Assembly (NCBI GenBank): GCA_945882615.1 | Contig: CAMCWK010000004.1 | Location: 1-64,000, forward strand | DNA: 64,000 bases | Source: Rhizobium sp. Q54 | GTDB taxonomy: Bacteria; Pseudomonadota; Alphaproteobacteria; Micropepsales; Micropepsaceae | Reading direction: 5' to 3' | Part shown: positions 1 to 64,000 of the stretch, piece by piece | Layout of the letters: each line of letters begins with the position of its first letter | Position numbering within the stretch: position 1 is the stretch's first letter | The notes under the pieces: generated by a model | The model's database searches: none | Told to the model about the DNA's origin: nothing | The model's input: only the letters and a program-made list of their open reading frames with translations | Made by a program: the position numbers and the translations under genes

Positions 1-83
1 ATCGATTTGCCCTGTGACGTCGCAACCTCTATCTGCCGCAGCAACGTCACTATCTGCTCCGGCGTCGGTCTCTTCTTCCGCAT
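1..83 (-). CDS. IS3-family transposase OrfA, N-terminal fragment
   Basis: Twenty-seven residues are visible, starting MRKKRPTPEQIVTLLRQ. This resembles the helix-turn-helix OrfA proteins of the IS3 family (IS407/IS51-like group), which bind the IS ends and are fused to the DDE transposase OrfB by programmed frameshifting. The start codon is ATG at 83-81, preceded on the same strand by AAAGGAG at normal spacing. The gene runs off the left edge, so catalytic parts and integrity cannot be judged. Confidence 0.65.
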   Translation of the reverse strand, partial: MRKKRPTPEQIVTLLRQIEVATSQGKS

Positions 84-148
84 CTCCAAGCTCCTTTCCA
101 AGCCAATTTCTATCAATTCGCTTGGTACAAAAAGAGCCGGGCAGGTCA
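1..148 (-). mobile_element. End of an IS3-family insertion sequence (partial)
   Basis: The reverse strand from 148 to 1 holds the 5' end of an insertion sequence: a non-coding leader and the start of an OrfA-type transposase gene. The host sigma-factor reading frame resumes at 149, so the element most likely ends at about 148, where the reverse strand reads TGACCTGCCCGGC. The other end and most of the transposase lie outside the window, so the target duplication cannot be checked. Family assignment rests on the OrfA N-terminus. The exact boundary is inferred from where sigma-factor homology begins. Confidence 0.7.
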
Positions 149-586
149 AGCGAAGGCTTGGCGCTGATGGACAAGGCGATGCGCCACAACCGTCCCGGCC
201 CCTATCAGGTGCAGGCCGCCATCGCCGCCACCCATGCCCGCGCGGCGACGGCGGGCGAGACCGACTGGGCCGGGATAGATGGTCTCTATCTGGCGCTGGA
301 ACGCATGCAGCCGTCACCGGTGATCACGCTGAACCGCGCCGTGGCGGTGGCCAAGCTGCATGGCCCCCAGGCCGGGTTGGACATGATCACCCCGCTGGAA
401 GAAAAACTGTCCGGCTATTTCCATTATTTCGGGGCGCGCGGGGCTTTTTTGTTGCAGCTCGGCCGCCGGCAGGAAGCCCGCACCGCCTTTGACCGCGCCA
501 TCGCGCTGGCGGGCAGCACGGCGGAAGCCGCCCATATCCGCCAGCATCTGGACCGGCTTTTGAAAGAGTCGGAAGAAAAAGTTTGA
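149..586 (+). pseudogene. ECF sigma factor, C-terminal remnant cut by an IS element
   Basis: The frame encodes about 145 residues matching the C-terminal, TPR-like part of the large ECF sigma factors with a helical C-terminal extension (ECF42-like). Recognisable stretches are EGLALMDKAM, RPGPYQVQAAIAATHA, ALERMQPSPVITLNRAVAVA and FHYFGARGAFLLQLGR. Family members are about 400 residues. The sigma-2 and sigma-4 regions that bind core polymerase and promoter DNA are missing here because the IS element occupies the upstream sequence. The remnant cannot act as a sigma factor. It is followed by VOC and DoxX genes, a usual setting for this sigma group. Confidence 0.75.
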
Positions 587-647
587 CCCCCTGTCGGCCC
601 GGGGGCGCTGTCGCCGTCCTTGGGTCATAGACAAAGGAGATTTTTTC

Positions 648-1052
648 ATGGAACAGCCCAAAATTCCCGTCAAAGGCGGGGTTGTCGCCTATCTGTGTGT
701 TGAAGGCGCGCAAAAGGCTTCGGACTTTTACCAAAAGGCGTTCGGCGCCACCCAGGCGCATGTCTATCCGCCCGACGAGCAGGGCCGCACCATGCATGTG
801 CATCTCTACATCAATGACGGTTCGGTGATGCTGAGCGATCCCTATCCTGAGCACAATTGCGCCTATGAACCGGCCAAGGGCTTCAGCCTGATGTTCCCCG
901 TCGCCGATGTGGATGGTTGGTTCGACCGCGCCGTCAAGGCCGGCTGTATCGGCAACATGCCGCCCACCGACATGTTCTGGGGCGACCGCTATGCCCAGTG
1001 CCAGGACCCGTTCGGTGTCACCTGGGCATTCGTCGGTCCGAAGAAGGGCTGA
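648..1052 (+). CDS. VOC-superfamily (PhnB/glyoxalase-like) protein
   Basis: This 134-residue protein has the beta-alpha-beta-beta-beta fold signature of the vicinal-oxygen-chelate superfamily: a first half around VVAYLCVEGAQKASDFYQKAFGA and a second half ending in CQDPFGVTWAF. PhnB-like members of this type are often encoded beside ECF42-like sigma factors; their substrate is generally unknown. A good ribosome site (AAAGGAG) sits before the ATG. The gene is intact although the sigma gene upstream is broken. It is followed after 3 bases by a DoxX gene, so the two are probably co-transcribed. No specific enzymatic reaction can be assigned. Confidence 0.8.
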   Translation: MEQPKIPVKGGVVAYLCVEGAQKASDFYQKAFGATQAHVYPPDEQGRTMHVHLYINDGSVMLSDPYPEHNCAYEPAKGFSLMFPVADVDGWFDRAVKAGCIGNMPPTDMFWGDRYAQCQDPFGVTWAFVGPKKG

Positions 1053-1055
1053 TCG

Positions 1056-1448
1056 ATGACCGGCAACGCGATGCGCTGGACCGGATACGCGCTGACCGGA
1101 TTCTTCACCCTCTTCATGATGTTTGATGTCGCCATCAAGCTGATCCGGCTGCCCATCGTCGAACAGACGATGGCGCAGCTGGGCTATCCTCCCGGTCTGG
1201 GCTTTCCCATCGGCCTTATCGAGGGAGCCTGCCTGCTGCTCTATCTGGTGCCGCGCACCCGCATCCTGGGCGCGGTGCTGCTGACGGCGGTGTTTGGCGG
1301 GGCCATCGCGTCCCATCTTCGCCTTGATGATCCGCTGTTCACCCATACACTGTTTGGCGTTTATCTGGGCCTGTTGATGTGGGGCGGCATCTGGCTGCGC
1401 GATCCGGCCTTGCGGGCGCTGTTCCCCGTCCGCACAATGGGCGCATGA
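1056..1448 (+). CDS. DoxX-like membrane protein
   Basis: The 130-residue product is almost entirely hydrophobic, with four predicted membrane segments (roughly residues 8-26, 48-66, 72-90 and 98-116). It resembles the DoxX-like family, small inner-membrane proteins of poorly defined function. It lies 3 bases after the VOC gene and its stop overlaps the next start (ATGA at 1445-1448), implying translational coupling. DoxX genes commonly accompany ECF42-like sigma factors together with VOC proteins, which fits the remnant upstream. Confidence 0.75.
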   Translation: MTGNAMRWTGYALTGFFTLFMMFDVAIKLIRLPIVEQTMAQLGYPPGLGFPIGLIEGACLLLYLVPRTRILGAVLLTAVFGGAIASHLRLDDPLFTHTLFGVYLGLLMWGGIWLRDPALRALFPVRTMGA

Positions 1449-2227
1449 GCATCTACGTCGGCATTGGCGGCTGGGTCTATCCGGATTGGCGAAATAATTT
1501 CTATCCCAAGGGTCTCTCCCAGAAGCGGGAGCTGGAATATGCCAGTACGCATCTGACCGGCATCGAGGTCAATGGCACCTATTACGGCTCGCAAAAGCCG
1601 GAAAGTTTCCGCAAGTGGCATGACGAGACGCCGGATGGTTTCGTCTTCGCGCTCAAGGGGCCGCGCTTTGCCACCAACCGGCGGGTGCTGGCCGAGGCCG
1701 GGGATTCCATCGCCCGCTTCTTCGACAGCGGCGTCACCGAGCTGAAGAACAAGCTGGGGCCCATCAACTGGCAGTTCATGCCGACCAAGAAATTCGACGC
1801 CAGCGATTTCGAAGCTTTCCTCAAATTGTTGCCCAAGAAAGTGAATGGCCGCGCCATCCGCCATGCCGTGGAAGTGCGCCATGACAGTTTCCGGGATGCG
1901 GCGTTCGTCGTCTTGTGCCGCAAGCATGGCGTGGCGATCGTGTTCGGCGCCGACAGCGAATTTCCGCTGATCGCCGACACCACGGCGGATTTCATCTATG
2001 CCCGCATCATGGGGACGCAGGCGAAGGAAAAACTGGGCTATCCCAAGACAGTGCTGACCGAATGGGCCGGGCGCGCCAAGGATTGGGCCAAGGGTGAATC
2101 CCCACCGAAGCGGCTTTTGCTGACTCCCGCCGCGCCGAAAAAGAAACGCGATGTATTCCTGTTCGTGATCAGCGGCGCCAAGCAGCGCAATCCCGCGGCG
2201 GCGCAGGCGATCATCGCCGCGCTTTAG
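1445..2227 (+). CDS. DUF72 (YecE-like) protein
   Basis: This is a 260-residue protein of the DUF72/YecE family, a TIM-barrel fold whose biochemical role is unsettled. The N-terminal family motif is clear (IYVGIGGWVYPDWR), followed by a conserved NGTYYG segment and FVFALKGPRF. The chosen ATG at 1445 overlaps the DoxX stop; upstream in-frame codons lie inside DoxX and lack family similarity. The C-terminal tail is Lys/Arg-rich. Length matches the family. Confidence 0.85.
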   Translation: MSIYVGIGGWVYPDWRNNFYPKGLSQKRELEYASTHLTGIEVNGTYYGSQKPESFRKWHDETPDGFVFALKGPRFATNRRVLAEAGDSIARFFDSGVTELKNKLGPINWQFMPTKKFDASDFEAFLKLLPKKVNGRAIRHAVEVRHDSFRDAAFVVLCRKHGVAIVFGADSEFPLIADTTADFIYARIMGTQAKEKLGYPKTVLTEWAGRAKDWAKGESPPKRLLLTPAAPKKKRDVFLFVISGAKQRNPAAAQAIIAAL

Positions 2228-2349
2228 GCAGGGCGGCAATGCGGCATCAGGGTGCCAGCTAGTGCAAACCCCGTCCCTGAACTAACATTTAGGCCGGACC
2301 ACTCAGTTGGGGGGCGGTCAGGGGTATAACAATAATAGGGGAGGCCGAC

Positions 2350-4305
2350 ATGCCGAACAGGATCAGACGTTCCGCCATGGGGAGCGCCGCGCTTGCTGCC
2401 CTGGCCTGGGCAATTTTGGCCGCCCCCGCGCCCGCCCAGACCCAGGCCCAGACCACGGAAGCGGGCCGCTTCACGGTTGAACGTCCCACGCTGGAGAATC
2501 TCGGCTTCGAGTGGGCGATCACAGGCGACGCCAATCGCAATGCTTCCGTCTCGGTCGCGTTTCGCCCGGTGGGCGAAACTGCCTGGCGTAAGGCGCTGCC
2601 GCTGGTGCGTATCGGCGGCGAGCGCATTTTCCGCGACGTCGAAAACCTCAGCTATATCGTCCCGGATGGCTTTGCCGGCAGCATCCTGGGCCTTCAGCCC
2701 GGCACGGAATATGAGGCCCGCTTCACGCTGAGCGACCCGGACGGCGTCTCGGGCCAAGCCACACAAATCGTGCGCGCCAAGACCCGGGTCGAACCGCAGC
2801 CCTATGCGGGTGGACGGACCCTGCACGTCTACCCGCCCGGCTACAAAGGCGAGAAAAAACAGCCCGCCTTCGACAGCCTGCTGCAGGCTTATTACGGTGC
2901 CGGGCTGGGCGACTGGAGCGTGGTGTGGGAGCGCAAGGCCCAGCCCGGCGACACCATCCTGATGCATGCCGGCATCTACCGCAACGAACGCCTTAATTAC
3001 GTCGACCCGATGGTGACGCCGTTCGACGGGACCATGTGGCTGACCCTGAAGGGCACGGCGGAAAAGCCCATCACCATTAAGGCGGCGGGCGACGGCGACG
3101 TCATCATCGACGGCGCGGGAAATCACCGCCTGTTCGACGTGTCGGCCTCAACCCATCACATCTTCGATGGCATCACCTTCCGCGACACGGACGTCGCGAT
3201 CTTCGCGGGCATGAAAGAAGTGGGTGGCGCGGTCGGACTGACCGTCAAGAACTCTCGCTTCGAAAATATCGGCTTCGGGGTCTGGACCGAATATGCGGGA
3301 TCGAGCGACTTTTACATTGCCGACAATGTCTTTCTCGGCCGTCCCGAGACGCGCAACCTGCTGGTCGGCTGGAATCGCCAGTTCCGCCAGCCCGACGAAT
3401 TGCAGGCCGGCATCTACGGTTCTCATGAAATGCGCAGCTACTATGCCATCAAGGTCTATGGCCCGGGTCATGTGATCGCCCACAATGCGATTGCCTATTT
3501 CCACGATGGGATCGGCATCTCGACTTATGGCACGCCCCCGAGCGATCCCGACCGCCGCGCCTCATCGATCGATATCTACGGCAACGACATCCACCTGTCC
3601 GGCGATGACTTCGTGGAAGGCGATGGCGGCGTCCATAACATCCGTGTCTACAAGAACCGGGGCGTCAATGCGCCCCATTCGGGTTATAGTGCGCAGCCGG
3701 TATTCGGCGGCCCGATCTATTTTATCCGCAATATCTCTTTCAATGCGCGCAACGCCTTCAAGATCAACGCCAACCCGGCCGGCCTTTTCATGTGGCACAA
3801 CACATTGATCGGAGAACAGACGGGAGGGGCGGCCTCCAACATGCATTATTGCAACAACCTCTTCATCGGTCGGGGCGCGGCACAGGGGGTGATGCGGTGG
3901 GTGAATGTCACGAACGCATACAGTTCGGACTATAACGGCTACCGGCCCAATCCGGGCGCGACGGAGCAGTATCGCTGGCAGGCGCCGGGCCGCAGCGCCA
4001 ACTTCGCAACGCTTGCCGCGCTCAGCGCCGCAACCGGCCAGGAGCGGCACGGCATCGAAATCGATCTGGGCGCGTTCGAGAATTTGACGCTGCCGGACCC
4101 CGCCACGCCCCACCGGGTCTATCATGCGATGGACCTGAGTTTCCGCCTGAAGCCGGGCGGCAAGGCGGTGGACGCCGGCGAACCCATCCCGACCGTCAAT
4201 GACGGATTTGCGGGCGCTGCGCCGGACCTGGGCGCGCTCGAAGTGGGCCAGCCCGAACCGCACTACGGACCCCGCTGGCTCACGACCCAGCCTTTCTATC
4301 GCTAA
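2350..4305 (+). CDS. Secreted right-handed parallel beta-helix protein
   Basis: The 651-residue protein opens with a signal peptide (basic start, then a hydrophobic run to about residue 29 with an APAPA-type cleavage region). A beta-sandwich, fibronectin-III-like domain follows (about 35-145). A long region (about 220-520) has the short repeating Asn/Gly-rich turns of a right-handed beta-helix, for example GDVIIDGAGNH, VIAHNAIAYF and IDIYGNDIH. The C-terminus has LGAFE/LGALE motifs seen in polysaccharide-lyase-like beta-helix proteins. It is probably periplasmic or extracellular and may act on polysaccharide, but no catalytic residues can be assigned. A strong GGGGAGG ribosome site precedes the ATG. 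Confidence 0.8.
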   Translation: MPNRIRRSAMGSAALAALAWAILAAPAPAQTQAQTTEAGRFTVERPTLENLGFEWAITGDANRNASVSVAFRPVGETAWRKALPLVRIGGERIFRDVENLSYIVPDGFAGSILGLQPGTEYEARFTLSDPDGVSGQATQIVRAKTRVEPQPYAGGRTLHVYPPGYKGEKKQPAFDSLLQAYYGAGLGDWSVVWERKAQPGDTILMHAGIYRNERLNYVDPMVTPFDGTMWLTLKGTAEKPITIKAAGDGDVIIDGAGNHRLFDVSASTHHIFDGITFRDTDVAIFAGMKEVGGAVGLTVKNSRFENIGFGVWTEYAGSSDFYIADNVFLGRPETRNLLVGWNRQFRQPDELQAGIYGSHEMRSYYAIKVYGPGHVIAHNAIAYFHDGIGISTYGTPPSDPDRRASSIDIYGNDIHLSGDDFVEGDGGVHNIRVYKNRGVNAPHSGYSAQPVFGGPIYFIRNISFNARNAFKINANPAGLFMWHNTLIGEQTGGAASNMHYCNNLFIGRGAAQGVMRWVNVTNAYSSDYNGYRPNPGATEQYRWQAPGRSANFATLAALSAATGQERHGIEIDLGAFENLTLPDPATPHRVYHAMDLSFRLKPGGKAVDAGEPIPTVNDGFAGAAPDLGALEVGQPEPHYGPRWLTTQPFYR

Positions 4306-4333
4306 GAGCCACGGGCGCAGAAGGAGAATGCCC

Positions 4334-4936
4334 ATGCGTCTGATCGGAATGCTGGACTCGCCCTATGTGCGCCGGGTGGCGGTGTCGCTGAAGATATTGG
4401 AGTTGCCGTTCCAGCACGAAGCGGTGTCGGTGTTCCGGCATTTTGCGCAGTTCAGCGCCATCAATCCGGTGGTCAAGGCGCCCAGTTTCGTGACCGATGA
4501 CGGCACGGTTCTGATGGATTCCACCCTGATCCTTTTGCATGTCGAGCATATTGCCGGCCGCAGCCTGATGCCCCCGGGGACACCGGCGCACACCCGCGCG
4601 CTGCGCCGGATCGGCCTGGCGCTGGCGGCCTGCGATAAAGGCGTCTCCATCGTCTATGAGCGGGGCCAGCGCCCGGAAGAAAAGCGGCATCAGCCCTGGA
4701 TGGACCGCGTTGGCGGACAGATGCTGGCGGCGTTGCGTGATCTGGAAAGCGAAGTCTCTGACGGCTGGTTCGCGGGCGACAGCGTGATGCAGCCGGAAAT
4801 CACCACAGCGATCGGCTGGCGCTTCATCACGCAGATGCTGCCCGATATCGTGCCGGTTGCCGATTTTCCCCGGCTGGCGGCATTGTCGGCCCGCGCCGAA
4901 CAGACACAAGCCTTCCGCGAAACCAACTTCGGCTAG
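4334..4936 (+). CDS. Glutathione S-transferase family protein
   Basis: This 200-residue protein has the N-terminal thioredoxin-like domain of cytosolic glutathione transferases (RLIGMLDSPYVRRVAVSLK, with the SPY segment at the usual active-site position and a cis-Pro-like VKAPSFV). An all-helical C-terminal domain follows. Substrate is unknown. The start at 4334 is preferred over the ATG at 4328 because AAGGAG at 4321-4326 is 7 bases from the former and only 1 base from the latter. The gene meets the GNAT gene tail to tail, sharing 4 bases. Confidence 0.85.
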   Translation: MRLIGMLDSPYVRRVAVSLKILELPFQHEAVSVFRHFAQFSAINPVVKAPSFVTDDGTVLMDSTLILLHVEHIAGRSLMPPGTPAHTRALRRIGLALAACDKGVSIVYERGQRPEEKRHQPWMDRVGGQMLAALRDLESEVSDGWFAGDSVMQPEITTAIGWRFITQMLPDIVPVADFPRLAALSARAEQTQAFRETNFG

Positions 4937-5613
4937 GCGCGGGCCAGCACCGTCCCCGTGAGGGTGGCGCGGAAGCGGAAACCCAATTTTTCATAAAGCG
5001 CGATGGCGACGGTGTTGGTCGCCAGGACATGCAGGAACGGCGTCTCGCCCCGCGCCAGAATCCGCCGGGCCGCGATTCGCATCAGGCCCCCGGCATAGCC
5101 TTTGCCGCGATGATCCGGATGGGTGCAAACGCCGCTGACTTCGGTGAAACCAGCCAGTTTGAGCCGTTCGCCCGCCATCGCCACCAGCTTTCCGTGTCGC
5201 CGTACCCCGACAAAATCGCCCAGCTGGTGCGTGCGGCGGAAAAAGGGGCCGGGTTCGGTCAGGGTGGCCAGGGCCAGCATCTCGTCCGCATCGGCATCGC
5301 CCAGGGCGGTGACGTCGAACCCGGCTTCGCCCGCTATGATCTCACCGGCGATCATCTGGTGGTAATCCACCTGCATCGCGAGCACCGTGCCGGGTGGCGG
5401 CGGGATCGGCAGGGTTTCGGCCATGCCGATGGCGCCGCCGGCCGGGATCAGCGCCGCCAGCGCCGCCAGATTCTCCGGCTCCAGATCGCGGCTGGCGGCG
5501 AACAGGCCGAAATCGGCGCCAAGGCGCACAGCGCGCCGGTCATCGCCCTCGGCAAAATGCGCCTGGCGGGTGGTCAGGGCATTCCAGAACGGGCGATCCA
5601 GCGGATGGGCCAT
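4933..5613 (-). CDS. GNAT-family N-acetyltransferase (FR47-like)
   Basis: The 226-residue product has a divergent N-terminal half and a C-terminal GNAT domain. The acetyl-CoA loop is clear (VCTHPDHRGKGYAGGLM, about residues 160-176), as is the following motif ending in ALYEKLGFRF. It resembles FR47-like acetyltransferases. The acceptor substrate, small molecule or protein, is not deducible. It is transcribed alone, convergent with the GST gene. Confidence 0.8.
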   Translation of the reverse strand: MAHPLDRPFWNALTTRQAHFAEGDDRRAVRLGADFGLFAASRDLEPENLAALAALIPAGGAIGMAETLPIPPPPGTVLAMQVDYHQMIAGEIIAGEAGFDVTALGDADADEMLALATLTEPGPFFRRTHQLGDFVGVRRHGKLVAMAGERLKLAGFTEVSGVCTHPDHRGKGYAGGLMRIAARRILARGETPFLHVLATNTVAIALYEKLGFRFRATLTGTVLARA

Positions 5614-5811
5614 GCAACTTTTTACAGTCTTGCGGACCGGCGCGAATGGGGAAAAACTGCGGCGTAGCGGTGTGCGCCAATTGCGCTACTAGGTATAGCG
5701 GCGTGGGAAAGCTGTTGATGCCATGCCTGTTAGCAGTTGGCCGAACCGCTTGAACCACCGCGTCTCGAACGGTTGATTGCTCGCCCCGCGGCGGAAGCGT
5801 TTGAAGGACCC

Positions 5812-7260
5812 ATGGAACAGGAAGCCTACCGCCACGTCCCCTACGACATCGACGTCGAACAGGCCTTGCTGGGCGCCATTCTGGCCGACAACCGGGCGAT
5901 GGAGCGGGCCAGCGCCCTGGTCAAGCCCGAGCATTTCTACGACCCGCTGCACGCGCGCATCTACGAGACCATGTCGCAGATGATCGAGCGCGGCGGCGTG
6001 GTGGTCACGCCGCTGACCCTGCATGCCACCATGAAGGCCGATCCCGGCGTGATCGAGACTGGCGGCCAGGCCTATTTCGAAGCGATGCGCGGCGCCGCCC
6101 CGGCCATTCCCAATGTGCGCGACTACGCCAATATCCTGGCCGACCTGTATGTGCGGCGCAGCCTGATCCGTATCGGCGAGGATATCGTCAACACCGCCTA
6201 TGACGCGCCAACCGAGAAAACCTCCAAGGAACAGATCGCCGAGGCCGAAAAGGCCCTCTATGCCGTGGCCGAGACCAACAAGTATGGCGAAGGGGCGCTG
6301 GATTTCCACGAGGCGCTGCGCAAGGCGGTGGAGTCGGCGGAAAAAGCCCATGCCCGCGGCGGCCGCATTTCGGGCATCACCTCGGGCTTCACCGACATCG
6401 ACAGCCTCTTGGGCGGTTTGCAGCCCAGCGACCTTCTGATCCTGGCCGGGCGTCCCGGCATGGGCAAGACGGCGCTGGGCACCAACATGGCCTTCCATGC
6501 CGCCCAGCAATATATGCGCGACCTGGAATCGGGCGCCGAATATCCCAGCGGCGCGCCAGTGCTGTTCTTCTCCCTCGAAATGGCGGCGCAGCAGCTCTCG
6601 GCGCGTATTCTCTCCGAGCAGGCCGAGCTGGAGATGTGGAAGATCCGCAACGGCAAGTTCAGCGAAAGCGAATGGGAAAAGTTCGTCCTCACCATGCAGG
6701 ATCTCTCATCCCTGCCGCTCTATATCGACGATAGCGGCGGTATCTCCATCGCCCAGATCGCGGCGCGCGCTCGCCGCCTCAAGCGCGAAAAGAATATCGG
6801 GCTTATTATTATTGATTACCTCCAGCTGGTGGAGCCGTCGCGCCGCCACGAGAACCGGGTGCAGGAAATCACCGAAGTCACCAAGGGCCTCAAGACCCTG
6901 GCCAAGGAACTCAACGTGCCGGTGCTGGCGCTCTCCCAGCTGTCGCGCGGCGTTGATGCCCGCGACGACAAGCGCCCGGTGCTGTCGGACCTTCGCGAAT
7001 CCGGCTCCATCGAACAGGATGCCGACGTGGTGATGTTCGTCTATCGCGAGGAATATTACCTCAAGTCACGCGAGCCCGAACCGGGCAGCGCCGAACATGC
7101 CAAGTGGATGGAAAAGCTGGAACGCGCCACCAACCGCGCCGAAGTGCTGGTGGAAAAGCACCGTCACGGCGCCACCCGCAACATCGATCTGGTGTTCGAG
7201 GGCATGTACACCCGCTTCAGCAACATGGCGCAGGACGGTTACACGCCCCCGCAACGCTGA
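5812..7260 (+). CDS. dnaB: Replicative DNA helicase DnaB
   Basis: DnaB is the hexameric helicase that unwinds the fork. The N-terminal domain starts with DVEQALLGAIL (about residue 13), followed by a linker and the RecA-like core: Walker A GRPGMGKT, Walker B LIIIDYLQL, QLSRGVD and SDLRESGSIEQDADV. From ATG 5812 it is 482 residues, close to the family norm (E. coli 471). An in-frame TTG at 5737 would add 25 non-conserved residues, and neither start has a strong ribosome site, so the start is uncertain. No intein is present: the P-loop and DYLQL motifs are uninterrupted. Confidence 0.95.
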   Translation: MEQEAYRHVPYDIDVEQALLGAILADNRAMERASALVKPEHFYDPLHARIYETMSQMIERGGVVVTPLTLHATMKADPGVIETGGQAYFEAMRGAAPAIPNVRDYANILADLYVRRSLIRIGEDIVNTAYDAPTEKTSKEQIAEAEKALYAVAETNKYGEGALDFHEALRKAVESAEKAHARGGRISGITSGFTDIDSLLGGLQPSDLLILAGRPGMGKTALGTNMAFHAAQQYMRDLESGAEYPSGAPVLFFSLEMAAQQLSARILSEQAELEMWKIRNGKFSESEWEKFVLTMQDLSSLPLYIDDSGGISIAQIAARARRLKREKNIGLIIIDYLQLVEPSRRHENRVQEITEVTKGLKTLAKELNVPVLALSQLSRGVDARDDKRPVLSDLRESGSIEQDADVVMFVYREEYYLKSREPEPGSAEHAKWMEKLERATNRAEVLVEKHRHGATRNIDLVFEGMYTRFSNMAQDGYTPPQR

Positions 7261-8034
7261 TCAGTCGGTGCGCATGGCGATGAACTTGGCGCCGCGTCTG
7301 AGCGCCATGAACTGCATCGGCAGCAGGCGCAGGTCATAGCCAAAGCGCACCAGTTCGCGCATCAGATAGCGCAGGCTCCAGCGGCGCAGTCCGGCGCGGG
7401 TGCCGTCGATATCGGATTTCTCGCCGACGAATTCGGTCTGCCGCGCGATGGCCGGCACCAGCTGCCAGGGCGCCAGCGATGCGAACAGCGCCGAATTGTT
7501 GGGATTGAACAGCAGATGATCCACCGGCAGGTTGAAGCGCGTCTCGCCCAGCAACGCCTGAGCTGCGCCGCGCGACAGGATATAGGCGGCCGCCCCGGTA
7601 TGGCGCGACAGCATCCGCCCCAGCATGAAATCCTCGCCCACCGGCCGCAGGTCATTCAGCAGCACGCGCTGGCCGGGCGGGCCGTAATGCTCCAGCTTGA
7701 CCACCTGAACGGACGGCGGAATCCAACCGTCGCTGGTGAGCAGCGCAGCGGCCGAGGGCGACAGCCGCACATCATCTTCGAGGAACACGGCATGGGCATC
7801 GCCGGTTGCGACGAACGTCTCCCAGGCGCTGCGGTGGGACAGAAGACAGCATTTGTCGCCGCGCGGAATTTCTCCCAGCGGGCCGCCGCCTGCGAACCAG
7901 TGGTCGATACCGGCCGGCTCGGCGCTGGCGGCATCCAGCGCCGCGATGCGGGTCAGAGGCAGGCCGCGTGCCTCGGCGGTCATGGCCGCCAGCCGGTCGG
8001 GACGCCGGGCCAGGTTGATCAGGTAAATCCGCAT
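7261..8034 (-). CDS. Glycosyltransferase family 25 protein
   Basis: The 257-residue protein begins with IYLINLARRPDRLAAM, the hallmark of family-25 (LPS-biosynthesis type) glycosyltransferases. It continues with CCLLSHRSAWE and the acidic metal/nucleotide-sugar motif AVFLEDDV. It probably adds a sugar to lipopolysaccharide or another surface glycan at the cytosolic face. The start ATG at 8034 is set by the conserved N-terminus, although the frame stays open well upstream. It ends head-on against dnaB with no spacing. Confidence 0.8.
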   Translation of the reverse strand: MRIYLINLARRPDRLAAMTAEARGLPLTRIAALDAASAEPAGIDHWFAGGGPLGEIPRGDKCCLLSHRSAWETFVATGDAHAVFLEDDVRLSPSAAALLTSDGWIPPSVQVVKLEHYGPPGQRVLLNDLRPVGEDFMLGRMLSRHTGAAAYILSRGAAQALLGETRFNLPVDHLLFNPNNSALFASLAPWQLVPAIARQTEFVGEKSDIDGTRAGLRRWSLRYLMRELVRFGYDLRLLPMQFMALRRGAKFIAMRTD

Positions 8035-8169
8035 GGCGCTGGCGTTAGCATTTTCGCCGCTTTTCCGCCATTGCGGCAGGGACTTATCCGCGTTTGCCCC
8101 CTGTTTTGCCCCCCGTCCGGCTTCTATATGGTGGGGCGGCGGGGAAGCGCTTTGAACGGATAGTGGCTT

Positions 8170-8862
8170 TTGACGATTGATACTCCTGCCCTGGCGCATC
8201 CTTTCCTGCGCCCCAATGGCGGCCCCGCGGAGCTCAAGCGCACCAATGTGTCGCGCGCGACCTCCTGGGCGCTGGTGGGGGCGCTGCATGTCCTGCTGTT
8301 CACCGTGCTGGTGGTGTCGATCCGCCCCATGACCGAGCGTGACCGGCCGGTGATCGAAACCCTGATGATGCTGCCGGCGCTGGGCAACAATCCCAACGCC
8401 CCGCCGCTGCGCACCGTCAATCCCGATGTCCAGAACGCCGCCCCGCCCCTGATCACCACCGCACCCATCACCATCCCCAAGCCCGAGGTGACGCCCGATT
8501 CCGAAGGCCGGCAGACGGTGACGCCGGGCGACATACTGGCGGCGGTGGGCCGCGAACTGGCTTGCAGCGCCGGCAGCTGGGAGCATCTTTCCAAGGCCGA
8601 ACGCGAGATCTGCGGCGGCATTCCCTGGCGCGCCATGAAGCTGCCCAACGGTTCGCTGGTGATGGTGCCGGGCAACCAGCTGCCGCGCCTGCGCCAGCCT
8701 GGTCCGAATGAAGGCATCCGCGTCACCGGCGGCGAACAGATGCAGCGCGACCTGCAGATGGGCCGCAATCCCACCCTGAACGGCTGCCCCATCCTGCAGC
8801 ACACGCCATGCCTCAGCCCCTCCACCGGCGGCGGCGGCATCAATATCCTGGGAGGGACTTAG
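8170..8862 (+). CDS. Unknown single-pass membrane protein with Pro-rich periplasmic region
   Basis: I do not recognise this 230-residue protein. It has a short cytosolic N-terminus, one hydrophobic segment (about residues 34-52, WALVGALHVLLFTVLVV) and then a Pro/Ala/Thr-rich stretch (about 70-125), a layout like TonB or other periplasm-spanning anchors. A compact C-terminal region carries four cysteines (around ACSAGSW, EICGG, LNGCPI and TPCLS), suggesting disulfides. The start is TTG at 8170. It sits directly before alr, whose GTG start shares a base with its stop, so the two are translationally coupled. That suggests, but does not prove, an envelope role. Confidence 0.6.
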   Translation: MTIDTPALAHPFLRPNGGPAELKRTNVSRATSWALVGALHVLLFTVLVVSIRPMTERDRPVIETLMMLPALGNNPNAPPLRTVNPDVQNAAPPLITTAPITIPKPEVTPDSEGRQTVTPGDILAAVGRELACSAGSWEHLSKAEREICGGIPWRAMKLPNGSLVMVPGNQLPRLRQPGPNEGIRVTGGEQMQRDLQMGRNPTLNGCPILQHTPCLSPSTGGGGINILGGT

Positions 8863-10010
8863 TGGACGCGCGCATCTTACGCCGCCATCCTCCCGCGATG
8901 GGCCAGGCCAAGGGCGATGATTTCGAAGCCGCGCGCCTGACGGTGCGGCTGGACGCCATCGCTGCCAATTACCGCACCTATTGCCGCATGACCGGCCCCT
9001 GCGCGGTGGCCGCTGTTGTGAAAGCCGATGCTTACGGTATGGGCGCTGCCGCCGTGGCTCCGGCGCTGGTGCAGGCCGGCTGCGACAGTTTCTTTGTGGC
9101 GCGGCTGGCCGAAGGTGTTGCCTTGCGCAAGTTCCTGCCGGCGGCGCGCATCTTCGTGCTGGATGGTTGCCAGGCCGACGCGGTGCCGGCGCTGCTCACC
9201 CATCGCCTGATCCCCGCCTTGAACAGCCTGGCCGACATCGCCGCCTGGAGCGCCGCCGCCAGCGCCGCGAAAACAACTCTGGACGCGGTGATCCATGTCG
9301 ATACCGGCATGAACCGGCTGGGGCTCGGGCCCGACGAACTCGCCATCCTGTCGGGGCAGAGCGCCAAGCGTCTGGCCGGTCTCAACGTCGTCCTGATGAT
9401 GAGCCATCTGGCCTGCGCCGACGAGGACAGCAAGATGAATGGCGAGCAGCTGTCGCGCTTCCGCCAGGCACTCGCCATGCTGCCGCCCGCGCCCGCCAGC
9501 CTGGCCGCCAGCCATGGCGCCTTTCTGGGCATGGAATATCACTTCGACCTGGTGCGGCCCGGCGTGGCGCTGTACGGCGCCAACCCGCAGAATACGGCGC
9601 AAAACCTGATGCAGACCGCCGCCATTGTGACCGGAAAAGTGCTGCAGGTCCGCCGAATTGACAGAGGGGACAGCGTTGGTTACGCAGCCACGTTCCGCGC
9701 AAAAAGGCCCACCATGCTTGCCACCGTGGCACTCGGATATGCCGATGGCATCCCGCGCAGCCTCTCCAACACGGGGGCTGCAGCGATCCATGGCGCGCGC
9801 GCGGATATCGTGGGACGGGTGTCGATGGACCTGATCACCCTGGACGTCACCGACATGGAGGTGAACCCGGGCGATGAGGCCGAGATCCTGGGCGAGACCA
9901 TCACCCTGGGCGAGGTTGCCGCCAGCGCCGGCACCAACGAGTATGAAATCCTCACCCGGCTGCGCCGCATGCCGCGCGTCTATGAAGGGACGACAGGCAA
10001 AGACTCATGA
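8862..10010 (+). CDS. alr: Alanine racemase
   Basis: Alr interconverts L- and D-alanine with pyridoxal phosphate, supplying D-alanine for peptidoglycan. The PLP lysine is in VVKADAYG (about residue 54), the second catalytic base is the tyrosine in SVGYAATFRA, and DTGMNRLG and GRVSMDLITLDV are family motifs. From GTG 8862 it is 382 residues, the normal size. GGAGGGA lies just upstream and the start shares one base with the preceding stop; an ATG at 8898 is the alternative. Its stop overlaps the mlaE-like start (ATGA). Confidence 0.93.
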   Translation: MDARILRRHPPAMGQAKGDDFEAARLTVRLDAIAANYRTYCRMTGPCAVAAVVKADAYGMGAAAVAPALVQAGCDSFFVARLAEGVALRKFLPAARIFVLDGCQADAVPALLTHRLIPALNSLADIAAWSAAASAAKTTLDAVIHVDTGMNRLGLGPDELAILSGQSAKRLAGLNVVLMMSHLACADEDSKMNGEQLSRFRQALAMLPPAPASLAASHGAFLGMEYHFDLVRPGVALYGANPQNTAQNLMQTAAIVTGKVLQVRRIDRGDSVGYAATFRAKRPTMLATVALGYADGIPRSLSNTGAAAIHGARADIVGRVSMDLITLDVTDMEVNPGDEAEILGETITLGEVAASAGTNEYEILTRLRRMPRVYEGTTGKDS

Positions 10011-10780
10011 ATCCGTTTGCTCCCATCGGCCGGTCCACCATGACCCTCTTGGCCCATATCGGCCGGCTGTCCATGTTCACCGGCACCGCGCTGGCGGCCA
10101 TCGTCGCGCCGCCGATCTATTGGCGCCTGATCGGCCAGCAGATCATGCGCATCGGCTATTACTCCCTGCCGGTGGTGGGGCTGACCGCCTTCTTCACCGG
10201 CGGCGCGCTGGCGCTGCAGATCTATCTGGGCGGCAACCGCTATGGCGCCGAAGCCATCGTGCCGCAGATCGTGGTCTTGGGCATCACCCGCGAACTGGGT
10301 CCGGTGATCGCCGGCCTGATGGTAGCGGGCCGCGTCGCCGCCGCCATCGCCGCCGAGATCGGCACCATGAAAGTGACCGAGCAGATCGATGCCCTGACCA
10401 CGCTGGCCACCAATCCGATCAAGTATCTGGTGGTGCCGCGCCTGATCGCCGCCGTCTTGTGCATGCCGGTGCTGGTCGGCATCGCCGACTCCATCGGCGT
10501 GTTCGGCGGCTATGTCGTGGCGACCCAGAGCCTGGGCTTTTCCGGCGGCATCTATCTGAAGAACACGGTGGACTTCGCCACCCAGCAGGACATCGTGTCG
10601 GGCCTGATCAAGGCGGCGGCCTTCGGCTTCATCATCGCGCTGATGGGCTGCTACAACGGCTTCAATTCCAAGGGCGGGGCGCAGGGCGTCGGCAACGCCA
10701 CCACCGCGGCGGTGGTGTCCTCCTCGATCCTGATCCTGGCCGCCAATTATCTTCTCACCACGCTGCTGTTCTCCAAATGA
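10007..10780 (+). CDS. mlaE: MlaE-family ABC transporter permease
   Basis: The 257-residue protein has about five or six membrane segments and the MlaE core motif: TRELGPVIAGLMVAGRV followed by IAAEIGTMKVTEQIDAL. MlaE permeases work with the MlaF ATPase and an MCE-domain protein (MlaD) to move phospholipids between inner and outer membranes. Here the permease and ATPase genes are adjacent and overlap (ATGA at both ends), but no MCE-domain or MlaC gene follows in the window. It is co-transcribed with alr. Confidence 0.88.
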   Translation: MNPFAPIGRSTMTLLAHIGRLSMFTGTALAAIVAPPIYWRLIGQQIMRIGYYSLPVVGLTAFFTGGALALQIYLGGNRYGAEAIVPQIVVLGITRELGPVIAGLMVAGRVAAAIAAEIGTMKVTEQIDALTTLATNPIKYLVVPRLIAAVLCMPVLVGIADSIGVFGGYVVATQSLGFSGGIYLKNTVDFATQQDIVSGLIKAAAFGFIIALMGCYNGFNSKGGAQGVGNATTAAVVSSSILILAANYLLTTLLFSK

Positions 10781-11544
10781 CACCGAAAATACAACTGATC
10801 GGCGTCAAGAAGCGCTTCGGCTCCAAAGTGGTGCTGGACGGCGTCGACCTGACCGTCGAGCCGCGCACCTCGCTGGTGATCATCGGCGGCTCGGGCACCG
10901 GCAAGTCGGTCATGCTCAAGTCCATCCTGGGCATTATCCGCCCGGACGAGGGCACCATCCTGATCGATGGCGAGGACATCACCCATATCAACGGCGCGGC
11001 GCGCGACAAGGTGATGAAAAAGTTCGGCATGTTGTTCCAGGGCGGGGCGCTGTTCGACAGTTTGCCGGTCTGGGAAAATGTCGCCTTCGGCCTGATCCAG
11101 GGTCGCGGCATGAAGCGCAGCCAGGCGCGCGACATCGCGATGCAGAAGCTGGCCAAGGTGGGCCTGACCGCCGATGTCGGGGACCTGTTCCCGGTGGAAC
11201 TGTCGGGCGGCATGCAGAAGCGCGTCGGCCTGGCCCGCGCCATCGCCGCCGATCCGGAAATCATCTTCTTCGACGAGCCCACCACGGGCCTGGACCCGAT
11301 CATGGCCGACGTGATCAACGATCTGATCGCGTCCACCGTGAAGGATGTCGGCGCCACCGCGCTTTCCATCACCCATGACATGGCCTCGGCGCGCAAGATT
11401 TCCGACCGCATCGCCATGCTCTATGGCGGCAAGATCATCTGGCAGGGCCCGACCGCCGCCATCGACAATAGCGGCAACCCCTATGTCGACCAGTTCATCC
11501 ATGGCAAGGCCGAAGGGCCCATCAAGATGGCCGTGAAGGCCTGA
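10777..11544 (+). CDS. mlaF: MlaF-type ABC transporter ATP-binding protein
   Basis: This 255-residue ATPase has Walker A GGSGTGKS, signature LSGGMQKR, Walker B IIFFDEP, D-loop TTGLDP and the H-loop histidine in SITHDMASA. These are typical of the ATPase paired with MlaE permeases. The ATG at 10777 overlaps the mlaE stop by 4 bases; the frame continues open far upstream inside mlaE and alr but that is an out-of-frame shadow. It should power lipid transport with the preceding permease and a substrate-binding MCE protein encoded elsewhere. Confidence 0.9.
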   Translation: MTPKIQLIGVKKRFGSKVVLDGVDLTVEPRTSLVIIGGSGTGKSVMLKSILGIIRPDEGTILIDGEDITHINGAARDKVMKKFGMLFQGGALFDSLPVWENVAFGLIQGRGMKRSQARDIAMQKLAKVGLTADVGDLFPVELSGGMQKRVGLARAIAADPEIIFFDEPTTGLDPIMADVINDLIASTVKDVGATALSITHDMASARKISDRIAMLYGGKIIWQGPTAAIDNSGNPYVDQFIHGKAEGPIKMAVKA

Positions 11545-11550
11545 CCCCTT

Positions 11551-11630
11551 TGTCATGGCCCGCTTTATGCGGGCCACCCAGTTTTCTGCTAAGAACAAAC
11601 TGGATGGCCCGGACCAGCCGGGCCATGACA
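11551..11630. repeat. 80-bp palindromic element able to fold as a cloverleaf
   Basis: The outer arms TGTCA (11551-11555) and TGACA (11626-11630) pair. Between them are three self-complementary hairpins: TGGCCCGC/GCGGGCCA (11556-11576), CCAGTTT/AAACTGG (11578-11603) and TGGCCCGG/CCGGGCCA (11605-11625). It lies between mlaF and the next gene. Such GTCATGGCC...GGCCATGAC elements resemble the dispersed intergenic repeats of alphaproteobacteria. Both strands can fold, so it may act in RNA or DNA. Confidence 0.75.
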
Positions 11631-11677
11631 AGTTATTGTTTCAAGCGATCGGCCGAACGGGTGGGAGAAGTTTTCTG

Positions 11678-11977
11678 ATGGGCCCGATCCGATATCTGCG
11701 CACCCACTATTGGGCGAAACGCTACGCCGCCGAGCTGCGTCCCACGCTGGTGATGATCCTGGGTGAGCGGAAATATTACACCACCTGCCAGATCAAGGCG
11801 GTGGCGGAGGATCTGGGCCTGAACCTGAAATTCCTGGTGCTGGGCTATGCCTGTTTTCTGCCCCAGGACCGGTTTGAAACCGAAAAGCAGGGTCTCAAGG
11901 TCAGGCTGGGTTACCACCAGGCGCGCGCCATCATGGCCCGCTATATGCCCACAAGCCAAATGGCCCAGGAAGACTGA
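11678..11977 (+). CDS. Small conserved-looking protein of unknown function
   Basis: The 99-residue product starts MGPIRYLRTHYWAKRYAAEL and contains RKYYTTCQIKAVAEDLGLNLKF, then a Cys/Phe patch and a basic C-terminal half. It looks cytosolic with no signal or clear membrane segment. It may belong to a small DUF family (DUF6559-like), but I am not certain. The ATG at 11678 has GGGAG upstream; the frame is open further upstream into the palindromic repeat, which is unlikely to be coding. Confidence 0.6.
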   Translation: MGPIRYLRTHYWAKRYAAELRPTLVMILGERKYYTTCQIKAVAEDLGLNLKFLVLGYACFLPQDRFETEKQGLKVRLGYHQARAIMARYMPTSQMAQED

Positions 11978-12017
11978 GCTTTTCCGCCCCCGTTGACGGC
12001 TGTGGTAAACTCGAATC

Positions 12018-13402
<1,385 letters not shown>

Positions 13403-13406
<4 letters not shown>

Positions 13407-14134
13407 GCCTGTCGGTCACCTTCCTCGACTGTCTGATCGTTCTGGTCATTGTCGTGTCGGCGGGTTACGCCGCCTGGCGCGGTTTCCTGTGGGAAACCCT
13501 GACCATCTTCGAATGGGTGGCGGCGGCTTTCGCCTGCCTCTATTTCGGCCCCTATCTCATTCCGATGATGCGCTCGCTGGTCAGCCAGCCCTGGCTGGCC
13601 TCGGTGCTGGCCTATGCCGCGGTCTTCCTGGCGGTGTTCATACCCCTGGCCTTCATGAGTCACCGTTTCAGCGAAAGCGTGAAGAACTCGCCGATCGGAC
13701 CACTCGACAGGGCGGCGGGTGTCGCCTTCGGGGTGGTGCGCGGACTGGTGATCGTGGGGCTGGCCTATCTTGCCTATACCTATTTCAATCCCATCCGCCA
13801 GCAGCCGCGCTGGCTAACCGAGGCGGAACTCCTGCCCGTGGTCCAGAGCACTGCCGAAGTGCTGCTGTCGGTGGTTCCGGACGCGCCGCAGAATGTCAGC
13901 TATGCGCCGGGAGAGCTGCGCCAGGCGCCACCGGCAGCAACACGGGCTTCCAGCCCCGGCTCTGACCCCATGGCAGACCTGATCCGCTCCAACGGCAATG
14001 CTAACCGTGTTTCTCCCGCCCCGCGGGCACCGGTGCAGCAGAACAGCGCACCGGCAACCCCTGAATCCTATGGCGCCAATGACCGCCAGCAGCTAGACAA
14101 GCTCATAGAGACCGGCGGAAACCGCACCCGATGA
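13403..14134 (+). CDS. cvpA: CvpA family membrane protein
   Basis: This 243-residue protein has four predicted membrane segments in its first 160 residues and the family signature around DRAAGVAFGVVRGLVIVGLAYL. The C-terminal tail is Pro/Ala/Ser-rich and probably disordered. CvpA was named for colicin V production in E. coli, where it precedes purF; its molecular role is unresolved. The same cvpA-purF linkage is seen here, with 4-base overlaps to radA upstream and purF downstream, so the three form one translationally coupled unit. Confidence 0.88.
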
Positions 14135-15588
14135 CCGGCCATAGCGAACATATCTGGGATGACGATGTGCTGCACGAGGAGTGCGGCGTATTCGGCATTT
14201 TCGACCATGTCGATGCCGGCGCGCTGTCGGTTCTGGGGCTGCATTCGCTGCAGCACCGGGGCCAGGAAGCGGCGGGCATCGTCACCTATGACCAGGGCCA
14301 GTTCATCGCTGAGCGTCATATGGGCCTGGTGGGCGACGCCTTCGGGCGCAACTCCCAGGCCGCGCGCAACCTCAGGGGCAGCTTCGCGATCGGCCACAAT
14401 CGCTATTCCACCGCCGGCGGCAGCCGCGCCAGCAACATCCAGCCCATGTTCGCCGATCTGGCCGGCGGCGGGCTGGCCATCGCCCATAACGGCAATCTGA
14501 CCAACGCGCACACCCTGCGCACCGAACTGGTGGCCCAGGGCGCGATCTTCCATTCCACCTCCGACACCGAAACCATCATCCACCTGACCGCGCGCAGCGC
14601 CAAGGCGCGCATCGTCGACAAGCTGGTCGACGCGCTGGTCCAGGTGCAGGGCGCCTATTCGCTGGTGGCGCTGACGTCGAAAAAGCTGATCGGGGTGCGC
14701 GATCCCAACGGCGTCAGGCCGCTGGTGATGGGGCAGCTGGACGGCGCCACTATCTTCGCCAGTGAAACCTGCGCCCTGGACATTATCGGCGCGGAGTATG
14801 TGCGCGACGTGAAGCCGGGCGAGATGGTGGTGGTGGACAAGGACGGCGTCCAGACCCATTTCCCCTTCAAGGCGCAGCAGAGCCGCTTCTGCGTGTTCGA
14901 ATATATCTATTTCGCGCGTCCCGACTCCACGCTGGAGGGGCGCAACGTCTATGAGGCGCGCAAGAATATCGGCGCGGTGCTGGCCGAGGAATCGCCGGTC
15001 GATGCCGATATGGTGATCCCGGTGCCCGACAGCGGCGTGCCCGCCGCGCTGGGCTTTGCCAATGCGGCCAAGATTCCGTTCGAACTGGGCATCATCCGCA
15101 ATCACTATGTCGGCCGCACCTTCATCGAGCCGTCCGATTCCATCCGCCATCTGGGTGTGCGCCTGAAGCACAATCCCAACCGCGCCAAGCTCAAGGGCCA
15201 GCGCGTGATCCTGGTGGACGATTCCATTGTGCGCGGCACCACCTCCAAGAAGATCGTCGCCATGGTGCGCGATGCCGGCGCCACCGAGGTCCATTTCCGC
15301 GTCTCCTCGCCGCCCACCACCCATTCCTGCTTTTATGGGGTGGACACGCCCAACACCGACGAACTGCTGGCCCACAAGATGGATGTGGAGCAGATGCGCC
15401 GCTTCATCGGCGCCGACTCATTGGCCTTCATCTCCATGAACGGCCTGTACCGCGCCATGGAAAAACCCGAGCGCAACGCCAAGGCGCCGGGCTTCTGCGA
15501 CGCCTGTTTCTCGGGCGACTATCCCATCTCGCTGACCGACATTTCGGGTGGCACACGGCAGCTCTCGCTGCTGGCGGACGTGGCCTAG
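14131..15588 (+). CDS. purF: Amidophosphoribosyltransferase PurF
   Basis: PurF makes 5-phosphoribosylamine from PRPP and glutamine, the committed step of purine synthesis. The N-terminal glutaminase domain begins at Cys18 (EECGVFGI), so a 17-residue propeptide should be removed to expose the catalytic cysteine. Other motifs are LQHRGQEAAGI, GHNRYST, and the PRPP-binding loop VILVDDSIVRGTT in the phosphoribosyltransferase domain. Length 485 is typical. purM and purN lie 35 kb away, so the pathway is dispersed. Confidence 0.96.
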   Translation: MTGHSEHIWDDDVLHEECGVFGIFDHVDAGALSVLGLHSLQHRGQEAAGIVTYDQGQFIAERHMGLVGDAFGRNSQAARNLRGSFAIGHNRYSTAGGSRASNIQPMFADLAGGGLAIAHNGNLTNAHTLRTELVAQGAIFHSTSDTETIIHLTARSAKARIVDKLVDALVQVQGAYSLVALTSKKLIGVRDPNGVRPLVMGQLDGATIFASETCALDIIGAEYVRDVKPGEMVVVDKDGVQTHFPFKAQQSRFCVFEYIYFARPDSTLEGRNVYEARKNIGAVLAEESPVDADMVIPVPDSGVPAALGFANAAKIPFELGIIRNHYVGRTFIEPSDSIRHLGVRLKHNPNRAKLKGQRVILVDDSIVRGTTSKKIVAMVRDAGATEVHFRVSSPPTTHSCFYGVDTPNTDELLAHKMDVEQMRRFIGADSLAFISMNGLYRAMEKPERNAKAPGFCDACFSGDYPISLTDISGGTRQLSLLADVA

Positions 15589-15597
15589 GAATCTTTC

Positions 15598-16308
15598 ATG
15601 ACGAAGATTATGGACGGGCGCATCGCGCTCATAACCGGTGCGTCGCGCGGCATTGGCCGCGCCGCGGCGCTGGCGCTGGCTGAGGCCGGCGCCCATGTCA
15701 TCCTGGTGGCGCGCACCGTGGGCGGGCTGGAAGAAACCGACGATGCCATCCAGAAGATCGGCGGCACCGCCACCCTGGTGCCGATGAACCTGCGCGATTT
15801 CGATGCCATCGACCGGCTGGGCGCCTCGATCTATGAGCGCTGGGGCAAGCTGGACGCGATGCTGGGCAATGCCGGGGTGCTGGGTCCGCTGACGCCCTTG
15901 GCCCAGATCACGCCCAAGAATTTCGCCGAAGTGATGGACGTCAACGTCATCGCCAACTGGCGCCTGATCCGCTCCATGGATCCGTTGCTGCGCCAGTCCG
16001 ATGCGGGCCGCGTGCTGTTCGTTTCCAGCGCCGCCGCGCAAAAACACACGCCCTATTGGGGCGGCTATGCCGTTAGCAAGGCGGCGCTGGAAATGCTGGC
16101 ACTGACCTATGCCGCCGAATGTCGGGAAACGCCCGTCAAGGTCAACCTGCTCAATCCGGGCCCGATGCGCACCGCGATGCGGGCCAAGGCGATGCCGGGC
16201 GAGGACCCCGCGACCCTGCCCACACCAGACCAGATCGCGCCGCAGATCGTGGATATGCTGTCGCCGTCCTTTGGGACCAGCGAAACCATTGCAAATTTTC
16301 GCCGATAG
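15598..16308 (+). CDS. SDR-family NAD(P)-dependent oxidoreductase
   Basis: The 236-residue Rossmann enzyme has the nucleotide-binding motif TGASRGIG, the NAG motif (LGNAGVLGP), the catalytic Ser in FVSSAAAQ and Tyr-Lys in GGYAVSKAA. It is a classical short-chain dehydrogenase/reductase. The substrate is unknown. It follows purF by 9 bases and is probably in the same transcript; purF-SDR linkage recurs in alphaproteobacteria. Confidence 0.85.
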   Translation: MTKIMDGRIALITGASRGIGRAAALALAEAGAHVILVARTVGGLEETDDAIQKIGGTATLVPMNLRDFDAIDRLGASIYERWGKLDAMLGNAGVLGPLTPLAQITPKNFAEVMDVNVIANWRLIRSMDPLLRQSDAGRVLFVSSAAAQKHTPYWGGYAVSKAALEMLALTYAAECRETPVKVNLLNPGPMRTAMRAKAMPGEDPATLPTPDQIAPQIVDMLSPSFGTSETIANFRR

Positions 16309-16319
16309 TCGAACCCATT

Positions 16320-16468
16320 TGTCATCCCCGGCGAGCGGCGTAGCCGCGAGGGAGTTCGTAGCGGCAGCGTACGAACGATCCAACTTTTTTTGAATAGTTG
16401 GCTCGTTTCTGCACAGCTGGATTCCCTTCCCCTCACGCGGCATTCGCCGCGTTCGGCCGGGAATGACA
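16320..16468. repeat. 149-bp multi-hairpin intergenic element
   Basis: The ends pair: TGTCATCCCCGGC (16320-16332) with GCCGGGAATGACA (16456-16468), one mismatch. Inside are GCGGC/GCCGC (16335-16347), GTTCGTA/TACGAAC around a GCGGCAGCG loop (16354-16376), CCAACT/AGTTGG (16380-16401) and ACGCGGC/GCCGCGT (16435-16452). It fills the whole space between the convergent SDR and der genes, and may also serve as a bidirectional terminator, although no clear U-tract follows. Confidence 0.75.
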
Positions 16469-16469
16469 G

Positions 16470-17909
16470 TTATTTCCTCGGTTTCGGCGCGTAGGGATTC
16501 TTGCTGTTGCGCACCGAAAAGCGCAGCGGCGTGCCCTTGAGATTGAAGTTTTCCCGCAGGCCGTTGGACAGGTAGCGCAGGTAAGCCTCGGGCAGGGCGT
16601 CGAGCTGGTTGCCGAACAGGGTGAAGCTGGGCGGCCGGGCCTTCCTCTGGGTCATGTAGCGGATACGCACCCGCCGTCCGCTGATCGCGGGCGTGGCATG
16701 GCGCTGCAGCGCCCCTTCCAGAAAGCGGTTCAAGGTTGAGGTCGAGATACGCGTGTTCCAGGCCTTGTCGGCTTCAGTGACGGCATCCGCCAGCCGGTCG
16801 ATGCCTTCGCCGGTGCGCGCGGAGGTGGCGATCAGCGGCGCGCCGGCGATCTGCGGCAGCAATCGGTCCAGCTTTTCGCGCATCCGCGAAATACCGCCTG
16901 CCTTGTTCTCCAGCAGGTCCCATTTGTTGACGGCAAAGACGATGGCGCGGCCTTCGCGGGCGATCATGTCGGCGATGGTGAGGTCCTGTTTCTCGAACGG
17001 CGCATTGGCGTCGATCATCACGATGACGCAGTCGGCGAAGCGTATGGCTTCCAGCGTGGAGGCCACTGACATCTCTTCCAGCGTCTCGCCCGCCACCCGC
17101 GCCTTCTTGCGCAGGCCCGCCGTGTCGTGCAGCAGCACGTCGCGGTCCCCCGCCTTCCAGGGCGCGGTGATGGAATCGCGGGTCAGTCCGGCTTCCGGCC
17201 CCACCAGCGAGCGCTCCTCGCCCAGAAGATGGTTGAACAGGCTCGACTTGCCGACATTGGGGCGGCCTACCAGCGCCAGCCGCAAGGGCCGGTCGAGATA
17301 GTTGACGGTGATGTCTTCCAGCGGCTCGTCGTCTTCGGAGAACTCGTCTTCCTCCTCCTCGATGTCTTCGCTGTATTCTTCGTCTTCCTGCTCGCCGTCT
17401 TCTTCCTGGTTGGCTTGCGCCTTGGGGACCAGTGCTTCCAGCGCCGCCACCAGATCTTCCATGCCCAGATTGTGTTCGGCGGAGATGCGGATGGGATCGC
17501 CCAGTCCCAGGCCATAGATTTCAGCCGGGGTCTCCACCCGACCTTCGCATTTGTTGGCCGCCAGGATGACCGGCTTGCCGGACTTACGCAGGGTCTGGGC
17601 GATGATCTGGTCACCCGCGGTGATCCCGGCGCGGGCGTCGATCAGGAACAGCAGCGCCTCGGCTTCCGCAATGGCGGTGATGGTCTGCTGGGTCATGCGA
17701 TGGGCGATGCTGCCGGTGATGGCGTCTTCGAAACCGGCGGTGTCGATCAGCGTCAGCGCGATGCCTTCATACTCGGCATCCACCGCCTGGCGGTCGCGGG
17801 TGACGCCCGGCGTGTCATGCACGATGGCGGCGGTGCGTCCGGCAAGGCGGTTAAAGAGACGGGACTTGCCCACATTGGGGCGCCCGACAATGGCTAGCTT
17901 TAATGGCAT
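16470..17909 (-). CDS. der: Ribosome-assembly GTPase Der (EngA)
   Basis: Der has two tandem GTPase domains and a C-terminal KH-like domain and is needed for 50S subunit maturation. Both G1 motifs are visible (GRPNVGKSRLF near residue 8 and GRPNVGKSSLF near 213), as are the G3 DTAG and G4 NKCE/NKWD motifs. The 479 residues include an unusually acidic linker (about 170-205, rich in Glu/Asp) between the domains. The first P-loop has Arg (codon 17859-17861) where Thr is usual after GKS. It is the last gene of a yfgM-bamB-der unit, the same order as in E. coli. Confidence 0.95.
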   Translation of the reverse strand: MPLKLAIVGRPNVGKSRLFNRLAGRTAAIVHDTPGVTRDRQAVDAEYEGIALTLIDTAGFEDAITGSIAHRMTQQTITAIAEAEALLFLIDARAGITAGDQIIAQTLRKSGKPVILAANKCEGRVETPAEIYGLGLGDPIRISAEHNLGMEDLVAALEALVPKAQANQEEDGEQEDEEYSEDIEEEEDEFSEDDEPLEDITVNYLDRPLRLALVGRPNVGKSSLFNHLLGEERSLVGPEAGLTRDSITAPWKAGDRDVLLHDTAGLRKKARVAGETLEEMSVASTLEAIRFADCVIVMIDANAPFEKQDLTIADMIAREGRAIVFAVNKWDLLENKAGGISRMREKLDRLLPQIAGAPLIATSARTGEGIDRLADAVTEADKAWNTRISTSTLNRFLEGALQRHATPAISGRRVRIRYMTQRKARPPSFTLFGNQLDALPEAYLRYLSNGLRENFNLKGTPLRFSVRNSKNPYAPKPRK

Positions 17910-17917
17910 GGCGCATC

Positions 17918-19321
17918 TTACCGCAGCGCGACGAGTTCGGCGGAGGCGGTGTAGATATACAGGGTGCCGTCCGCCACCACCGGCGAAATGGTGGTGCCGT
18001 CGGGAATTTCCACCCGGCCGACCAGCCGTCCGTCATAGGGCGACAGGGCCTGGGCATAGCCGTTGGACGAGACCACGATCAGCTTGTCCGAAACCAGCAC
18101 CGGGCCGGCCCACAGGATGGGGTCCGTTTTGCGGTCCGGATTCTCATATTGCGGCATCTGGTGAATCCATTTCACCTTGCCTTCCGTGCGGGTCAGGCAG
18201 AGCAGGCGCGCATTGTTATCCAGTACATAGACATAGTCGCCCGCCGCCCAGGGGGTCTGGATGCCGCCAATGTCGCGCGACCACATGCGATCGCCGGTGT
18301 TCATGCTGAAGGCCGCCATCAGGCCCGATTGGCTGATGGCATAGACCACGCCGCGGTCGATCACCGGGCGCCCGGCAATGTCGTCCATCTGGGACAAGGC
18401 CGTGACCTGGCCGGTGCGCGACAGCACATCGCTCCAGCCGACCTGGCCGTTCTGGATGCGCAGCGCGAAGAGTTCGCCCGAGGTATAGGGCACGATCACG
18501 GTTTCGCCGGAGATCGCCGCATTGGTGGAGGCCAGCATGCCGGCCGCCTCGGTGATGCCCTGATGATCCCACAGCTGGCGGCCGTCATCCTCCGCCAGGG
18601 CGTAGAAATGATTGTCGTGGGTGGAGAAGAAAATACGCCCCGCCGTCACCACGGGTGCGTTGACGATGGGCATGCGCATGTCCTTGCGCCAGATTTCCTT
18701 GCCCGTGCGCGCATCCATCGAGATCACCACGCCAAAACCACTGGTGACGATAAGGCGGCCCTTGGAAAAGGCGACGCCGCCGCCCATGCCCTGGGCCGGG
18801 TCCACGGTGTTGGCCTTGCCCAGCAGACCCCACAGGGTGGGCCAGTCGGTGCCGTCCTTGGGCGCCAGCTCTTTGTCCCAGACGGGACGGCCGTCACTGG
18901 CGCGGAAGGCGAAGACATGCGCCTCGGAATCCTGCACGAACACCATGCCGCCGCCCACCACCGGCGCGGATGTCAGGGCGGAAGCGGAATCGGTGCCCTT
19001 GCCGGCGTCCTGGCTCCACACTTCACGCAGACGTCCCGGCGCGGCCAGGTGGTACATGGCATTGGCGGCATAGCCGCCGGGCAGGGGCCATTCGGTGTTG
19101 CGATAGGGCGGCGGCAGCAGCACCGCCGTCTTGACCAGTGCGGGATCGGGCTTGAGCGCTTCGTCCAGCGACATCACCGGAATACGCACGCCGCGCAGCG
19201 TGGACTTCTTGCCGCTGCTGGAGAACCAGCTGCCGATCTCGTCGGTCACGGAGCAGCCCTGCAACAGCATCGCGGCGGCCGCGACGGCCAGAACAAGCGT
19301 GGTGGCGCGTGTGCGCATCAT
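17918..19321 (-). CDS. bamB: Outer-membrane assembly lipoprotein BamB
   Basis: BamB is the eight-bladed beta-propeller lipoprotein of the BAM complex that inserts beta-barrel proteins. The 467-residue precursor has a signal peptide ending in a lipobox (LLQGC, Cys about residue 23) and PQQ-like repeats with W-x-rich strands (GRPVWDKEL, GKEIWRKDM, GRQLWDHQG, VKWIHQMP). The tandem ATGATG start overlaps the preceding gene's stop by 4 bases. It lies between yfgM and der, as in E. coli. Confidence 0.92.
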   Translation of the reverse strand: MMRTRATTLVLAVAAAAMLLQGCSVTDEIGSWFSSSGKKSTLRGVRIPVMSLDEALKPDPALVKTAVLLPPPYRNTEWPLPGGYAANAMYHLAAPGRLREVWSQDAGKGTDSASALTSAPVVGGGMVFVQDSEAHVFAFRASDGRPVWDKELAPKDGTDWPTLWGLLGKANTVDPAQGMGGGVAFSKGRLIVTSGFGVVISMDARTGKEIWRKDMRMPIVNAPVVTAGRIFFSTHDNHFYALAEDDGRQLWDHQGITEAAGMLASTNAAISGETVIVPYTSGELFALRIQNGQVGWSDVLSRTGQVTALSQMDDIAGRPVIDRGVVYAISQSGLMAAFSMNTGDRMWSRDIGGIQTPWAAGDYVYVLDNNARLLCLTRTEGKVKWIHQMPQYENPDRKTDPILWAGPVLVSDKLIVVSSNGYAQALSPYDGRLVGRVEIPDGTTISPVVADGTLYIYTASAELVALR

Positions 19322-20052
19322 TGCGCCGGCGCGGCGGGTGATGCCGCCGGTGCAGCAGCAGTCGCAGCAGCTTGGGGCGGCGGAGGCACCACCACTTCGG
19401 GGGGCACCGTGCCGAAGGTGACGGCGCCGCCATTCCTGAGATATTCGGCCATCGCCTTGGCGCGGGCGCGAAGCGCGTCGGGCGCCTCGGCATTGGCGGC
19501 CAGCGCGGCATATTTGGTCTGGGCCGATTTCAGATCCATCGCCTTGTAGTCGGCAAAGGCCAGGATCTCATGTGCGTTTTCGCGCCACGGGCTGCCCGGC
19601 TGGTCCAGCGGCTTCAGGAGTTCGGCCAGCTGGGTACGCGTGGCGGTTTCGGCCATGGCCCAGGCGGCCCGCAGCCGCGCCACCGACCCGATCGCGCCGG
19701 TATCGCTGTCGGCGATCTCTTTGTAGATTTCTATGGCTTCGCTGCGCTGGCCGGCCGCGAACATGGCGCTGGCCTGGCTGAGACGCGCCACCGGGCCATA
19801 GCTCTTGGCCTGGGCGAGATCGACAAAGGCATTGGCGGCGGTTTGCGGATTGGTGATGCGCTGCGCGGCCAGGTATTGGGCGGAGACGGCTTCGCGCTGC
19901 TGGCGCTCATGGCGCTGCCACAGCTGCCAGACGCCGATGCCGACGAACACCATGACGCCCGCCGCGATGATATAGGTGCCGTAGCGCTTCCAGATCCTCT
20001 GGGCCCGCTCGCGGCGAACGTCTTCTTCGACTTCGCGGAAAATATCACTCAC
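19318..20052 (-). CDS. YfgM-like TPR membrane protein
   Basis: The 244-residue product has a basic N-terminus, one membrane segment (about residues 25-45) and a periplasmic tetratricopeptide-like helical domain, the architecture of YfgM, an ancillary SecYEG/chaperone-network protein. The C-terminus is Ala/Pro-rich. The start is GTG at 20052. It overlaps bamB by 4 bases and sits two genes before der, matching the conserved yfgM-bamB-der order. Exact partners in this organism are inferred. Confidence 0.8.
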   Translation of the reverse strand: MSDIFREVEEDVRRERAQRIWKRYGTYIIAAGVMVFVGIGVWQLWQRHERQQREAVSAQYLAAQRITNPQTAANAFVDLAQAKSYGPVARLSQASAMFAAGQRSEAIEIYKEIADSDTGAIGSVARLRAAWAMAETATRTQLAELLKPLDQPGSPWRENAHEILAFADYKAMDLKSAQTKYAALAANAEAPDALRARAKAMAEYLRNGGAVTFGTVPPEVVVPPPPQAAATAAAPAASPAAPAQ

Positions 20053-20119
20053 AGTTCAAAACCTTTTTCGCACCGGTTGCAGCACCGCTTGGCAGGGCGA
20101 AGCCCTTGAGAAGGCGTGT

Positions 20120-20148
20120 TAATTAGCCCGCGCGGCGTTTGCGCGCAA
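20120..20148 (-). promoter_or_regulatory. Candidate sigma-70 promoter for yfgM-bamB-der
   Basis: On the minus strand TTGCGC (20148-20143) and TAATTA (20125-20120) are separated by 17 bases, placing a start site about 60 bases before the GTG of the yfgM-like gene. The spacing and position are good, the hexamers moderate. The rest of the 134-base gap shows no other feature. Confidence 0.4.
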
Positions 20149-20186
20149 TGTGCGGCGCGGTAACAAATCGCCCCGAATTCCGCCTT

Positions 20187-21011
20187 TTATTGGGCTTTTT
20201 TCATCGGGTAGACGTTTTCCACCCCTGGGAAGCGCCGTTCGCGCACATCTCGCGCGTAAGCCTCCACCGCCGCCTCGATGGCCGGGCCCAGCTGGGCATA
20301 CTGGCGCACGAATTTGGGCGGGTTTGGGTTGAGGCCCAGCATGTCTTCCATCACCAGCACCTGACCGTCGCAGGTGGCGCTGGCGCCGATGCCGATGGTG
20401 GGGATGGCGATGAGGTTCGTGATGCGGGCGGCGAGCGGCTCGGCCATGCCTTCCAGCACGACGGCAAAGGCGCCTGCATCGGCTACGGCCTTGGCATCGG
20501 CTTCCAGCGCCGGCCATTCGGCCTCGGTGCGGCCGGTGGTGCGAAAGCCGCCCTGCACATTGACCATCTGGGGCGTCAGCCCGATATGGCCCATCACCGG
20601 AATGCCGCGCTGGGTGAGGTACTGGATGGTTTCCGCCATGCGGGTGCCGCCTTCCAGCTTGACGGCGGTGGCGCCGGTTTCCTGGATGACGCGCGCGGCA
20701 TTGCGAAAGGCCATAGCCGGGCTTTCCTCGTAAGACCCGAAGGGCAGATCCACCGTGACCAGCGCGCGGCTGGAGCCGCGCATCACCGCCTTGGCATGGG
20801 TGATCATCATGTCGAGCGTTACGCCGAGGGTATTCTCCAGCCCGTGCATCACCATGCCCAGACTGTCACCCACCAGGATCAGGTCGACATGGTTGTCGAG
20901 CAGCTTGGCGGTATGGGCGTGGTAGCAGGTCAGGCACACCACCGGACTGCCGCCCTTATGGGCGCGGATTTCCGGCACCGTGATGCGTCGCGTCTGGGTC
21001 TGCAGGGACAT
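20187..21011 (-). CDS. panB: 3-methyl-2-oxobutanoate hydroxymethyltransferase PanB
   Basis: PanB transfers a hydroxymethyl group from methylene-tetrahydrofolate to alpha-ketoisovalerate, the first step to pantoate and coenzyme A. Family motifs are [11 protein letters not shown], the ITHAKAV segment, [14 protein letters not shown] and the catalytic Glu in VVLEGM. From ATG 21011 it is 274 residues, typical size; an in-frame upstream start at 21044 would add 11 non-conserved residues. It stands alone, divergent from the arsR-type gene; no panC is nearby. Confidence 0.93.
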
Positions 21012-21084
21012 GAGAGCGGTCTTTCGCTGGACGCGAGGGAGCATAACCTACCCCGGGCATGGCGGATAATTGTGGCAGGCCTGC

Positions 21085-21112
21085 TTGACGGACATGGGTC
21101 GAACTTGATACT
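21085..21112 (+). promoter_or_regulatory. Candidate promoter for the arsR-type operon (possibly leaderless)
   Basis: TTGACG (21085-21090) and GATACT (21107-21112) are 16 bases apart. The expected start site, 6-8 bases downstream of the -10 box, falls at or next to the ATG at 21120. There is no ribosome site before that ATG, so a leaderless transcript is plausible. The ATG region also contains a weak inverted repeat (CTTAATCACATGCTTAA). Confidence 0.45.
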
Positions 21113-21119
21113 TAATCAC

Positions 21120-21452
21120 ATGCTTAACTATCAACTGGACCAGACCTTCAACGCCTTGGCCGACCCCACCCGTCGGGCGCTGGTCGAGCGGCTGGCCCAA
21201 GGCCCTGCCAGTGTCAGTGAACTGGCTGCCCCGCTGCCCATGTCGCTGCCCGCCGTGATGGGGCACCTCAAGGTGCTGGAAGAATCCGGCCTGGTGAAAA
21301 GCGAAAAGACAGGCCGGGTGCGCACCTGCCGCATCGAGCCCCAGATGCTGAGCCAGGCCGAACACTGGGTGGCCGAGCGCCGCGCGATGTGGGAGCGCAG
21401 TCTCGACCGGCTGGGTGCTTTTCTGGATATGACGAAAGAGGATGAAACATGA
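21120..21452 (+). CDS. ArsR/SmtB-family transcriptional regulator
   Basis: The 110-residue winged-helix protein starts MLNYQLDQTFNALADPTRRALVERL, the usual N-terminus of ArsR-type regulators paired with SRPBCC genes. The recognition helix region is VSELAAPLPMSLPAVMGHLKVLEESGLV. No metal-binding Cys pair (CxC) is visible in the usual helix, so it is probably not metal-sensing. It overlaps the SRPBCC gene by 4 bases (ATGA) and probably controls its own operon. Confidence 0.88.
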   Translation: MLNYQLDQTFNALADPTRRALVERLAQGPASVSELAAPLPMSLPAVMGHLKVLEESGLVKSEKTGRVRTCRIEPQMLSQAEHWVAERRAMWERSLDRLGAFLDMTKEDET

Positions 21453-21919
21453 GCCGTTCGATCACCCATGCCAGCTTCACCATCACCCGCCAATGGAAGG
21501 CCAGCCCGGCGCGCGTCTTCGCGGCCTTCGCTGACGAAAAGCAGAAGGACAAATGGTTTTCCGGCGACGGCGCCTGGACGAAGGTCGAGCGCAGTTTCGA
21601 TTTCCGGGAGGGCGGTATCGAAACCCTGACCGGCAAATGGAAAAGCGGCGTGGTGACGCGCTTTGACTGCGTCTATCGCGATATCGTGCCGCCCACCGTC
21701 GACGATGCGGGCCGCATCATCTACAGCTACACCATGTTCGTGGATGGGAAGAAAATCTCGGTCTCGCATGCCGCCGTCGAAATCCGCGCCGAGGGAGATG
21801 GCACAAAATTCGTCCTGACTGAATATGGCGACTATCTCGACGGCTATGACGATGCCGGCAGCCGTGAACATGGCACCAATGCGCTGATGGATGCGCTGGA
21901 AAAGTCGCTGCAGGGCTGA
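21449..21919 (+). CDS. SRPBCC (AHSA1-like) domain protein
   Basis: This 156-residue protein has the START/AHSA1-like fold signature: an N-terminal FTITRQWKASPARVFAAFADEKQKDKWF, a central beta region with FDFREGGIETL, and a C-terminal helix EHGTNALMDALEKSL. These proteins bind hydrophobic ligands, and those encoded beside ArsR regulators are of unknown specific function. It is translationally coupled to the regulator and followed 11 bases later by a broken SnoaL-like gene. Confidence 0.85.
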   Translation: MSRSITHASFTITRQWKASPARVFAAFADEKQKDKWFSGDGAWTKVERSFDFREGGIETLTGKWKSGVVTRFDCVYRDIVPPTVDDAGRIIYSYTMFVDGKKISVSHAAVEIRAEGDGTKFVLTEYGDYLDGYDDAGSREHGTNALMDALEKSLQG

Positions 21920-21930
21920 AGGAGAGACAG

Positions 21931-22322
21931 ATGGACCTGACAGAACTGGCCAGGGGTTATTACCGCGCTTTTGAAACCGGCGACCGCGCCTTTGTGGAAA
22001 ACAATCTGGCGCCCGGCTTCACCTTCACCAGCCCGTTCGACGATCACATCGGGCGTGAGGCGTATTTCCGCCGCTGCTGGCGGGACAATCCGTGCACGCC
22101 AGGTTCGATTTCGTCACCATCATGCAGGAGGGCGACAAGGTGTTCGTCGCCTAAGACGCCCAGATGCGCATGCCGAATGCGGTCCATCCCGCGGCAACCT
22201 TCCGCAATGCCGAATTGATGACCTTCGAGGCCGGCAAGCTGAAGTCCGTCGAGGTGTTTTTCGGCGACCCGCCCGGCGGACTGACGCGGCAGGCCTTCGC
22301 GGCCCAGTCGGGTGCGGGATAA
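21931..22322 (+). pseudogene. SnoaL/NTF2-like protein gene, frameshifted and with a stop
   Basis: The first frame encodes MDLTELARGYYRAFETGDRAFVENN and FRRCWRDNP, typical of the SnoaL-like NTF2 fold. At about 22090 similarity jumps to another frame (VHARFDFVTIMQEGDKVFVAY-like, then AATFRNAELMTFEAGKLKSVEVFFGDPPG), consistent with loss of one base, probably a G in CCGGTG. A TAA at 22152-22154 further interrupts the second frame, where a Tyr codon is expected. Two independent lesions argue for a true pseudogene over a single read error. A GGAG ribosome site remains upstream. Confidence 0.8.
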
Positions 22323-22338
22323 GTCGGGCGCGGGATAA
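22307..22338 (+). repeat. Tandem 16-bp duplication
   Basis: Two adjacent 16-bp copies (22307-22322 and 22323-22338) differ at one base (GTCGGGTGCGGGATAA and GTCGGGCGCGGGATAA). The first copy carries the pseudogene's terminal TAA. Slipped-strand duplication is the simple explanation. Confidence 0.85.
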
Positions 22339-22422
22339 AAAGCGCCCCTTGCGGGGCGAAATCCATGCCATAGTGGCGGCTCGCAACACAGCCTGTCACG
22401 GCACGGAGACGTTACGACCCCC

Positions 22423-23721
22423 ATGTTGGCCATTGAGATCGCGGCGGTTGGCTTTCTGATCGTCGTCAATGGGCTTTTGGCCATGTCCGAAATGGCAATT
22501 GTGTCGTCGCGCCTCAGCCGGTTGAAGGCGATGGTGGAGCATGAATTGACCGGCGCGCGGCGCGCTTTGGCCTTGGCGTCCGACCCCGGCCGTTTTCTTT
22601 CCTCGGTGCAGATCGGCATTACCCTGGTGGGCGTGCTGTCGGGCGCCTTTTCCGGCGCCACGCTGGGCCAGCGCTTTTCCGGCTGGCTGATGGGCCAGGG
22701 CATGTCCACCGACGCCGCCCAGGCGGTGGGTGTGGGCCTGGTGGTGGTGGCGATCACCTACGCGTCACTGATCGTGGGCGAACTGGTGCCCAAGCAGATT
22801 GCCCTGCGCAATCCCGAAGGCGTGGCGGTGCGCGTCGCCCCGGCCATGGTGCTGGTGGCCAAGGTGACCTGGCCGCTGGTGTGGCTGCTCGACATGTCGG
22901 GACGCCTGGTGCTCAAGGTGCTGGGCCAGAAGGGTGTGCGCCAGGACCAGGTGACCGAGGAAGAGATCAGGAGCCTGGTCGCCGAAGCCGAAAGCTCCGG
23001 CGTGCTGGAGCCGGGCGAAAAGGAAATGATCGCGGGCGTGCTCAAGCTGGGCGACCGCAACGTCAAGGTGGTGATGACCCCGCGCCATGACGTGGATTCG
23101 CTCAACCTGGAGGACGACGAGGCGGCCATCACCGCCGGCCTGCGCGCCAGCCAGCATTCGCGGCTGCCGGTCTATGACGCCAGCGGCGATGTGGTGGGCG
23201 TGGTGCAGGCCAAGGAATTGCTGGCCGCCTATCTGGCCGGAAACATTCCCCACATCCGCGACTTCATCCGCCATGCGCCGGTGATCCCCGACAGCGCCGA
23301 TGCGCGCGATGTGATCTTCGCGCTCAAGGATTCACCGATCCATATGGGCCTGGTGCATGACGAATATGGCCACTTCCGCGGCCTGGTCACCACCGCCGAC
23401 ATATTGGGCTCGATCGTCGGGGAATTCTCCACCGAGGACGGGCCTCAGGAGTTGCCGGTGGTGCGCCGCGACGATGGCTCGCTGCTGCTGGCGGGCTGGA
23501 TGCCGCTCGACGATCTCTTGGAAGTCACCGGTATCCGGCTGAAGGACCCCAGCACGGTGCACACCGCCGCCGGCTTCGTGATCCAGGGCTTTGGCCGCCT
23601 GCCCAATGTGGGCGAAAGCTTCGAGACCGATGGCTGGCGCTTCGAGGTGCTGGATCTGGACGGCCGCCGCGTCGACAAGGTGCTGGCCACCCGGCTGCGC
23701 GGCAAGCGGCGGCTGCGCTGA
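22423..23721 (+). CDS. CorC/HlyC-type (CNNM, DUF21) transporter or channel regulator
   Basis: The 432-residue protein has an N-terminal DUF21 membrane domain (about residues 1-190, four hydrophobic segments, SEMAIVSSRLSRLKAMV near the start), a CBS-domain pair (about 205-330, starting VMTPRHDVDSL) and a C-terminal CorC_HlyC domain (about 345-425). CNNM/CorC proteins are linked to Mg2+ and Co2+ export or homeostasis; older annotations call them hemolysins. It is probably monocistronic, ending at a strong terminator. Confidence 0.88.
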   Translation: MLAIEIAAVGFLIVVNGLLAMSEMAIVSSRLSRLKAMVEHELTGARRALALASDPGRFLSSVQIGITLVGVLSGAFSGATLGQRFSGWLMGQGMSTDAAQAVGVGLVVVAITYASLIVGELVPKQIALRNPEGVAVRVAPAMVLVAKVTWPLVWLLDMSGRLVLKVLGQKGVRQDQVTEEEIRSLVAEAESSGVLEPGEKEMIAGVLKLGDRNVKVVMTPRHDVDSLNLEDDEAAITAGLRASQHSRLPVYDASGDVVGVVQAKELLAAYLAGNIPHIRDFIRHAPVIPDSADARDVIFALKDSPIHMGLVHDEYGHFRGLVTTADILGSIVGEFSTEDGPQELPVVRRDDGSLLLAGWMPLDDLLEVTGIRLKDPSTVHTAAGFVIQGFGRLPNVGESFETDGWRFEVLDLDGRRVDKVLATRLRGKRRLR

Positions 23722-23737
23722 TCGGGAACTGAGAAAG

Positions 23738-23767
23738 AAAAAGGCCCGGTGCAACCCGGGCCTTTTT
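23738..23767. terminator. Bidirectional intrinsic terminator
   Basis: A perfect 12-bp stem (AAAAAGGCCCGG paired with CCGGGCCTTTTT) with a 6-base loop lies between the convergent CorC-type gene and rplI. The T-run on either strand allows termination of both transcripts. Confidence 0.9.
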
Positions 23768-23790
23768 GCAGTCTTTTTGAAGCGTGAGGC

Positions 23791-24378
23791 CTATTCGGAA
23801 ACCACGTCCTCGTCGGCTTCGACCTTGGGGCCGGCGCCGTCTTCGAACAGTTCCTCGGCCGCGACCTTGGCTTCCTCAGCGTCGGTCTTTTCCGCCAGCA
23901 CGTTTTCGCCGCGCGCCTGGCGCTCGGCTTCGTCTTCGCTGCGGGCGACGTTGACGGTGATGTTCACCTTCACTTCGGGATGCAGCACCACCGGCAGGGT
24001 GATCAGGCCGATATGCTTGATCGCCACGCTGATGGTCACCTGATGGCGGTCCACCTTGAAGCCGCCCTTTTCCATGGCGTCGGCGACGTCACGGGGCGTG
24101 ACCGAACCATAGAGCTGGCCACGATCGCCGGCCTGACGGATCAGGGTGAAACTCTTGCCGTCGAGCTTGTTGCCGACCTTTTCGGCTTCGCCCTTCAGCC
24201 TGAGATTGTTGGCTTCCAGCTGGACCTTCTGCGCCTGGAAGTATTCCCGGTTCGCCTTGGTGGCGCGCAGGGCCTTCTTCTTGGGCAGCAGGAAGTTGCG
24301 GGCGAAGCCTTCCTTGACGCGGACTTCGTCGCCCATCTGGCCGAGCTTTTCGACGCGTTCGAGCAGGATCACTTGCAT
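23791..24378 (-). CDS. rplI: 50S ribosomal protein L9
   Basis: L9 binds 23S rRNA near the L1 stalk base. The N-terminal domain is canonical ([32 protein letters not shown]), followed by the long connecting helix and the C-terminal domain. The 195 residues exceed the E. coli length (149) by an acidic tail of about 45 residues rich in Ala, Glu and Asp, as seen in other alphaproteobacteria. It ends the rpsF-rpsR-rplI operon, 10 bases after rpsR. Confidence 0.96.
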
Positions 24379-24388
24379 GGTCGTTCTC

Positions 24389-24718
24389 CTACTTCACGAC
24401 GTAAGGCAGCAGGGCCATGAAGCGCGCGCGCTTGATCGCGTTCGCCAGGATGCGCTGCTTCTTGTTGCTGACCGCGGTGATGCGCGAAGGGACAATCTTG
24501 CCGCGTTCGGAAATGAAGCGCTGCAGCAGCTTGACGTCCTTATAGTCGATCTTCGGCGCGTTATCGCCGGAGAAGGGGCAGGTCTTCTTGCGGCGGAAGA
24601 AGGGACGGCGCGCGCCGTCTTCCCGGCCGCCACGGCCGCCTTCGCCGCCGCGTCCGCCTTCACGATCTCCACCACGTCCGCCTTCGCGGCCGCCGTCACG
24701 GTTTCCACCAAAGCTCAT
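24389..24718 (-). CDS. rpsR: 30S ribosomal protein S18
   Basis: S18 sits with S6 on the platform of the small subunit. The conserved core is RRKKTCPF...[26 protein letters not shown] and ends with [14 protein letters not shown]. Ahead of it is a 40-residue Gly/Arg/Asp/Glu-rich extension ([17 protein letters not shown] type) giving 109 residues against 75 in E. coli. The ATG at 24718 overlaps the rpsF stop by 4 bases. Confidence 0.95.
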
Positions 24719-25086
24719 ACCAGGATCTCCTCGGCTTCGCCTTCGGGCTTGGTGCCTTCGGGCTTGTCGTCGCGGCGGGCCTTGCTCGACGACACGTCGA
24801 ACTGGTCCACCTTGACGGTGATGTAGCGCAGCACGTCTTCGTTGATCTTCAGCTGGCGTTCCAGCTCGATCACCGCAACCGCCGGCGCATTGATGTTCAG
24901 CAGGACGTAATGGCCCTTGCGGTTCTTCTTGATGCGATAGGCAAGTCCGCGCAGGCCCCAATATTCCTGCTTCTCGATCTTGCCGCCTTCGCCTTCGACG
25001 ATGGTCTTGAGATGGGTGGCCAGTGCGTCCACCTGTTGCGCGCTGATATCCTGGCGCGCGATCAGAAGATGCTCGTAAAGAGCCAT
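24715..25086 (-). CDS. rpsF: 30S ribosomal protein S6
   Basis: S6 pairs with S18 in the small subunit. The 123-residue protein begins [20 protein letters not shown] and has the conserved [21 protein letters not shown] segment. The C-terminal tail is acidic and disordered-looking. It is the first gene of the operon and is preceded by a structured leader and a promoter (listed separately), consistent with the autoregulation by S6:S18 known in many bacteria. Confidence 0.96.
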
Positions 25087-25150
25087 CTTGCGTCCCTTTC
25101 ATTTGGCCGCGGAACGAAGGGCAGGGGATCTGCACCTCGCCTTGGCTCGT

Positions 25151-25182
25151 CCGGGAGGCGCACCATGCGCACACCCTCCCGG
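25151..25182 (-). promoter_or_regulatory. Candidate S6:S18 autoregulatory leader hairpin
   Basis: On the minus strand CCGGGAG pairs with CTCCCGG (7 bp). Above it a 5-base bulge (GGTGT) and a second stem GCGCA/TGCGC closed by a TGG loop form a two-tier hairpin, about 65 bases before the rpsF start. Leaders of rpsF-rpsR operons in many bacteria bind the S6:S18 dimer through a structured element. The fit to that motif is inferred from position and the bulged shape; I did not align it. Confidence 0.45.
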
Positions 25183-25236
25183 TTCTTCGCTTGAAGATGG
25201 GGAGGGCCCCGGCCGACCGCAGCCGTTGAGGGCGGG

Positions 25237-25265
25237 GCTATAGAGGAAGGCGCCCCCCGGAGCAA
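25237..25265 (-). promoter_or_regulatory. Sigma-70-type promoter for rpsF-rpsR-rplI
   Basis: On the minus strand TTGCTC (25265-25260) and TATAGC (25242-25237) are separated by exactly 17 bases. The predicted start site near 25230 gives a leader of about 140 bases that contains the hairpin at 25151-25182. Confidence 0.6.
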
Positions 25266-25516
25266 GGTTTTGCGCCGAAAAGCCGGTTTTTCAGCAGGCC
25301 GCCCTGCCTGGACCTGAACAAAAACAGGAGGTTAGCCGGTTCATTGCCGGGTTACGCAGCCGGGAATCGCGGTCTTTCCCCATAGCTGCCGCAACGCGTC
25401 TGGCGCGAGACGCGCGCTGCAACCCCTGCTGCTGGTCGTCCTGGCCGGATGCGCGGCGGCCGGCTTGCAATCGGCGCGGCCTTCACGCCACCTTTGCGCG
25501 GGCAAGCGGGGACGTC

Positions 25517-26785
25517 ATGGCACTTGTGAAAAGCGAAGCGGATGCGGTTTTCCGCAAGGCGGCACTGCATCTCGTGCCCCTGATCGTGGTGATGTACATC
25601 GCCGCCTTCCTCAACCGGGTGAATGTCGGCTTCGCCGCCCTGACCATGAACCAGGATCTGGGCTTCACGCCCGAGATCTACGGCTTTGCCGCGGGCATTT
25701 TCTTCCTGGGCTATTTCCTGTTCGAAGTGCCATCGAACCTGATCATGGAAAAGGTGGGCGCGCGGCTGTGGCTGTCGCGCATCATGCTGACCTGGGCGGT
25801 GATCTCGATGGCGACCGCCTTCGTCCAGGGCCCGATCAGTTTCTACATCATCCGCTTTCTTTTGGGCGTGGCGGAAGCCGGTTTCTATCCCGGCATCCTG
25901 CTCTATTTCACCTACTGGTTTCCGTCGGCAACGCGGGCGCGAATCCTGGCGATCTTCTGCGCCGGCATTCCCATTTCCAACATCATCGGGGCGCCGCTCT
26001 CGACCTGGCTGCTGGGGCTCGACATGTACGGCCTGCATGGCTGGCAATGGATGTACATACTGGAAGCCATTCCCACCTTCGGCCTGGGGCTGCTGGCCTT
26101 GTGGTTCCTGCCCGACAATCCGACGAAGGCGCGCTTTCTCTCCCAGCGCGAAAAGGATGTGGCGCTGGCGCAGCTGGCCAAGGAGCCGCAGGCGGAAGTC
26201 CATGGCCTTTCCGGCATGTTCAAGGACTGGCGGGTCTGGGCGCTGATGATCCCGGATTTCTGCATCGTGTTCGGCATCTATGCGCTGGGCTTCTGGATGC
26301 CGCAGATGATCAAGGGCATGGGCTATTCCAACAACGAAACCGGCCTGATCGTGATGATCCCCTATCTGTTCTCGCTGATCATCCTGTGGGGCATGGGGGT
26401 TTCCAGCGACCGCACCGGCAGGCGGGCGCTGCATTTCTGCCTCTCGGCCCTGATCGCGGCGGTCGGCTATGCCGTGGCGGCGATGGGCACCAGCGACGTG
26501 ATCGTCATTGCGGGTTTCTGCCTGGTGTCGGGCGGGGTCTATGCCGGTCTTTCCACCTTCTGGACCGTGCCGCCGCTGTTCCTGGGCGGCACCGCCGCGG
26601 CCGGCGCCTTCGCGCTGATCAACAGCTTCGGCAATCTCAGCGGCTTTCTGGGCCCCTACTTGATGGGCTGGCTGCGACAGGCGACCGGCGATCACCGCGC
26701 CGGCCTGTGGATGTGCGTCGGCGTGCTGCTCATCGCGGCTGTCTCGATGCAGCTTCTGTCCAAAAGCCTGGTTCGCAAACGCTAG
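25517..26785 (+). CDS. MFS transporter, anion:cation symporter (ACS) type, copy 1
   Basis: This 422-residue carrier has twelve predicted membrane segments. The motifs resemble the ACS family of sugar-acid and aromatic-acid symporters: LNRVNVGFAALTMNQDLGFTPE in helix 1 and its following loop, FEVPSNLIM, RFLLGVAEAGFYPG and TYWFPSATRAR. The substrate is an organic anion by family inference; nothing nearby identifies it. Its TAG is followed immediately by the ATG of a closely similar second transporter. Confidence 0.85.
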   Translation: MALVKSEADAVFRKAALHLVPLIVVMYIAAFLNRVNVGFAALTMNQDLGFTPEIYGFAAGIFFLGYFLFEVPSNLIMEKVGARLWLSRIMLTWAVISMATAFVQGPISFYIIRFLLGVAEAGFYPGILLYFTYWFPSATRARILAIFCAGIPISNIIGAPLSTWLLGLDMYGLHGWQWMYILEAIPTFGLGLLALWFLPDNPTKARFLSQREKDVALAQLAKEPQAEVHGLSGMFKDWRVWALMIPDFCIVFGIYALGFWMPQMIKGMGYSNNETGLIVMIPYLFSLIILWGMGVSSDRTGRRALHFCLSALIAAVGYAVAAMGTSDVIVIAGFCLVSGGVYAGLSTFWTVPPLFLGGTAAAGAFALINSFGNLSGFLGPYLMGWLRQATGDHRAGLWMCVGVLLIAAVSMQLLSKSLVRKR

Positions 26786-28081
26786 ATGATCAGCGCCGCC
26801 GATCGCATTGCGTCTGACCATATCCTGGCGCGCGCCGCCTGGCGGCTGATCCCGTTCATGGCGGTGATGTACGTCGCCAGCTTCCTGGACCGGGTGAACA
26901 TTTCCTTCGCCGCTTTGTCCATGAACCAGGATCTGGGCTTCACGCCGGAAATCTTCGGCTTTGCCTCCGGTATTTTCTTCTGGGGCTATTTCCTGTTCGA
27001 AGTGCCCTCGAACCTGATGCTGCAACGGTTCGGCGCGCGGCTGTGGATGTGCCGCATCTGCGTCACCTGGGGCCTGCTCTCCATGATGACGGCCTTCGTG
27101 ACCGAGCCGGTGAGCTTCTGCGTGCTGCGCTTCCTGCTGGGCGTGGCGGAAGCCGGACTTTTCCCCGGCATGGTTCTCTACATGACCTACTGGTTTCCCG
27201 CCGCGACCCGGGCGCGCTTTATCGCCCTGTTCCTGGCGGGGGTGCCGCTGGCGGTGGTGATCGGCGGCCCGGTTTCCGGTGCGCTGCTGGGTCTGGAAGG
27301 CCTCGGCCTCAAGGGCTGGCAATGGATGCTGCTGCTTGAAGGCATTCCCTCGCTGGTCATCGGCGTGGCGACGCTGTGGATGCTGCCCGACGGACCGGCG
27401 AAGGCAAAATGGCTGTCGCAGGATGAAAAGCGCATCATTGCGGCGCGGCTGGCGGACGATACGCGCCATGATTCCCGGCTCGGCGCGCTGCATGGCTTCA
27501 AGGAAATGCTGCGCGACAAGCGCGTCTGGCTTTTGATGATCCCCGACTTCTCCATTGTGATCGCGCTCTACGGCCTCAACCTGTGGCAGCCTCAGATGGT
27601 CAAGGCGATGGGTTATTCCAATCTGGAGACCGGCTTCATCGTGGCGCAGCCCTATCTGCTGGCGATGGGCGCGATGGTGGCGTTGGGCTGGTCCAGCGAC
27701 CGCAGGGGGGAGCGTCCGGGCCATATCGCCTTCGGCGCTTTCCTGGGCGCCGCGGGCTTGCTGGGTGCGGTCTGGTTCGATCATCATGGGCTTGTGATCG
27801 CATCGCTCTGTCTGGCCTGCAGCGGAATCTATGCGGCGCTGGCGGTGTTCTGGACCCTGCCGGCCCTGCTGCTGCGCGGCACGGCGGCGGCGGCGGGCCT
27901 GGCGTTGATCAATTCCTTCGCCAATCTGGGCGGCTTCTTCGGTCCCACCCTGATGGGCTGGGCGCGCGGCGCCACCGGCGATTTCGTCTTCGGCATGGAG
28001 TTGCTGGCGGGCATGCTGGTGCTGGCGGGCGTTTCGGTGATCGTGATCGGACGCGCCTTCTTCCGCGCAGGCCCCGCATGA
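26786..28081 (+). CDS. MFS transporter, ACS type, copy 2
   Basis: The 431-residue protein is a clear paralogue of the preceding one: long identical blocks include MNQDLGFTPEI, GYFLFEVPSNL, RFLLGVAEAG and NSFxNLxGFxGPxLMGW. The pair therefore arose by tandem duplication, with later divergence in helices facing the substrate path. It starts directly after the upstream stop (0-base gap) and its stop overlaps the methyltransferase start. Substrate unknown. Confidence 0.85.
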   Translation: MISAADRIASDHILARAAWRLIPFMAVMYVASFLDRVNISFAALSMNQDLGFTPEIFGFASGIFFWGYFLFEVPSNLMLQRFGARLWMCRICVTWGLLSMMTAFVTEPVSFCVLRFLLGVAEAGLFPGMVLYMTYWFPAATRARFIALFLAGVPLAVVIGGPVSGALLGLEGLGLKGWQWMLLLEGIPSLVIGVATLWMLPDGPAKAKWLSQDEKRIIAARLADDTRHDSRLGALHGFKEMLRDKRVWLLMIPDFSIVIALYGLNLWQPQMVKAMGYSNLETGFIVAQPYLLAMGAMVALGWSSDRRGERPGHIAFGAFLGAAGLLGAVWFDHHGLVIASLCLACSGIYAALAVFWTLPALLLRGTAAAAGLALINSFANLGGFFGPTLMGWARGATGDFVFGMELLAGMLVLAGVSVIVIGRAFFRAGPA

Positions 28082-28602
28082 GCGGCATCCGGCTGCATGT
28101 CGGCGGGCAGGAGCCGCGTGAAGGCTGGTTCATCCTGGATGCTGAACCGCGCGATTATGTCGATCATGTCGGCGACTGCCGCGATCTGTCTTTCCTGGCC
28201 GATGAGAGCTGCAGCGAGATCTATTGCTCCCATGTGCTGGAACATCTGGGCTATGACGGCGAAATCCAGAATGCGCTGAAAGGCTTTCACCGGGTGCTGC
28301 AGCCCGGCGGACGGCTGCGTGTTTCGGTGCCCGACATGGACACGCTGTGCCGTTTGTTCCTGCATCCCAATATGAAAGTGGACGGGCGCTTTCAGGTGAT
28401 GCGCATGCTGTTCGGCGGCCGCCAGGATGCCCATGACGTGCATCTCAGCGGACTGAATTTCGATTTTCTGGGAAACTTCCTGACCCAGGCCGGCTTTCGC
28501 GATATCCGCCGCGTACCGGAATTTGGCGAGTTCAAGGACGATGGCAGCGGCTACCGCTTCATGGGTGTGCTGGTGAGCTGCAATATCGAGGCGTTCAAAT
28601 AG
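28078..28602 (+). CDS. Class I SAM-dependent methyltransferase-like protein
   Basis: The 174-residue protein has features of small class I methyltransferases: RLHVGGQEPREGWFILDAEP, ISF-type acidic strand CRDLSFLADESCSEIYCSHVLEHLGYDGE, and FHRVLQPGGRLRVSVPDMDTL. The usual glycine-rich motif I is reduced (HVGGQE), so SAM binding is not certain. Similar proteins occur in surface-glycan clusters. It overlaps the second MFS gene by 4 bases (ATGA), implying co-translation. Confidence 0.75.
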   Translation: MSGIRLHVGGQEPREGWFILDAEPRDYVDHVGDCRDLSFLADESCSEIYCSHVLEHLGYDGEIQNALKGFHRVLQPGGRLRVSVPDMDTLCRLFLHPNMKVDGRFQVMRMLFGGRQDAHDVHLSGLNFDFLGNFLTQAGFRDIRRVPEFGEFKDDGSGYRFMGVLVSCNIEAFK

Positions 28603-28624
28603 CGTTTACCGAACCGGCTTAATT

Positions 28625-28652
28625 TTTTCAGGCAGGACAAATTGTCTATAAT
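28625..28652 (+). promoter_or_regulatory. Candidate sigma-70 promoter with consensus -10
   Basis: TTTTCA (28625-28630) and a perfect TATAAT (28647-28652) are 16 bases apart. The predicted start near 28659 lies about 19 bases before the ATG of the small membrane protein gene. Confidence 0.55.
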
Positions 28653-28677
28653 ATCGGGCGGGTTGAGGGGCAGGCCG

Positions 28678-29007
28678 ATGAAGATGGATTTCATTGAAGA
28701 ACAGGTCCGCGCGCACAAGCTGCGCGCCACGGGACGGCGCCTGGACCGGCTGCTGGCCGGCATTGGCGCAGAGATTACCAGCCTGTCCATCATCTTTCTG
28801 GCGCTGGCGGTGCTGTGCGCCCCGGTCGGCTTCGGGCTGGGCGTGACATGGCTCCTGGCGCACTGGACCATTCGCGCCACCGGCAGCGACATTCTGGGCT
28901 GGATCGTGGGCATCACCGTGTTCGCCTTCTTCTGCCGCTATGTCTGGGGCGCGCGCCTGCAAGCGGCCTCGCGCCGCGCCGCCGAGGCGCTGGTCGCCGC
29001 GCGGTAA
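28678..29007 (+). CDS. Small membrane protein of unknown function
   Basis: I do not recognise a family. The 109-residue product has an amphipathic basic N-terminus (HKLRATGRRLDRLL), then two hydrophobic segments (about residues 33-58 and 68-86), and a basic Arg/Ala-rich C-terminus. Both ends are likely cytosolic. The ATG at 28678 has GAGGGG upstream, and a consensus -10 box lies just before it, so it appears to be expressed on its own. Confidence 0.6.
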   Translation: MKMDFIEEQVRAHKLRATGRRLDRLLAGIGAEITSLSIIFLALAVLCAPVGFGLGVTWLLAHWTIRATGSDILGWIVGITVFAFFCRYVWGARLQAASRRAAEALVAAR

Positions 29008-29063
29008 CGGAACCGGATACCCTCGCTTGACTCAGTGAGACGCTCTTGATTTGTCATGCCGCC

Positions 29064-30005
29064 ATGACTCGCGCATTCCTTTTTCCCGGACAGGGCAGCC
29101 AGGCCGTCGGCATGGGCAAGCCGTTGGCCGACGCTTTTGCCGTCGCCCGCGAAACCTTTCAGGAAGTTGACGACGCGCTGTCGCAAAAGCTGTCCCGCAT
29201 CATGTGGGAAGGGCCGGAAGCCGATCTGCTCCTGACCGAGAACGCCCAGCCCGCGATTATGGCCAATGCCATCGCGGTGGTGCGGGTTCTGGAAAAGGAA
29301 ATGGGGCTTGATCTGGCCAAACATGCGCGGCTGGTGGCCGGTCACAGTCTGGGGGAATATTCCGCGCTCTGCGCCGCCGGTGCTTTCACCTTGGCGGATA
29401 CCGCCCGTCTGTTGAAAACCCGCGGGCTGGCGATGCAGTCGGCGGTGCCGCTGGGTGAGGGTGGCATGACCGCGCTGATCGGCGCGGAAATCGAACAGGC
29501 AGAGGAAGTCGCAAGGGAAGCCGCCGCGGGCGGCGGCACCTGTGTTGTGGCCAATGACAATGCCCCGGGTCAGGTGGTGATTTCCGGCACGCTGGATGCG
29601 CTGGCCCGCGCCGGAGAGATCGCAAAGGCCAAGGGCATCAAGCGGGCTCTGCCGCTTCCCGTTTCGGCGCCCTTTCATTGCCCGCTGATGCAACCGGCTG
29701 CTGACAAAATGGCCGAGGCGCTGGCCGCCGTTACCATTCGCCCGCTCGCCGTGCCGGTACTCGCCAATGTCACCGCCTCTGAGGCCAATGATCCAGAAAC
29801 CGTGCGCCGGTTGCTGGTGGAGCAGGTGACGGGCCGGGTGCGTTGGCGCGAAAGCATTCTCATCCTGAAATCGCTGGGTGTGGACACCACTGTCGAGTTC
29901 GGCAACAAGGTGCTCACCGGCATGGTCAAGCGCATTGATAAGGACTTGGCCACTGTCGCGCTGGAAACGCCCGCCGATCTGGAAGCTTTTGGAAAGGCCC
30001 TTTGA
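29064..30005 (+). CDS. fabD: Malonyl-CoA:ACP transacylase FabD
   Basis: FabD loads malonyl groups onto acyl carrier protein. The 313-residue enzyme shows the N-terminal AFLFPGQGSQAVGMG, the nucleophile serine in AGHSLGEYSA (about residue 94) and the catalytic-histidine region SAPFHCPLM. The ATG at 29064 matches the family start; an in-frame ATG 18 bases upstream adds six non-conserved residues. It heads fabD-fabG-acpP-fabF and shares one base with fabG (TGATG). Confidence 0.95.
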   Translation: MTRAFLFPGQGSQAVGMGKPLADAFAVARETFQEVDDALSQKLSRIMWEGPEADLLLTENAQPAIMANAIAVVRVLEKEMGLDLAKHARLVAGHSLGEYSALCAAGAFTLADTARLLKTRGLAMQSAVPLGEGGMTALIGAEIEQAEEVAREAAAGGGTCVVANDNAPGQVVISGTLDALARAGEIAKAKGIKRALPLPVSAPFHCPLMQPAADKMAEALAAVTIRPLAVPVLANVTASEANDPETVRRLLVEQVTGRVRWRESILILKSLGVDTTVEFGNKVLTGMVKRIDKDLATVALETPADLEAFGKAL

Positions 30006-30751
30006 TGTTTGATCTCACCGGCAAGACCGCACTGATCACCGGGGCATCCGGCGGCATCGGCGGCGCCATCGCCAAGGCATTGCACGGCCAGGGCGCCAGG
30101 GTTGTCCTGTCGGGCACCCGCGCCGATGCACTGGAAGCGGTGCGCAGCGAACTGGGCGAGGGCGCTTTCATCGCCCCCGCCAATCTTTCCGACATTGCGT
30201 CGGTCGAAGCGCTGCCGAAGCTGGCAGAGGAAGTTGCCGGCGCGCCGATTGATATTCTCGTCAACAATGCCGGCATCACCAAAGACAATCTCTTCATGCG
30301 CATGAAGGACGAAGAGTGGGATCAGGTGATCGCGGTCAATCTCACTGCCGCCTTCCGCCTGTCGCGCGCCGTGCTGCGCGGCATGATGAAGAAGCGCTGG
30401 GGCCGCATCATCCAGATCACTTCGGTGGTGGGGGCGACCGGCAATCCGGGCCAGGCCAATTACGCCGCCGCCAAGGCCGGACTGGTGGGCATGACCAAGA
30501 GCCTGGCCGCCGAAGTCGCCAGCCGTAACATCACGGTCAATGCCGTGGCCCCCGGTTTCATCCAGACCGCGATGACCGATGTGCTGACCGATCAGCAGAA
30601 AGAGATGATCTCGGGCCGTATTCCGGCCGGACGCATGGGCACCCCCGGCGAAATCGCCGCCGCCGTGGCCTATCTGTCTTCGCAGGAAGCGGCCTATATC
30701 ACCGGCGAAACCATCCATGTTAATGGTGGGATGGCGATGATATCATATTAA
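30005..30751 (+). CDS. fabG: 3-oxoacyl-ACP reductase FabG
   Basis: FabG reduces beta-ketoacyl-ACP with NADPH. The 248-residue SDR has TGASGGIGGAIA, the NNAG motif (VNNAGIT), the catalytic Ser in ITSVVGATG, and Tyr-Lys in NYAAAKAG. The ATG at 30005 overlaps the fabD stop by one base; a TTG just upstream is ignored. Its location between fabD and acpP supports FabG over a general SDR. Confidence 0.95.
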   Translation: MFDLTGKTALITGASGGIGGAIAKALHGQGARVVLSGTRADALEAVRSELGEGAFIAPANLSDIASVEALPKLAEEVAGAPIDILVNNAGITKDNLFMRMKDEEWDQVIAVNLTAAFRLSRAVLRGMMKKRWGRIIQITSVVGATGNPGQANYAAAKAGLVGMTKSLAAEVASRNITVNAVAPGFIQTAMTDVLTDQQKEMISGRIPAGRMGTPGEIAAAVAYLSSQEAAYITGETIHVNGGMAMISY

Positions 30752-30770
30752 TATCAATGGTTTAGTGGCT

Positions 30771-30798
30771 TTGTTGGCGGCCGGGAAAGGTTTATGTT
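30771..30798 (+). promoter_or_regulatory. Candidate internal promoter for acpP
   Basis: TTGTTG (30771-30776) and TATGTT (30793-30798) are 16 bases apart, in the 135-base gap between fabG and acpP. A dedicated promoter would suit the high expression of acyl carrier protein. The predicted transcript has a leader of about 80 bases. Confidence 0.4.
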
Positions 30799-30886
30799 AC
30801 CTAACCGGCCATCCCGCGAAGCACCCAGTGTGGGGTTCCGGCGTTTCCCAGTTGCCGGTTTGAAATCTAGAGAGGCTTACAAGTCC

Positions 30887-31126
30887 ATGAGCGATACTGC
30901 CGAGCGCGTGAAGAAGATCGTTGTCGAACATCTCAATGTCGACGCCGAGAAGGTCACGGATACTGCGTCCTTCATCGAAGATCTGGGCGCCGACAGCCTG
31001 GACACCGTCGAACTGGTGATGGCGTTCGAAGAAGAATTCGGCATCGAAATTCCCGATGACGCGGCCGAGTCCATTGTGACCGTCGGTGACGCCGTCAAGT
31101 ATATCGACAAAGCCAACGCCTCCTGA
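30887..31126 (+). CDS. acpP: Acyl carrier protein
   Basis: AcpP carries growing acyl chains on a 4'-phosphopantetheine attached to Ser37 in the [11 protein letters not shown] motif. The 79-residue acidic protein matches the family in full, beginning [16 protein letters not shown]. The ATG at 30887 is the conserved start; no strong ribosome site is visible except GAGAGG at moderate distance. It is followed by fabF 25 bases later. Confidence 0.97.
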
Positions 31127-31151
31127 TCCGGCGATATAAGGTCTGAGACTT

Positions 31152-32408
31152 ATGCGCAGGGTCGTCGTCACGGGCCTGGGTCTTGTCACGCCGCTGGCCT
31201 GCGGTGTGGAAGAGACTTGGTCGCGCCTTCTGGCCGGTCAGTCCGGGGCCAGCCCCATCACCAGATTCAGGGTGGATGACCTGGCGACAAAAATCGCCTG
31301 CCAGGTGCCGCGCGGCGATGGCTCGGATGGCACCTTCAATCCCGACCAGTGGGTGGATGCCAAGGAACAGCGGCGCATGGATGATTTCATCATCTATGGC
31401 CTGGCTGCCGCCAAGCAGGCGGTGCGCGATTCCGGCTGGGAGCCCAAGAGCGAGGAAGACCGCTGTCGCACCGGTGTGTTGATCGGTTCGGGCATCGGCG
31501 GGCTGGACGGGATCGAGCAGGCCTCGATCCTGGTCCACGAAAAAGGCCCGCGCCGCCTGTCACCCTTCTTCATTCCCGGCCGCCTGATCAATCTGGTGTC
31601 CGGCTATGTCTCCATCGAGCATGGCTATAAGGGCCCCAACCATGCGGTCGTCACCGCCTGCGCCACCGGCGCCCATGCCATTGGCGATGCGGCGCGGCTG
31701 ATCGCCTTTGACGATGCCGATGTGATGGTCGCGGGCGGGACCGAAAGCGCGGTCTGCCGCATTGGCATTGCCGGCTTCAACGCCTGCCGGGCCTTGTCCA
31801 CCAGTTTCAACGACACCCCGACCAAGGCCTCGCGCCCCTATGACAAGGATCGCGACGGCTTCGTGATGGGTGAGGGCGCCGGCATCGTGGTGCTGGAAGA
31901 ATATGAGCATGCCAAGGCGCGGGGCGCGAAAATCTATGGCGAAGTGAAGGGCTACGGCCTGTCGGGCGATGCCTATCACATCACCGCCCCGTCGGAAGAT
32001 GGCGATGGCGGCTATCGCGCCATGACCATGGCGCTCAAGCGCGCCGACATCTCGGCATCGGATATCGATTACGTCAACGCCCATGGCACCTCGACCATGG
32101 CCGACGGCATCGAACTGGGCGCGGTGGAACGGCTCCTGGGCAATGCAGCCTCCAAGACCGCCATGTCCTCGACCAAATCCTCCATCGGCCATCTCTTGGG
32201 CGCGGCCGGTTCGGTGGAAGCGATTTTCTGCCTGCTCGCCATGCGTGACGGCATCGTGCCGCCCACCATCAACCTGGACAATCCCGACGTCACCACCCAG
32301 ATCGATCTGGTGCCGCACAAAGCGCAGAAGCGTGAGGTCAATATCGCCATGTCCAACAGCTTCGGGTTTGGCGGCACCAATGCCGCGCTGATCATCTCCA
32401 AGATCTAG
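31152..32408 (+). CDS. fabF: 3-oxoacyl-ACP synthase II FabF
   Basis: FabF condenses malonyl-ACP with acyl-ACP. The 418-residue enzyme has the nucleophile Cys in VTACATGAHAIGDA, the catalytic histidines in NAHGTSTMADG and SSIGHLLGAAG, and the C-terminal NSFGFGGTNA. Length is normal. The start RRVVVTGLGLVTPL is canonical. Its stop is directly followed by the mltG start with no gap. Confidence 0.96.
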   Translation: MRRVVVTGLGLVTPLACGVEETWSRLLAGQSGASPITRFRVDDLATKIACQVPRGDGSDGTFNPDQWVDAKEQRRMDDFIIYGLAAAKQAVRDSGWEPKSEEDRCRTGVLIGSGIGGLDGIEQASILVHEKGPRRLSPFFIPGRLINLVSGYVSIEHGYKGPNHAVVTACATGAHAIGDAARLIAFDDADVMVAGGTESAVCRIGIAGFNACRALSTSFNDTPTKASRPYDKDRDGFVMGEGAGIVVLEEYEHAKARGAKIYGEVKGYGLSGDAYHITAPSEDGDGGYRAMTMALKRADISASDIDYVNAHGTSTMADGIELGAVERLLGNAASKTAMSSTKSSIGHLLGAAGSVEAIFCLLAMRDGIVPPTINLDNPDVTTQIDLVPHKAQKREVNIAMSNSFGFGGTNAALIISKI

Positions 32409-33470
32409 ATGAGACGCTTCGTCGTTCTCCTGGTCGTACTGGGCGTGATCGGGGCCAGCCTGTTCGCCTGGACCCAGACCGCCTGGGACCAGCCCGGCCC
32501 CCATGCCGGCGAGATCATCGTTCTGATCCCGCCGGGCACCCGTGCCCATGACGTCGCCCAGATGCTGGAAGACAAGGGCGCGGTCCCCAATGTCTGGCTG
32601 TTCGAACTCGGCCTGCGCACCAGGAAACTGGCCGACAAGATCAAGGCGGGCGAATATGCGCTTCCCGCCCGCGCCTCGATGAGCGCCATCGCAGCGATCC
32701 TGGTGGACGGCAAATCCATCCAGCACAGACTGACGGCGGCCGAAGGCCTGACCAGCGACATGATCTGGAAGATGGTCCAGAACCACAGCGCGCTGTCGGG
32801 CGATGCCGGTCCGGTGCCGGAAGAAGGCACGTTGCTGCCGGAAACCTATCTCTTTACCCGCGGGCAAAGCCGCGCCGGACTGCTGGACCAGATGCGCCGC
32901 GCCCAGGAACGGTTCATGGCGGCCCGCTGGGCCGGCCGCGCCGAAGGCCTGCCCTACGACACCATGCGCGAAGCCATCATCCTGGCCTCGATCGTGGAAA
33001 AGGAAACCGCGCTGCCGGCGGAACGGCCCCACATCGCCAGCGTCTTCGTCAACCGGCTGAAGGTGGGCATGCGGCTGCAATCCGATCCCACCATCATTTA
33101 CGGTCTCACCAAAGGCTATCCGCTGGGCCGCGGCATCCGCCAGAGCGAGCTCGAAGGGGCCACGCCCTACAACACCTATGTCATCGCCGGCCTGCCGCCC
33201 GGCCCCATTGCCAGTCCCGGCAAGGACAGTCTTGCCGCGGTGATGAATCCGCTTCAGACCGATGACCTGTTTTTTGTCGCCGACGGCACGGGCGGCCATG
33301 TCTTCGCCGCCACCATGGGCGAACATGCCCGCAACGTCGTCGCCTGGCGCAATATCGAGCGCAGGGCGCGGCGCGAAGTGCAGGCCAGCGAAACGCTGAA
33401 TGAGACCGGCAATGTGCCATTGCCGGACGCCGCGCTGCCGGTTTTGCCCAAGCCAAAGCCCAAGCGATAG
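32409..33470 (+). CDS. mltG: Endolytic murein transglycosylase MltG
   Basis: MltG is an inner-membrane lytic transglycosylase that cleaves nascent glycan strands and sets their length. The 353-residue protein has one N-terminal membrane anchor (about residues 4-22), a LysM-like periplasmic domain (IPPGTRAHDVAQML) and the YceG catalytic domain with the Glu in SIVEKETAL. Other family motifs are LQSDPTIIYGL and YNTYVIAGLPPGPIASPG. The C-terminal tail is Lys/Pro-rich. The fabF-mltG-yicC-gmk order is common in alphaproteobacteria. Confidence 0.95.
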   Translation: MRRFVVLLVVLGVIGASLFAWTQTAWDQPGPHAGEIIVLIPPGTRAHDVAQMLEDKGAVPNVWLFELGLRTRKLADKIKAGEYALPARASMSAIAAILVDGKSIQHRLTAAEGLTSDMIWKMVQNHSALSGDAGPVPEEGTLLPETYLFTRGQSRAGLLDQMRRAQERFMAARWAGRAEGLPYDTMREAIILASIVEKETALPAERPHIASVFVNRLKVGMRLQSDPTIIYGLTKGYPLGRGIRQSELEGATPYNTYVIAGLPPGPIASPGKDSLAAVMNPLQTDDLFFVADGTGGHVFAATMGEHARNVVAWRNIERRARREVQASETLNETGNVPLPDAALPVLPKPKPKR

Positions 33471-33525
33471 CGTGGACGGACGCAGCGGACGCGCGCTAGG
33501 TTCGCGTTCCACGCAGGAGTCGTTG

Positions 33526-34413
33526 ATGACAGTCGCCAGCATGACCGGATTTGCGCAAAGCGCGGGAAGCCATGGGTCCTTGCGCTGGCGCTGGGAAGCC
33601 AAGAGCGTCAATGGTCGCAGCCTGGACCTGCGGCTGCGCACCCCGCCCGGATATGACGGGCTGGAGCCACCGGCGCGGCTGCTGGCCGGCGAGCGGTTTC
33701 AGCGCGGTGCGTTCCAGATTTCGCTGACGGTGGAGCCAGATGCCAATATGCGCGGCCTTTCCATCGATGCCGCAGCGCTGGCAAGCGCCGTCAGGATCGC
33801 GCGGGAAGTGGCGGCCGAAACCGGCCTGGCGCCGGCGCGGGTCGATGGCATTCTGGCGCTCAAGGGCGTGATCGTGCAGGACGAGACGGCGGTGCTGGAC
33901 GACCGGGCGCGGGGCCTGCGTGATGCCGCGATCCTGGAAAGCCTGGCAACGGCGCTGGACATGCTGGTCAAGGCGCGCGGCAACGAAGGTGCCAAGCTGG
34001 CGGTGCTTATGAACGGCCAGATCGACGAGATCGAAAGGCTGACACGCGAAGCCGCAAGCCTGGCGGCGGCCCAGCCCGAGGCGCTGAAGGCGCGGCTGTC
34101 GGCGCAGCTCGCCGAATTGCTGGCGGGCGCGCCGGTCGCGCCCGAACGGCTGGCGCAGGAAGTGGTGTTGCTGGCCACCCGCGCCGATGTGCGCGAAGAG
34201 CTGGACCGCCTCACCGCCCATGTCCAGGACGCGCGCGCCCTGATGGCGCAGGGCAAGGGGGTGGGCCGCAAGCTGGATTTCCTGGCCCAGGAATTCAACC
34301 GCGAGGCCAATACGCTGTGCTCCAAATCCTCGGACATCGCATTGACCCGCACGGGTCTGGCCCTTAAGGCGGTGATCGACCAGTTCCGCGAGCAGTCCCA
34401 GAATGTCGAATGA
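33526..34413 (+). CDS. yicC: YicC family protein (endoribonuclease-like)
   Basis: The 295-residue protein starts MTVASMTGFAQS, the YicC family signature, and ends with the DUF1732-type region RKLDFLAQEFNREANTLCSKSSD. YicC-like proteins have been described as endoribonucleases in E. coli. The ATG at 33526 has GCAGGAG upstream. It overlaps the gmk start by 11 bases, so the two are coupled, as in many bacteria. Confidence 0.92.
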   Translation: MTVASMTGFAQSAGSHGSLRWRWEAKSVNGRSLDLRLRTPPGYDGLEPPARLLAGERFQRGAFQISLTVEPDANMRGLSIDAAALASAVRIAREVAAETGLAPARVDGILALKGVIVQDETAVLDDRARGLRDAAILESLATALDMLVKARGNEGAKLAVLMNGQIDEIERLTREAASLAAAQPEALKARLSAQLAELLAGAPVAPERLAQEVVLLATRADVREELDRLTAHVQDARALMAQGKGVGRKLDFLAQEFNREANTLCSKSSDIALTRTGLALKAVIDQFREQSQNVE

Positions 34414-35032
34414 GAATATCAGCCGCCGCGGCCTGATGCTGGTCCTGTCCTCGCCCTCGGGCGCAGGCAAAACCACCCTGTCGCGCCGCCTGCTGGAAAG
34501 CGACAGAAACATCTCGCTGTCGGTTTCCGCCACGACGCGGGCGCGCCGTCCGACCGAACGCGAAGGCGTCGATTATTATTTCGTCACGGATGCGGACTTC
34601 GAACGCATGACGCAAGGCGCCGAATTCCTGGAACACGCCAGTGTGTTCGGCAATCGCTACGGTACGCCGCGCGCGGTGGTGATGGACGAGTTGGGGCGGG
34701 GCAAGGATATATTGTTCGATATCGACTGGCAGGGCACCCAGCAGCTGAAGGAAAAGATGCGCGACGATCTGGTCAGCATCTTTATCCTGCCGCCCAGCCA
34801 TGCCGAGCTTGAGCGCCGGCTGAAGAACCGCGCCGAAGACAGCGACGAGATCGTGGCCGGCCGGATGGCAAAGGCGGCGGACGAAATCAGCCACTGGCCC
34901 GAATATGATTATGTCGTGGTCAATAGCGATGTCGAAAAGGCGTTGGCCGATATTCAGGCCATTCTCAATGCGGAGCGCCTGCGCCGCAGCCGCCAGACCG
35001 GCATTTCCGAATTCGTCGGCCGGCTCATTTAG
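34403..35032 (+). CDS. gmk: Guanylate kinase
   Basis: Gmk phosphorylates GMP to GDP. The 209-residue enzyme has the P-loop SSPSGAGKTT, the GMP-binding TTRARRPTEREGVDYYFV segment, and IDWQGTQQLKE. The start at 34403 lies inside the last codons of yicC in another frame (11-base overlap). Length and motifs are typical. Confidence 0.95.
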   Translation: MSNENISRRGLMLVLSSPSGAGKTTLSRRLLESDRNISLSVSATTRARRPTEREGVDYYFVTDADFERMTQGAEFLEHASVFGNRYGTPRAVVMDELGRGKDILFDIDWQGTQQLKEKMRDDLVSIFILPPSHAELERRLKNRAEDSDEIVAGRMAKAADEISHWPEYDYVVVNSDVEKALADIQAILNAERLRRSRQTGISEFVGRLI

Positions 35033-35085
35033 CAGTATCAGTATATTTTCGTTTTATTTGAATCGCAGAAGATTTCGGGGGCTTC

Positions 35086-35937
35086 ATGTCGGATAATTCC
35101 AGTTCGCGGCGCGTCATCCTTGGCGCGCTCCTGTCGCTGGCACCTTTGAAGGCCGCCGCACAATTCCAGCTGCCCAAGGAAGCCACCGATTTCCTGAACC
35201 GCAAGGCTGGAAGCGCCGCCGCGACGGGCGCCACAGGCAGCCTGCCCGCGGGCGCGGCGTTGAGCCAGAGCCAGATCGGCGCAGGCCTGAAGGATGCGAT
35301 GAAGGTCGCCTCGCGCCGGGTCATCAGCCAGGTCGGAAGGCCTGACGGCTTCTTTCGCGATTCCGCTATTCGCATTCCGCTGCCGGGAGCGCTGGAGCGC
35401 ATCGCCCAGCCGCTGCGCACGGTTGGCGCCAGCGGGATGCTCGACGATCTGGTACTGCGGATGAACCGTGGCGCCGAACAGGCCGCGCCCAAGGCGCTGA
35501 ATATTTTCGTCGATGCCGCGTCCGGCATGACGTTCGAGGATGCGCGCGGCATCCTGACCGGGCCGCAGGATTCGGTGACCCGGTATTTCGAACGAACCTG
35601 TTCGGGCTCGCTGACCAGTTCTTTTACCCCCATCGTGCGCTCCAGCCTGAACGGCGCCGGCGCGATGCGCGCGCTGCAATCGGTGCAGACGCGTGCGGGT
35701 CAGATTCCGATGCTCGCTCAGGGCATGGGATTGGGACAGAGTCTGGGACTGGGCCAAGGGTTGGGCCAAGGGTTGGGCCAGAGGCTTGGACAGGGCCTGG
35801 GCAATTTCGATCTCGTCACCTTCACCGTCGGCAAGGCGATGGAGGGGCTGTTTCACTATCTGGCGGTGGAAGAACGCGAAATCCGAACCGATCCGGTGGC
35901 GCGCTCGACCAACCTGCTGCGCAGCATCTTCGGCTGA
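35086..35937 (+). CDS. DUF4197 domain protein with Gly-Leu-Gly-Gln repeat
   Basis: The 283-residue protein has an N-terminal export-type segment (RRVILGALLSLAPLKAAAQ) and the DUF4197 domain: AGLKDAMKVASRRVISQVG, then FVDAASGMTFEDARGILTGPQDSVTRYFE and a C-terminal KAMEGLFHYLAVEEREIRTDPVARST. The function of the family is unknown. The domain is split by an insertion of about 25 residues of GLGQ repeats (about 215-240), encoded by a tandem DNA repeat, which most family members would not be expected to share. It is probably periplasmic. Confidence 0.8.
   Translation: MSDNSSSRRVILGALLSLAPLKAAAQFQLPKEATDFLNRKAGSAAATGATGSLPAGAALSQSQIGAGLKDAMKVASRRVISQVGRPDGFFRDSAIRIPLPGALERIAQPLRTVGASGMLDDLVLRMNRGAEQAAPKALNIFVDAASGMTFEDARGILTGPQDSVTRYFERTCSGSLTSSFTPIVRSSLNGAGAMRALQSVQTRAGQIPMLAQGMGLGQSLGLGQGLGQGLGQRLGQGLGNFDLVTFTVGKAMEGLFHYLAVEEREIRTDPVARSTNLLRSIFG
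35728..35801 (+). repeat. Imperfect 12-bp tandem repeat inside the DUF4197 gene
   Basis: Units close to TTGGGCCAAGGG recur about six times; two are identical (from about 35749 to 35772) and the flanking ones have diverged (TTGGGACAGAGT, CTTGGACAGGGC). Each unit encodes LGQG or a variant, so changes in copy number keep the frame. Confidence 0.8.
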
Positions 35938-35956
35938 TCTAAAGACTGCGCGCCTT

Positions 35957-36811
35957 TTAAGATGGCCGCGCTGAAGCGCGGGCTAGCGCCGCGAACTGCG
36001 CGATGGTCAGGTCTTCGGGTCGGGCGGTGGGATCGATCCCGGCCTTTTGCGCCAGGGCTTCGCCCCCCAGCGCCTTCAGGCTCTGGCGCAGCATCTTGCG
36101 GCGCTGGCCGAAGGTCGCCGCCGTGATCTTTTCCAGGTCGGACAGGTTGCAGGGCGCCAGCGGTTCGCTGCGCGGTTCCAGCCGGACGATGGATGAGGTG
36201 ATCGAGGGCGGCGGCACAAAGGCGTGCGGGTTGACGTCGAACAGGATTTTCGCCGTGCAGCGCCACTGGGCCAGAACCGACAGCCGCCCGTAATGCTCGG
36301 TGCTGGGCTGGGCCACAATGCGCTGCGCCACTTCCTTCTGGAACATCAGGGTGAGGCTGGCCCAGACCGGCGGCCAGCCTTGCGCGGTCAGCCATTTGAT
36401 CAGCAGCGCGGTGCCGACATTGTAAGGCAGGTTGGCCGCGACCCGCGCCCCGGGCGGCAAAATGTCTGCCTCATTCAGCGTCATGGCATCGGCGGAAATC
36501 ACCTCAAGCTTTCCCGGCCAGGCGGCGGCAATCTCTTCCAGCGCGGGCAGGCAGCGCGCGTCGCGCTCGACCGCGATCACCTTGTCGGCGCCTTCCGCCA
36601 GAAGCGCGCGGGTCAATCCGCCGGGGCCGGGGCCGACTTCATAAAACACCCCGCCGCCTTCGGCACCGGCCGCCCGGGCAATCTTTGCCGTCAGGTTGAG
36701 ATCGAACAGGAAATTCTGGCCCAGCGATTTCTTGGGCGCCAGGCCGTGCGTGGCAATCACCTCGCGCAGTGGCGGCAGTTTATCGGCGCCCTTTTTACTT
36801 GAATCGGGCAT
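35957..36811 (-). CDS. rsmA: 16S rRNA dimethyladenosine transferase RsmA (KsgA)
   Basis: RsmA dimethylates two adjacent adenosines near the 3' end of 16S rRNA. The 284-residue enzyme shows the N-terminal [11 protein letters not shown], the SAM motif [15 protein letters not shown], and the catalytic NLPYNVG. The start ATG at 36811 lies 17 bases inside the end of pdxA. It closes a surA-pdxA-rsmA unit, an order shared with E. coli, and ends opposite the DUF4197 gene. Confidence 0.95.
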
Positions 36812-37739
36812 CGGCCATATCCGCGGCCATCTTCACCGCCGCGATCATGCTGCGGGCGTCCGCCTTGCCGGTGCCGGCGATGTCGAAGGCGGTGCCATGA
36901 TCGGGCGAGGTGCGCACGATGGGAAGACCCAGGGTAACATTAACCCCGTCCCAGAAGCTCAAGGTCTTGATCGGGATCAGCGCCTGGTCGTGATACATGC
37001 ACAGCGCCGCGTCGTACGTCTTGCGCGCTTCCTCGTGGAACAGCGTGTCGGCCGACAGGGGCCCCGTGACGGCGAAGCCGCGCGCCTTCAGCGCCGCGAT
37101 AGCGGGCGCGATCACCAAGGCCTCCTCATCTCCCATCACCCCGTCCTCGCCGGCATGGGGATTGAGCCCGGCCACCGCCAGGCGGGGATTGAGAATGCCA
37201 AATTCGCGCCGAAGCGCCGTCAGGACGATCTCGGCGGTCTCGAACACCGCCAGCTTGTCGATGCTTTTGGGCACGTCCGCGATTCTCATATGGATGGTCA
37301 GCGGCACCACCCGCAGCTTGTCGCTGGCCAGCATCATCACCGCCCGCCGCGCGCCGGTGAGATGCGCCAGGAACTCGGTATGGCCGGGAAAGCCGAAGCC
37401 CGCGCCCTGCAGCACCGCCTTGTTGATCGGCGCAGTGACCATGGCGGCCGCCTCGCCCGCCAGGCAGGCCTTTGCGGCAATCTCTATCGCTTCGATGACG
37501 GCGGCGGCGTTGGCGCCATCCGGCTTGCCGGGGCTGGCCGCCGCGCGCGCAGCGGTGGGGATCAGTGATTGCGCCTGGGGCGCGAAAATCTGCGCATCGC
37601 CCACCAGCTTGAGGGGATGGGCGCCGATGCGGCCGCCGAAATGATCGAAGGCCGCCAGCGCCACGTCCGGGCCGATGCCCGCGGGCTCGCCCATGGTGAT
37701 GAGGATCGGAAGCGCCGGTCCGTTACCGGATGAGGGCAT
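36795..37739 (-). CDS. pdxA: 4-hydroxythreonine-4-phosphate dehydrogenase PdxA
   Basis: PdxA oxidises 4-phosphohydroxy-L-threonine in the DXP-dependent vitamin B6 pathway. The 314-residue protein has the N-terminal [24 protein letters not shown] with a metal-ligand histidine, and the C-terminal [13 protein letters not shown] and [14 protein letters not shown] motifs. It overlaps surA upstream and rsmA downstream by 17 bases each. It probably supplies PLP for enzymes such as Alr. Confidence 0.95.
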
Positions 37740-39462
37740 CGGGCTTGCTGTCGTCGCGCACCTGGATGTTGGATGCCCGCTTCAGGTCGCGCAGATAGCG
37801 CCGCGCCAGGGCGGAAATCTGGGCCTGGAACAGCTGGTCTTCGACCTGCTGGCGTGTTGGCATCACATAGGCTGTCTTGACCTCGGGGCGCTTGTCGCAG
37901 CGCGCGATCAGTTCGATGCCCGCATCCGACATGAAGGGGGCCGCCGCGTCGCCCGGCCCGCTGCTTTCCATCGCCTTCTGGATCTGCGGGCTGAGATCGG
38001 CCAGCCGGACATCGCCCAAATTCATGAAGACGGTGCCCTGCATCTGCTTGTGGATTTCTTCCAGCGGCTCGCAGCCGGCAAAGCGTTGCTGCAGCTGGAC
38101 GGCCACCGCCATTACATTATCGAGTTCGGCCTTGGGGGCCTTGGGATTTACCGGAAACAGCAGGCGCGCCAGGGGCAGGGTTCCGGCCGGGCCGGTCGGG
38201 CCGGTGGGTGCGGTGCTGATCTTGGTGCCCAGCGGTTCCTGGCGTTCGCGCAGGCCCAGAATGTAATAGCCGCCGGCCGAGCGGACGGGTTCGGAAATCT
38301 CGCCCACCGACAGCTTGGCAAGCGCGCTGTTCAGTTCGGGCGCCAGCTGGCCGTCATTGACCCAGCCCATGTCGCCATTGGTGGCGGCGGAGGGATGCTG
38401 GCTGAACTGGCGGGCCACCATCGCGAAGGGCGCGCCCTGGCGCAGCTGCACCAAGATGTTCTGGGCGTCCTTTTTGACCTTGGCGTCCTGCTCGGGATTG
38501 TCCACCGGCAGGAATATTTCCATCACGCGGTAATGCGGCTTGTTGGCGCCTTCGGCATGGCGGCGCATTTCGGCATCCACCATTTCCGGCGTGATGTTCA
38601 CGCGCTCGCCATACTGGTCCTGCACCGCTTTCATCCAGGCGATGGAGGCCGTGATCTGGGCGCGCAGCGCGTCCTCGCTGGCGCCGGCGGCTGTCAGGGT
38701 CTGACGCAGCTGCTGGATGGTGAACTTGTTGTCCGCCATCATTGAATTGATGCGCTTGTCAACCTCGGTGGGGCTGACGGTGATCTTCTTCTTGACCGCT
38801 TCCTGCAGCTGGAGCTTCTCGGCTTCCAGGGTTTCCAGAATCTGGGCGCGGATGCTTTTCCTCTGCTCGGCGGTCAATTGCTGGTTGATGCCCGAAGTCG
38901 CCAGATACAGCGCAACGCGCTGGCGCACTTCGTAATCGGAGATCGATTCATCGTTCACCGTCGCGACGATGGAATTGGTGTCGTCGGGATTGCCCTGCGG
39001 TTCTGCGGTGGCGGTGGGCGCGCTTTTGGCTTCCTGCACGGCGGGCACGAAGGCCGGCGCCGCCGGTTTGGTTGCAGCCGGGGCCGCCGCCGGCGTGGCC
39101 GCTGGTGCGGCGGTCGCAACGGCCGGTGTGGTTGCGGCCGGCGCAGTGGCGGCTGCCGGTGCAGGCGCGGCCGCGGGCGCCGGCCTGACCAGGGGAGCAG
39201 CTGGGGGCGCCGCCGAAGTCACGGGCGGCGAAGTGGGATCGCTGGCGGTGGGCGCGGCGACATCGTCGGTGGTTGGGGGCGCGATATCCGCCTGCGCCAT
39301 CTGGGTCGGCGCAGAAACAGGGGCGCGCGCTTGCGGGGCAGGCGTTTGCTGGCCGGGTACCGGCGGGACCGCCGGCGCGCGCACGCCGCCCTGCGCCAGA
39401 ACCGGCGCGCTGACCCACATCAGCGCGGCAGCGCCCAGCAAGAGACTGTTGGTAATTCTCAT
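37723..39462 (-). CDS. surA: SurA-type periplasmic chaperone / peptidyl-prolyl isomerase
   Basis: SurA escorts outer-membrane proteins, including LptD, to the BAM complex. The 579-residue precursor has a signal peptide (MRITNSLLLGAAALMW), an Ala/Pro/Thr-rich segment of about 125 residues, then the SurA N domain (IVATVNDESISDYEVRQRVAL) and a parvulin domain (HYRVMEIFLPV, FAMVARQFSQHPSAATNGDMGWV). A weaker C-terminal region follows. The low-complexity segment makes it about 150 residues longer than E. coli SurA (428). ATG 39462 is chosen for the signal peptide; the open frame extends 34 codons further upstream. Confidence 0.88.
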   Translation of the reverse strand: MRITNSLLLGAAALMWVSAPVLAQGGVRAPAVPPVPGQQTPAPQARAPVSAPTQMAQADIAPPTTDDVAAPTASDPTSPPVTSAAPPAAPLVRPAPAAAPAPAAATAPAATTPAVATAAPAATPAAAPAATKPAAPAFVPAVQEAKSAPTATAEPQGNPDDTNSIVATVNDESISDYEVRQRVALYLATSGINQQLTAEQRKSIRAQILETLEAEKLQLQEAVKKKITVSPTEVDKRINSMMADNKFTIQQLRQTLTAAGASEDALRAQITASIAWMKAVQDQYGERVNITPEMVDAEMRRHAEGANKPHYRVMEIFLPVDNPEQDAKVKKDAQNILVQLRQGAPFAMVARQFSQHPSAATNGDMGWVNDGQLAPELNSALAKLSVGEISEPVRSAGGYYILGLRERQEPLGTKISTAPTGPTGPAGTLPLARLLFPVNPKAPKAELDNVMAVAVQLQQRFAGCEPLEEIHKQMQGTVFMNLGDVRLADLSPQIQKAMESSGPGDAAAPFMSDAGIELIARCDKRPEVKTAYVMPTRQQVEDQLFQAQISALARRYLRDLKRASNIQVRDDSKPDALIR

Positions 39463-39536
39463 CGTCAATTTTCTGGACCGCACAGCTAAGAATCGTCCTC
39501 GCCAAAAATCGGCGTTCACGCCCCTAACCCCCTGCC

Positions 39537-39564
39537 AAAATAAAGAATTTTGCGCCGCAATCAA
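39537..39564 (-). promoter_or_regulatory. Candidate sigma-70 promoter for surA-pdxA-rsmA
   Basis: On the minus strand TTGATT (39564-39559) and TATTTT (39542-39537) are 16 bases apart, in the 151-base gap between lptD and surA. A start near 39530 would give a leader of about 70 bases. This would let the surA unit be expressed apart from lptFGD. Confidence 0.5.
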
Positions 39565-39613
39565 GGCGCGAGACCCGGCCAGGCAAAGGGGCGCAGGGGT
39601 GGGCCGGAGCCCC

Positions 39614-41836
39614 TCAGGGATGGGTCAGCGCAAAAACGTCCCGGGGGAACAGGCTGAAGGGCTGAATCGGGGTGTCCCCGGTCTTGAGATTAAAGCGCAG
39701 AATCACCGAGGTGGAGGGCGGCAGGCCCAAAACCACGTCCTGGGTGAACTTGCGGCGGTAGGCCAGGGAGATGGCCAGGCATTCGTCCTCGTAACCCAGC
39801 CCAAACTCGGTATTGAGGAACTTTTCGGACTGCAGGTCGCGCTGGCCGGCCACAAAGACCTGCCAGTTGCGCCAGACATTGAGGTCGAACTGGGCGTTGA
39901 GTTCTTCCCGGCTGGGAAGGCCCAAACTCAGAGCAGACGTGGGCAGCTGGACATAGCTGACCTGCAGCGAGGAGCGGGCATAGGTGCCCGTGACATAGAT
40001 TTCATGCCGCCGGATCGTGCCGGTGCCCCGGTCCATGGAAATGCGGTCGGTGATGTCGAGATTGGGGAACTTGACCGAGAAGCTGCCCACCAGGTCCGAC
40101 GCCGTGCCGCTGTTGCCGGAAAAAGCCGCGAACAGGGGATCGGGTTTCAACCGATAGGTCTGTCCCAGCTGGGTCTGGACCTTGCCGCCGGGAAACAGCG
40201 CCTCGGCCATCATGCCGAGATTGGCGCGCGGCCCGCTTTCGATCAGGTCGTAACCGGGCACCTGGTTGAAGCTGAAGACATTGTTGTCGTCGAATTCGAA
40301 GTCGTTGGAATCCTCGATGCGGATTCCGGCGGGATTGCCGCCATAGGGCTGGGCGATGATCTGGGCGATGGGGGAGACGATGTAGGAGCGGCCGGCGCCG
40401 CCCTGGGCGACGAAGGGCCAGCGCCAGTCCAGGGCGGCATAGGCGGTGCCGCGCTGGACGGTATAGTCGCTGGCGGGCGTCGTTCCAAACGCATCATTGT
40501 GGAAACGATAGCCATCGCCGCGCGCGTTCAGCACAAAGGTCCAAAGCTGGCCGTCACCGAACACGAAGGGTTTTTTCCATTCCGTTTCGGCGGTAAGGCG
40601 CTGGCTGTTGTGCCCGGTCTTGCGCCCGATGGCGGCGCCGTTGAGATCGAAACGGAAGGAGCCGCCCGCCACTTTGCGGGTGGGAATGAAAGAGGCTTCC
40701 AGCCGCGGCAGGATGTAGGGAATCTGTGACTGGATGTCAGTGGAACGCAGGCCCTGGAAATAATAGCTGGTGAGCGCGAAGCGCGAACGTCCCGGCGTGC
40801 CTTCCACGAAAACATCGTTCACCAGCCGGTCCAGGAACGAGATATCATAGAAGCGCATATAGGCGTTGTTGCTGGTGGTCTGCAGGTCGAAGCCGGTACG
40901 CCAGCTCTCGCTGAAGTTGAGCCGCCCCGATCCGAACAGGTGACCATAGGTCTGGTTGCGGGTCGTGCCCGACAATCCGCCTTCGCGATTGTAGGCGCCG
41001 CTGCCCTGAAACCACAATCCGCCATTGTTCCAGCGGGCGCGATACTCCGCCTCCAGCATCTGGCCGCCCTTGGTGGAGCCCATCGGCGACAGCGTCATGT
41101 CCTGGGTCTGGCCCAGCGCGATATAAACCGGCGTGCGCAGGAAGTAGCCGATCTTGGTGGAATTGCCGGCTTCGGGCGTCAGCAACCCGCTGGCATACCG
41201 CACGGTGGGGTCAGGCACCGACATGACCGGCACCCAGGCGACCGGCACGCCGCCCACTTCCATCACCGCATTTTTGAAGCGGACCTTTTTCTTGGCCTGG
41301 TCATAGACCACGCGCTCGGCCTTCACCTGCCACAAGGGCGTGCGGTTGCCCGTCTTCTGGCAGATGGTGCAGGGCGAATAGACGGCGCGGTCGGCCACCA
41401 CGATGCCATCGTTGCGCCGCGCGCCGCGCGCCGCCAGCCGTCCGGTCTTGCCGATCAACGCGCCGAAGCCCTGGAGCGCGCCATCCCGCATGCGGTCGGT
41501 CAAGACGACGTGATCGGCGAAAACGACATTGCCCCGCTCATCGGCGATGCTGACCCGACCGCGCGCGGTCACCGTGTCGGTGGCTTGATTATACTCGATG
41601 CGATCCGCGATGAGCGTGCGGCCGGCATCGGAAATCTCGACATTGCCGACCGCCGAGATGGTCTTGCGCTCGTCGTCGTAAATGACCTCGTCGGCCTGCA
41701 GCAGGATCGGTTCGGGTTTTGCGGCCGGTTTGGCGGCGGGCGCGGGCGCGTTGATCTGCGCCGCGGCCTGGGCGATCAGCGGCAGGAGCGCGCAGGCGCC
41801 CAGCGCCGCCAGTCGCAAGGCAGAGGAGGGCGGCAT
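39614..41836 (-). CDS. lptD: LPS-assembly protein LptD
   Basis: LptD is the outer-membrane beta-barrel that, with LptE, places lipopolysaccharide on the cell surface. The 740-residue precursor has a signal peptide (SALRLAALGACALLPLIAQAAAQ), an LptA-like N-terminal jellyroll (LLQADEVIYDDERKTISAVGNVEI) and a long barrel region with alternating strands. Two CxxC-type cysteines (YSPCTICQ, about residue 155) may take part in disulfides; the usual C-terminal Cys pair is not obvious apart from one Cys near the end. The start shares one base with the lptG stop. Confidence 0.92.
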   Translation of the reverse strand: MPPSSALRLAALGACALLPLIAQAAAQINAPAPAAKPAAKPEPILLQADEVIYDDERKTISAVGNVEISDAGRTLIADRIEYNQATDTVTARGRVSIADERGNVVFADHVVLTDRMRDGALQGFGALIGKTGRLAARGARRNDGIVVADRAVYSPCTICQKTGNRTPLWQVKAERVVYDQAKKKVRFKNAVMEVGGVPVAWVPVMSVPDPTVRYASGLLTPEAGNSTKIGYFLRTPVYIALGQTQDMTLSPMGSTKGGQMLEAEYRARWNNGGLWFQGSGAYNREGGLSGTTRNQTYGHLFGSGRLNFSESWRTGFDLQTTSNNAYMRFYDISFLDRLVNDVFVEGTPGRSRFALTSYYFQGLRSTDIQSQIPYILPRLEASFIPTRKVAGGSFRFDLNGAAIGRKTGHNSQRLTAETEWKKPFVFGDGQLWTFVLNARGDGYRFHNDAFGTTPASDYTVQRGTAYAALDWRWPFVAQGGAGRSYIVSPIAQIIAQPYGGNPAGIRIEDSNDFEFDDNNVFSFNQVPGYDLIESGPRANLGMMAEALFPGGKVQTQLGQTYRLKPDPLFAAFSGNSGTASDLVGSFSVKFPNLDITDRISMDRGTGTIRRHEIYVTGTYARSSLQVSYVQLPTSALSLGLPSREELNAQFDLNVWRNWQVFVAGQRDLQSEKFLNTEFGLGYEDECLAISLAYRRKFTQDVVLGLPPSTSVILRFNLKTGDTPIQPFSLFPRDVFALTHP

Positions 41837-42927
41837 CAACCATCCTCCTGCGAAAAGACCAGGGTCATGCCGATCAGGATGGAGGCCATGGCGGGCGCGG
41901 TTGCCGCCAGAAGAATGGGCACGGCGCCAGAACGGCCCAGCACGGTGGTGAGGTCCTGGAAGAAGAACACGGCGAAGCCGGCGGCGGCGCTGAACAGGAT
42001 AACCTTGGCCAGGCCGATGTCGCGCCCGAAGCGTAAGGAGAAGCTGGCCGCCATGAACACCATGGCCGCGAACAGAGCGGGCAGGGCATAAAGACCATAG
42101 AGATACAGTTGATAACGCGTGGCGGAAAATCCTGCGGCCTGGGCGGCGCGGATATAGCCGGGCAGATCCCAGAAGGACAGCGTATCGGGCGAGGCCGAGC
42201 TTTCCACGATCTGTTCGGGCGTCAGCGTCGTATCAAGGCGGTAGCTGGCATGCTGGACCGGCGAGCCTTGCGCGCCCGACACAAAGGCATTGTTCATCAC
42301 CCAATAGCCGTCATGAAGCTGGGCTGACCGGGCGTCGATGCGTCCGGTGAAGCGGTCATTCGGGCCGTACAGAAACACCACCACATCTTCCAGATGCTCG
42401 CCCTGGCGCGCCACGCGCAGGGCATGGATCACCGACTGCTGGGTTTCATCGCCCTGGCGCAGCCACAAGCCGTTGATCGAGAGCGAGAGCTGGGATTCCT
42501 GGCCCTTGACGTAACGCGCTTCCAGGCCGGCGAATTCGGAGAACATGCGCGCCGATATCGGCGTGAACAGGGTCACCACGGCCACCCCGATCAGGATCGC
42601 AACGGTCAAAGGCGGCATCAGGAAGTCCCAGGCCGACACCCCGGCGGCGCGCGTCGCCACCAGTTCGCGGCTGCGCGACAGACGCACAAAGGTGAAGACG
42701 CCGCCCAAGAGGATGGCGAAGGGCAGCATTTTCTGGCCGAGATTGGGCAGCTGCAGAACCGCCATGCCGATCACCACCGCGGTGGAAACATTGTGTCCGG
42801 CGGTGCGGTTCAACAGTTCGACGATGTCGATCGAAAAGGCCAGCATCAGGAAGATGGCATAGACAGTCGCCACCCCGATCAGGAATTGCACCGCCAGATA
42901 GCGGTAAAGGGTCCAGGACCAGCTCAT
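41836..42927 (-). CDS. lptG: LPS export permease LptG
   Basis: This 363-residue YjgP/YjgQ-family permease has three membrane helices on each side of a periplasmic jellyroll domain (about residues 130-265). With LptF and the LptB ATPase it extracts lipopolysaccharide from the inner membrane. It starts WSWTLYRYLAVQFLIGVATVYAIF and has VRLSRSRELVATRAAGVS, the family coupling-helix region. It overlaps lptF by 4 bases and shares one base with lptD. Confidence 0.92.
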   Translation of the reverse strand: MSWSWTLYRYLAVQFLIGVATVYAIFLMLAFSIDIVELLNRTAGHNVSTAVVIGMAVLQLPNLGQKMLPFAILLGGVFTFVRLSRSRELVATRAAGVSAWDFLMPPLTVAILIGVAVVTLFTPISARMFSEFAGLEARYVKGQESQLSLSINGLWLRQGDETQQSVIHALRVARQGEHLEDVVVFLYGPNDRFTGRIDARSAQLHDGYWVMNNAFVSGAQGSPVQHASYRLDTTLTPEQIVESSASPDTLSFWDLPGYIRAAQAAGFSATRYQLYLYGLYALPALFAAMVFMAASFSLRFGRDIGLAKVILFSAAAGFAVFFFQDLTTVLGRSGAVPILLAATAPAMASILIGMTLVFSQEDG

Positions 42928-44096
42928 GCCGGGGCCTGTATCTGGCGCCGCGCCCAGATGGAAGAGGGGCTGTATCCCGCCAGCACGGCGATGGCGCCCG
43001 CGGCCCCCAGCAGCGGCAGCAGGTAGAGCAGGACCACGAGCGCGGGATGGCGCTGCGCCAGTCCGGGAATGCCGTAACCGGCGATGCGCAGACCGGCGGC
43101 CGCCAGACTTGCCATGGTCAGCCGCAAGGCGATGCTGCCGCGCTGCCGCCGCCCCCGCACCACCGCCGCCAGCGCGATCAAGGCGAAGGCGATGGCGTAA
43201 AGCGGTTGCGACAGGCGGTTATGCGCTTCGGCGAAGAACTGGTTGCGGGTGCGTTCATTCACGCCCGGCTCGGACGGCCACAACAATTCTCCCAGATAGC
43301 GTTCCTGGATCTTGCGCGAGGCGGCGCGGGCCGGGCCGGCGAACTGGTCGAGATTGATGGTGTGGCTTTTGTAGTTCAGCACCGAGAGTTGCTTGCCGCC
43401 CTGCTCGCTCATCTCGACTGTGCCGTCCAGCATGATCAACCGGGTGCCCGCCGGGGTCTGGGCCAGAATGCCCTTCTCCGCCAGATAGGTGATGGGGCGC
43501 AGCTTGTCGCGATTGTCGTGCACCAATATGCCCTTGATGTCGCCATTGCCGCCCAGTTCGCGGATGAAGACGGTCAATCCTTGCGCCGGCGTGTTGAAAT
43601 CGCCTTCGTTGAGCAGCGCGCCCGCCATGTCGGCGCGGATGTCCATCACTTTGTCGCCCAGCGCCCGCTGGCCCGCTGGCATCAGCCACAGGGCGCACAG
43701 ATAGGTCACTGCCATCACGATTCCCGCCGCCGCCAGCACCGGCATCGCCAGCTGGCGCCGCGAGAAGCCGGCGCTGGCCATCGCCACCAGCTCGCTTTCG
43801 CCCGACAGGCGCTGCAGGGTGAACAAGACGGCGAAGAAGAAGGCGATGGGCAGGATGATCAGCAGCAGCGTCGGCAGCAGCAAAAGGATCAAATAGAGGA
43901 AGGTGGGGGCCGACTGGCCGCGATTGATCACCAGGTTGAGCAGCGGCATGATATTCACCAGCCACACCACGCTGGTCAGCAGGAAGGTCAGCATCGCCAC
44001 CGGCCCCAGCAGCTGGCCCAGCACATAAAGGGACAGGCGCGGCGGACGCAGGGCGCCTGCCAGCCTTCCGGGCGCTTTGGGGGGCACGCTTCCCAT
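42924..44096 (-). CDS. lptF: LPS export permease LptF
   Basis: The second YjgP/YjgQ permease of the Lpt transporter, about 390 residues from ATG 44096. It has YVLGQLLGPVAMLTFLLTSVVWLV in helix 1, the coupling region LQRLSGESELVAMASAGFSRRQL, a periplasmic jellyroll and three C-terminal helices. A GTG at 44108 would add four residues but abuts the AAGAAGG ribosome site, so the ATG is preferred. It heads the lptF-lptG-lptD unit, divergent from pepA. No lptB is in the window. Confidence 0.9.
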   Translation of the reverse strand: MGSVPPKAPGRLAGALRPPRLSLYVLGQLLGPVAMLTFLLTSVVWLVNIMPLLNLVINRGQSAPTFLYLILLLLPTLLLIILPIAFFFAVLFTLQRLSGESELVAMASAGFSRRQLAMPVLAAAGIVMAVTYLCALWLMPAGQRALGDKVMDIRADMAGALLNEGDFNTPAQGLTVFIRELGGNGDIKGILVHDNRDKLRPITYLAEKGILAQTPAGTRLIMLDGTVEMSEQGGKQLSVLNYKSHTINLDQFAGPARAASRKIQERYLGELLWPSEPGVNERTRNQFFAEAHNRLSQPLYAIAFALIALAAVVRGRRQRGSIALRLTMASLAAAGLRIAGYGIPGLAQRHPALVVLLYLLPLLGAAGAIAVLAGYSPSSIWARRQIQAPA

Positions 44097-44196
44097 GGCC
44101 TTTTGCACCCTTCTTGGAGGTCGGCGTGGATTCGACCTAAACTAGCACCAGAGTTCAGCTTTTCGCCAATTCCCCCGCCCGTTTCGGAGATATAGC

Positions 44197-45711
44197 ATGC
44201 AGATTTCCTTTGTTGCGCCATCGAATATCGCCGCAGGCGCCTGGGTGGTGGGGGCCACCGAGGGAGCGGTCCTGCTGCCGGCCGCGGTGCGCGCGGACAA
44301 GGCATCTGGCGGCGCCCTGACCCGGGCCCTGAAAAGCTCCCGCTTCACCGGCAAGGCCGGCCAGATGCTCGAAGTGCTGGCGCCGGCCGGCATGACGGTA
44401 TCGCGGCTGCTGCTGGCGGGTTTGGGCAAGGCCGAACATGTGGACGAGAAGGGGCTGGAAACCTTGGGCGCCCAGATCGTGGCGCGGCTTTATGCGGGCG
44501 GGGAAACCGCCGCCAGCCTCGAAATCGAGGTGCCCTCCATTCCAGGAAAGGGGGGCGCGAAGGTGAAGAAGGCCGAGGCGGCGGCGCATCTGGTGTTCGG
44601 GGCGCGGCTGAGAAGTTACGCCTTCGACAAATATCGCACCCGCAATCTGGAGGAGTTTGAAAAGAAGCTGACGACTCTGCGGATCGTCACCGCCGACACG
44701 GTGGCGGCGAAGAAGGCCTTTGCCGGTCTGTCGGCGGTGGCGGACGGGATTTTCCTGGCGCGCGATCTGGTGAACGAGCCGCCGAATATTCTCTATCCCG
44801 AAGAATTCGCCCGCCGCGCCAAGACGCTGTTGTCCAGGCTGGGGGTGAAGATCGAAATCCTGGGCGAAGCCGAAATGAAGAAGCAGGGCTTCGGCGCTCT
44901 GTTGGGCGTGGGTAAGGGCAGCATCCGCGAAAGCCAGCTGGTGGTGATGCAATGGAATGGCGGCAAGAAGTCGTCCAAGCCAATCGCCTTTGTCGGCAAA
45001 GGCGTGTGTTTTGATTCCGGCGGCCTGTCGCTCAAGCCGGGCAGCGGCATGATGGGGATGAAGGGCGACATGGCGGGCGCCGCCGCCGTCACCGGCACCA
45101 TGCTGGCGCTGGCCTCACGCAAGGCCCGCGTCAATGCGGTGGGCGTGATCGGGCTGGTCGAGAACATGCCCAGCGGTGATGCCACCCGGCCCGACGATGT
45201 GCTGACCTCTCTGTCGGGCCAGACCATCGAAGTTCTGAATACGGACGCCGAAGGCCGGCTGGTGCTGGCCGACGCGCTGACCTACACCCAGCGCCGCTTC
45301 AAGCCGAAATTCGTCATCGACCTTGCGACGCTGACCGGCGCCATTGTCCAGACTTTGGGCTTTGAACATGCCGGCATCTTTTCCAATGACGACCAGCTGG
45401 TGCAGCGCGTCCAGGCGGCGGGCCGTACCACCGGCGAGCGGGTGTGGCAGCTGCCGCTCGATCCCTTCTATGACAAGATGATCAAGTCCAAGATCGCCGA
45501 CATGAAGAATATCGGCGGCGGCAATTCCGGCGCTATCAGCGCGGCCCAGTTCCTGCTGCGCTTCATCGAAAAGGGCACGCTCTGGGCGCATCTGGATATC
45601 GCCGGTGTCGCCTGGCAGGACGGCGAGCAGAAGCCGACCATTCCAAGCTGGGGCACCGGCTGGGGCGTGCGCCTGCTCAACCGGATGGTGAAGGAGCATT
45701 ACGAGGCGTGA
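44197..45711 (+). CDS. pepA: Leucyl aminopeptidase PepA (M17)
   Basis: PepA is a cytosolic, hexameric, two-metal aminopeptidase. The 504-residue protein has a variable N-terminal domain and the M17 catalytic domain with GKGVCFDSGGLSLKPG, MKGDMAGAAAV and the signature NTDAEGRLVLADALTY. Metal ligands and the catalytic Lys and Arg are in these motifs. A GGAG ribosome site lies before the ATG. Its end overlaps holC (GTGA), and the pepA-holC linkage is conserved in proteobacteria. Confidence 0.95.
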   Translation: MQISFVAPSNIAAGAWVVGATEGAVLLPAAVRADKASGGALTRALKSSRFTGKAGQMLEVLAPAGMTVSRLLLAGLGKAEHVDEKGLETLGAQIVARLYAGGETAASLEIEVPSIPGKGGAKVKKAEAAAHLVFGARLRSYAFDKYRTRNLEEFEKKLTTLRIVTADTVAAKKAFAGLSAVADGIFLARDLVNEPPNILYPEEFARRAKTLLSRLGVKIEILGEAEMKKQGFGALLGVGKGSIRESQLVVMQWNGGKKSSKPIAFVGKGVCFDSGGLSLKPGSGMMGMKGDMAGAAAVTGTMLALASRKARVNAVGVIGLVENMPSGDATRPDDVLTSLSGQTIEVLNTDAEGRLVLADALTYTQRRFKPKFVIDLATLTGAIVQTLGFEHAGIFSNDDQLVQRVQAAGRTTGERVWQLPLDPFYDKMIKSKIADMKNIGGGNSGAISAAQFLLRFIEKGTLWAHLDIAGVAWQDGEQKPTIPSWGTGWGVRLLNRMVKEHYEA

Positions 45712-46166
45712 CGGAGACCCTCTTCTATCATCTCGAACGGCGTTCTCTCGAAGACATCCTTCCGGGTCTGGTCGAGAAGTCGCTGCAGCGCGGCTGGCGT
45801 GCCGCGATCAAGACGGATTCTTCCGAACGCTCCGACGCGCTGGATACCCTGCTATGGACCTATGACGACCAGAGTTTCCTGCCCCATGCGCAGGCCGGTG
45901 ATGGCGAGGCATCCGGGCAGCCCGTGCTGATCTCGGTGGAAGAGGGCAATCCCAATTTGGCCCAGATTGTTTTCTATGTCGGCGGCGCCATGCCGTCCGA
46001 CTGGGATTCGTTCCAGGACATGGCGCGGGTGGTGTTGTTGTTCGACGGGCGCGATGAAAGCGCGCTCGCCGGCGCCCGCGCCGCCTGGAAGGACGCCAAG
46101 GCCGGCGGTCACGACGTGACCTACTGGAAAGAACAACCGAACGGAAAGTTCGAGAAGCAGGGTTAA
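45708..46166 (+). CDS. holC: DNA polymerase III chi subunit HolC
   Basis: Chi links the clamp loader to single-strand-binding protein. The 152-residue protein has the HolC fold signature: ETLFYHLERRSLEDILPGLVEKSLQRGWRA, LLWTYDDQSFLPHAQAGD and NVVF-like RVVLLFDGRDESAL. The start is GTG, overlapping the pepA stop by 4 bases. Confidence 0.92.
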   Translation: MTETLFYHLERRSLEDILPGLVEKSLQRGWRAAIKTDSSERSDALDTLLWTYDDQSFLPHAQAGDGEASGQPVLISVEEGNPNLAQIVFYVGGAMPSDWDSFQDMARVVLLFDGRDESALAGARAAWKDAKAGGHDVTYWKEQPNGKFEKQG

Positions 46167-46171
46167 GTCGC

Positions 46172-46948
46172 GTGGGCGGTTATTTCAGTTCGTGGATGAT
46201 CGGAAGTTTCCTCGTCAGCCTGGCGATGGCCTGGCATATCATCCGCACGGGCCGCTCACCGCTATGGCTGCTGGGGCTGGCGGTGGCGTCTTTTGTGTAT
46301 GCGCCGTTCGGATCGATTGCGGTCTGGCTTGCCTATCTTGTCATGGCGGTTTTCCCCGACTTGCTTCAGTCCGACTCCGCGCGGCGCTTCAAGGCTGGCA
46401 TGGTCAAGGTCACCGATCCCGGCCGCGACTATCGCGTGGCCAAGCGCAATGTCGACCTGGTGGGCTCGGTCGATTCCAAGCGTGTGCTGGCGGAAGAGTG
46501 CATCAGCAGCGGCCGTTTCGGCGATGCCATCGAACTGTATGAAAGCGCCATGCAAGGCCCCCTGGGCGCATCCGATCCCGCGCTGCTGAAAGGTCTGGCG
46601 CGCGCCCGGATGCTGTCGGGTGATGGCCCCGCGGCCGAAGCACTGTTCGTGAAGCTGAAAGAGGTTGACCCCGCCGCCTTCGATGCCGATGCCGAACTCG
46701 ATTACGCCCGCGCCCTGGCGCTGCAAAGCAAGAATGACGAAGCGGTGGCGCAATACGAAAAAGTGGTGAGCCGCTATCCCGGCGAAGAAGCCCGCGCCCG
46801 TTTCGGACTGCTGCTGGAAAGCATGGGCCAGAGCGCGCGCGCCCAGGCGCTGTTCGCGGAAATCCTGGCTTCGGTGGAAGGCGCGCCGTCCTATTACCGC
46901 AGCCGCCAGCGCGAATGGACCGCGCTGGCAAAAGCGCACATCAAGTAA
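46172..46948 (+). CDS. TPR-domain protein with N-terminal membrane segments
   Basis: The 258-residue protein has two hydrophobic segments near the N-terminus (about residues 8-24 and 32-62), then a basic linker and several degenerate tetratricopeptide-like helix pairs (about 100-250: AEECISSGRFGDAIELYESA, LDYARALALQSKNDEAVAQYEKV). It resembles PLDc_N/TPR-type proteins of unknown role. The start is GTG, 5 bases after holC. It ends 3 bases from the convergent ABC-F gene. Confidence 0.72.
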   Translation: MGGYFSSWMIGSFLVSLAMAWHIIRTGRSPLWLLGLAVASFVYAPFGSIAVWLAYLVMAVFPDLLQSDSARRFKAGMVKVTDPGRDYRVAKRNVDLVGSVDSKRVLAEECISSGRFGDAIELYESAMQGPLGASDPALLKGLARARMLSGDGPAAEALFVKLKEVDPAAFDADAELDYARALALQSKNDEAVAQYEKVVSRYPGEEARARFGLLLESMGQSARAQALFAEILASVEGAPSYYRSRQREWTALAKAHIK

Positions 46949-46951
46949 CGC

Positions 46952-48829
46952 TCAGGCGTCGGCGCTTTCATAGGCTTCGGTGGCGGCCAGCCAGGCCTTC
47001 TCCGCCACTTCCAGCTTGCGCACCGCATCGGCACGCTTCTTGGAGACCGATGCCGCCTTGGCCGGATCCCTGCTGAAGAGCAGCGGGTCGGACAGGCTCT
47101 TGTCCAGCTTGGCGATCTCGGCGTTCAGCTCCGCGATCTGGGATTCGGCGGCGGTGATCTTGTCCTTCAGCGGCTTGAGCTGGATGCGTCGTTCCGCGTT
47201 GCTGCGGCGGGCCACTTCCTTGTTCACCTTGGGTGCAGGCTCTTCTACCCGCCGGGTCGGCGCGTTGGTGCCGGTCAGCAGGAACTTGCGGTAATCGTCC
47301 AGGTCGCCTTCAAAGGGCTCGACCTTGCCGTCCGCCACCAGCAGCAGCCGGTCGGCGGTGGCTTCGACCAGGCGGCGGTCATGGCTGACCAGGATTACCG
47401 CGCCGTCGAAATCGTTCAGCGCCGTCAGCAATTCGTTGCGCGCGTCGATGTCGAGATGGTTGGTGGGCTCGTCGAGAATGAGAAGGTTGGGCTTGTCCAG
47501 CGTCGCCAGCGCCAGCATCAGCCGCGCCCGTTCGCCGCCCGACAGCTTGCCGACCTGGGTGTTCTGTTTGTCCTGCGCGAAGCCAAAGCCGCCCAGCTGG
47601 CCGCGCACCTGTTCCAGCGTCAGCTTGGGTCGCAGGCGCTGCAAGGTCAGGATCGGCGTGATGGCGGTATCCAGTTCCTCGGCCTGGTGCTGGGCGAAAT
47701 AGCCCACCACCAGCTTGCGCGCGGGTGTGAACTCGCCGCCCATCGCCTGCAGCTTGCCGGCCAGCAGCTTGGCCATGGTGGATTTGCCGTTGCCGTTCTT
47801 GCCCAGGAGCGCGACGCGGTCTTCCGGATCGAAACGGAAGGACATGTTGGTCAGGATCGGCTTGCCGGGTTCATAGCCGACGCTGGCGCGGTCCATGGTG
47901 ATCAGCGGCGGGGAGGCGGGCGTGGCCTCAGGGATGCGGATCGGCGCGACATGCTCGTCGGGCGGCACTTCGACATTGGCCATCTTGGCCAGCATCTTCA
48001 TGCGGCTTTGCGCCTGCGCCGCCTTGGCCGCCGACGCCTTGAAGCGGTCGACGAACTTCTGCATGTGGGCGCGAGCCGCTTCCTGCTTCTTGGCAAAGGC
48101 CATGTCGTTGGCGCGCGCCGCGGCGCGGGTGGCCATGAAGGTGTCGTAGCCGCCGGTGTAAAGTTTCACCTTGCCGCGTTCCAGATGCAGGATGAATTCG
48201 CAGGCGGTGTTCAGCAGGTCGCGGTCATGGCTGACGATCAGGATGGTGCCGCGATATTTCTGGATGAAGTTCTCCAGCCACAAGACGCCTTCCAGGTCGA
48301 GATAGTTGGTGGGTTCGTCCAATAGCAGCAGGTCCGGCGCCGAGAACAGGATCGCGGCCAGGGCCACGCGCATGCGCCAGCCGCCGGAAAATTCCTTGCA
48401 GGGCCGCAGCTGGTCTTCCGCCGAAAAACCCAGGCCCGCCAGAATTTCGGCGGCGCGTGCCGGCGCGGTATAGGCGTCGATCGCTTCCAGCCGGTGATAG
48501 ATGTCGCCCAGCCGATGGCCGTCGGTTTCGTGTTCGGCTTCCGCCAGCAAGGCCAGGCGCTCGGTGTCGGCTTCCAGCACGGTGTCGATCAGGCTGACAT
48601 CGGTGCCGGGGGCTTCCTGGGCCACCGCGCCCACCTTCCAGGCATTGGGCCAGCTGACCTCGCCGTCATCGGGGTGAAGGCGGCCCAGGATGACGTTGAA
48701 CAGGGTGGACTTGCCCGCACCGTTGCGGCCCACCAGCCCGATGCGGCGGCCCGCGGGCAGGTTGGCGGTGGCGCCGGAAAGAATTTCCCGCCCCGCGATC
48801 CGCACCACGATGTTGTCAATTGCCAGCAT
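46952..48829 (-). CDS. ABC-F family ATPase (Uup/YheS-like)
   Basis: This 625-residue soluble protein has two ABC domains: Walker A GRNGAGKST and GKNGNGKST, signatures EFSGGWRMR and KLSGGERAR, and Walker B LLLLDEPTNYLD and LLILDEPTNHLD. A charged linker with helical Lys/Ala-rich sequence lies between them. A C-terminal coiled coil of about 90 residues follows. ABC-F proteins act on ribosomes, not in transport. The layout is closest to YheS/Uup-like factors. Confidence 0.9.
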   Translation of the reverse strand: MLAIDNIVVRIAGREILSGATANLPAGRRIGLVGRNGAGKSTLFNVILGRLHPDDGEVSWPNAWKVGAVAQEAPGTDVSLIDTVLEADTERLALLAEAEHETDGHRLGDIYHRLEAIDAYTAPARAAEILAGLGFSAEDQLRPCKEFSGGWRMRVALAAILFSAPDLLLLDEPTNYLDLEGVLWLENFIQKYRGTILIVSHDRDLLNTACEFILHLERGKVKLYTGGYDTFMATRAAARANDMAFAKKQEAARAHMQKFVDRFKASAAKAAQAQSRMKMLAKMANVEVPPDEHVAPIRIPEATPASPPLITMDRASVGYEPGKPILTNMSFRFDPEDRVALLGKNGNGKSTMAKLLAGKLQAMGGEFTPARKLVVGYFAQHQAEELDTAITPILTLQRLRPKLTLEQVRGQLGGFGFAQDKQNTQVGKLSGGERARLMLALATLDKPNLLILDEPTNHLDIDARNELLTALNDFDGAVILVSHDRRLVEATADRLLLVADGKVEPFEGDLDDYRKFLLTGTNAPTRRVEEPAPKVNKEVARRSNAERRIQLKPLKDKITAAESQIAELNAEIAKLDKSLSDPLLFSRDPAKAASVSKKRADAVRKLEVAEKAWLAATEAYESADA

Positions 48830-48908
48830 TTGTGGGGCCTTATAACGGTCCTTGCCCTTTCCTCAAGCCCGTTGCATAAGGCGGCGCTTTTTTAAATTCG
48901 GAGTCCCC

Positions 48909-49331
48909 ATGGCCGTCGAGCGCACCCTTTCGATCATCAAGCCGGACGCCACGCGCCGGAACCTCACGGGCAAGATCATTGCCAAGTTCGAGGAAGCGGG
49001 CCTCAGGATCGTGGCGTCGCGCCGCATTCGCCTGTCACAGGCTGACGCGGAGGCCTTTTACGGCGTCCACAAGGAACGCCCCTTTTTCAACGATCTGGTC
49101 AAGTTCATGATCTCGGGCCCGGTCGTGGTGCAGGTGCTGGAAGGCGAAGGCGCCATCGCCAAGAACCGCGAAGTGATGGGCGCGACCAATCCGGCCAACG
49201 CCGCCGCCGGCACCATCCGCAAGGAATTCGCCGAAAGCATCGAGGCCAATTCGGTGCACGGTTCGGACGCCCCGGAAACCGCCGCCAACGAGATCAAGTT
49301 CTTCTTCCGCGATCTCGACATTCATCCCTAG
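48909..49331 (+). CDS. ndk: Nucleoside diphosphate kinase
   Basis: Ndk transfers phosphate from ATP to other NDPs through a phosphohistidine. The 140-residue protein matches the family throughout: [15 protein letters not shown] at the start, and the active-site His117 in [12 protein letters not shown]. The ATG at 48909 follows a GGAG site. A strong terminator follows 25 bases after the stop. It is divergent from the ABC-F gene. Confidence 0.97.
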
Positions 49332-49355
49332 TCGAGCTTTCGACGCGCACGTGAT

Positions 49356-49385
49356 AAAAGGCTCCCGCATGCCGGGAGCCTTTTT
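49356..49385 (+). terminator. Intrinsic terminator after ndk
   Basis: AAAAGGCTCCCG pairs with CGGGAGCCTTTTT around a short CATGC-type loop, with a T-run of five on the plus strand. It ends only 6 bases before the next gene's ATG at 49392. Confidence 0.85.
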
Positions 49386-49391
49386 CATTTC

Positions 49392-50228
49392 ATGTCCATG
49401 GAAGGCAAAACCGTCGCCATCACCGGCGCCACCTCCGGCATCGGCGAAGTCGCCGCGATCCGGCTGGCGGAAAAGGGCGCGCGCATCGTCTTCACCGCCC
49501 GTGACAAGAAGCGCGCCGACGACACGATGGCAAAACTGCGCGCCGCGGGTCCCAAGGCCGATCACACCCTGCACATGGCCGAGCTGTCGACCCTGTCGGA
49601 AATGAAGCGGGTGGGCGGCGAGCTGGCGCGCGAACCGCGGATCGACGTGCTGATCAACAATGCGGGCGCCATGTTCGGCAAGCGGCACGAGACCGGTGAC
49701 GGGCTGGAGATGACCTTTGCGCTCAACCACATGGCCTATTTCGTCATCACCAACATCGTGCTGCCCCGGCTGAAACCGGGCGCGCGCATTGTCACGGTCG
49801 CTTCCAACGCCCATCGCGGCGCGAAACTGGATTTCAGCGACCTGCAATCCAAGCGCGATTATTCCGGCTTTCCGGTCTATTGCCGCTCCAAGCTGGCCAA
49901 CATCCTGTTCAACCGGGAACTGGCGCGGCGCGCGCCCGCCGGCGTCACCGCCAACGCCCTGCATCCCGGTTTTGTCGCCACGCGCTTTGGCGACAATAGC
50001 GGCGGGTTGCTGCGGGCGGCGTTTTCCGTCATCAAGCCGATCGGCGCGATCTCGCCGGAAGAAGGCGCCAAGACCATCACCTATCTGGCATCCGCGCCAT
50101 CGGTAGAGGGCGTCACCCGCGAATACTTCTATGACTGCGCCATCGCCACGCCGACGGCGGAGGCGCGCAGCGATGTCGACGCGTTAAAGCTGTGGGAGGC
50201 GTCCGCGAAAATAGCCGGCGTCGGTTAG
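49392..50228 (+). CDS. SDR-family oxidoreductase (retinol-dehydrogenase-like)
   Basis: The 278-residue enzyme has TGATSGIGEVAA, the NNAG motif (LINNAGAMFG), NHMAYFVITN, and a VYCRSKLAN active-site Tyr-Lys. This pattern resembles the retinol dehydrogenase-like SDR group. The substrate is unknown. The first ATG at 49392 lies just beyond the ndk terminator with no good ribosome site; a second ATG at 49398 is equally possible. It converges with purN, sharing 4 bases. Confidence 0.82.
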   Translation: MSMEGKTVAITGATSGIGEVAAIRLAEKGARIVFTARDKKRADDTMAKLRAAGPKADHTLHMAELSTLSEMKRVGGELAREPRIDVLINNAGAMFGKRHETGDGLEMTFALNHMAYFVITNIVLPRLKPGARIVTVASNAHRGAKLDFSDLQSKRDYSGFPVYCRSKLANILFNRELARRAPAGVTANALHPGFVATRFGDNSGGLLRAAFSVIKPIGAISPEEGAKTITYLASAPSVEGVTREYFYDCAIATPTAEARSDVDALKLWEASAKIAGVG

Positions 50229-50833
50229 CTGAAAACCGTCAGGCCGTTCTGCAATTTCACTTTATCCTGCGCCAGCAGCTTGAGGGCTTCGGGATAGAGC
50301 TTGTGTTCCACCGCCAGTATGCGGTCTGCTAACATCTGCGGCGTGTCGGCGGGATGCACGGGCACCGAGGCTTGCGCAATCACCGGCCCCGCATCCAGCT
50401 CCGGCACCACGAAATGCACCGAAGCGCCCGACAGCGCTTCTCTGGCTTCGATCACCCGCTCATGTACCCGTGTGCCTTTATAGGCCGGCAGCAGGGAGGG
50501 GTGAATGTTGATCAATTTTCCTTCCCAGCCGCGCACAAAGCCGTCCGACAGGATGCGCATGAAGCCGGCCAGTACCACCAGATCGGCATTCGCAGCGCGC
50601 AACAGGTTGTCGATTTCGCCATCGAACGCTTCGCGGCTCTTGCCGGCATGGGGGATGACGGCGGTTGCGATGCCGGCATCGCGGGCGCGATCCAGTCCGG
50701 CGACGCCGGCGACGTTGGAAATGACGAGAATGATCTTGTAGCTGCCGTCTGCTGCGTCCATCAGCGAGGCCAGATTGCTGCCGCGCCCGGAAATCAGGAC
50801 GGCAACTTTTTTCCCAGAAGAATTGGGCTTCAA
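50225..50833 (-). CDS. purN: Phosphoribosylglycinamide formyltransferase PurN
   Basis: PurN formylates GAR with 10-formyltetrahydrofolate, the third step of purine synthesis. The 202-residue protein has [16 protein letters not shown], the catalytic [18 protein letters not shown] region with Asn and His, and [20 protein letters not shown]. The start is TTG at 50833, overlapping the purM stop (TTGA); no ATG is available before the conserved core. Confidence 0.95.
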
Positions 50834-51885
50834 AGCTTCAGGGCCCCGCGATAGACCACCTTGGCTTCGCCCGAACCGGCAATCAGCTTGCCGATTCGCA
50901 CGCCGCCGCCAAAGGCCGCGATCACCGCATCGGCATGGGCCTCATCGGCCACCGCCACCATGCCGATGCCGCAATTGAAAGTGCGCAGCATTTCGGATTC
51001 CACGATACCGGCCTCTTTGGCCAGCCACTGGAACACCGGCAGCACCGTGATGGCCGAAAGATCCACTTCGCCGTCCAGCCCCTCGGGCAGGCAGCGCGGC
51101 AGATTGTCGGTGATGCCGCCGCCGGTGATATGGGCCAGGCCCTTGACGCCGCCGCTCTGCATCGCGGCCAGCGCATCCTTCACGTAAAGCCGCGTCGGGG
51201 TCAGCAGCGCTTCGCCCAAAGTCTTGCCGGGCGCGAACGGCGCGTCCGACTCCAGGGTGAGCCCGGATTTCTCCACCACCTTGCGCACCAGCGAATAGCC
51301 GTTGGAATGCACGCCGCTGGACGGCACGCCGATCAGCACGTCGCCAATCTTCATCGTGGAAAGCTTCGGCAGGATGGCGTCGCGTTCCACCGCGCCGACC
51401 GCAAACCCGGCCAGGTCGAAGTCACCCTTGGCATACAGGCCGGGCATTTCCGCCGTCTCGCCGCCGATCAGGGCGCAGCCGGAGTCCTTGCAGGCCCGCG
51501 CGATGCCTTCCACCACGGTGGCGGCGGATTCCACTTCCAGCTTGCCGGTGGCGTAATAGTCCAGAAAGAACAGCGGCTCGGCGCCCTGCACCACGATGTC
51601 GTTGACGCACATGGCAACCAGGTCCTGGCCGATGCCGTCATAACGCTTGGTGTCGATCGCCAGCTTGAGCTTGGTACCGACGCCGTCGGTGCCGGACACC
51701 AGAATCGGGTCTTTGAAACCGGCCGCTTTCAGGTCGAACAGCCCGCCGAAGCCGCCCAGATCGGCGTCGGCGCCGCGCCGCCGGGTCGCCTTGGCGGCCG
51801 GGCCGATGCGTTCCACCAGCGCTTCGCCGGCGTCGATATCCACGCCGGCGTCTTTATAAGTCAGGCCATTTTCAGGGTAGGGCAT
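50830..51885 (-). CDS. purM: Phosphoribosylformylglycinamidine cyclo-ligase PurM
   Basis: PurM closes the imidazole ring to give AIR. The 351-residue enzyme begins [20 protein letters not shown] and has [28 protein letters not shown] and [13 protein letters not shown]. Length is standard. It is coupled to purN by a 4-base overlap, and is divergent from the DUF2066 gene, a neighbourhood conserved in alphaproteobacteria. Confidence 0.96.
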
Positions 51886-51994
51886 GGCCTTCGTTTAAAT
51901 AGCCGCCGGGGCAGGCGCAAGACGAGGGGGTGGAACACGCACAGGCCGTGCGGTCGGTCCTAATTTTGCCTGTTTTGGCACGGAGTTAGACGCC

Positions 51995-52023
51995 TTTCGT
52001 CCGCCCGGTCCGGCCAGTATAGT
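51995..52023 (+). promoter_or_regulatory. Candidate promoter for the DUF2066-hdaA unit
   Basis: A good -10 box, TATAGT (52018-52023), has a weak -35 (TTTCGT, 51995-52000) 17 bases upstream. It lies in the 162-base gap between purM and the DUF2066 gene, with the start site about 18 bases before the ATG. No clear promoter was seen for purM itself. Confidence 0.35.
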
Positions 52024-52047
52024 CGCGCCGCATATCACAGGCGTCCC

Positions 52048-53121
52048 ATGCATCCGCGTTTTCGCATTCTCTTCTCCGCTGTCCTGTTCATGGCGGCGCT
52101 TTTTGCCGTTCCGGCGCTTTGCTTGTTTGGCGCCGTTCCGGCGCAGGCGCAGGATGCGCTCTATACCGTGCCCAATGTGCCTGTGGATGCCGGCGGCGCC
52201 TCTTCGACCGAGGCGCTGAATGCCGCCATTGCCCAGGGCCGCGCCCGGGCCTTCCAGATTCTGTATCGCCGTCTCACCCGCCAGGCCGATTGGGGCCGCC
52301 AGCCGCCGCTGGACGCCGCGGCGTTGCAGCGGATGAGCCGCGGCTACACCATCGCCAATGAGCGCCGCTCCACCACCCGCTATGTCGCGGACGTCACTTA
52401 CATGTTCAATCCCAATGCGGTGGCGCAGGCTTTGCGCGCCGCCAATATCGCTTTCACCCGCACCACGTCGCGGCCAATCCTGGTGATCCCCATGGCGCCC
52501 AATGTCGGCCGTGGTCCCTGGGCGCAGGCTCTGATGTCGCCCGCCTTCCAGGGCAGTCTGGTGCCCTTCACCGTGTCGGGCGCGGAGAGCGATGCGGAGC
52601 TGGCGGGGCTGAATTTCGAAACCGCCAACTATAACGATGTCGCCGGCGTCGCCGCGCGCCACCGGGTCACCGAAGTGGCGCTGGTCCAGGCGACCTATGC
52701 CAATGGCAAGATGACGGTGAATATCCGTCGCCTGGGTCTGGGCGAAACTCCGGCCCGGGTCAGCCTGGACGTGCCCATGGTGCAGACCCTGAGCACCACC
52801 TATCCCGCCGCGGCGCAGGCTGCGGTGCGCACCATCGAGGATATGTGGAAGACGCGCAGCGCGGTCGACTTCAGCCAGCGTGGCCGGCTGACGGCCGATG
52901 TGCGCATTGCTTCGCTGGCGCAATGGAGCGAGTTGCAGGCCCAGCTGGCGGGCATCAGCACCGTGACCGGCACGACAGTCACGGCGATGACAGTCGGTTA
53001 TGCCCGGATAAACCTCAGTTATGTCGGCGGCACCGAACAACTGCGTGAGGCATTCGCCAGCGCGGGTCTTTCACTCACCAACCGGGGCGGGCAGTGGACA
53101 CTGGCCCGCGCCGGCCAGTAG
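52048..53121 (+). CDS. DUF2066 domain protein, exported
   Basis: The 357-residue protein has a signal peptide (hydrophobic residues 8-28, then PAQAQDA) and the DUF2066 domain: YTVPNVPVDAGGASSTEALNAAIAQGRARAF, then LRAANIAFTRTTSRPILVIPM. DUF2066 proteins are periplasmic or membrane-linked with no established function. The gene lies between purM and a CDP-alcohol transferase, a recurrent alphaproteobacterial setting next to hdaA. Confidence 0.82.
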   Translation: MHPRFRILFSAVLFMAALFAVPALCLFGAVPAQAQDALYTVPNVPVDAGGASSTEALNAAIAQGRARAFQILYRRLTRQADWGRQPPLDAAALQRMSRGYTIANERRSTTRYVADVTYMFNPNAVAQALRAANIAFTRTTSRPILVIPMAPNVGRGPWAQALMSPAFQGSLVPFTVSGAESDAELAGLNFETANYNDVAGVAARHRVTEVALVQATYANGKMTVNIRRLGLGETPARVSLDVPMVQTLSTTYPAAAQAAVRTIEDMWKTRSAVDFSQRGRLTADVRIASLAQWSELQAQLAGISTVTGTTVTAMTVGYARINLSYVGGTEQLREAFASAGLSLTNRGGQWTLARAGQ

Positions 53122-53129
53122 GGGCCGGG

Positions 53130-53681
53130 GTGATCCGGCATATCCCAAACATGTTGTCGGGGCTGCGGCTCCTGGCGGCGCCCCTTGCCGCCTGGCTGAT
53201 CCTGCAAGACCGTGACACCGCGGCGCTTATCGTTTTCGCGTTCGCCGGCGCCAGCGACGGGCTGGACGGCTATGTCGCCCGGCGCTGGGGATTCATGTCG
53301 CGGTTCGGCGCCTGGCTGGACCCTGTGGCCGACAAAATGCTGATGCTGTTCTCCCTCACCGCGCTCTACCTGGTGGGCGCCACGCCGGTATGGCTGCTGG
53401 CGCTGGTGGTGGCGCGTGATGCCGCCATCGCCGCGGGCTGGCTGCTGATCAATCAGCTGGGCCTGCCGCAGCGAAGCGAACCGCTGCTGATCGGCAAGAT
53501 CTCCACCGTGGTGCAGGTGCTTTACATCCTGACCATGCTGCTGCTGCTGGCGCTGGAAATCGAAGCACCGGGACTCTCCAACATGGCGGCCTGGATCACC
53601 GGCCTTGTCACGATCAGCTCGGCCGCCGCCTATGCCGGTGCGTTCCTGCGCGGCGCCATGGCGGAGAAGAAATCTCCGTGA
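53130..53681 (+). CDS. CDP-alcohol phosphatidyltransferase family protein
   Basis: The 183-residue integral membrane enzyme has the full CDP-alcohol motif, D-G-x2-A-R-x8-G-x3-D-x3-D, within SDGLDGYVARRWGFMSRFGA and WLDPVADK. Members make phospholipids such as phosphatidylglycerophosphate or cardiolipin; the acceptor is not deducible, though it resembles PgsA-like enzymes. The GTG at 53130 gives IRHIPNMLSGLR, the normal start. It overlaps hdaA by 4 bases. Confidence 0.85.
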   Translation: MIRHIPNMLSGLRLLAAPLAAWLILQDRDTAALIVFAFAGASDGLDGYVARRWGFMSRFGAWLDPVADKMLMLFSLTALYLVGATPVWLLALVVARDAAIAAGWLLINQLGLPQRSEPLLIGKISTVVQVLYILTMLLLLALEIEAPGLSNMAAWITGLVTISSAAAYAGAFLRGAMAEKKSP

Positions 53682-54328
53682 CCCAGCTCGTATTGCCGCT
53701 GGAGACGCGCAGCGCCCAGGGCCGCAGCGATTTCATCGTCGCGCCCGGCAATGAGCGCGCCGTCGCCTTCATCGATTCCTTCAAAGAGTGGCCGGCGCCC
53801 GCCGCCGCGCTGGTCGGCCCGCCGGCCAGCGGCAAGTCGCATCTTGCCGCCGTATGGGCTGAGCGCGTCGGGGCAGGGGTGATCGAGGCCATGGCGCTGA
53901 ACGCCAATGTTCCGACCGGCCCGCTGGTGGTGGAGAATGTCGCGGCTGGCGTACCCGAAGCGCCGCTGTTTGCGCTTTTGGAACGCGGCACGCCGCTGCT
54001 GCTGACATCGCAGGTCTCGCCCGCCGCCTGGCCCGGCAAATTCCAGATGGCCATGCCCGATCTGGTGTCACGCAGCCGCGCCCTGCTGGCCTTTGATCTG
54101 TGGGCGCCGAACGATGCCCTGCTGATGGGCCTGGCGGTGAAGCTGTTCGCCGACCGCCAGCTCCAGGTGCCCGAAAGCGTGATCAGCCACATGATCGCCA
54201 CCCTGGAGCGGTCTCCGGGCGCCATCCGCGATTTCGTCGCCCGCGCCGATGCCGCCGCGCTCGCCACGAAAAAGCCGGTAAATCTTGGGCTTATCAAGGG
54301 GTTGCTGGCCGACCCGGCGGCCCGTTAA
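53678..54328 (+). CDS. hdaA: DnaA-related regulator HdaA
   Basis: HdaA works with the sliding clamp to inactivate DnaA-ATP and prevent re-initiation. The 216-residue protein begins with a clamp-binding motif (QLVLPLE), has a Walker A (GPPASGKSH) and the AAA+ DnaA-like core, and lacks the DNA-binding domain IV of DnaA. The start is GTG, coupled to the preceding gene. Its location before ppk is common in the class. Confidence 0.87.
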   Translation: MTQLVLPLETRSAQGRSDFIVAPGNERAVAFIDSFKEWPAPAAALVGPPASGKSHLAAVWAERVGAGVIEAMALNANVPTGPLVVENVAAGVPEAPLFALLERGTPLLLTSQVSPAAWPGKFQMAMPDLVSRSRALLAFDLWAPNDALLMGLAVKLFADRQLQVPESVISHMIATLERSPGAIRDFVARADAAALATKKPVNLGLIKGLLADPAAR

Positions 54329-54334
54329 CCCATT

Positions 54335-54352
54335 TTGTCATGACATCTTCAC
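54335..54352 (+). promoter_or_regulatory. Pho-box-like sequence upstream of ppk
   Basis: TTGTCAT (54335-54341) and TCTTCAC (54346-54352) lie 11 bases apart, the spacing of PhoB half-sites (consensus CTGTCAT, then CTGTCAC). The first half-site matches at 6 of 7 positions, the second at 4. It sits 24 bases before the ppk ATG. Control by phosphate limitation is inferred. Confidence 0.3.
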
Positions 54353-54375
54353 CGATTGGCGCGTAGGCTGGGCCC

Positions 54376-56619
54376 ATGTCCACCCGCCCGACCCCCAGCC
54401 TCGCCGTGGCCAACGAGGATTCCCCCAACGCGCCCGAGGTCTCGACCGGGGATGTGGTGGCGCTCAAGCATCATGAGACGCTGTCTTTCGATCCGGCCTC
54501 GCCCCAGCGCTTTCTCAACCGCGAACTGAGCTGGCTGGCTTTCAATCGCCGGGTGATCGAGGAGTCGCTGAACCGCCGCCATCCCTTGTTCGAGCGGTTG
54601 CGTTTTCTTTCCATCTCCGCCTCGAACCTGGACGAATTCTACATGGTGCGAGTGGCCGGCCTGATGGGCATGGTGCGCGAGGGTATCACCACGGCCAGCG
54701 CAGACGGCATGATGCCGGCCCAGCAGCTGGCCAAGGTGGATGAAACCGCCCGCGCACTGATCGCCGACCAGCAGCGCATCTGGGCCGAATTGCATGCCGA
54801 GATGCGGCGCGAAGGCATTGCGGTGGTGACAGCGGAGGAAATCGCGCCCCGCGACCGCGACTATCTCAAGACCCAGTTCGCCGAGCAGATTTTCCCGGTG
54901 CTGACGCCGCTGGCGATCGATCCGGCGCACCCGTTCCCCTTCATTCCCAATCTGGGCTTCACCATCGCCGTCCAGCTGACCAACAAGCGCGACGGCAAGG
55001 AATTCTCGGCGCTGATCCCGGTGCCCTCCCAGCTCAAGCGTTTCATGCGCCTGCCGGACAGCGAAAATCCCGTTTCGCCCCGCGACGTGCGCTTCATTCC
55101 GCTGGAGCATGTCATCGCCCTGTTCTTCGACCGGCTGTTTCCCGGCCATGGCGTTACGGGCTGGGGCATGTTCCGCCTGCTGCGCGACAGTGACGTGGAA
55201 ATAGAGGAAGAAGCCGAAGACCTGGTGCTGCTGTTTGAATCGCTGCTCAAGCGCCGCCGCCGCGGCAGCGTGATCCATATGAAGTGCAGCGCCTCCATGC
55301 CGGGACCGCTGCGCCATTTCATCGCCGAGCATCTGGGTCTGGACGATTCCGAAATTGTCACGGTCGAAAACCTGATGGGCCTGTCGGACCTGTCCAAGCT
55401 GATCCTCCCCGAGCGGCCCGATCTGCAGTTCAAGCCCTATATCGCCCGCTTCCCCGAGCGCATCCGCGACCATCATGGCGACGCTTTCGCCGCCATCCGC
55501 GAAAAGGACCTGATCGTCCACCATCCGTTCGAGAGCTTCGATACGGTGGTGCAGTTCCTACGCCAGGCCGCCGCCGATCCCGATGTGGTGGCGATCAAGC
55601 AGACGCTCTACCGCACCAGCCATGACAGCCCCATCGTCTCGGCCTTGATCGAAGCAGCCGAAGCCGGCAAGTCGGTCACCGCGCTGGTGGAGCTCAAGGC
55701 CCGCTTCGACGAGGCCGCCAACATCAAATGGGCGCGGGACCTGGAACGGGCCGGCGTGCAGGTGGTCTATGGCTTCATTGCCCTGAAGACCCACGCCAAG
55801 ATCAGCCTGGTGGTGCGCCGTGAGTCCGGCCTGCTTCGCACCTATTGCCACTTCGGCACCGGCAACTATCACCCCAACACGGCGCGCATCTATACCGACC
55901 TGTCATTGTTCAGCTGCGATCCCGCGCTGGGGCGCGATGCGGCGCAGCTGTTCAATTTCATCACCGGCTATGCCGAGCCGACGGGGCTGGAGAAGCTGTC
56001 CATGTCACCCTTCAGCCTGCGGGGGCGGCTGGTGGAAGCCATCCAGCAGGAAATCATGCATGCCCGCGCCGGCAGGCCAGCCGCAATCTGGGTCAAGCTG
56101 AACTCCCTGGTGGACCCGGCGATGATCGACGGCCTGTACCGCGCCAGCCAGGCCGGGGTGAAGATCGAGTTGATTGTGCGTGGCATTTGCTGCCTGCGGC
56201 CGGGCGTGCCCGGCCTGTCGGAAAATATCCGCGTCAAATCCATTGTCGGACGCTTCCTGGAGCATGGCCGCATCATCTGTTTCGGCAACGGTCATGGCCT
56301 GCCGCACAAGGATGCCAAGGTCTTCGTCTCCTCGGCCGACTGGATGCCGCGCAACCTCGACCGCCGGGTGGAGACGCTGGTTCCGATAGAAAACCCCACG
56401 GTCCATCAACAAGTCCTTGACCAGATCATGGTGGCGCAGCTGAAAGACCAGGCGCAAAGCTGGTATATGGAGGCCGACGGGCGCTATGTCCGTGATTCTC
56501 ATTCCGAGGACGCAAATGCTTTCTCCGCGCACACCTATTTCATGACCAATCCGTCGCTTTCGGGCCGCGGCCGCGCGCTCAAAATCCAGAGTTCGGACAC
56601 GCGCAAGCGCGGGAGTTAA
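54376..56619 (+). CDS. ppk: Polyphosphate kinase Ppk1
   Basis: Ppk1 polymerises the gamma-phosphate of ATP into polyphosphate. The 747-residue enzyme has the N domain ([19 protein letters not shown]), head domain, and two phospholipase-D-like C domains. The autophosphorylated histidine is in [19 protein letters not shown], and KQTLYRT and [11 protein letters not shown]-type motifs are present. The first about 45 residues are extra and low-complexity. It is followed 6 bases later by ppx. Confidence 0.95.
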
Positions 56620-56625
56620 GCGCCG

Positions 56626-58137
56626 GTGTCGATGGTTTCTGATCCGAAAGCCGCGTCATTGTCCCGTGGCGCCGCCAAGGCGCGCGGTCCCGCCGCCATT
56701 GTCGATATCGGTTCCAACTCCGTGCGCCTGGTGGTGTACGAAACCGCCAGCCGCGTCGCCGCCACGCTCCAGAATGAAAAATCCATCTGCGCCATCGGGC
56801 GGGACATGGTCACCTCCGGGCGCCTGCATGCCGAAGGCTGCGTCGCGGCGCTGGCCGCCCTGGCGCGCTTTCGCGTCATCGCCGATGGCCTGAATGTGGA
56901 GAGCCGCGAGGCGGTGGCGACGGCGGCGGCCCGCGACGCCGTCAATGGCGCCGAGTTCATTGCCCGGGCGGAAAAAGCCTGGGGCGGACCGATCCGCATC
57001 CTGGCCGGCGAGGATGAAGCGCGTATCGCCGCCGAAGGCGTGGTCGCCGGCATTCCCGATGCCGACGGGCTGGCCGCCGATCTGGGCGGCGGCAGCCTCG
57101 ACATGGTGACGGTCAAGGGCGGCAAGACCGGCGCCGCCGTCACCCTGCCATTCGGCCCCTTGCGGCTGATGGACCAGTCCAAGGGCGATCCCGACAAGGC
57201 GCGCGATATCGTGGACAAGGGGCTGAAGAACATTCCCGGCCTGTCGGCGCCCGCGCTGTATGCGGTGGGCGGCGCCTGGCGCAGCTTCGCGCGGGTGGAC
57301 ATGGAAGAGCAGAATTATCCGCTCCATGTCCTGCAGCATTACATCATCCCGCGCGGCCGGGCCTTGCGTCTGTGCCGGCTGCTGGCGGGCCTGTCGAAAG
57401 ACAGCCTGCGCAAGATCAAGGTCGTGTCCAAGCGCCGCGCCGAAAGCCTGCCTTATGGCGCGGTGGTGCTGGAGCGGCTGCTGGAGCAAAGCGACATCAA
57501 GGATGTGGTGATCTCGGCCTATGGCCTGCGCGAAGGCTTGTTGTTCCGGGGGCTCAGCGCAGAGGAGCGCGCCAAGGATCCGCTGGTGGAATTCGCCCGC
57601 GCCACAAACCTGCGCACAGCGCGGGTGCCGGCGCATGCCGAAGAGATGATCCGCTGGACGGCGCCGCTGTTTGAAGGCGAGATGGGCGATCTGGCGCGGA
57701 TCCGTGAAGCATCGGCCTATTTCTCGGATGTGGGCTGGCGGCGTCATCCCGACGACCGCGCGCTGGGCGCCTTCAGCCAGGTTCTGACCGCGCCCTTTTC
57801 CGGCGCCAGTCACCGGGCCCGCGCCCTGATCGCGACATCGGTGTTTCACCGCTATTCGGGCGACGAGGATTTTCCGCAAGCCTTTGCCCTGGCGGGCCTC
57901 TTGGACAAGGATGATGAAAAGCGCGCGCTGGTGCTGGGCTTGGCTTGGCGCTTTGCCTTCTCGCTGTCGGCTTCGGCCTCCGGCGAACTGGCGCAGTACC
58001 GTCTGCGCATGACGCCGTCCAAGATCATCCTGGAAGTGCCGGCCCGGCGCGAAGCCATTGCCGGCGAGCCGGTGCAGAAGCGGCTGGGGGTTCTGGCCGA
58101 TGCGCTGGGCCGCAAAGGTGAAATTCTCGTAGGGTAA
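56626..58137 (+). CDS. ppx: Exopolyphosphatase / Ppx-GppA phosphatase
   Basis: Ppx removes terminal phosphates from polyphosphate; the related GppA acts on pppGpp, and the two cannot be told apart here. The 503-residue protein has the actin-like ATPase motifs AIVDIGSNSVRLVVYE, ADLGGGSLDMV and AVGGAWRSFARV, then an HD-like C-terminal domain (about 310-500). The start is GTG 56626; ATG 56632 is an alternative. Pairing with ppk favours polyphosphate turnover. Confidence 0.92.
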   Translation: MSMVSDPKAASLSRGAAKARGPAAIVDIGSNSVRLVVYETASRVAATLQNEKSICAIGRDMVTSGRLHAEGCVAALAALARFRVIADGLNVESREAVATAAARDAVNGAEFIARAEKAWGGPIRILAGEDEARIAAEGVVAGIPDADGLAADLGGGSLDMVTVKGGKTGAAVTLPFGPLRLMDQSKGDPDKARDIVDKGLKNIPGLSAPALYAVGGAWRSFARVDMEEQNYPLHVLQHYIIPRGRALRLCRLLAGLSKDSLRKIKVVSKRRAESLPYGAVVLERLLEQSDIKDVVISAYGLREGLLFRGLSAEERAKDPLVEFARATNLRTARVPAHAEEMIRWTAPLFEGEMGDLARIREASAYFSDVGWRRHPDDRALGAFSQVLTAPFSGASHRARALIATSVFHRYSGDEDFPQAFALAGLLDKDDEKRALVLGLAWRFAFSLSASASGELAQYRLRMTPSKIILEVPARREAIAGEPVQKRLGVLADALGRKGEILVG

Positions 58138-58285
58138 GTACCTGTTGCAGTTGCGAATAATAACCGCTTTGGGAACCCACCCTTGCGCCCCGGCCCGGGG
58201 AAGGCTTTAAAGGGGGAAGAGGCGGCGCCCTGGGCGGGAAGCGCAGCCAATTGTTCAGTCTTTCAAAGACTTAAGGAGTAGTCTC

Positions 58286-58483
58286 ATGGGTGCGTTCAGC
58301 TGGATCCATATCGCCATTCTGGCGGCGGTTGCCTTGGTGCTGTTCGGCGGTCGCGGCAAGATTTCCGACCTGATGGGTGATTTCGGCAAGGGCATCACGT
58401 CCTTCAAAAAGGGCCTGGCCGAGAAAGACGATCCCAAGGTGATCAACGCCGACGCCAAGGACAAGGACACGACCACGGTCTGA
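58286..58483 (+). CDS. tatA: Sec-independent translocase subunit TatA
   Basis: The 65-residue protein has a short N-terminal membrane helix ([16 protein letters not shown]), the conserved Phe-Gly hinge, an amphipathic helix ([18 protein letters not shown]) and a charged tail. TatA oligomers form the pore for folded proteins. The ribosome site AAGGAG (58273-58278) follows a short palindrome, AGTCTTTCAAAGACT (58257-58271). First gene of tatABC. Confidence 0.95.
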
Positions 58484-58573
58484 TCCGCGGAAAAACTCAT
58501 TCATTGCGCGATCCGGTTCATTCCCGCGTTTTCATAGGCCTGCGTTTTTCCGGATCGCGCGGGGGCGTCTTTC

Positions 58574-59038
58574 ATGTTTGAACTGTTCAGCCCGCAACAC
58601 ATTATCCTCCTGCTGATCGTGGCATTGGTGGTGGTGGGCCCCAAGGATTTGCCCAAGCTGCTACACATGGTGGGCAAGTGGGCGGGAAAGGCGCGCGCCA
58701 TGGCGAGCGAATTCCGCAAAAGCTTCGATGAAATGGCGCGCCAGACAGAACTGGACGAGCTGCGCAAGGAAATCGAGGAATTGAAGAAGAACAATCCGGT
58801 TTCCGACCTTCAGAACACCATGACAGACATGCAGAATGCGGTGAGCGATCCCGTCAACGCCGCGATGGAAGGCGCCAGCCAGATGCCGCCGGAAAGTTCG
58901 GCGGCGCTGGAAGGCGGTCCCGAGCCGCGCGCCGGTGAATTTGAAGTGACGGACTCTTCGGTCCCGCCGGCGCCCGCCGCGGAGCTTGAAGTGGCGGACA
59001 CTGCCGCCGCGCCGGCCGACCGCCCTGCCGCTTCGTGA
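58574..59038 (+). CDS. tatB: Sec-independent translocase subunit TatB
   Basis: TatB forms the signal-peptide receptor with TatC. The 154-residue protein has an N-terminal helix (FELFSPQHIILLLIVALVVVGPKDLPKLL, with the conserved Glu-Leu and Gly-Pro), a long amphipathic helix (to about residue 80), and an acidic Pro/Ala-rich tail. It is separated from tatA by 90 bases that hold a hairpin-prone repeat of CGCGATCCGG and CCGGATCGCG. Confidence 0.92.
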   Translation: MFELFSPQHIILLLIVALVVVGPKDLPKLLHMVGKWAGKARAMASEFRKSFDEMARQTELDELRKEIEELKKNNPVSDLQNTMTDMQNAVSDPVNAAMEGASQMPPESSAALEGGPEPRAGEFEVTDSSVPPAPAAELEVADTAAAPADRPAAS

Positions 59039-59048
59039 TGGACGTCTC

Positions 59049-59870
59049 GTGATCGCGCCCAGCCCCGAAGACGAAGCCGCCCTCGACGCCACCAAGGCGC
59101 CGCTGATGGAACATCTGCTGGAGCTGCGCAAGCGGCTGATCTGGGCCGTGATCTCGTTCGGCCTGTGCTTTGTCATCTGCTTCGCCTTCTCGACGCAGAT
59201 CTTCAACATCCTGACGGCCCCGCTGCACGACGCGCTGAGAGGCAGGTCCAACGATCACATGATTTACACGGCCCTGACCGAGGTGTTTTTCACCAAGGTC
59301 AAGATCGGCATGTTTGGCGGCATCTGCCTGGGCTTTCCCGCCATCGCCGCGCAATTGTGGATTTTCGTGGCGCCGGGCCTCTACAAGCACGAGAAGAACG
59401 CCTTCTGGCCCTTTTTGGTCGCCACGCCCTTCATGTTCGCGCTGGGGGCCTGCTTTGTCTATTTCATCATGCTGCCTTTCTCGATCATGTTCTTTGCCGG
59501 CTACCAGACGGCGACCACCGACAGCGCGATCGGCATCGAGCTGCAGGCCAAGGTCAGCGAATATCTGAGCTTGGTGATGACGCTGATTTTTGCCTTCGGC
59601 CTGACCTTCCAGCTGCCGGTGCTGTTGTCGCTTCTGGGCAAGGTAGGAATCGTCACCAGCGCTGGCCTGCGCGAGATGCGCCGCTATGCCATTGTCGGCC
59701 TGTTCGCGGTGGCGGCGATTTTCACCCCGCCCGACGCGATCTCCATGCTGGCATTGGCAGTGCCGCTGGTGCTGCTTTACGAGATTTCCATCTTCAGCGT
59801 GAAGATGATCGAGCGCACCCGGGCAAAGGAAGATGCTGCGCGCGCCGCCAAGGATCTCACGCCCGCCTAG
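59049..59870 (+). CDS. tatC: Sec-independent translocase subunit TatC
   Basis: The 273-residue protein has six membrane helices. It has the N-terminal signature MEHLLELRKRLIWAV with the conserved Glu, and the second loop segment FTPPDAISMLALAVPL. TatC recognises the twin-arginine signal peptide. GTG 59049 is the likely start, 10 bases after tatB. The C-terminal tail is Lys/Arg/Ala-rich. Confidence 0.94.
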   Translation: MIAPSPEDEAALDATKAPLMEHLLELRKRLIWAVISFGLCFVICFAFSTQIFNILTAPLHDALRGRSNDHMIYTALTEVFFTKVKIGMFGGICLGFPAIAAQLWIFVAPGLYKHEKNAFWPFLVATPFMFALGACFVYFIMLPFSIMFFAGYQTATTDSAIGIELQAKVSEYLSLVMTLIFAFGLTFQLPVLLSLLGKVGIVTSAGLREMRRYAIVGLFAVAAIFTPPDAISMLALAVPLVLLYEISIFSVKMIERTRAKEDAARAAKDLTPA

Positions 59871-59894
59871 CGGTCTTTTTGCCCCCTGGCGCTC

Positions 59895-59963
59895 GTACGC
59901 TGTTGCTACAAGCCGCTCGTCGCTCATGGGCTGTTAGCCCGTCCATAGCGGCAGCGTATGGAC
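59895..59963. repeat. Hairpin-rich intergenic repeat sharing a motif with 16354-16376
   Basis: Three short palindromes lie in the 144-base gap after tatC: GTACGCTGTTGCTAC (59895-59909, whose complement reads GTAGCAACAGCGTAC), GGGCT/AGCCC (59928-59940) and GTCCATA-GCGGCAGCG-TATGGAC (59941-59963). A fourth, TGGCC/GGCCA, is at 59976-59988. The third has the same 9-base loop as the hairpin at 16354-16376 but different stem bases. Confidence 0.7.
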
Positions 59964-60014
59964 GCTCCTCGCTCCTGGCCAGCGGCCAAAAATCCTCGCT
60001 AGGTGCTTTATTGC

Positions 60015-61076
60015 TTAGGCCGCCGCCGCGCTACGTCCGATGCGGATGCGGCTGGCGGGGAAGTTCAGGACAATGCGGGTGCCGCGCCCCGGCATGCTGG
60101 AGATGGCGAGCGTGCCGTCATGCAGTTCCAGCATCGCCTTGGCCAGCGGCAGGCCCAGCCCGGTGCCGTTGTGGGTGGCGGTCATCTTGTTCTCGACCTG
60201 TCCGAACGGCGTCATCGCCTGGACGATTTCGTCCTGCGTCATGCCGATGCCCGAATCCTGCACCGTCACCGCATAGCCGCCGCACTTCAGCGCCGCGCCG
60301 CTGACCCGCACGCTGCCGCCGATGGGGGTGAACTTGATGGCGTTCCCCAAAAGGTTGATCATGATCTGGCGGATCATGCGGTCCACCGCCACCAGCTGCA
60401 CATGGTCGGGCGGCATCTCGCCGATCACATGCACGCCATATTTCTCGCCCAGGTCGGACACCATGGCGAGCGAGCCTTCCAGCGAATGGCGCAGCGGGAA
60501 TTGCTCGGCATTTTCCACCGACATTTTCCCGGCCTCGATCTTCGACAGGTCCAGAATGTCGTTGATGATGCCCAGCAGGTAACGCCCGCTGGAATGGATG
60601 TCGCCGGCATAGCCCAGATAGCGCGGATTGTGCACCGGCCCCAGATGCTCGTCCTTCATCACTTCGGAAAAGCCCATGATGGCGTTGAGCGGCGTGCGCA
60701 GTTCATGGCTCATATTGGCCAGGAAGGCGGACTTGGCCTTGTTGGCCGCTTTGGCCTGGTCGGCCGTGATGGCGAGATGGCGGGACATCTCATCCAGCCG
60801 TGACCGGCTCTTCTGGAGCTGGGCGATGACGTCGCGCGCATAGAAGATGATCGGGGCCGCGATAACGGCAATGACCAGCGAGAGGTTGAAGAGGGAGAGG
60901 GGCTGGACGGGAAGCCCTTCGAGGGTGCGGACCAGGACGTTCAGCGGCAAGGCGGCGCAGATCGCCATGGCGGTCAGGGCGGCGGTCGAGCCGTAACGGC
61001 CCAGCCGCGACAGTTGGGCATCAAGCGCGTCCAGTGCGGCGCGTACCGAAATATGATGTCCTGCCTTCCGGCTCAC
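60015..61076 (-). CDS. Membrane-bound sensor histidine kinase
   Basis: The 353-residue kinase has two membrane helices (about residues 30-47 and 61-80) with almost no periplasmic loop, a coiled-coil linker, a HisKA domain with the phospho-His in ANMSHELRTPLNAI (about 124) and a HATPase domain with N, G1 and G2 boxes (NLLGNAIKF, DSGIGMT, GTGLGLPLAKAM). It resembles PleC/DivJ-type kinases in its kinase core. No response-regulator gene is adjacent, so the partner is unknown. The GTG at 61076 is the likely start. Confidence 0.88.
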   Translation of the reverse strand: MSRKAGHHISVRAALDALDAQLSRLGRYGSTAALTAMAICAALPLNVLVRTLEGLPVQPLSLFNLSLVIAVIAAPIIFYARDVIAQLQKSRSRLDEMSRHLAITADQAKAANKAKSAFLANMSHELRTPLNAIMGFSEVMKDEHLGPVHNPRYLGYAGDIHSSGRYLLGIINDILDLSKIEAGKMSVENAEQFPLRHSLEGSLAMVSDLGEKYGVHVIGEMPPDHVQLVAVDRMIRQIMINLLGNAIKFTPIGGSVRVSGAALKCGGYAVTVQDSGIGMTQDEIVQAMTPFGQVENKMTATHNGTGLGLPLAKAMLELHDGTLAISSMPGRGTRIVLNFPASRIRIGRSAAAA

Positions 61077-61241
61077 CCGGCGTCCCCCCAATATGAGGAA
61101 ATGTTACGCCCCCTCGGGTTGCAGCGTGGTTTCGCGGGCATCGGCAATTGTCCGCACTCGGTTAGGGAAGCATTAGGGAAATCGGGCCCGAAAACCGGGC
61201 ATTCCGGCCGCCTTTGACGGGTGCGGGAGGCCATGGCATGA

Positions 61242-62719
<1,478 letters not shown>

Positions 62720-62720
<1 letters not shown>

Positions 62721-63484
62721 TGCGCATTCTGGTCACCAATGACGACGGCATCCATTCGCCGGGCCTCACCGTCGCCGAAAATATCGCCCGCGCCATCTGC
62801 GATGACGTGTGGGTGGTGGCGCCCGAAAGTGAACAGTCCGGCGCGTCCCATTCCCTGACCCTCAGCGCGCCTTTGCGCATGCGCAAGATGGACGAGCGCC
62901 ATTATGCCGTCAGCGGCACCCCCACCGACTGCGTGATGATGGGCTGTCTGCATCTGCTCAAGGACAAGATGCCGGACCTGATCGTCTCCGGCGTCAACTG
63001 GGGCTCTAACATGGCCGATGACGTCACCTATTCGGGCACCATCGCCGGGGCGATGGAAGGCTGCGCTTTGGGAATCCCATCGATCGCGCTGTCGCAGGCC
63101 TATGACGAATCCTCGCGGCTGGAGATCGACTGGTCGGCGGGCGAGGCCCATGGCGCCGATGTGGTGCGCCGTCTTGTCGAAGCCGGCTGGCCCGCGGGCA
63201 CGCTGATGAATGTGAACTTTCCCGCCTGTCCCGCCGCCGAGGTCAAAGGCACCATGGTGGTGCCCCAGGGCAAATACGATCTGCAATCCACCGAGATCGA
63301 AGAGCGCCAGGACGCGCGCCAGCGCGCCTATTACTGGATCGGCCTGCGCCGCCGCCGCGCCACGCCGCCCGAAAACACCGATCTGGGCGCGGTCTATGCC
63401 GGCAAGATCGCGGTGACGCCGCTGCATCTCAACCTGACGGAAGTGTCGGTGCTGGAGACGCTGCGCGCGCGCCTGGGCAAGTAG
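62720..63484 (+). CDS. surE: 5'/3'-nucleotidase SurE
   Basis: SurE is a metal-dependent nucleoside monophosphatase linked to stationary-phase survival. The 254-residue protein has the N-terminal metal-binding RILVTNDDGIHSPGL, APESEQSGASHSLTL and SGVNWGSNMADDVTYSGTIAGAMEG. Length is typical. It shares one base with the serS stop (TGATG). The serS-surE-peptidase order is common in alphaproteobacteria, often with pcm, which is absent here. Confidence 0.95.
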
Positions 63485-63629
63485 GGAACCGTTAACTTTC
63501 GCCTGGCCCCTACCAGCCCATGTGGTTACCAAGCTCGTCGCACCTAGAGAAACGAAGGCCCGGGGTTAAATCCTTCTCAACTTTTCCGCGCCATGATCCG
63601 TTTCGAGACAGTGCAGAAGGCACCATCCG

Positions 63630-64000
63630 ATGGGTCATTTTCGCAAAATCATTCTTGTCGTGTTTGCCGCGCTCGCCGCGCCGCTGCTGGCGGGCTGCAT
63701 GCCCGACACGCCGAAAACCCATCTGACCTGGGACGTCAATACCCGCCTGGGCAAGCCGCGCGCGGTTGCCACCAAGAGCAACTCGGCCAAGACCTATGTC
63801 TATCAGGACAAATATGCGACGCCGACGCCGCGGCCCGCGCCCAACTATGTCACCAAGAACAACACGGCCTATACGCCCGTGACGGCCAAGCCGCTGGCCC
63901 CCGTCGGCGGCGCGCCCGCCTTCGCCTGGCCGGTCAGCGGCCGGGTGGTTTCCGATTTCGGCGCCACTTCCAGCGGCGGCAAGAATGACGGCATCAATAT
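63630..64000 (+). CDS. Lipoprotein M23-type peptidase / NlpD-like activator, 5' part
   Basis: The visible 123 residues open with a lipoprotein signal (KIILVVFAALAAPLLAGC, Cys at about 22), then a low-complexity Thr/Pro/Lys region, and the beginning of an M23 (LytM) domain: FAWPVSGRVVSDFG. The protein runs off the right edge, so metal ligands are not visible and activity cannot be judged. Proteins in this position after surE are NlpD/DipM-like and activate or act on peptidoglycan at division. No good ribosome site is visible before ATG 63630. Confidence 0.75.
   Translation, partial: MGHFRKIILVVFAALAAPLLAGCMPDTPKTHLTWDVNTRLGKPRAVATKSNSAKTYVYQDKYATPTPRPAPNYVTKNNTAYTPVTAKPLAPVGGAPAFAWPVSGRVVSDFGATSSGGKNDGIN

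Follow-up and report, generated by a model that had tools for sequence, protein, structure and literature searches.

A mosaic doublet of expanded-loop, TGTC-tagged REP palindromes between two convergent genes

The 149-bp element at 16320-16468 of the window (the whole 64,000-nucleotide stretch of DNA that was analysed) is identified, with good support, as a REP doublet of the CGTC/TGTC-tagged class. It belongs to a family that is dispersed through the genome, whose pairing follows single halves and whose members exchange modules; its own site is empty in close relatives, and junctions that hold the family in this genome are recurrently occupied in others. With a probability of about 0.6, we favour the reading that it is a composite REP pair that is mobile and gives both of the converging mRNAs a hairpin at the 3' end; its mover and its function are what we infer. 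The element and its neighbours are made up as follows.

16320-16468, no strand assigned: whole element, 149 bases, a mosaic copy in which two expanded-loop TGTC-tagged REPs stand head to head
16320-16382, plus strand: left half, mosaic, of type B (one C; C at position 7)
16335-16347, plus strand: variable hairpin of the left half, GCGGC-GTA-GCCGC, read from the sequence
16354-16376, plus strand: 23-nt hairpin module GTTCGTA-GCGGCAGCG-TACGAAC, in the place of AGGG in plain halves
16383-16417, no strand assigned: 35-nt spacer, which with the flanking tail gives the hairpin CCAACT/AGTTGG (16380-16385 with 16396-16401)
16418-16468, minus strand: right half, type A (CC with GGGG), a plain unit matched by model R1
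16435-16452, minus strand: variable hairpin of the right half, ACGCGGC-ATTC-GCCGCGT as read on the plus strand
15598-16308, plus strand: putative SDR-family gene directed towards the element (ORF and gene call)
16470-17909, minus strand: presumed der, directed towards the element (ORF and gene call)

The two genes face each other across the element, the convergent setting described in the initial annotation. The plus-strand gene is assigned to the SDR family by a name taken from its residues as read, and the minus-strand gene we take to be der, for a two-domain GTPase, as did the initial annotation. The element starts 11 nt past the SDR stop codon, which ends at 16308, and lies 1 nt from the der end (16470, minus strand), so that it does abut the der stop as had been noted. 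Its exact ends, TGTCATCCCCGGC at 16320-16332 and GCCGGGAATGACA at 16456-16468, are 92% complementary, and the four internal stems reported along with these paired ends were all recovered: 16335-16339/16343-16347 as read from the sequence, 16354-16360/16370-16376 and 16435-16441/16446-16452 as computed arm pairs, and 16380-16385/16396-16401 within a longer computed arm pair, I2. Model R1 matches the right half with 70.2 bits (E 1.3e-13) and the mosaic left half weakly (18.9 bits, 16320-16358 only). A likeness had also been drawn to an 80-bp element at 11551-11630, and it holds, both being head-to-head dimers of TGTC-tagged palindromes. The smaller element is a canonical short-loop dimer a few bases past a TGA stop, and its exact arm pattern is found once in the genome.

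None of 200 shuffles folds as well as the element region, whichever strand is taken (z -6.29 and -5.39), and the lowest-energy fold of the region has the two outer ends paired together. On its own the 23-nt module has a fold energy of -9.8 kcal/mol. The mosaic left half gives two hairpins in tandem (energy z -1.67, with 11 of 200 shuffles equally good), and for two plain halves that were tested the predicted fold is the structure as drawn.

Other identities were considered as well. A known RNA family was rejected, as a search of the window against Rfam release 15 gave no match at the gathering score. A simple scan of 16309-16469 for an intrinsic, bidirectional terminator (a G+C-rich hairpin followed by a T tract) found none. 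A protein-coding role was excluded as the top-scoring gene calls stop at 16308 and 16470; longer antisense ORFs do span the region, and the codon model did not select them. A relation of GGGAAGGG to the FtsK motif KOPS was considered and set aside: the doublets are inverted and hence not polar.

It is clear from covariation among copies that the conserved pairing lies inside each half and that the two halves fold independently. The plain unit reads TGTC-ATTCCC-GG-C(C)-GA-hairpin-GA-GG-(G)G-AA-GGGAAT-CCA. Its 6-bp stem encloses a purine-rich internal loop, conceivably of tandem G.A geometry, then 1-2 bp and an inner hairpin. The unit comes in two types, A (CC with GGGG) and B (C with GGG). In all 51 scorable halves (23 A and 28 B) both sides agree in type, and disagreement is seen in 39 of 51 comparisons between halves. 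Position 7 behaves in the same manner; within halves it is T-A in 41, C-G in 8, G-C in 1 and a T-G wobble in 1, and in combinations between halves it is Watson-Crick in 33 of 51 and not so in 18, of which 9 are T-G. A broader selection, made with a pattern in which X is free and from which mosaic halves drop out, has 148 distinct halves; type agrees in 147 of them and position 7 is Watson-Crick in 144.

Across 33 aligned plain halves 98.3% of cells are paired, and the stem of the variable hairpin covaries; there are 67 cells with double changes against a shuffle mean of 13.1, a number reached by 0 of 500 shuffles, and sliding the structure lowers pairing to 20.5-47.9%. Columns 5-6 pair with 54-55 in 32 of the 33 halves each, the terminal CCA is present in 33/33, and the TGTC tag in 33/33 as well as at both ends of the element at 16320-16468. 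Covariation among copies, which the initial annotation had proposed to look for, is therefore present, and it lies inside the halves. One long hairpin through the outer ends was rejected as the conserved structure, pairing between halves being without covariation. Neither the half-wise folding nor the known REP superfamily figured in the initial annotation.

The family was defined from searches of the 2.85-Mb genome. By blastn, a 153-nt query has 76 matches (E<=10), of which the weakest are no better than chance. The outer arm GTCATNCCCG has 121 sites against 7 for a reversed control, and the inner hairpin has 15 places within 3 mismatches against 0 for its control; arms and modules are thus repeated and not unique to this element, and the condition that would have refuted the initial annotation does not hold. 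There are at least 24 strict doublets among the loci fetched and, by a looser definition, at least 28 in the genome, counted from the GTCATNCCCG places listed and after three overlapping hits of one cluster were merged into one. A doublet consists of two units with their tails inward and a spacer of mostly 25-31 nt. Single hits number 16 against the 28 doublets, and 7 of the 16 are inside called genes and may be chance. A/B heterodimers make up 21 of the 28 doublets, where a fraction of 0.49 would be expected (p = 0.005, an optimistic value as copies share descent), an excess that suggests that the doublet is the copied unit. A simple copied doublet leaves unexplained the change of spacer at site L205 in relative G015.

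At that site the variable hairpins are identical, and the spacer differs in G015 (L334) and is retained in G057 (L332); arms and spacer seem to have been exchanged separately. Contig C7 of this genome (G000; L242-L247) is 110 kb long, or 3.9% of the total, and has 7 of the 27 doublet loci (p = 6e-5), several of them with a common spacer bearing ACAAGCGCAG; the cluster is probably a recent local spread. In genome G013 a single contig carries 11 of the 13 strict arms, in a span of about 215 kb. Beyond this genome, model R1 has at least one match in 46 of 60 congener genomes (E<=0.001), and among the matches listed, from which records close to this genome may be left out, right arms in named Alphaproteobacteria fall mostly in Microvirga and also in Chelatococcus, Labrys, Enterovirga and MAGs.

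The suggestion in the initial annotation that such elements are mosaics of smaller modules is borne out by the places in which the 23-nt hairpin sits. As GTTCGTAGCGGCAGCGTACGAAC it is found in the arms of family members L002, L003 and L009; in these and in the element at 16320-16468 the core TAGCGGCAGCGTA hairpin is in the 3' arm, where it replaces AGGG or a similar sequence. Three other settings also contain it: the loop of L183, a canonical CGTC-type REP; the variable hairpin of L187; and a multi-hairpin repeat distinct from these (L180, L182, L184 and L186). The core varies, with G or A, and the stems differ among copies with both sides changing together. Sites compared with relatives show the exchange as well: at L022 a plain half in this genome corresponds to a module-bearing half in G057 with an identical variable hairpin, and at L003 the module is in the right half here and is lacking in G055 and G057. 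The core matches in 5 of 115 genomes, at 19 places here and 1 in each of four others (reversed control, 0 to 5 per genome); it is not spread through the class.

A larger insert, roughly 80 nt long and made up of several hairpins, is common to two doublets of about 205 bp (L051 1500-1707 and L054 1500-1703); it occupies the place in the arm that the 23-nt module takes in other copies. In the window itself, at about 59870-60003, there is a copy of the other multi-hairpin repeat with the module as TCCATAGCGGCAGCGTATGGA at 59942-59962; it has sister copies at L180, L182 and L184, and one at L230 that is without the module. The L180 copy has a fold energy of -60.8 kcal/mol (z -6.3).

Relatives of Der were found in 60 of 60 genomes, and 30 loci were examined, our own included. 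In the closest relatives examined the der/SDR junction is empty: in G055, G057 and G015 (Der identity 96%, 95% and 90%) the two stops overlap by 4 nt or touch. The element is therefore probably a recent insertion. Its recent arrival is likely from this comparison, with loss in the relatives as the alternative; no target-site duplication was seen at the junction. In G012 there are 3 nt between the stops. Elsewhere the same junction is filled in different ways, with an expanded mosaic element in G016 that has its module in the half beside der, canonical TGTC-tagged dimers in G072 and G045, a similar dimer without the TGTC tag in G071, a remnant in G047 and, in G063, a related small module without a REP. 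At the remaining loci the gap is 0-30 nt, or it holds another gene or a different type of hairpin; one locus was cut off by the end of its contig, and in three no SDR gene was seen.

This recurrence is not confined to der. At convergent junctions occupied in this genome, a tagged REP is present in 27 of 49 informative cells from six relatives, against 1 of 32 for control junctions that are REP-free here (p = 4e-7); by junction, a REP is found in relatives at 10/10 occupied against 1/12 control junctions, the control set being small, partly fetched and confined to a single contig, and the cells of a given junction not being independent of each other. The REPs in relatives often belong to another class. 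When only canonical elements are counted, with cells holding an expanded element and two unclassified cells left out, the difference is still seen (9/31 against 1/32, p = 0.005). The gap limits in the main comparison were 480 nt for the occupied set and 400 nt for controls; a limit of 400 nt for both gives 25/46 against 1/32 (p = 7e-7).

The occupied cells were drawn from 11 junctions in 6 relatives (66), of which 54 had both flanks and 49 were counted, 5 having a gene or a gap above 480 nt; site L224 gave none. For the controls (30 loci from the search and 15 chosen stretches), 15 junctions in 6 relatives gave 90 cells, 34 with both flanks, of which 2 were set aside, leaving 32; in two of the controls, overlaps of 42 and 21 nt probably reflect miscalled genes. 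Of ten further occupied junctions nine were informative, and these too range from empty sites to expanded and canonical elements. As a background rate, 200-kb stretches have tagged hairpins in 9 of 33 convergent junctions in G016 and in 2 of 32 in this genome, and contig C7 has them in 5 of 16; the REP detector used also calls a hit in 1-4% of junctions when these are shuffled. Two hits, one at L010 in G012 and one at a junction of 359 nt in G016, were not assigned to a class and may have arisen by chance.

The doublets in this genome are themselves concentrated at such junctions. By gene calls from a home-made codon model, 18 of 28 are convergent, against a baseline of 19 convergent among 120 gene pairs in the window and contig C7 (p = 8e-7); 7 others lie between tandem genes and 2 between divergent ones, and 1 is within a called gene. 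Many convergent copies lie within 12 nt of a stop on both sides, and some are farther away. That 10 of the 28 are not called convergent counts against the reading favoured here, as does the failure to find a terminator, a target-site duplication or a mover.

The mismatches in the variable stems are biased by strand. When 125 halves, taken from this genome, from congeners and from named genomes, are read on their TGTC-to-CCA strand, these stems contain 804 Watson-Crick pairs, 27 G.T, 2 A.C and 19 other mismatches; by group, G.T against A.C is 10:0, 8:0 and 9:2, and after repeated events are collapsed it is 21:2 (p = 7e-5). The excess of G.T over A.C marks the TGTC-to-CCA strand as the one kept foldable, pointing to a single-stranded hairpin, either RNA or ssDNA. 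Between convergent genes, each transcript also runs in this sense through the first half that it reaches. Strand-biased mutation could be a source of the bias, and an enzyme that reads ssDNA would fit it equally.

In the reading we favour, two expanded-loop palindromes are set head to head round a short spacer, and a third hairpin module has replaced part of one arm. The doublet would spread as a unit by a trans-acting single-strand mechanism other than a known RAYT. Each half would give the incoming transcript, that of the SDR gene on the plus strand and that of der on the minus strand, a stable hairpin directly past the stop; such hairpins may protect 3' ends and separate genes whose stops touch or overlap in relatives. 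The doublet would persist at convergent ends because each half supplies a 3' hairpin. More tentatively, some convergent gene ends of this lineage may be long-lived slots that need or draw in a two-way hairpin pair and in which REP classes replace one another, the palindromes being landing sites for modules, spreading without a RAYT and having halves kept in fixed polarity as single-stranded hairpins. Modules that pass between repeat classes in this way would be mobile elements inside mobile elements, a suggestion that is just as tentative.

The main rival to a 3'-end hairpin role is a purely selfish mobile palindrome. This would land on single strands in step with replication, convergent spots would be where it does least harm, and its fixed polarity would be read by an enzyme and be of no need to the cell. 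Presence and absence between close relatives and the build-up on contig C7 (7 of 27 loci) both favour it, and the one-strand signature is expected of an enzyme that reads ssDNA; on the other hand, it does not alone predict that junctions are refilled by different REP classes (9/31 against 1/32), and no Y1 transposase was found in this genome. We regard it as possible, though rather doubtful. It is much harder to accept that neither mobility nor an RNA role is involved and that copying from arm to arm, by template switching or gene conversion, leaves perfect hairpins as a by-product. Such copying would account for two features of the stems: they are nearly unique (122 distinct among 125), and 91% of their first five pairs are Watson-Crick, a share that drops to 58% if each arm is paired with one from another copy. 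However, it predicts no G.T excess (27 against 2 A.C) unless it is strand-biased, and the conserved unpaired tag, tail and internal loop are left unexplained; we consider it very improbable.

A RAYT-driven REPIN was rejected, the relation to a transposase being judged on the Y1_Tnp family alone. The Y1/RAYT transposase family PF01797 has no match in this genome at E<=0.01 and matches in 18 of 60 congeners, where copy number (model R1 at E<=0.001, counts being at least the values given) shows no relation to its presence (medians 11 and 11, p = 0.58). Of ten transposase loci fetched, nine are without an R1 match and one, L356, has two weak 27-nt matches. At 895-976 of that locus, which belongs to G003, two short inverted palindromes are less than 1 kb from a Y1 transposase gene; the G003 genome has no R1 match that reaches E<=0.001. 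A REPIN moved by a RAYT that has been lost from the genome, or that acts from elsewhere, would agree with the doublet architecture, which is that described for REPINs (PMC3116915), and with the occurrence of PF01797 in congeners; the same absence here, the unrelated copy numbers and the transposase loci count against it, and we think it unlikely.

Three questions about CGTC REPs were left unanswered in the available part of the survey by Di Nocera, De Gregorio and Rocco 2013 (PMC3733652): whether they are still mobile, by what they are moved, and for what reason heterodimers predominate. The present family makes these questions testable, as it offers a probable recent insertion, clean empty sites and no detectable Y1 transposase, and also a one-strand folding signature and junctions refilled by different REP classes. 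They become testable too in named genera with matching arms, such as Microvirga. A scattered family with related repeats at the same junctions elsewhere is thus a route to study the spread and role of REPs.

The CGTC-tagged superfamily, as set out in the available text of PMC3733652, comprises families CGTC-1 to CGTC-4, with a stem of 8-9 bp and a loop of 4-5 nt. Our halves have in common with it the unpaired TGTC/CGTC tag, the AT start of the stem and the CCA tail, the head-to-head dimers, often heterodimers, that lie near gene ends, the occurrence in alpha-proteobacteria and the lack of a dedicated transposase (judged here on Y1_Tnp alone). Unlike families 1 to 4, they have a stem of 6 bp, a variable hairpin instead of the short loop, and extra hairpin modules in the arm. 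Since tag, AT start, CCA and dimers match and the sizes of stem and loop do not, the family is best placed as an expanded-loop variant of the superfamily outside the four families; no description of it was seen among the openly licensed PMC papers listed by the searches. Neisseria dRS3 (CGTC-1 in PMC3733652) and Rickettsia RPE-6/RPE-4 (CGTC-4) are members of the same superfamily with short-loop units, compared here by their description in that source. A REPIN, from the portion of Bertels and Rainey 2011 (PMC3116915) available, is an inverted REP doublet with a spacer, predicted to fold as ssDNA or mRNA, and goes with a RAYT; our doublets are likewise two inverted REPs and a spacer, but differ in that a cognate RAYT (PF01797) was not found in this genome. 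The bacterial interspersed mosaic element (BIME), as treated in PMC3733652, likewise has paired REPs in a mosaic unit, whereas in our family the mosaic reaches inside a single REP arm, where the module replaces part of the stem.
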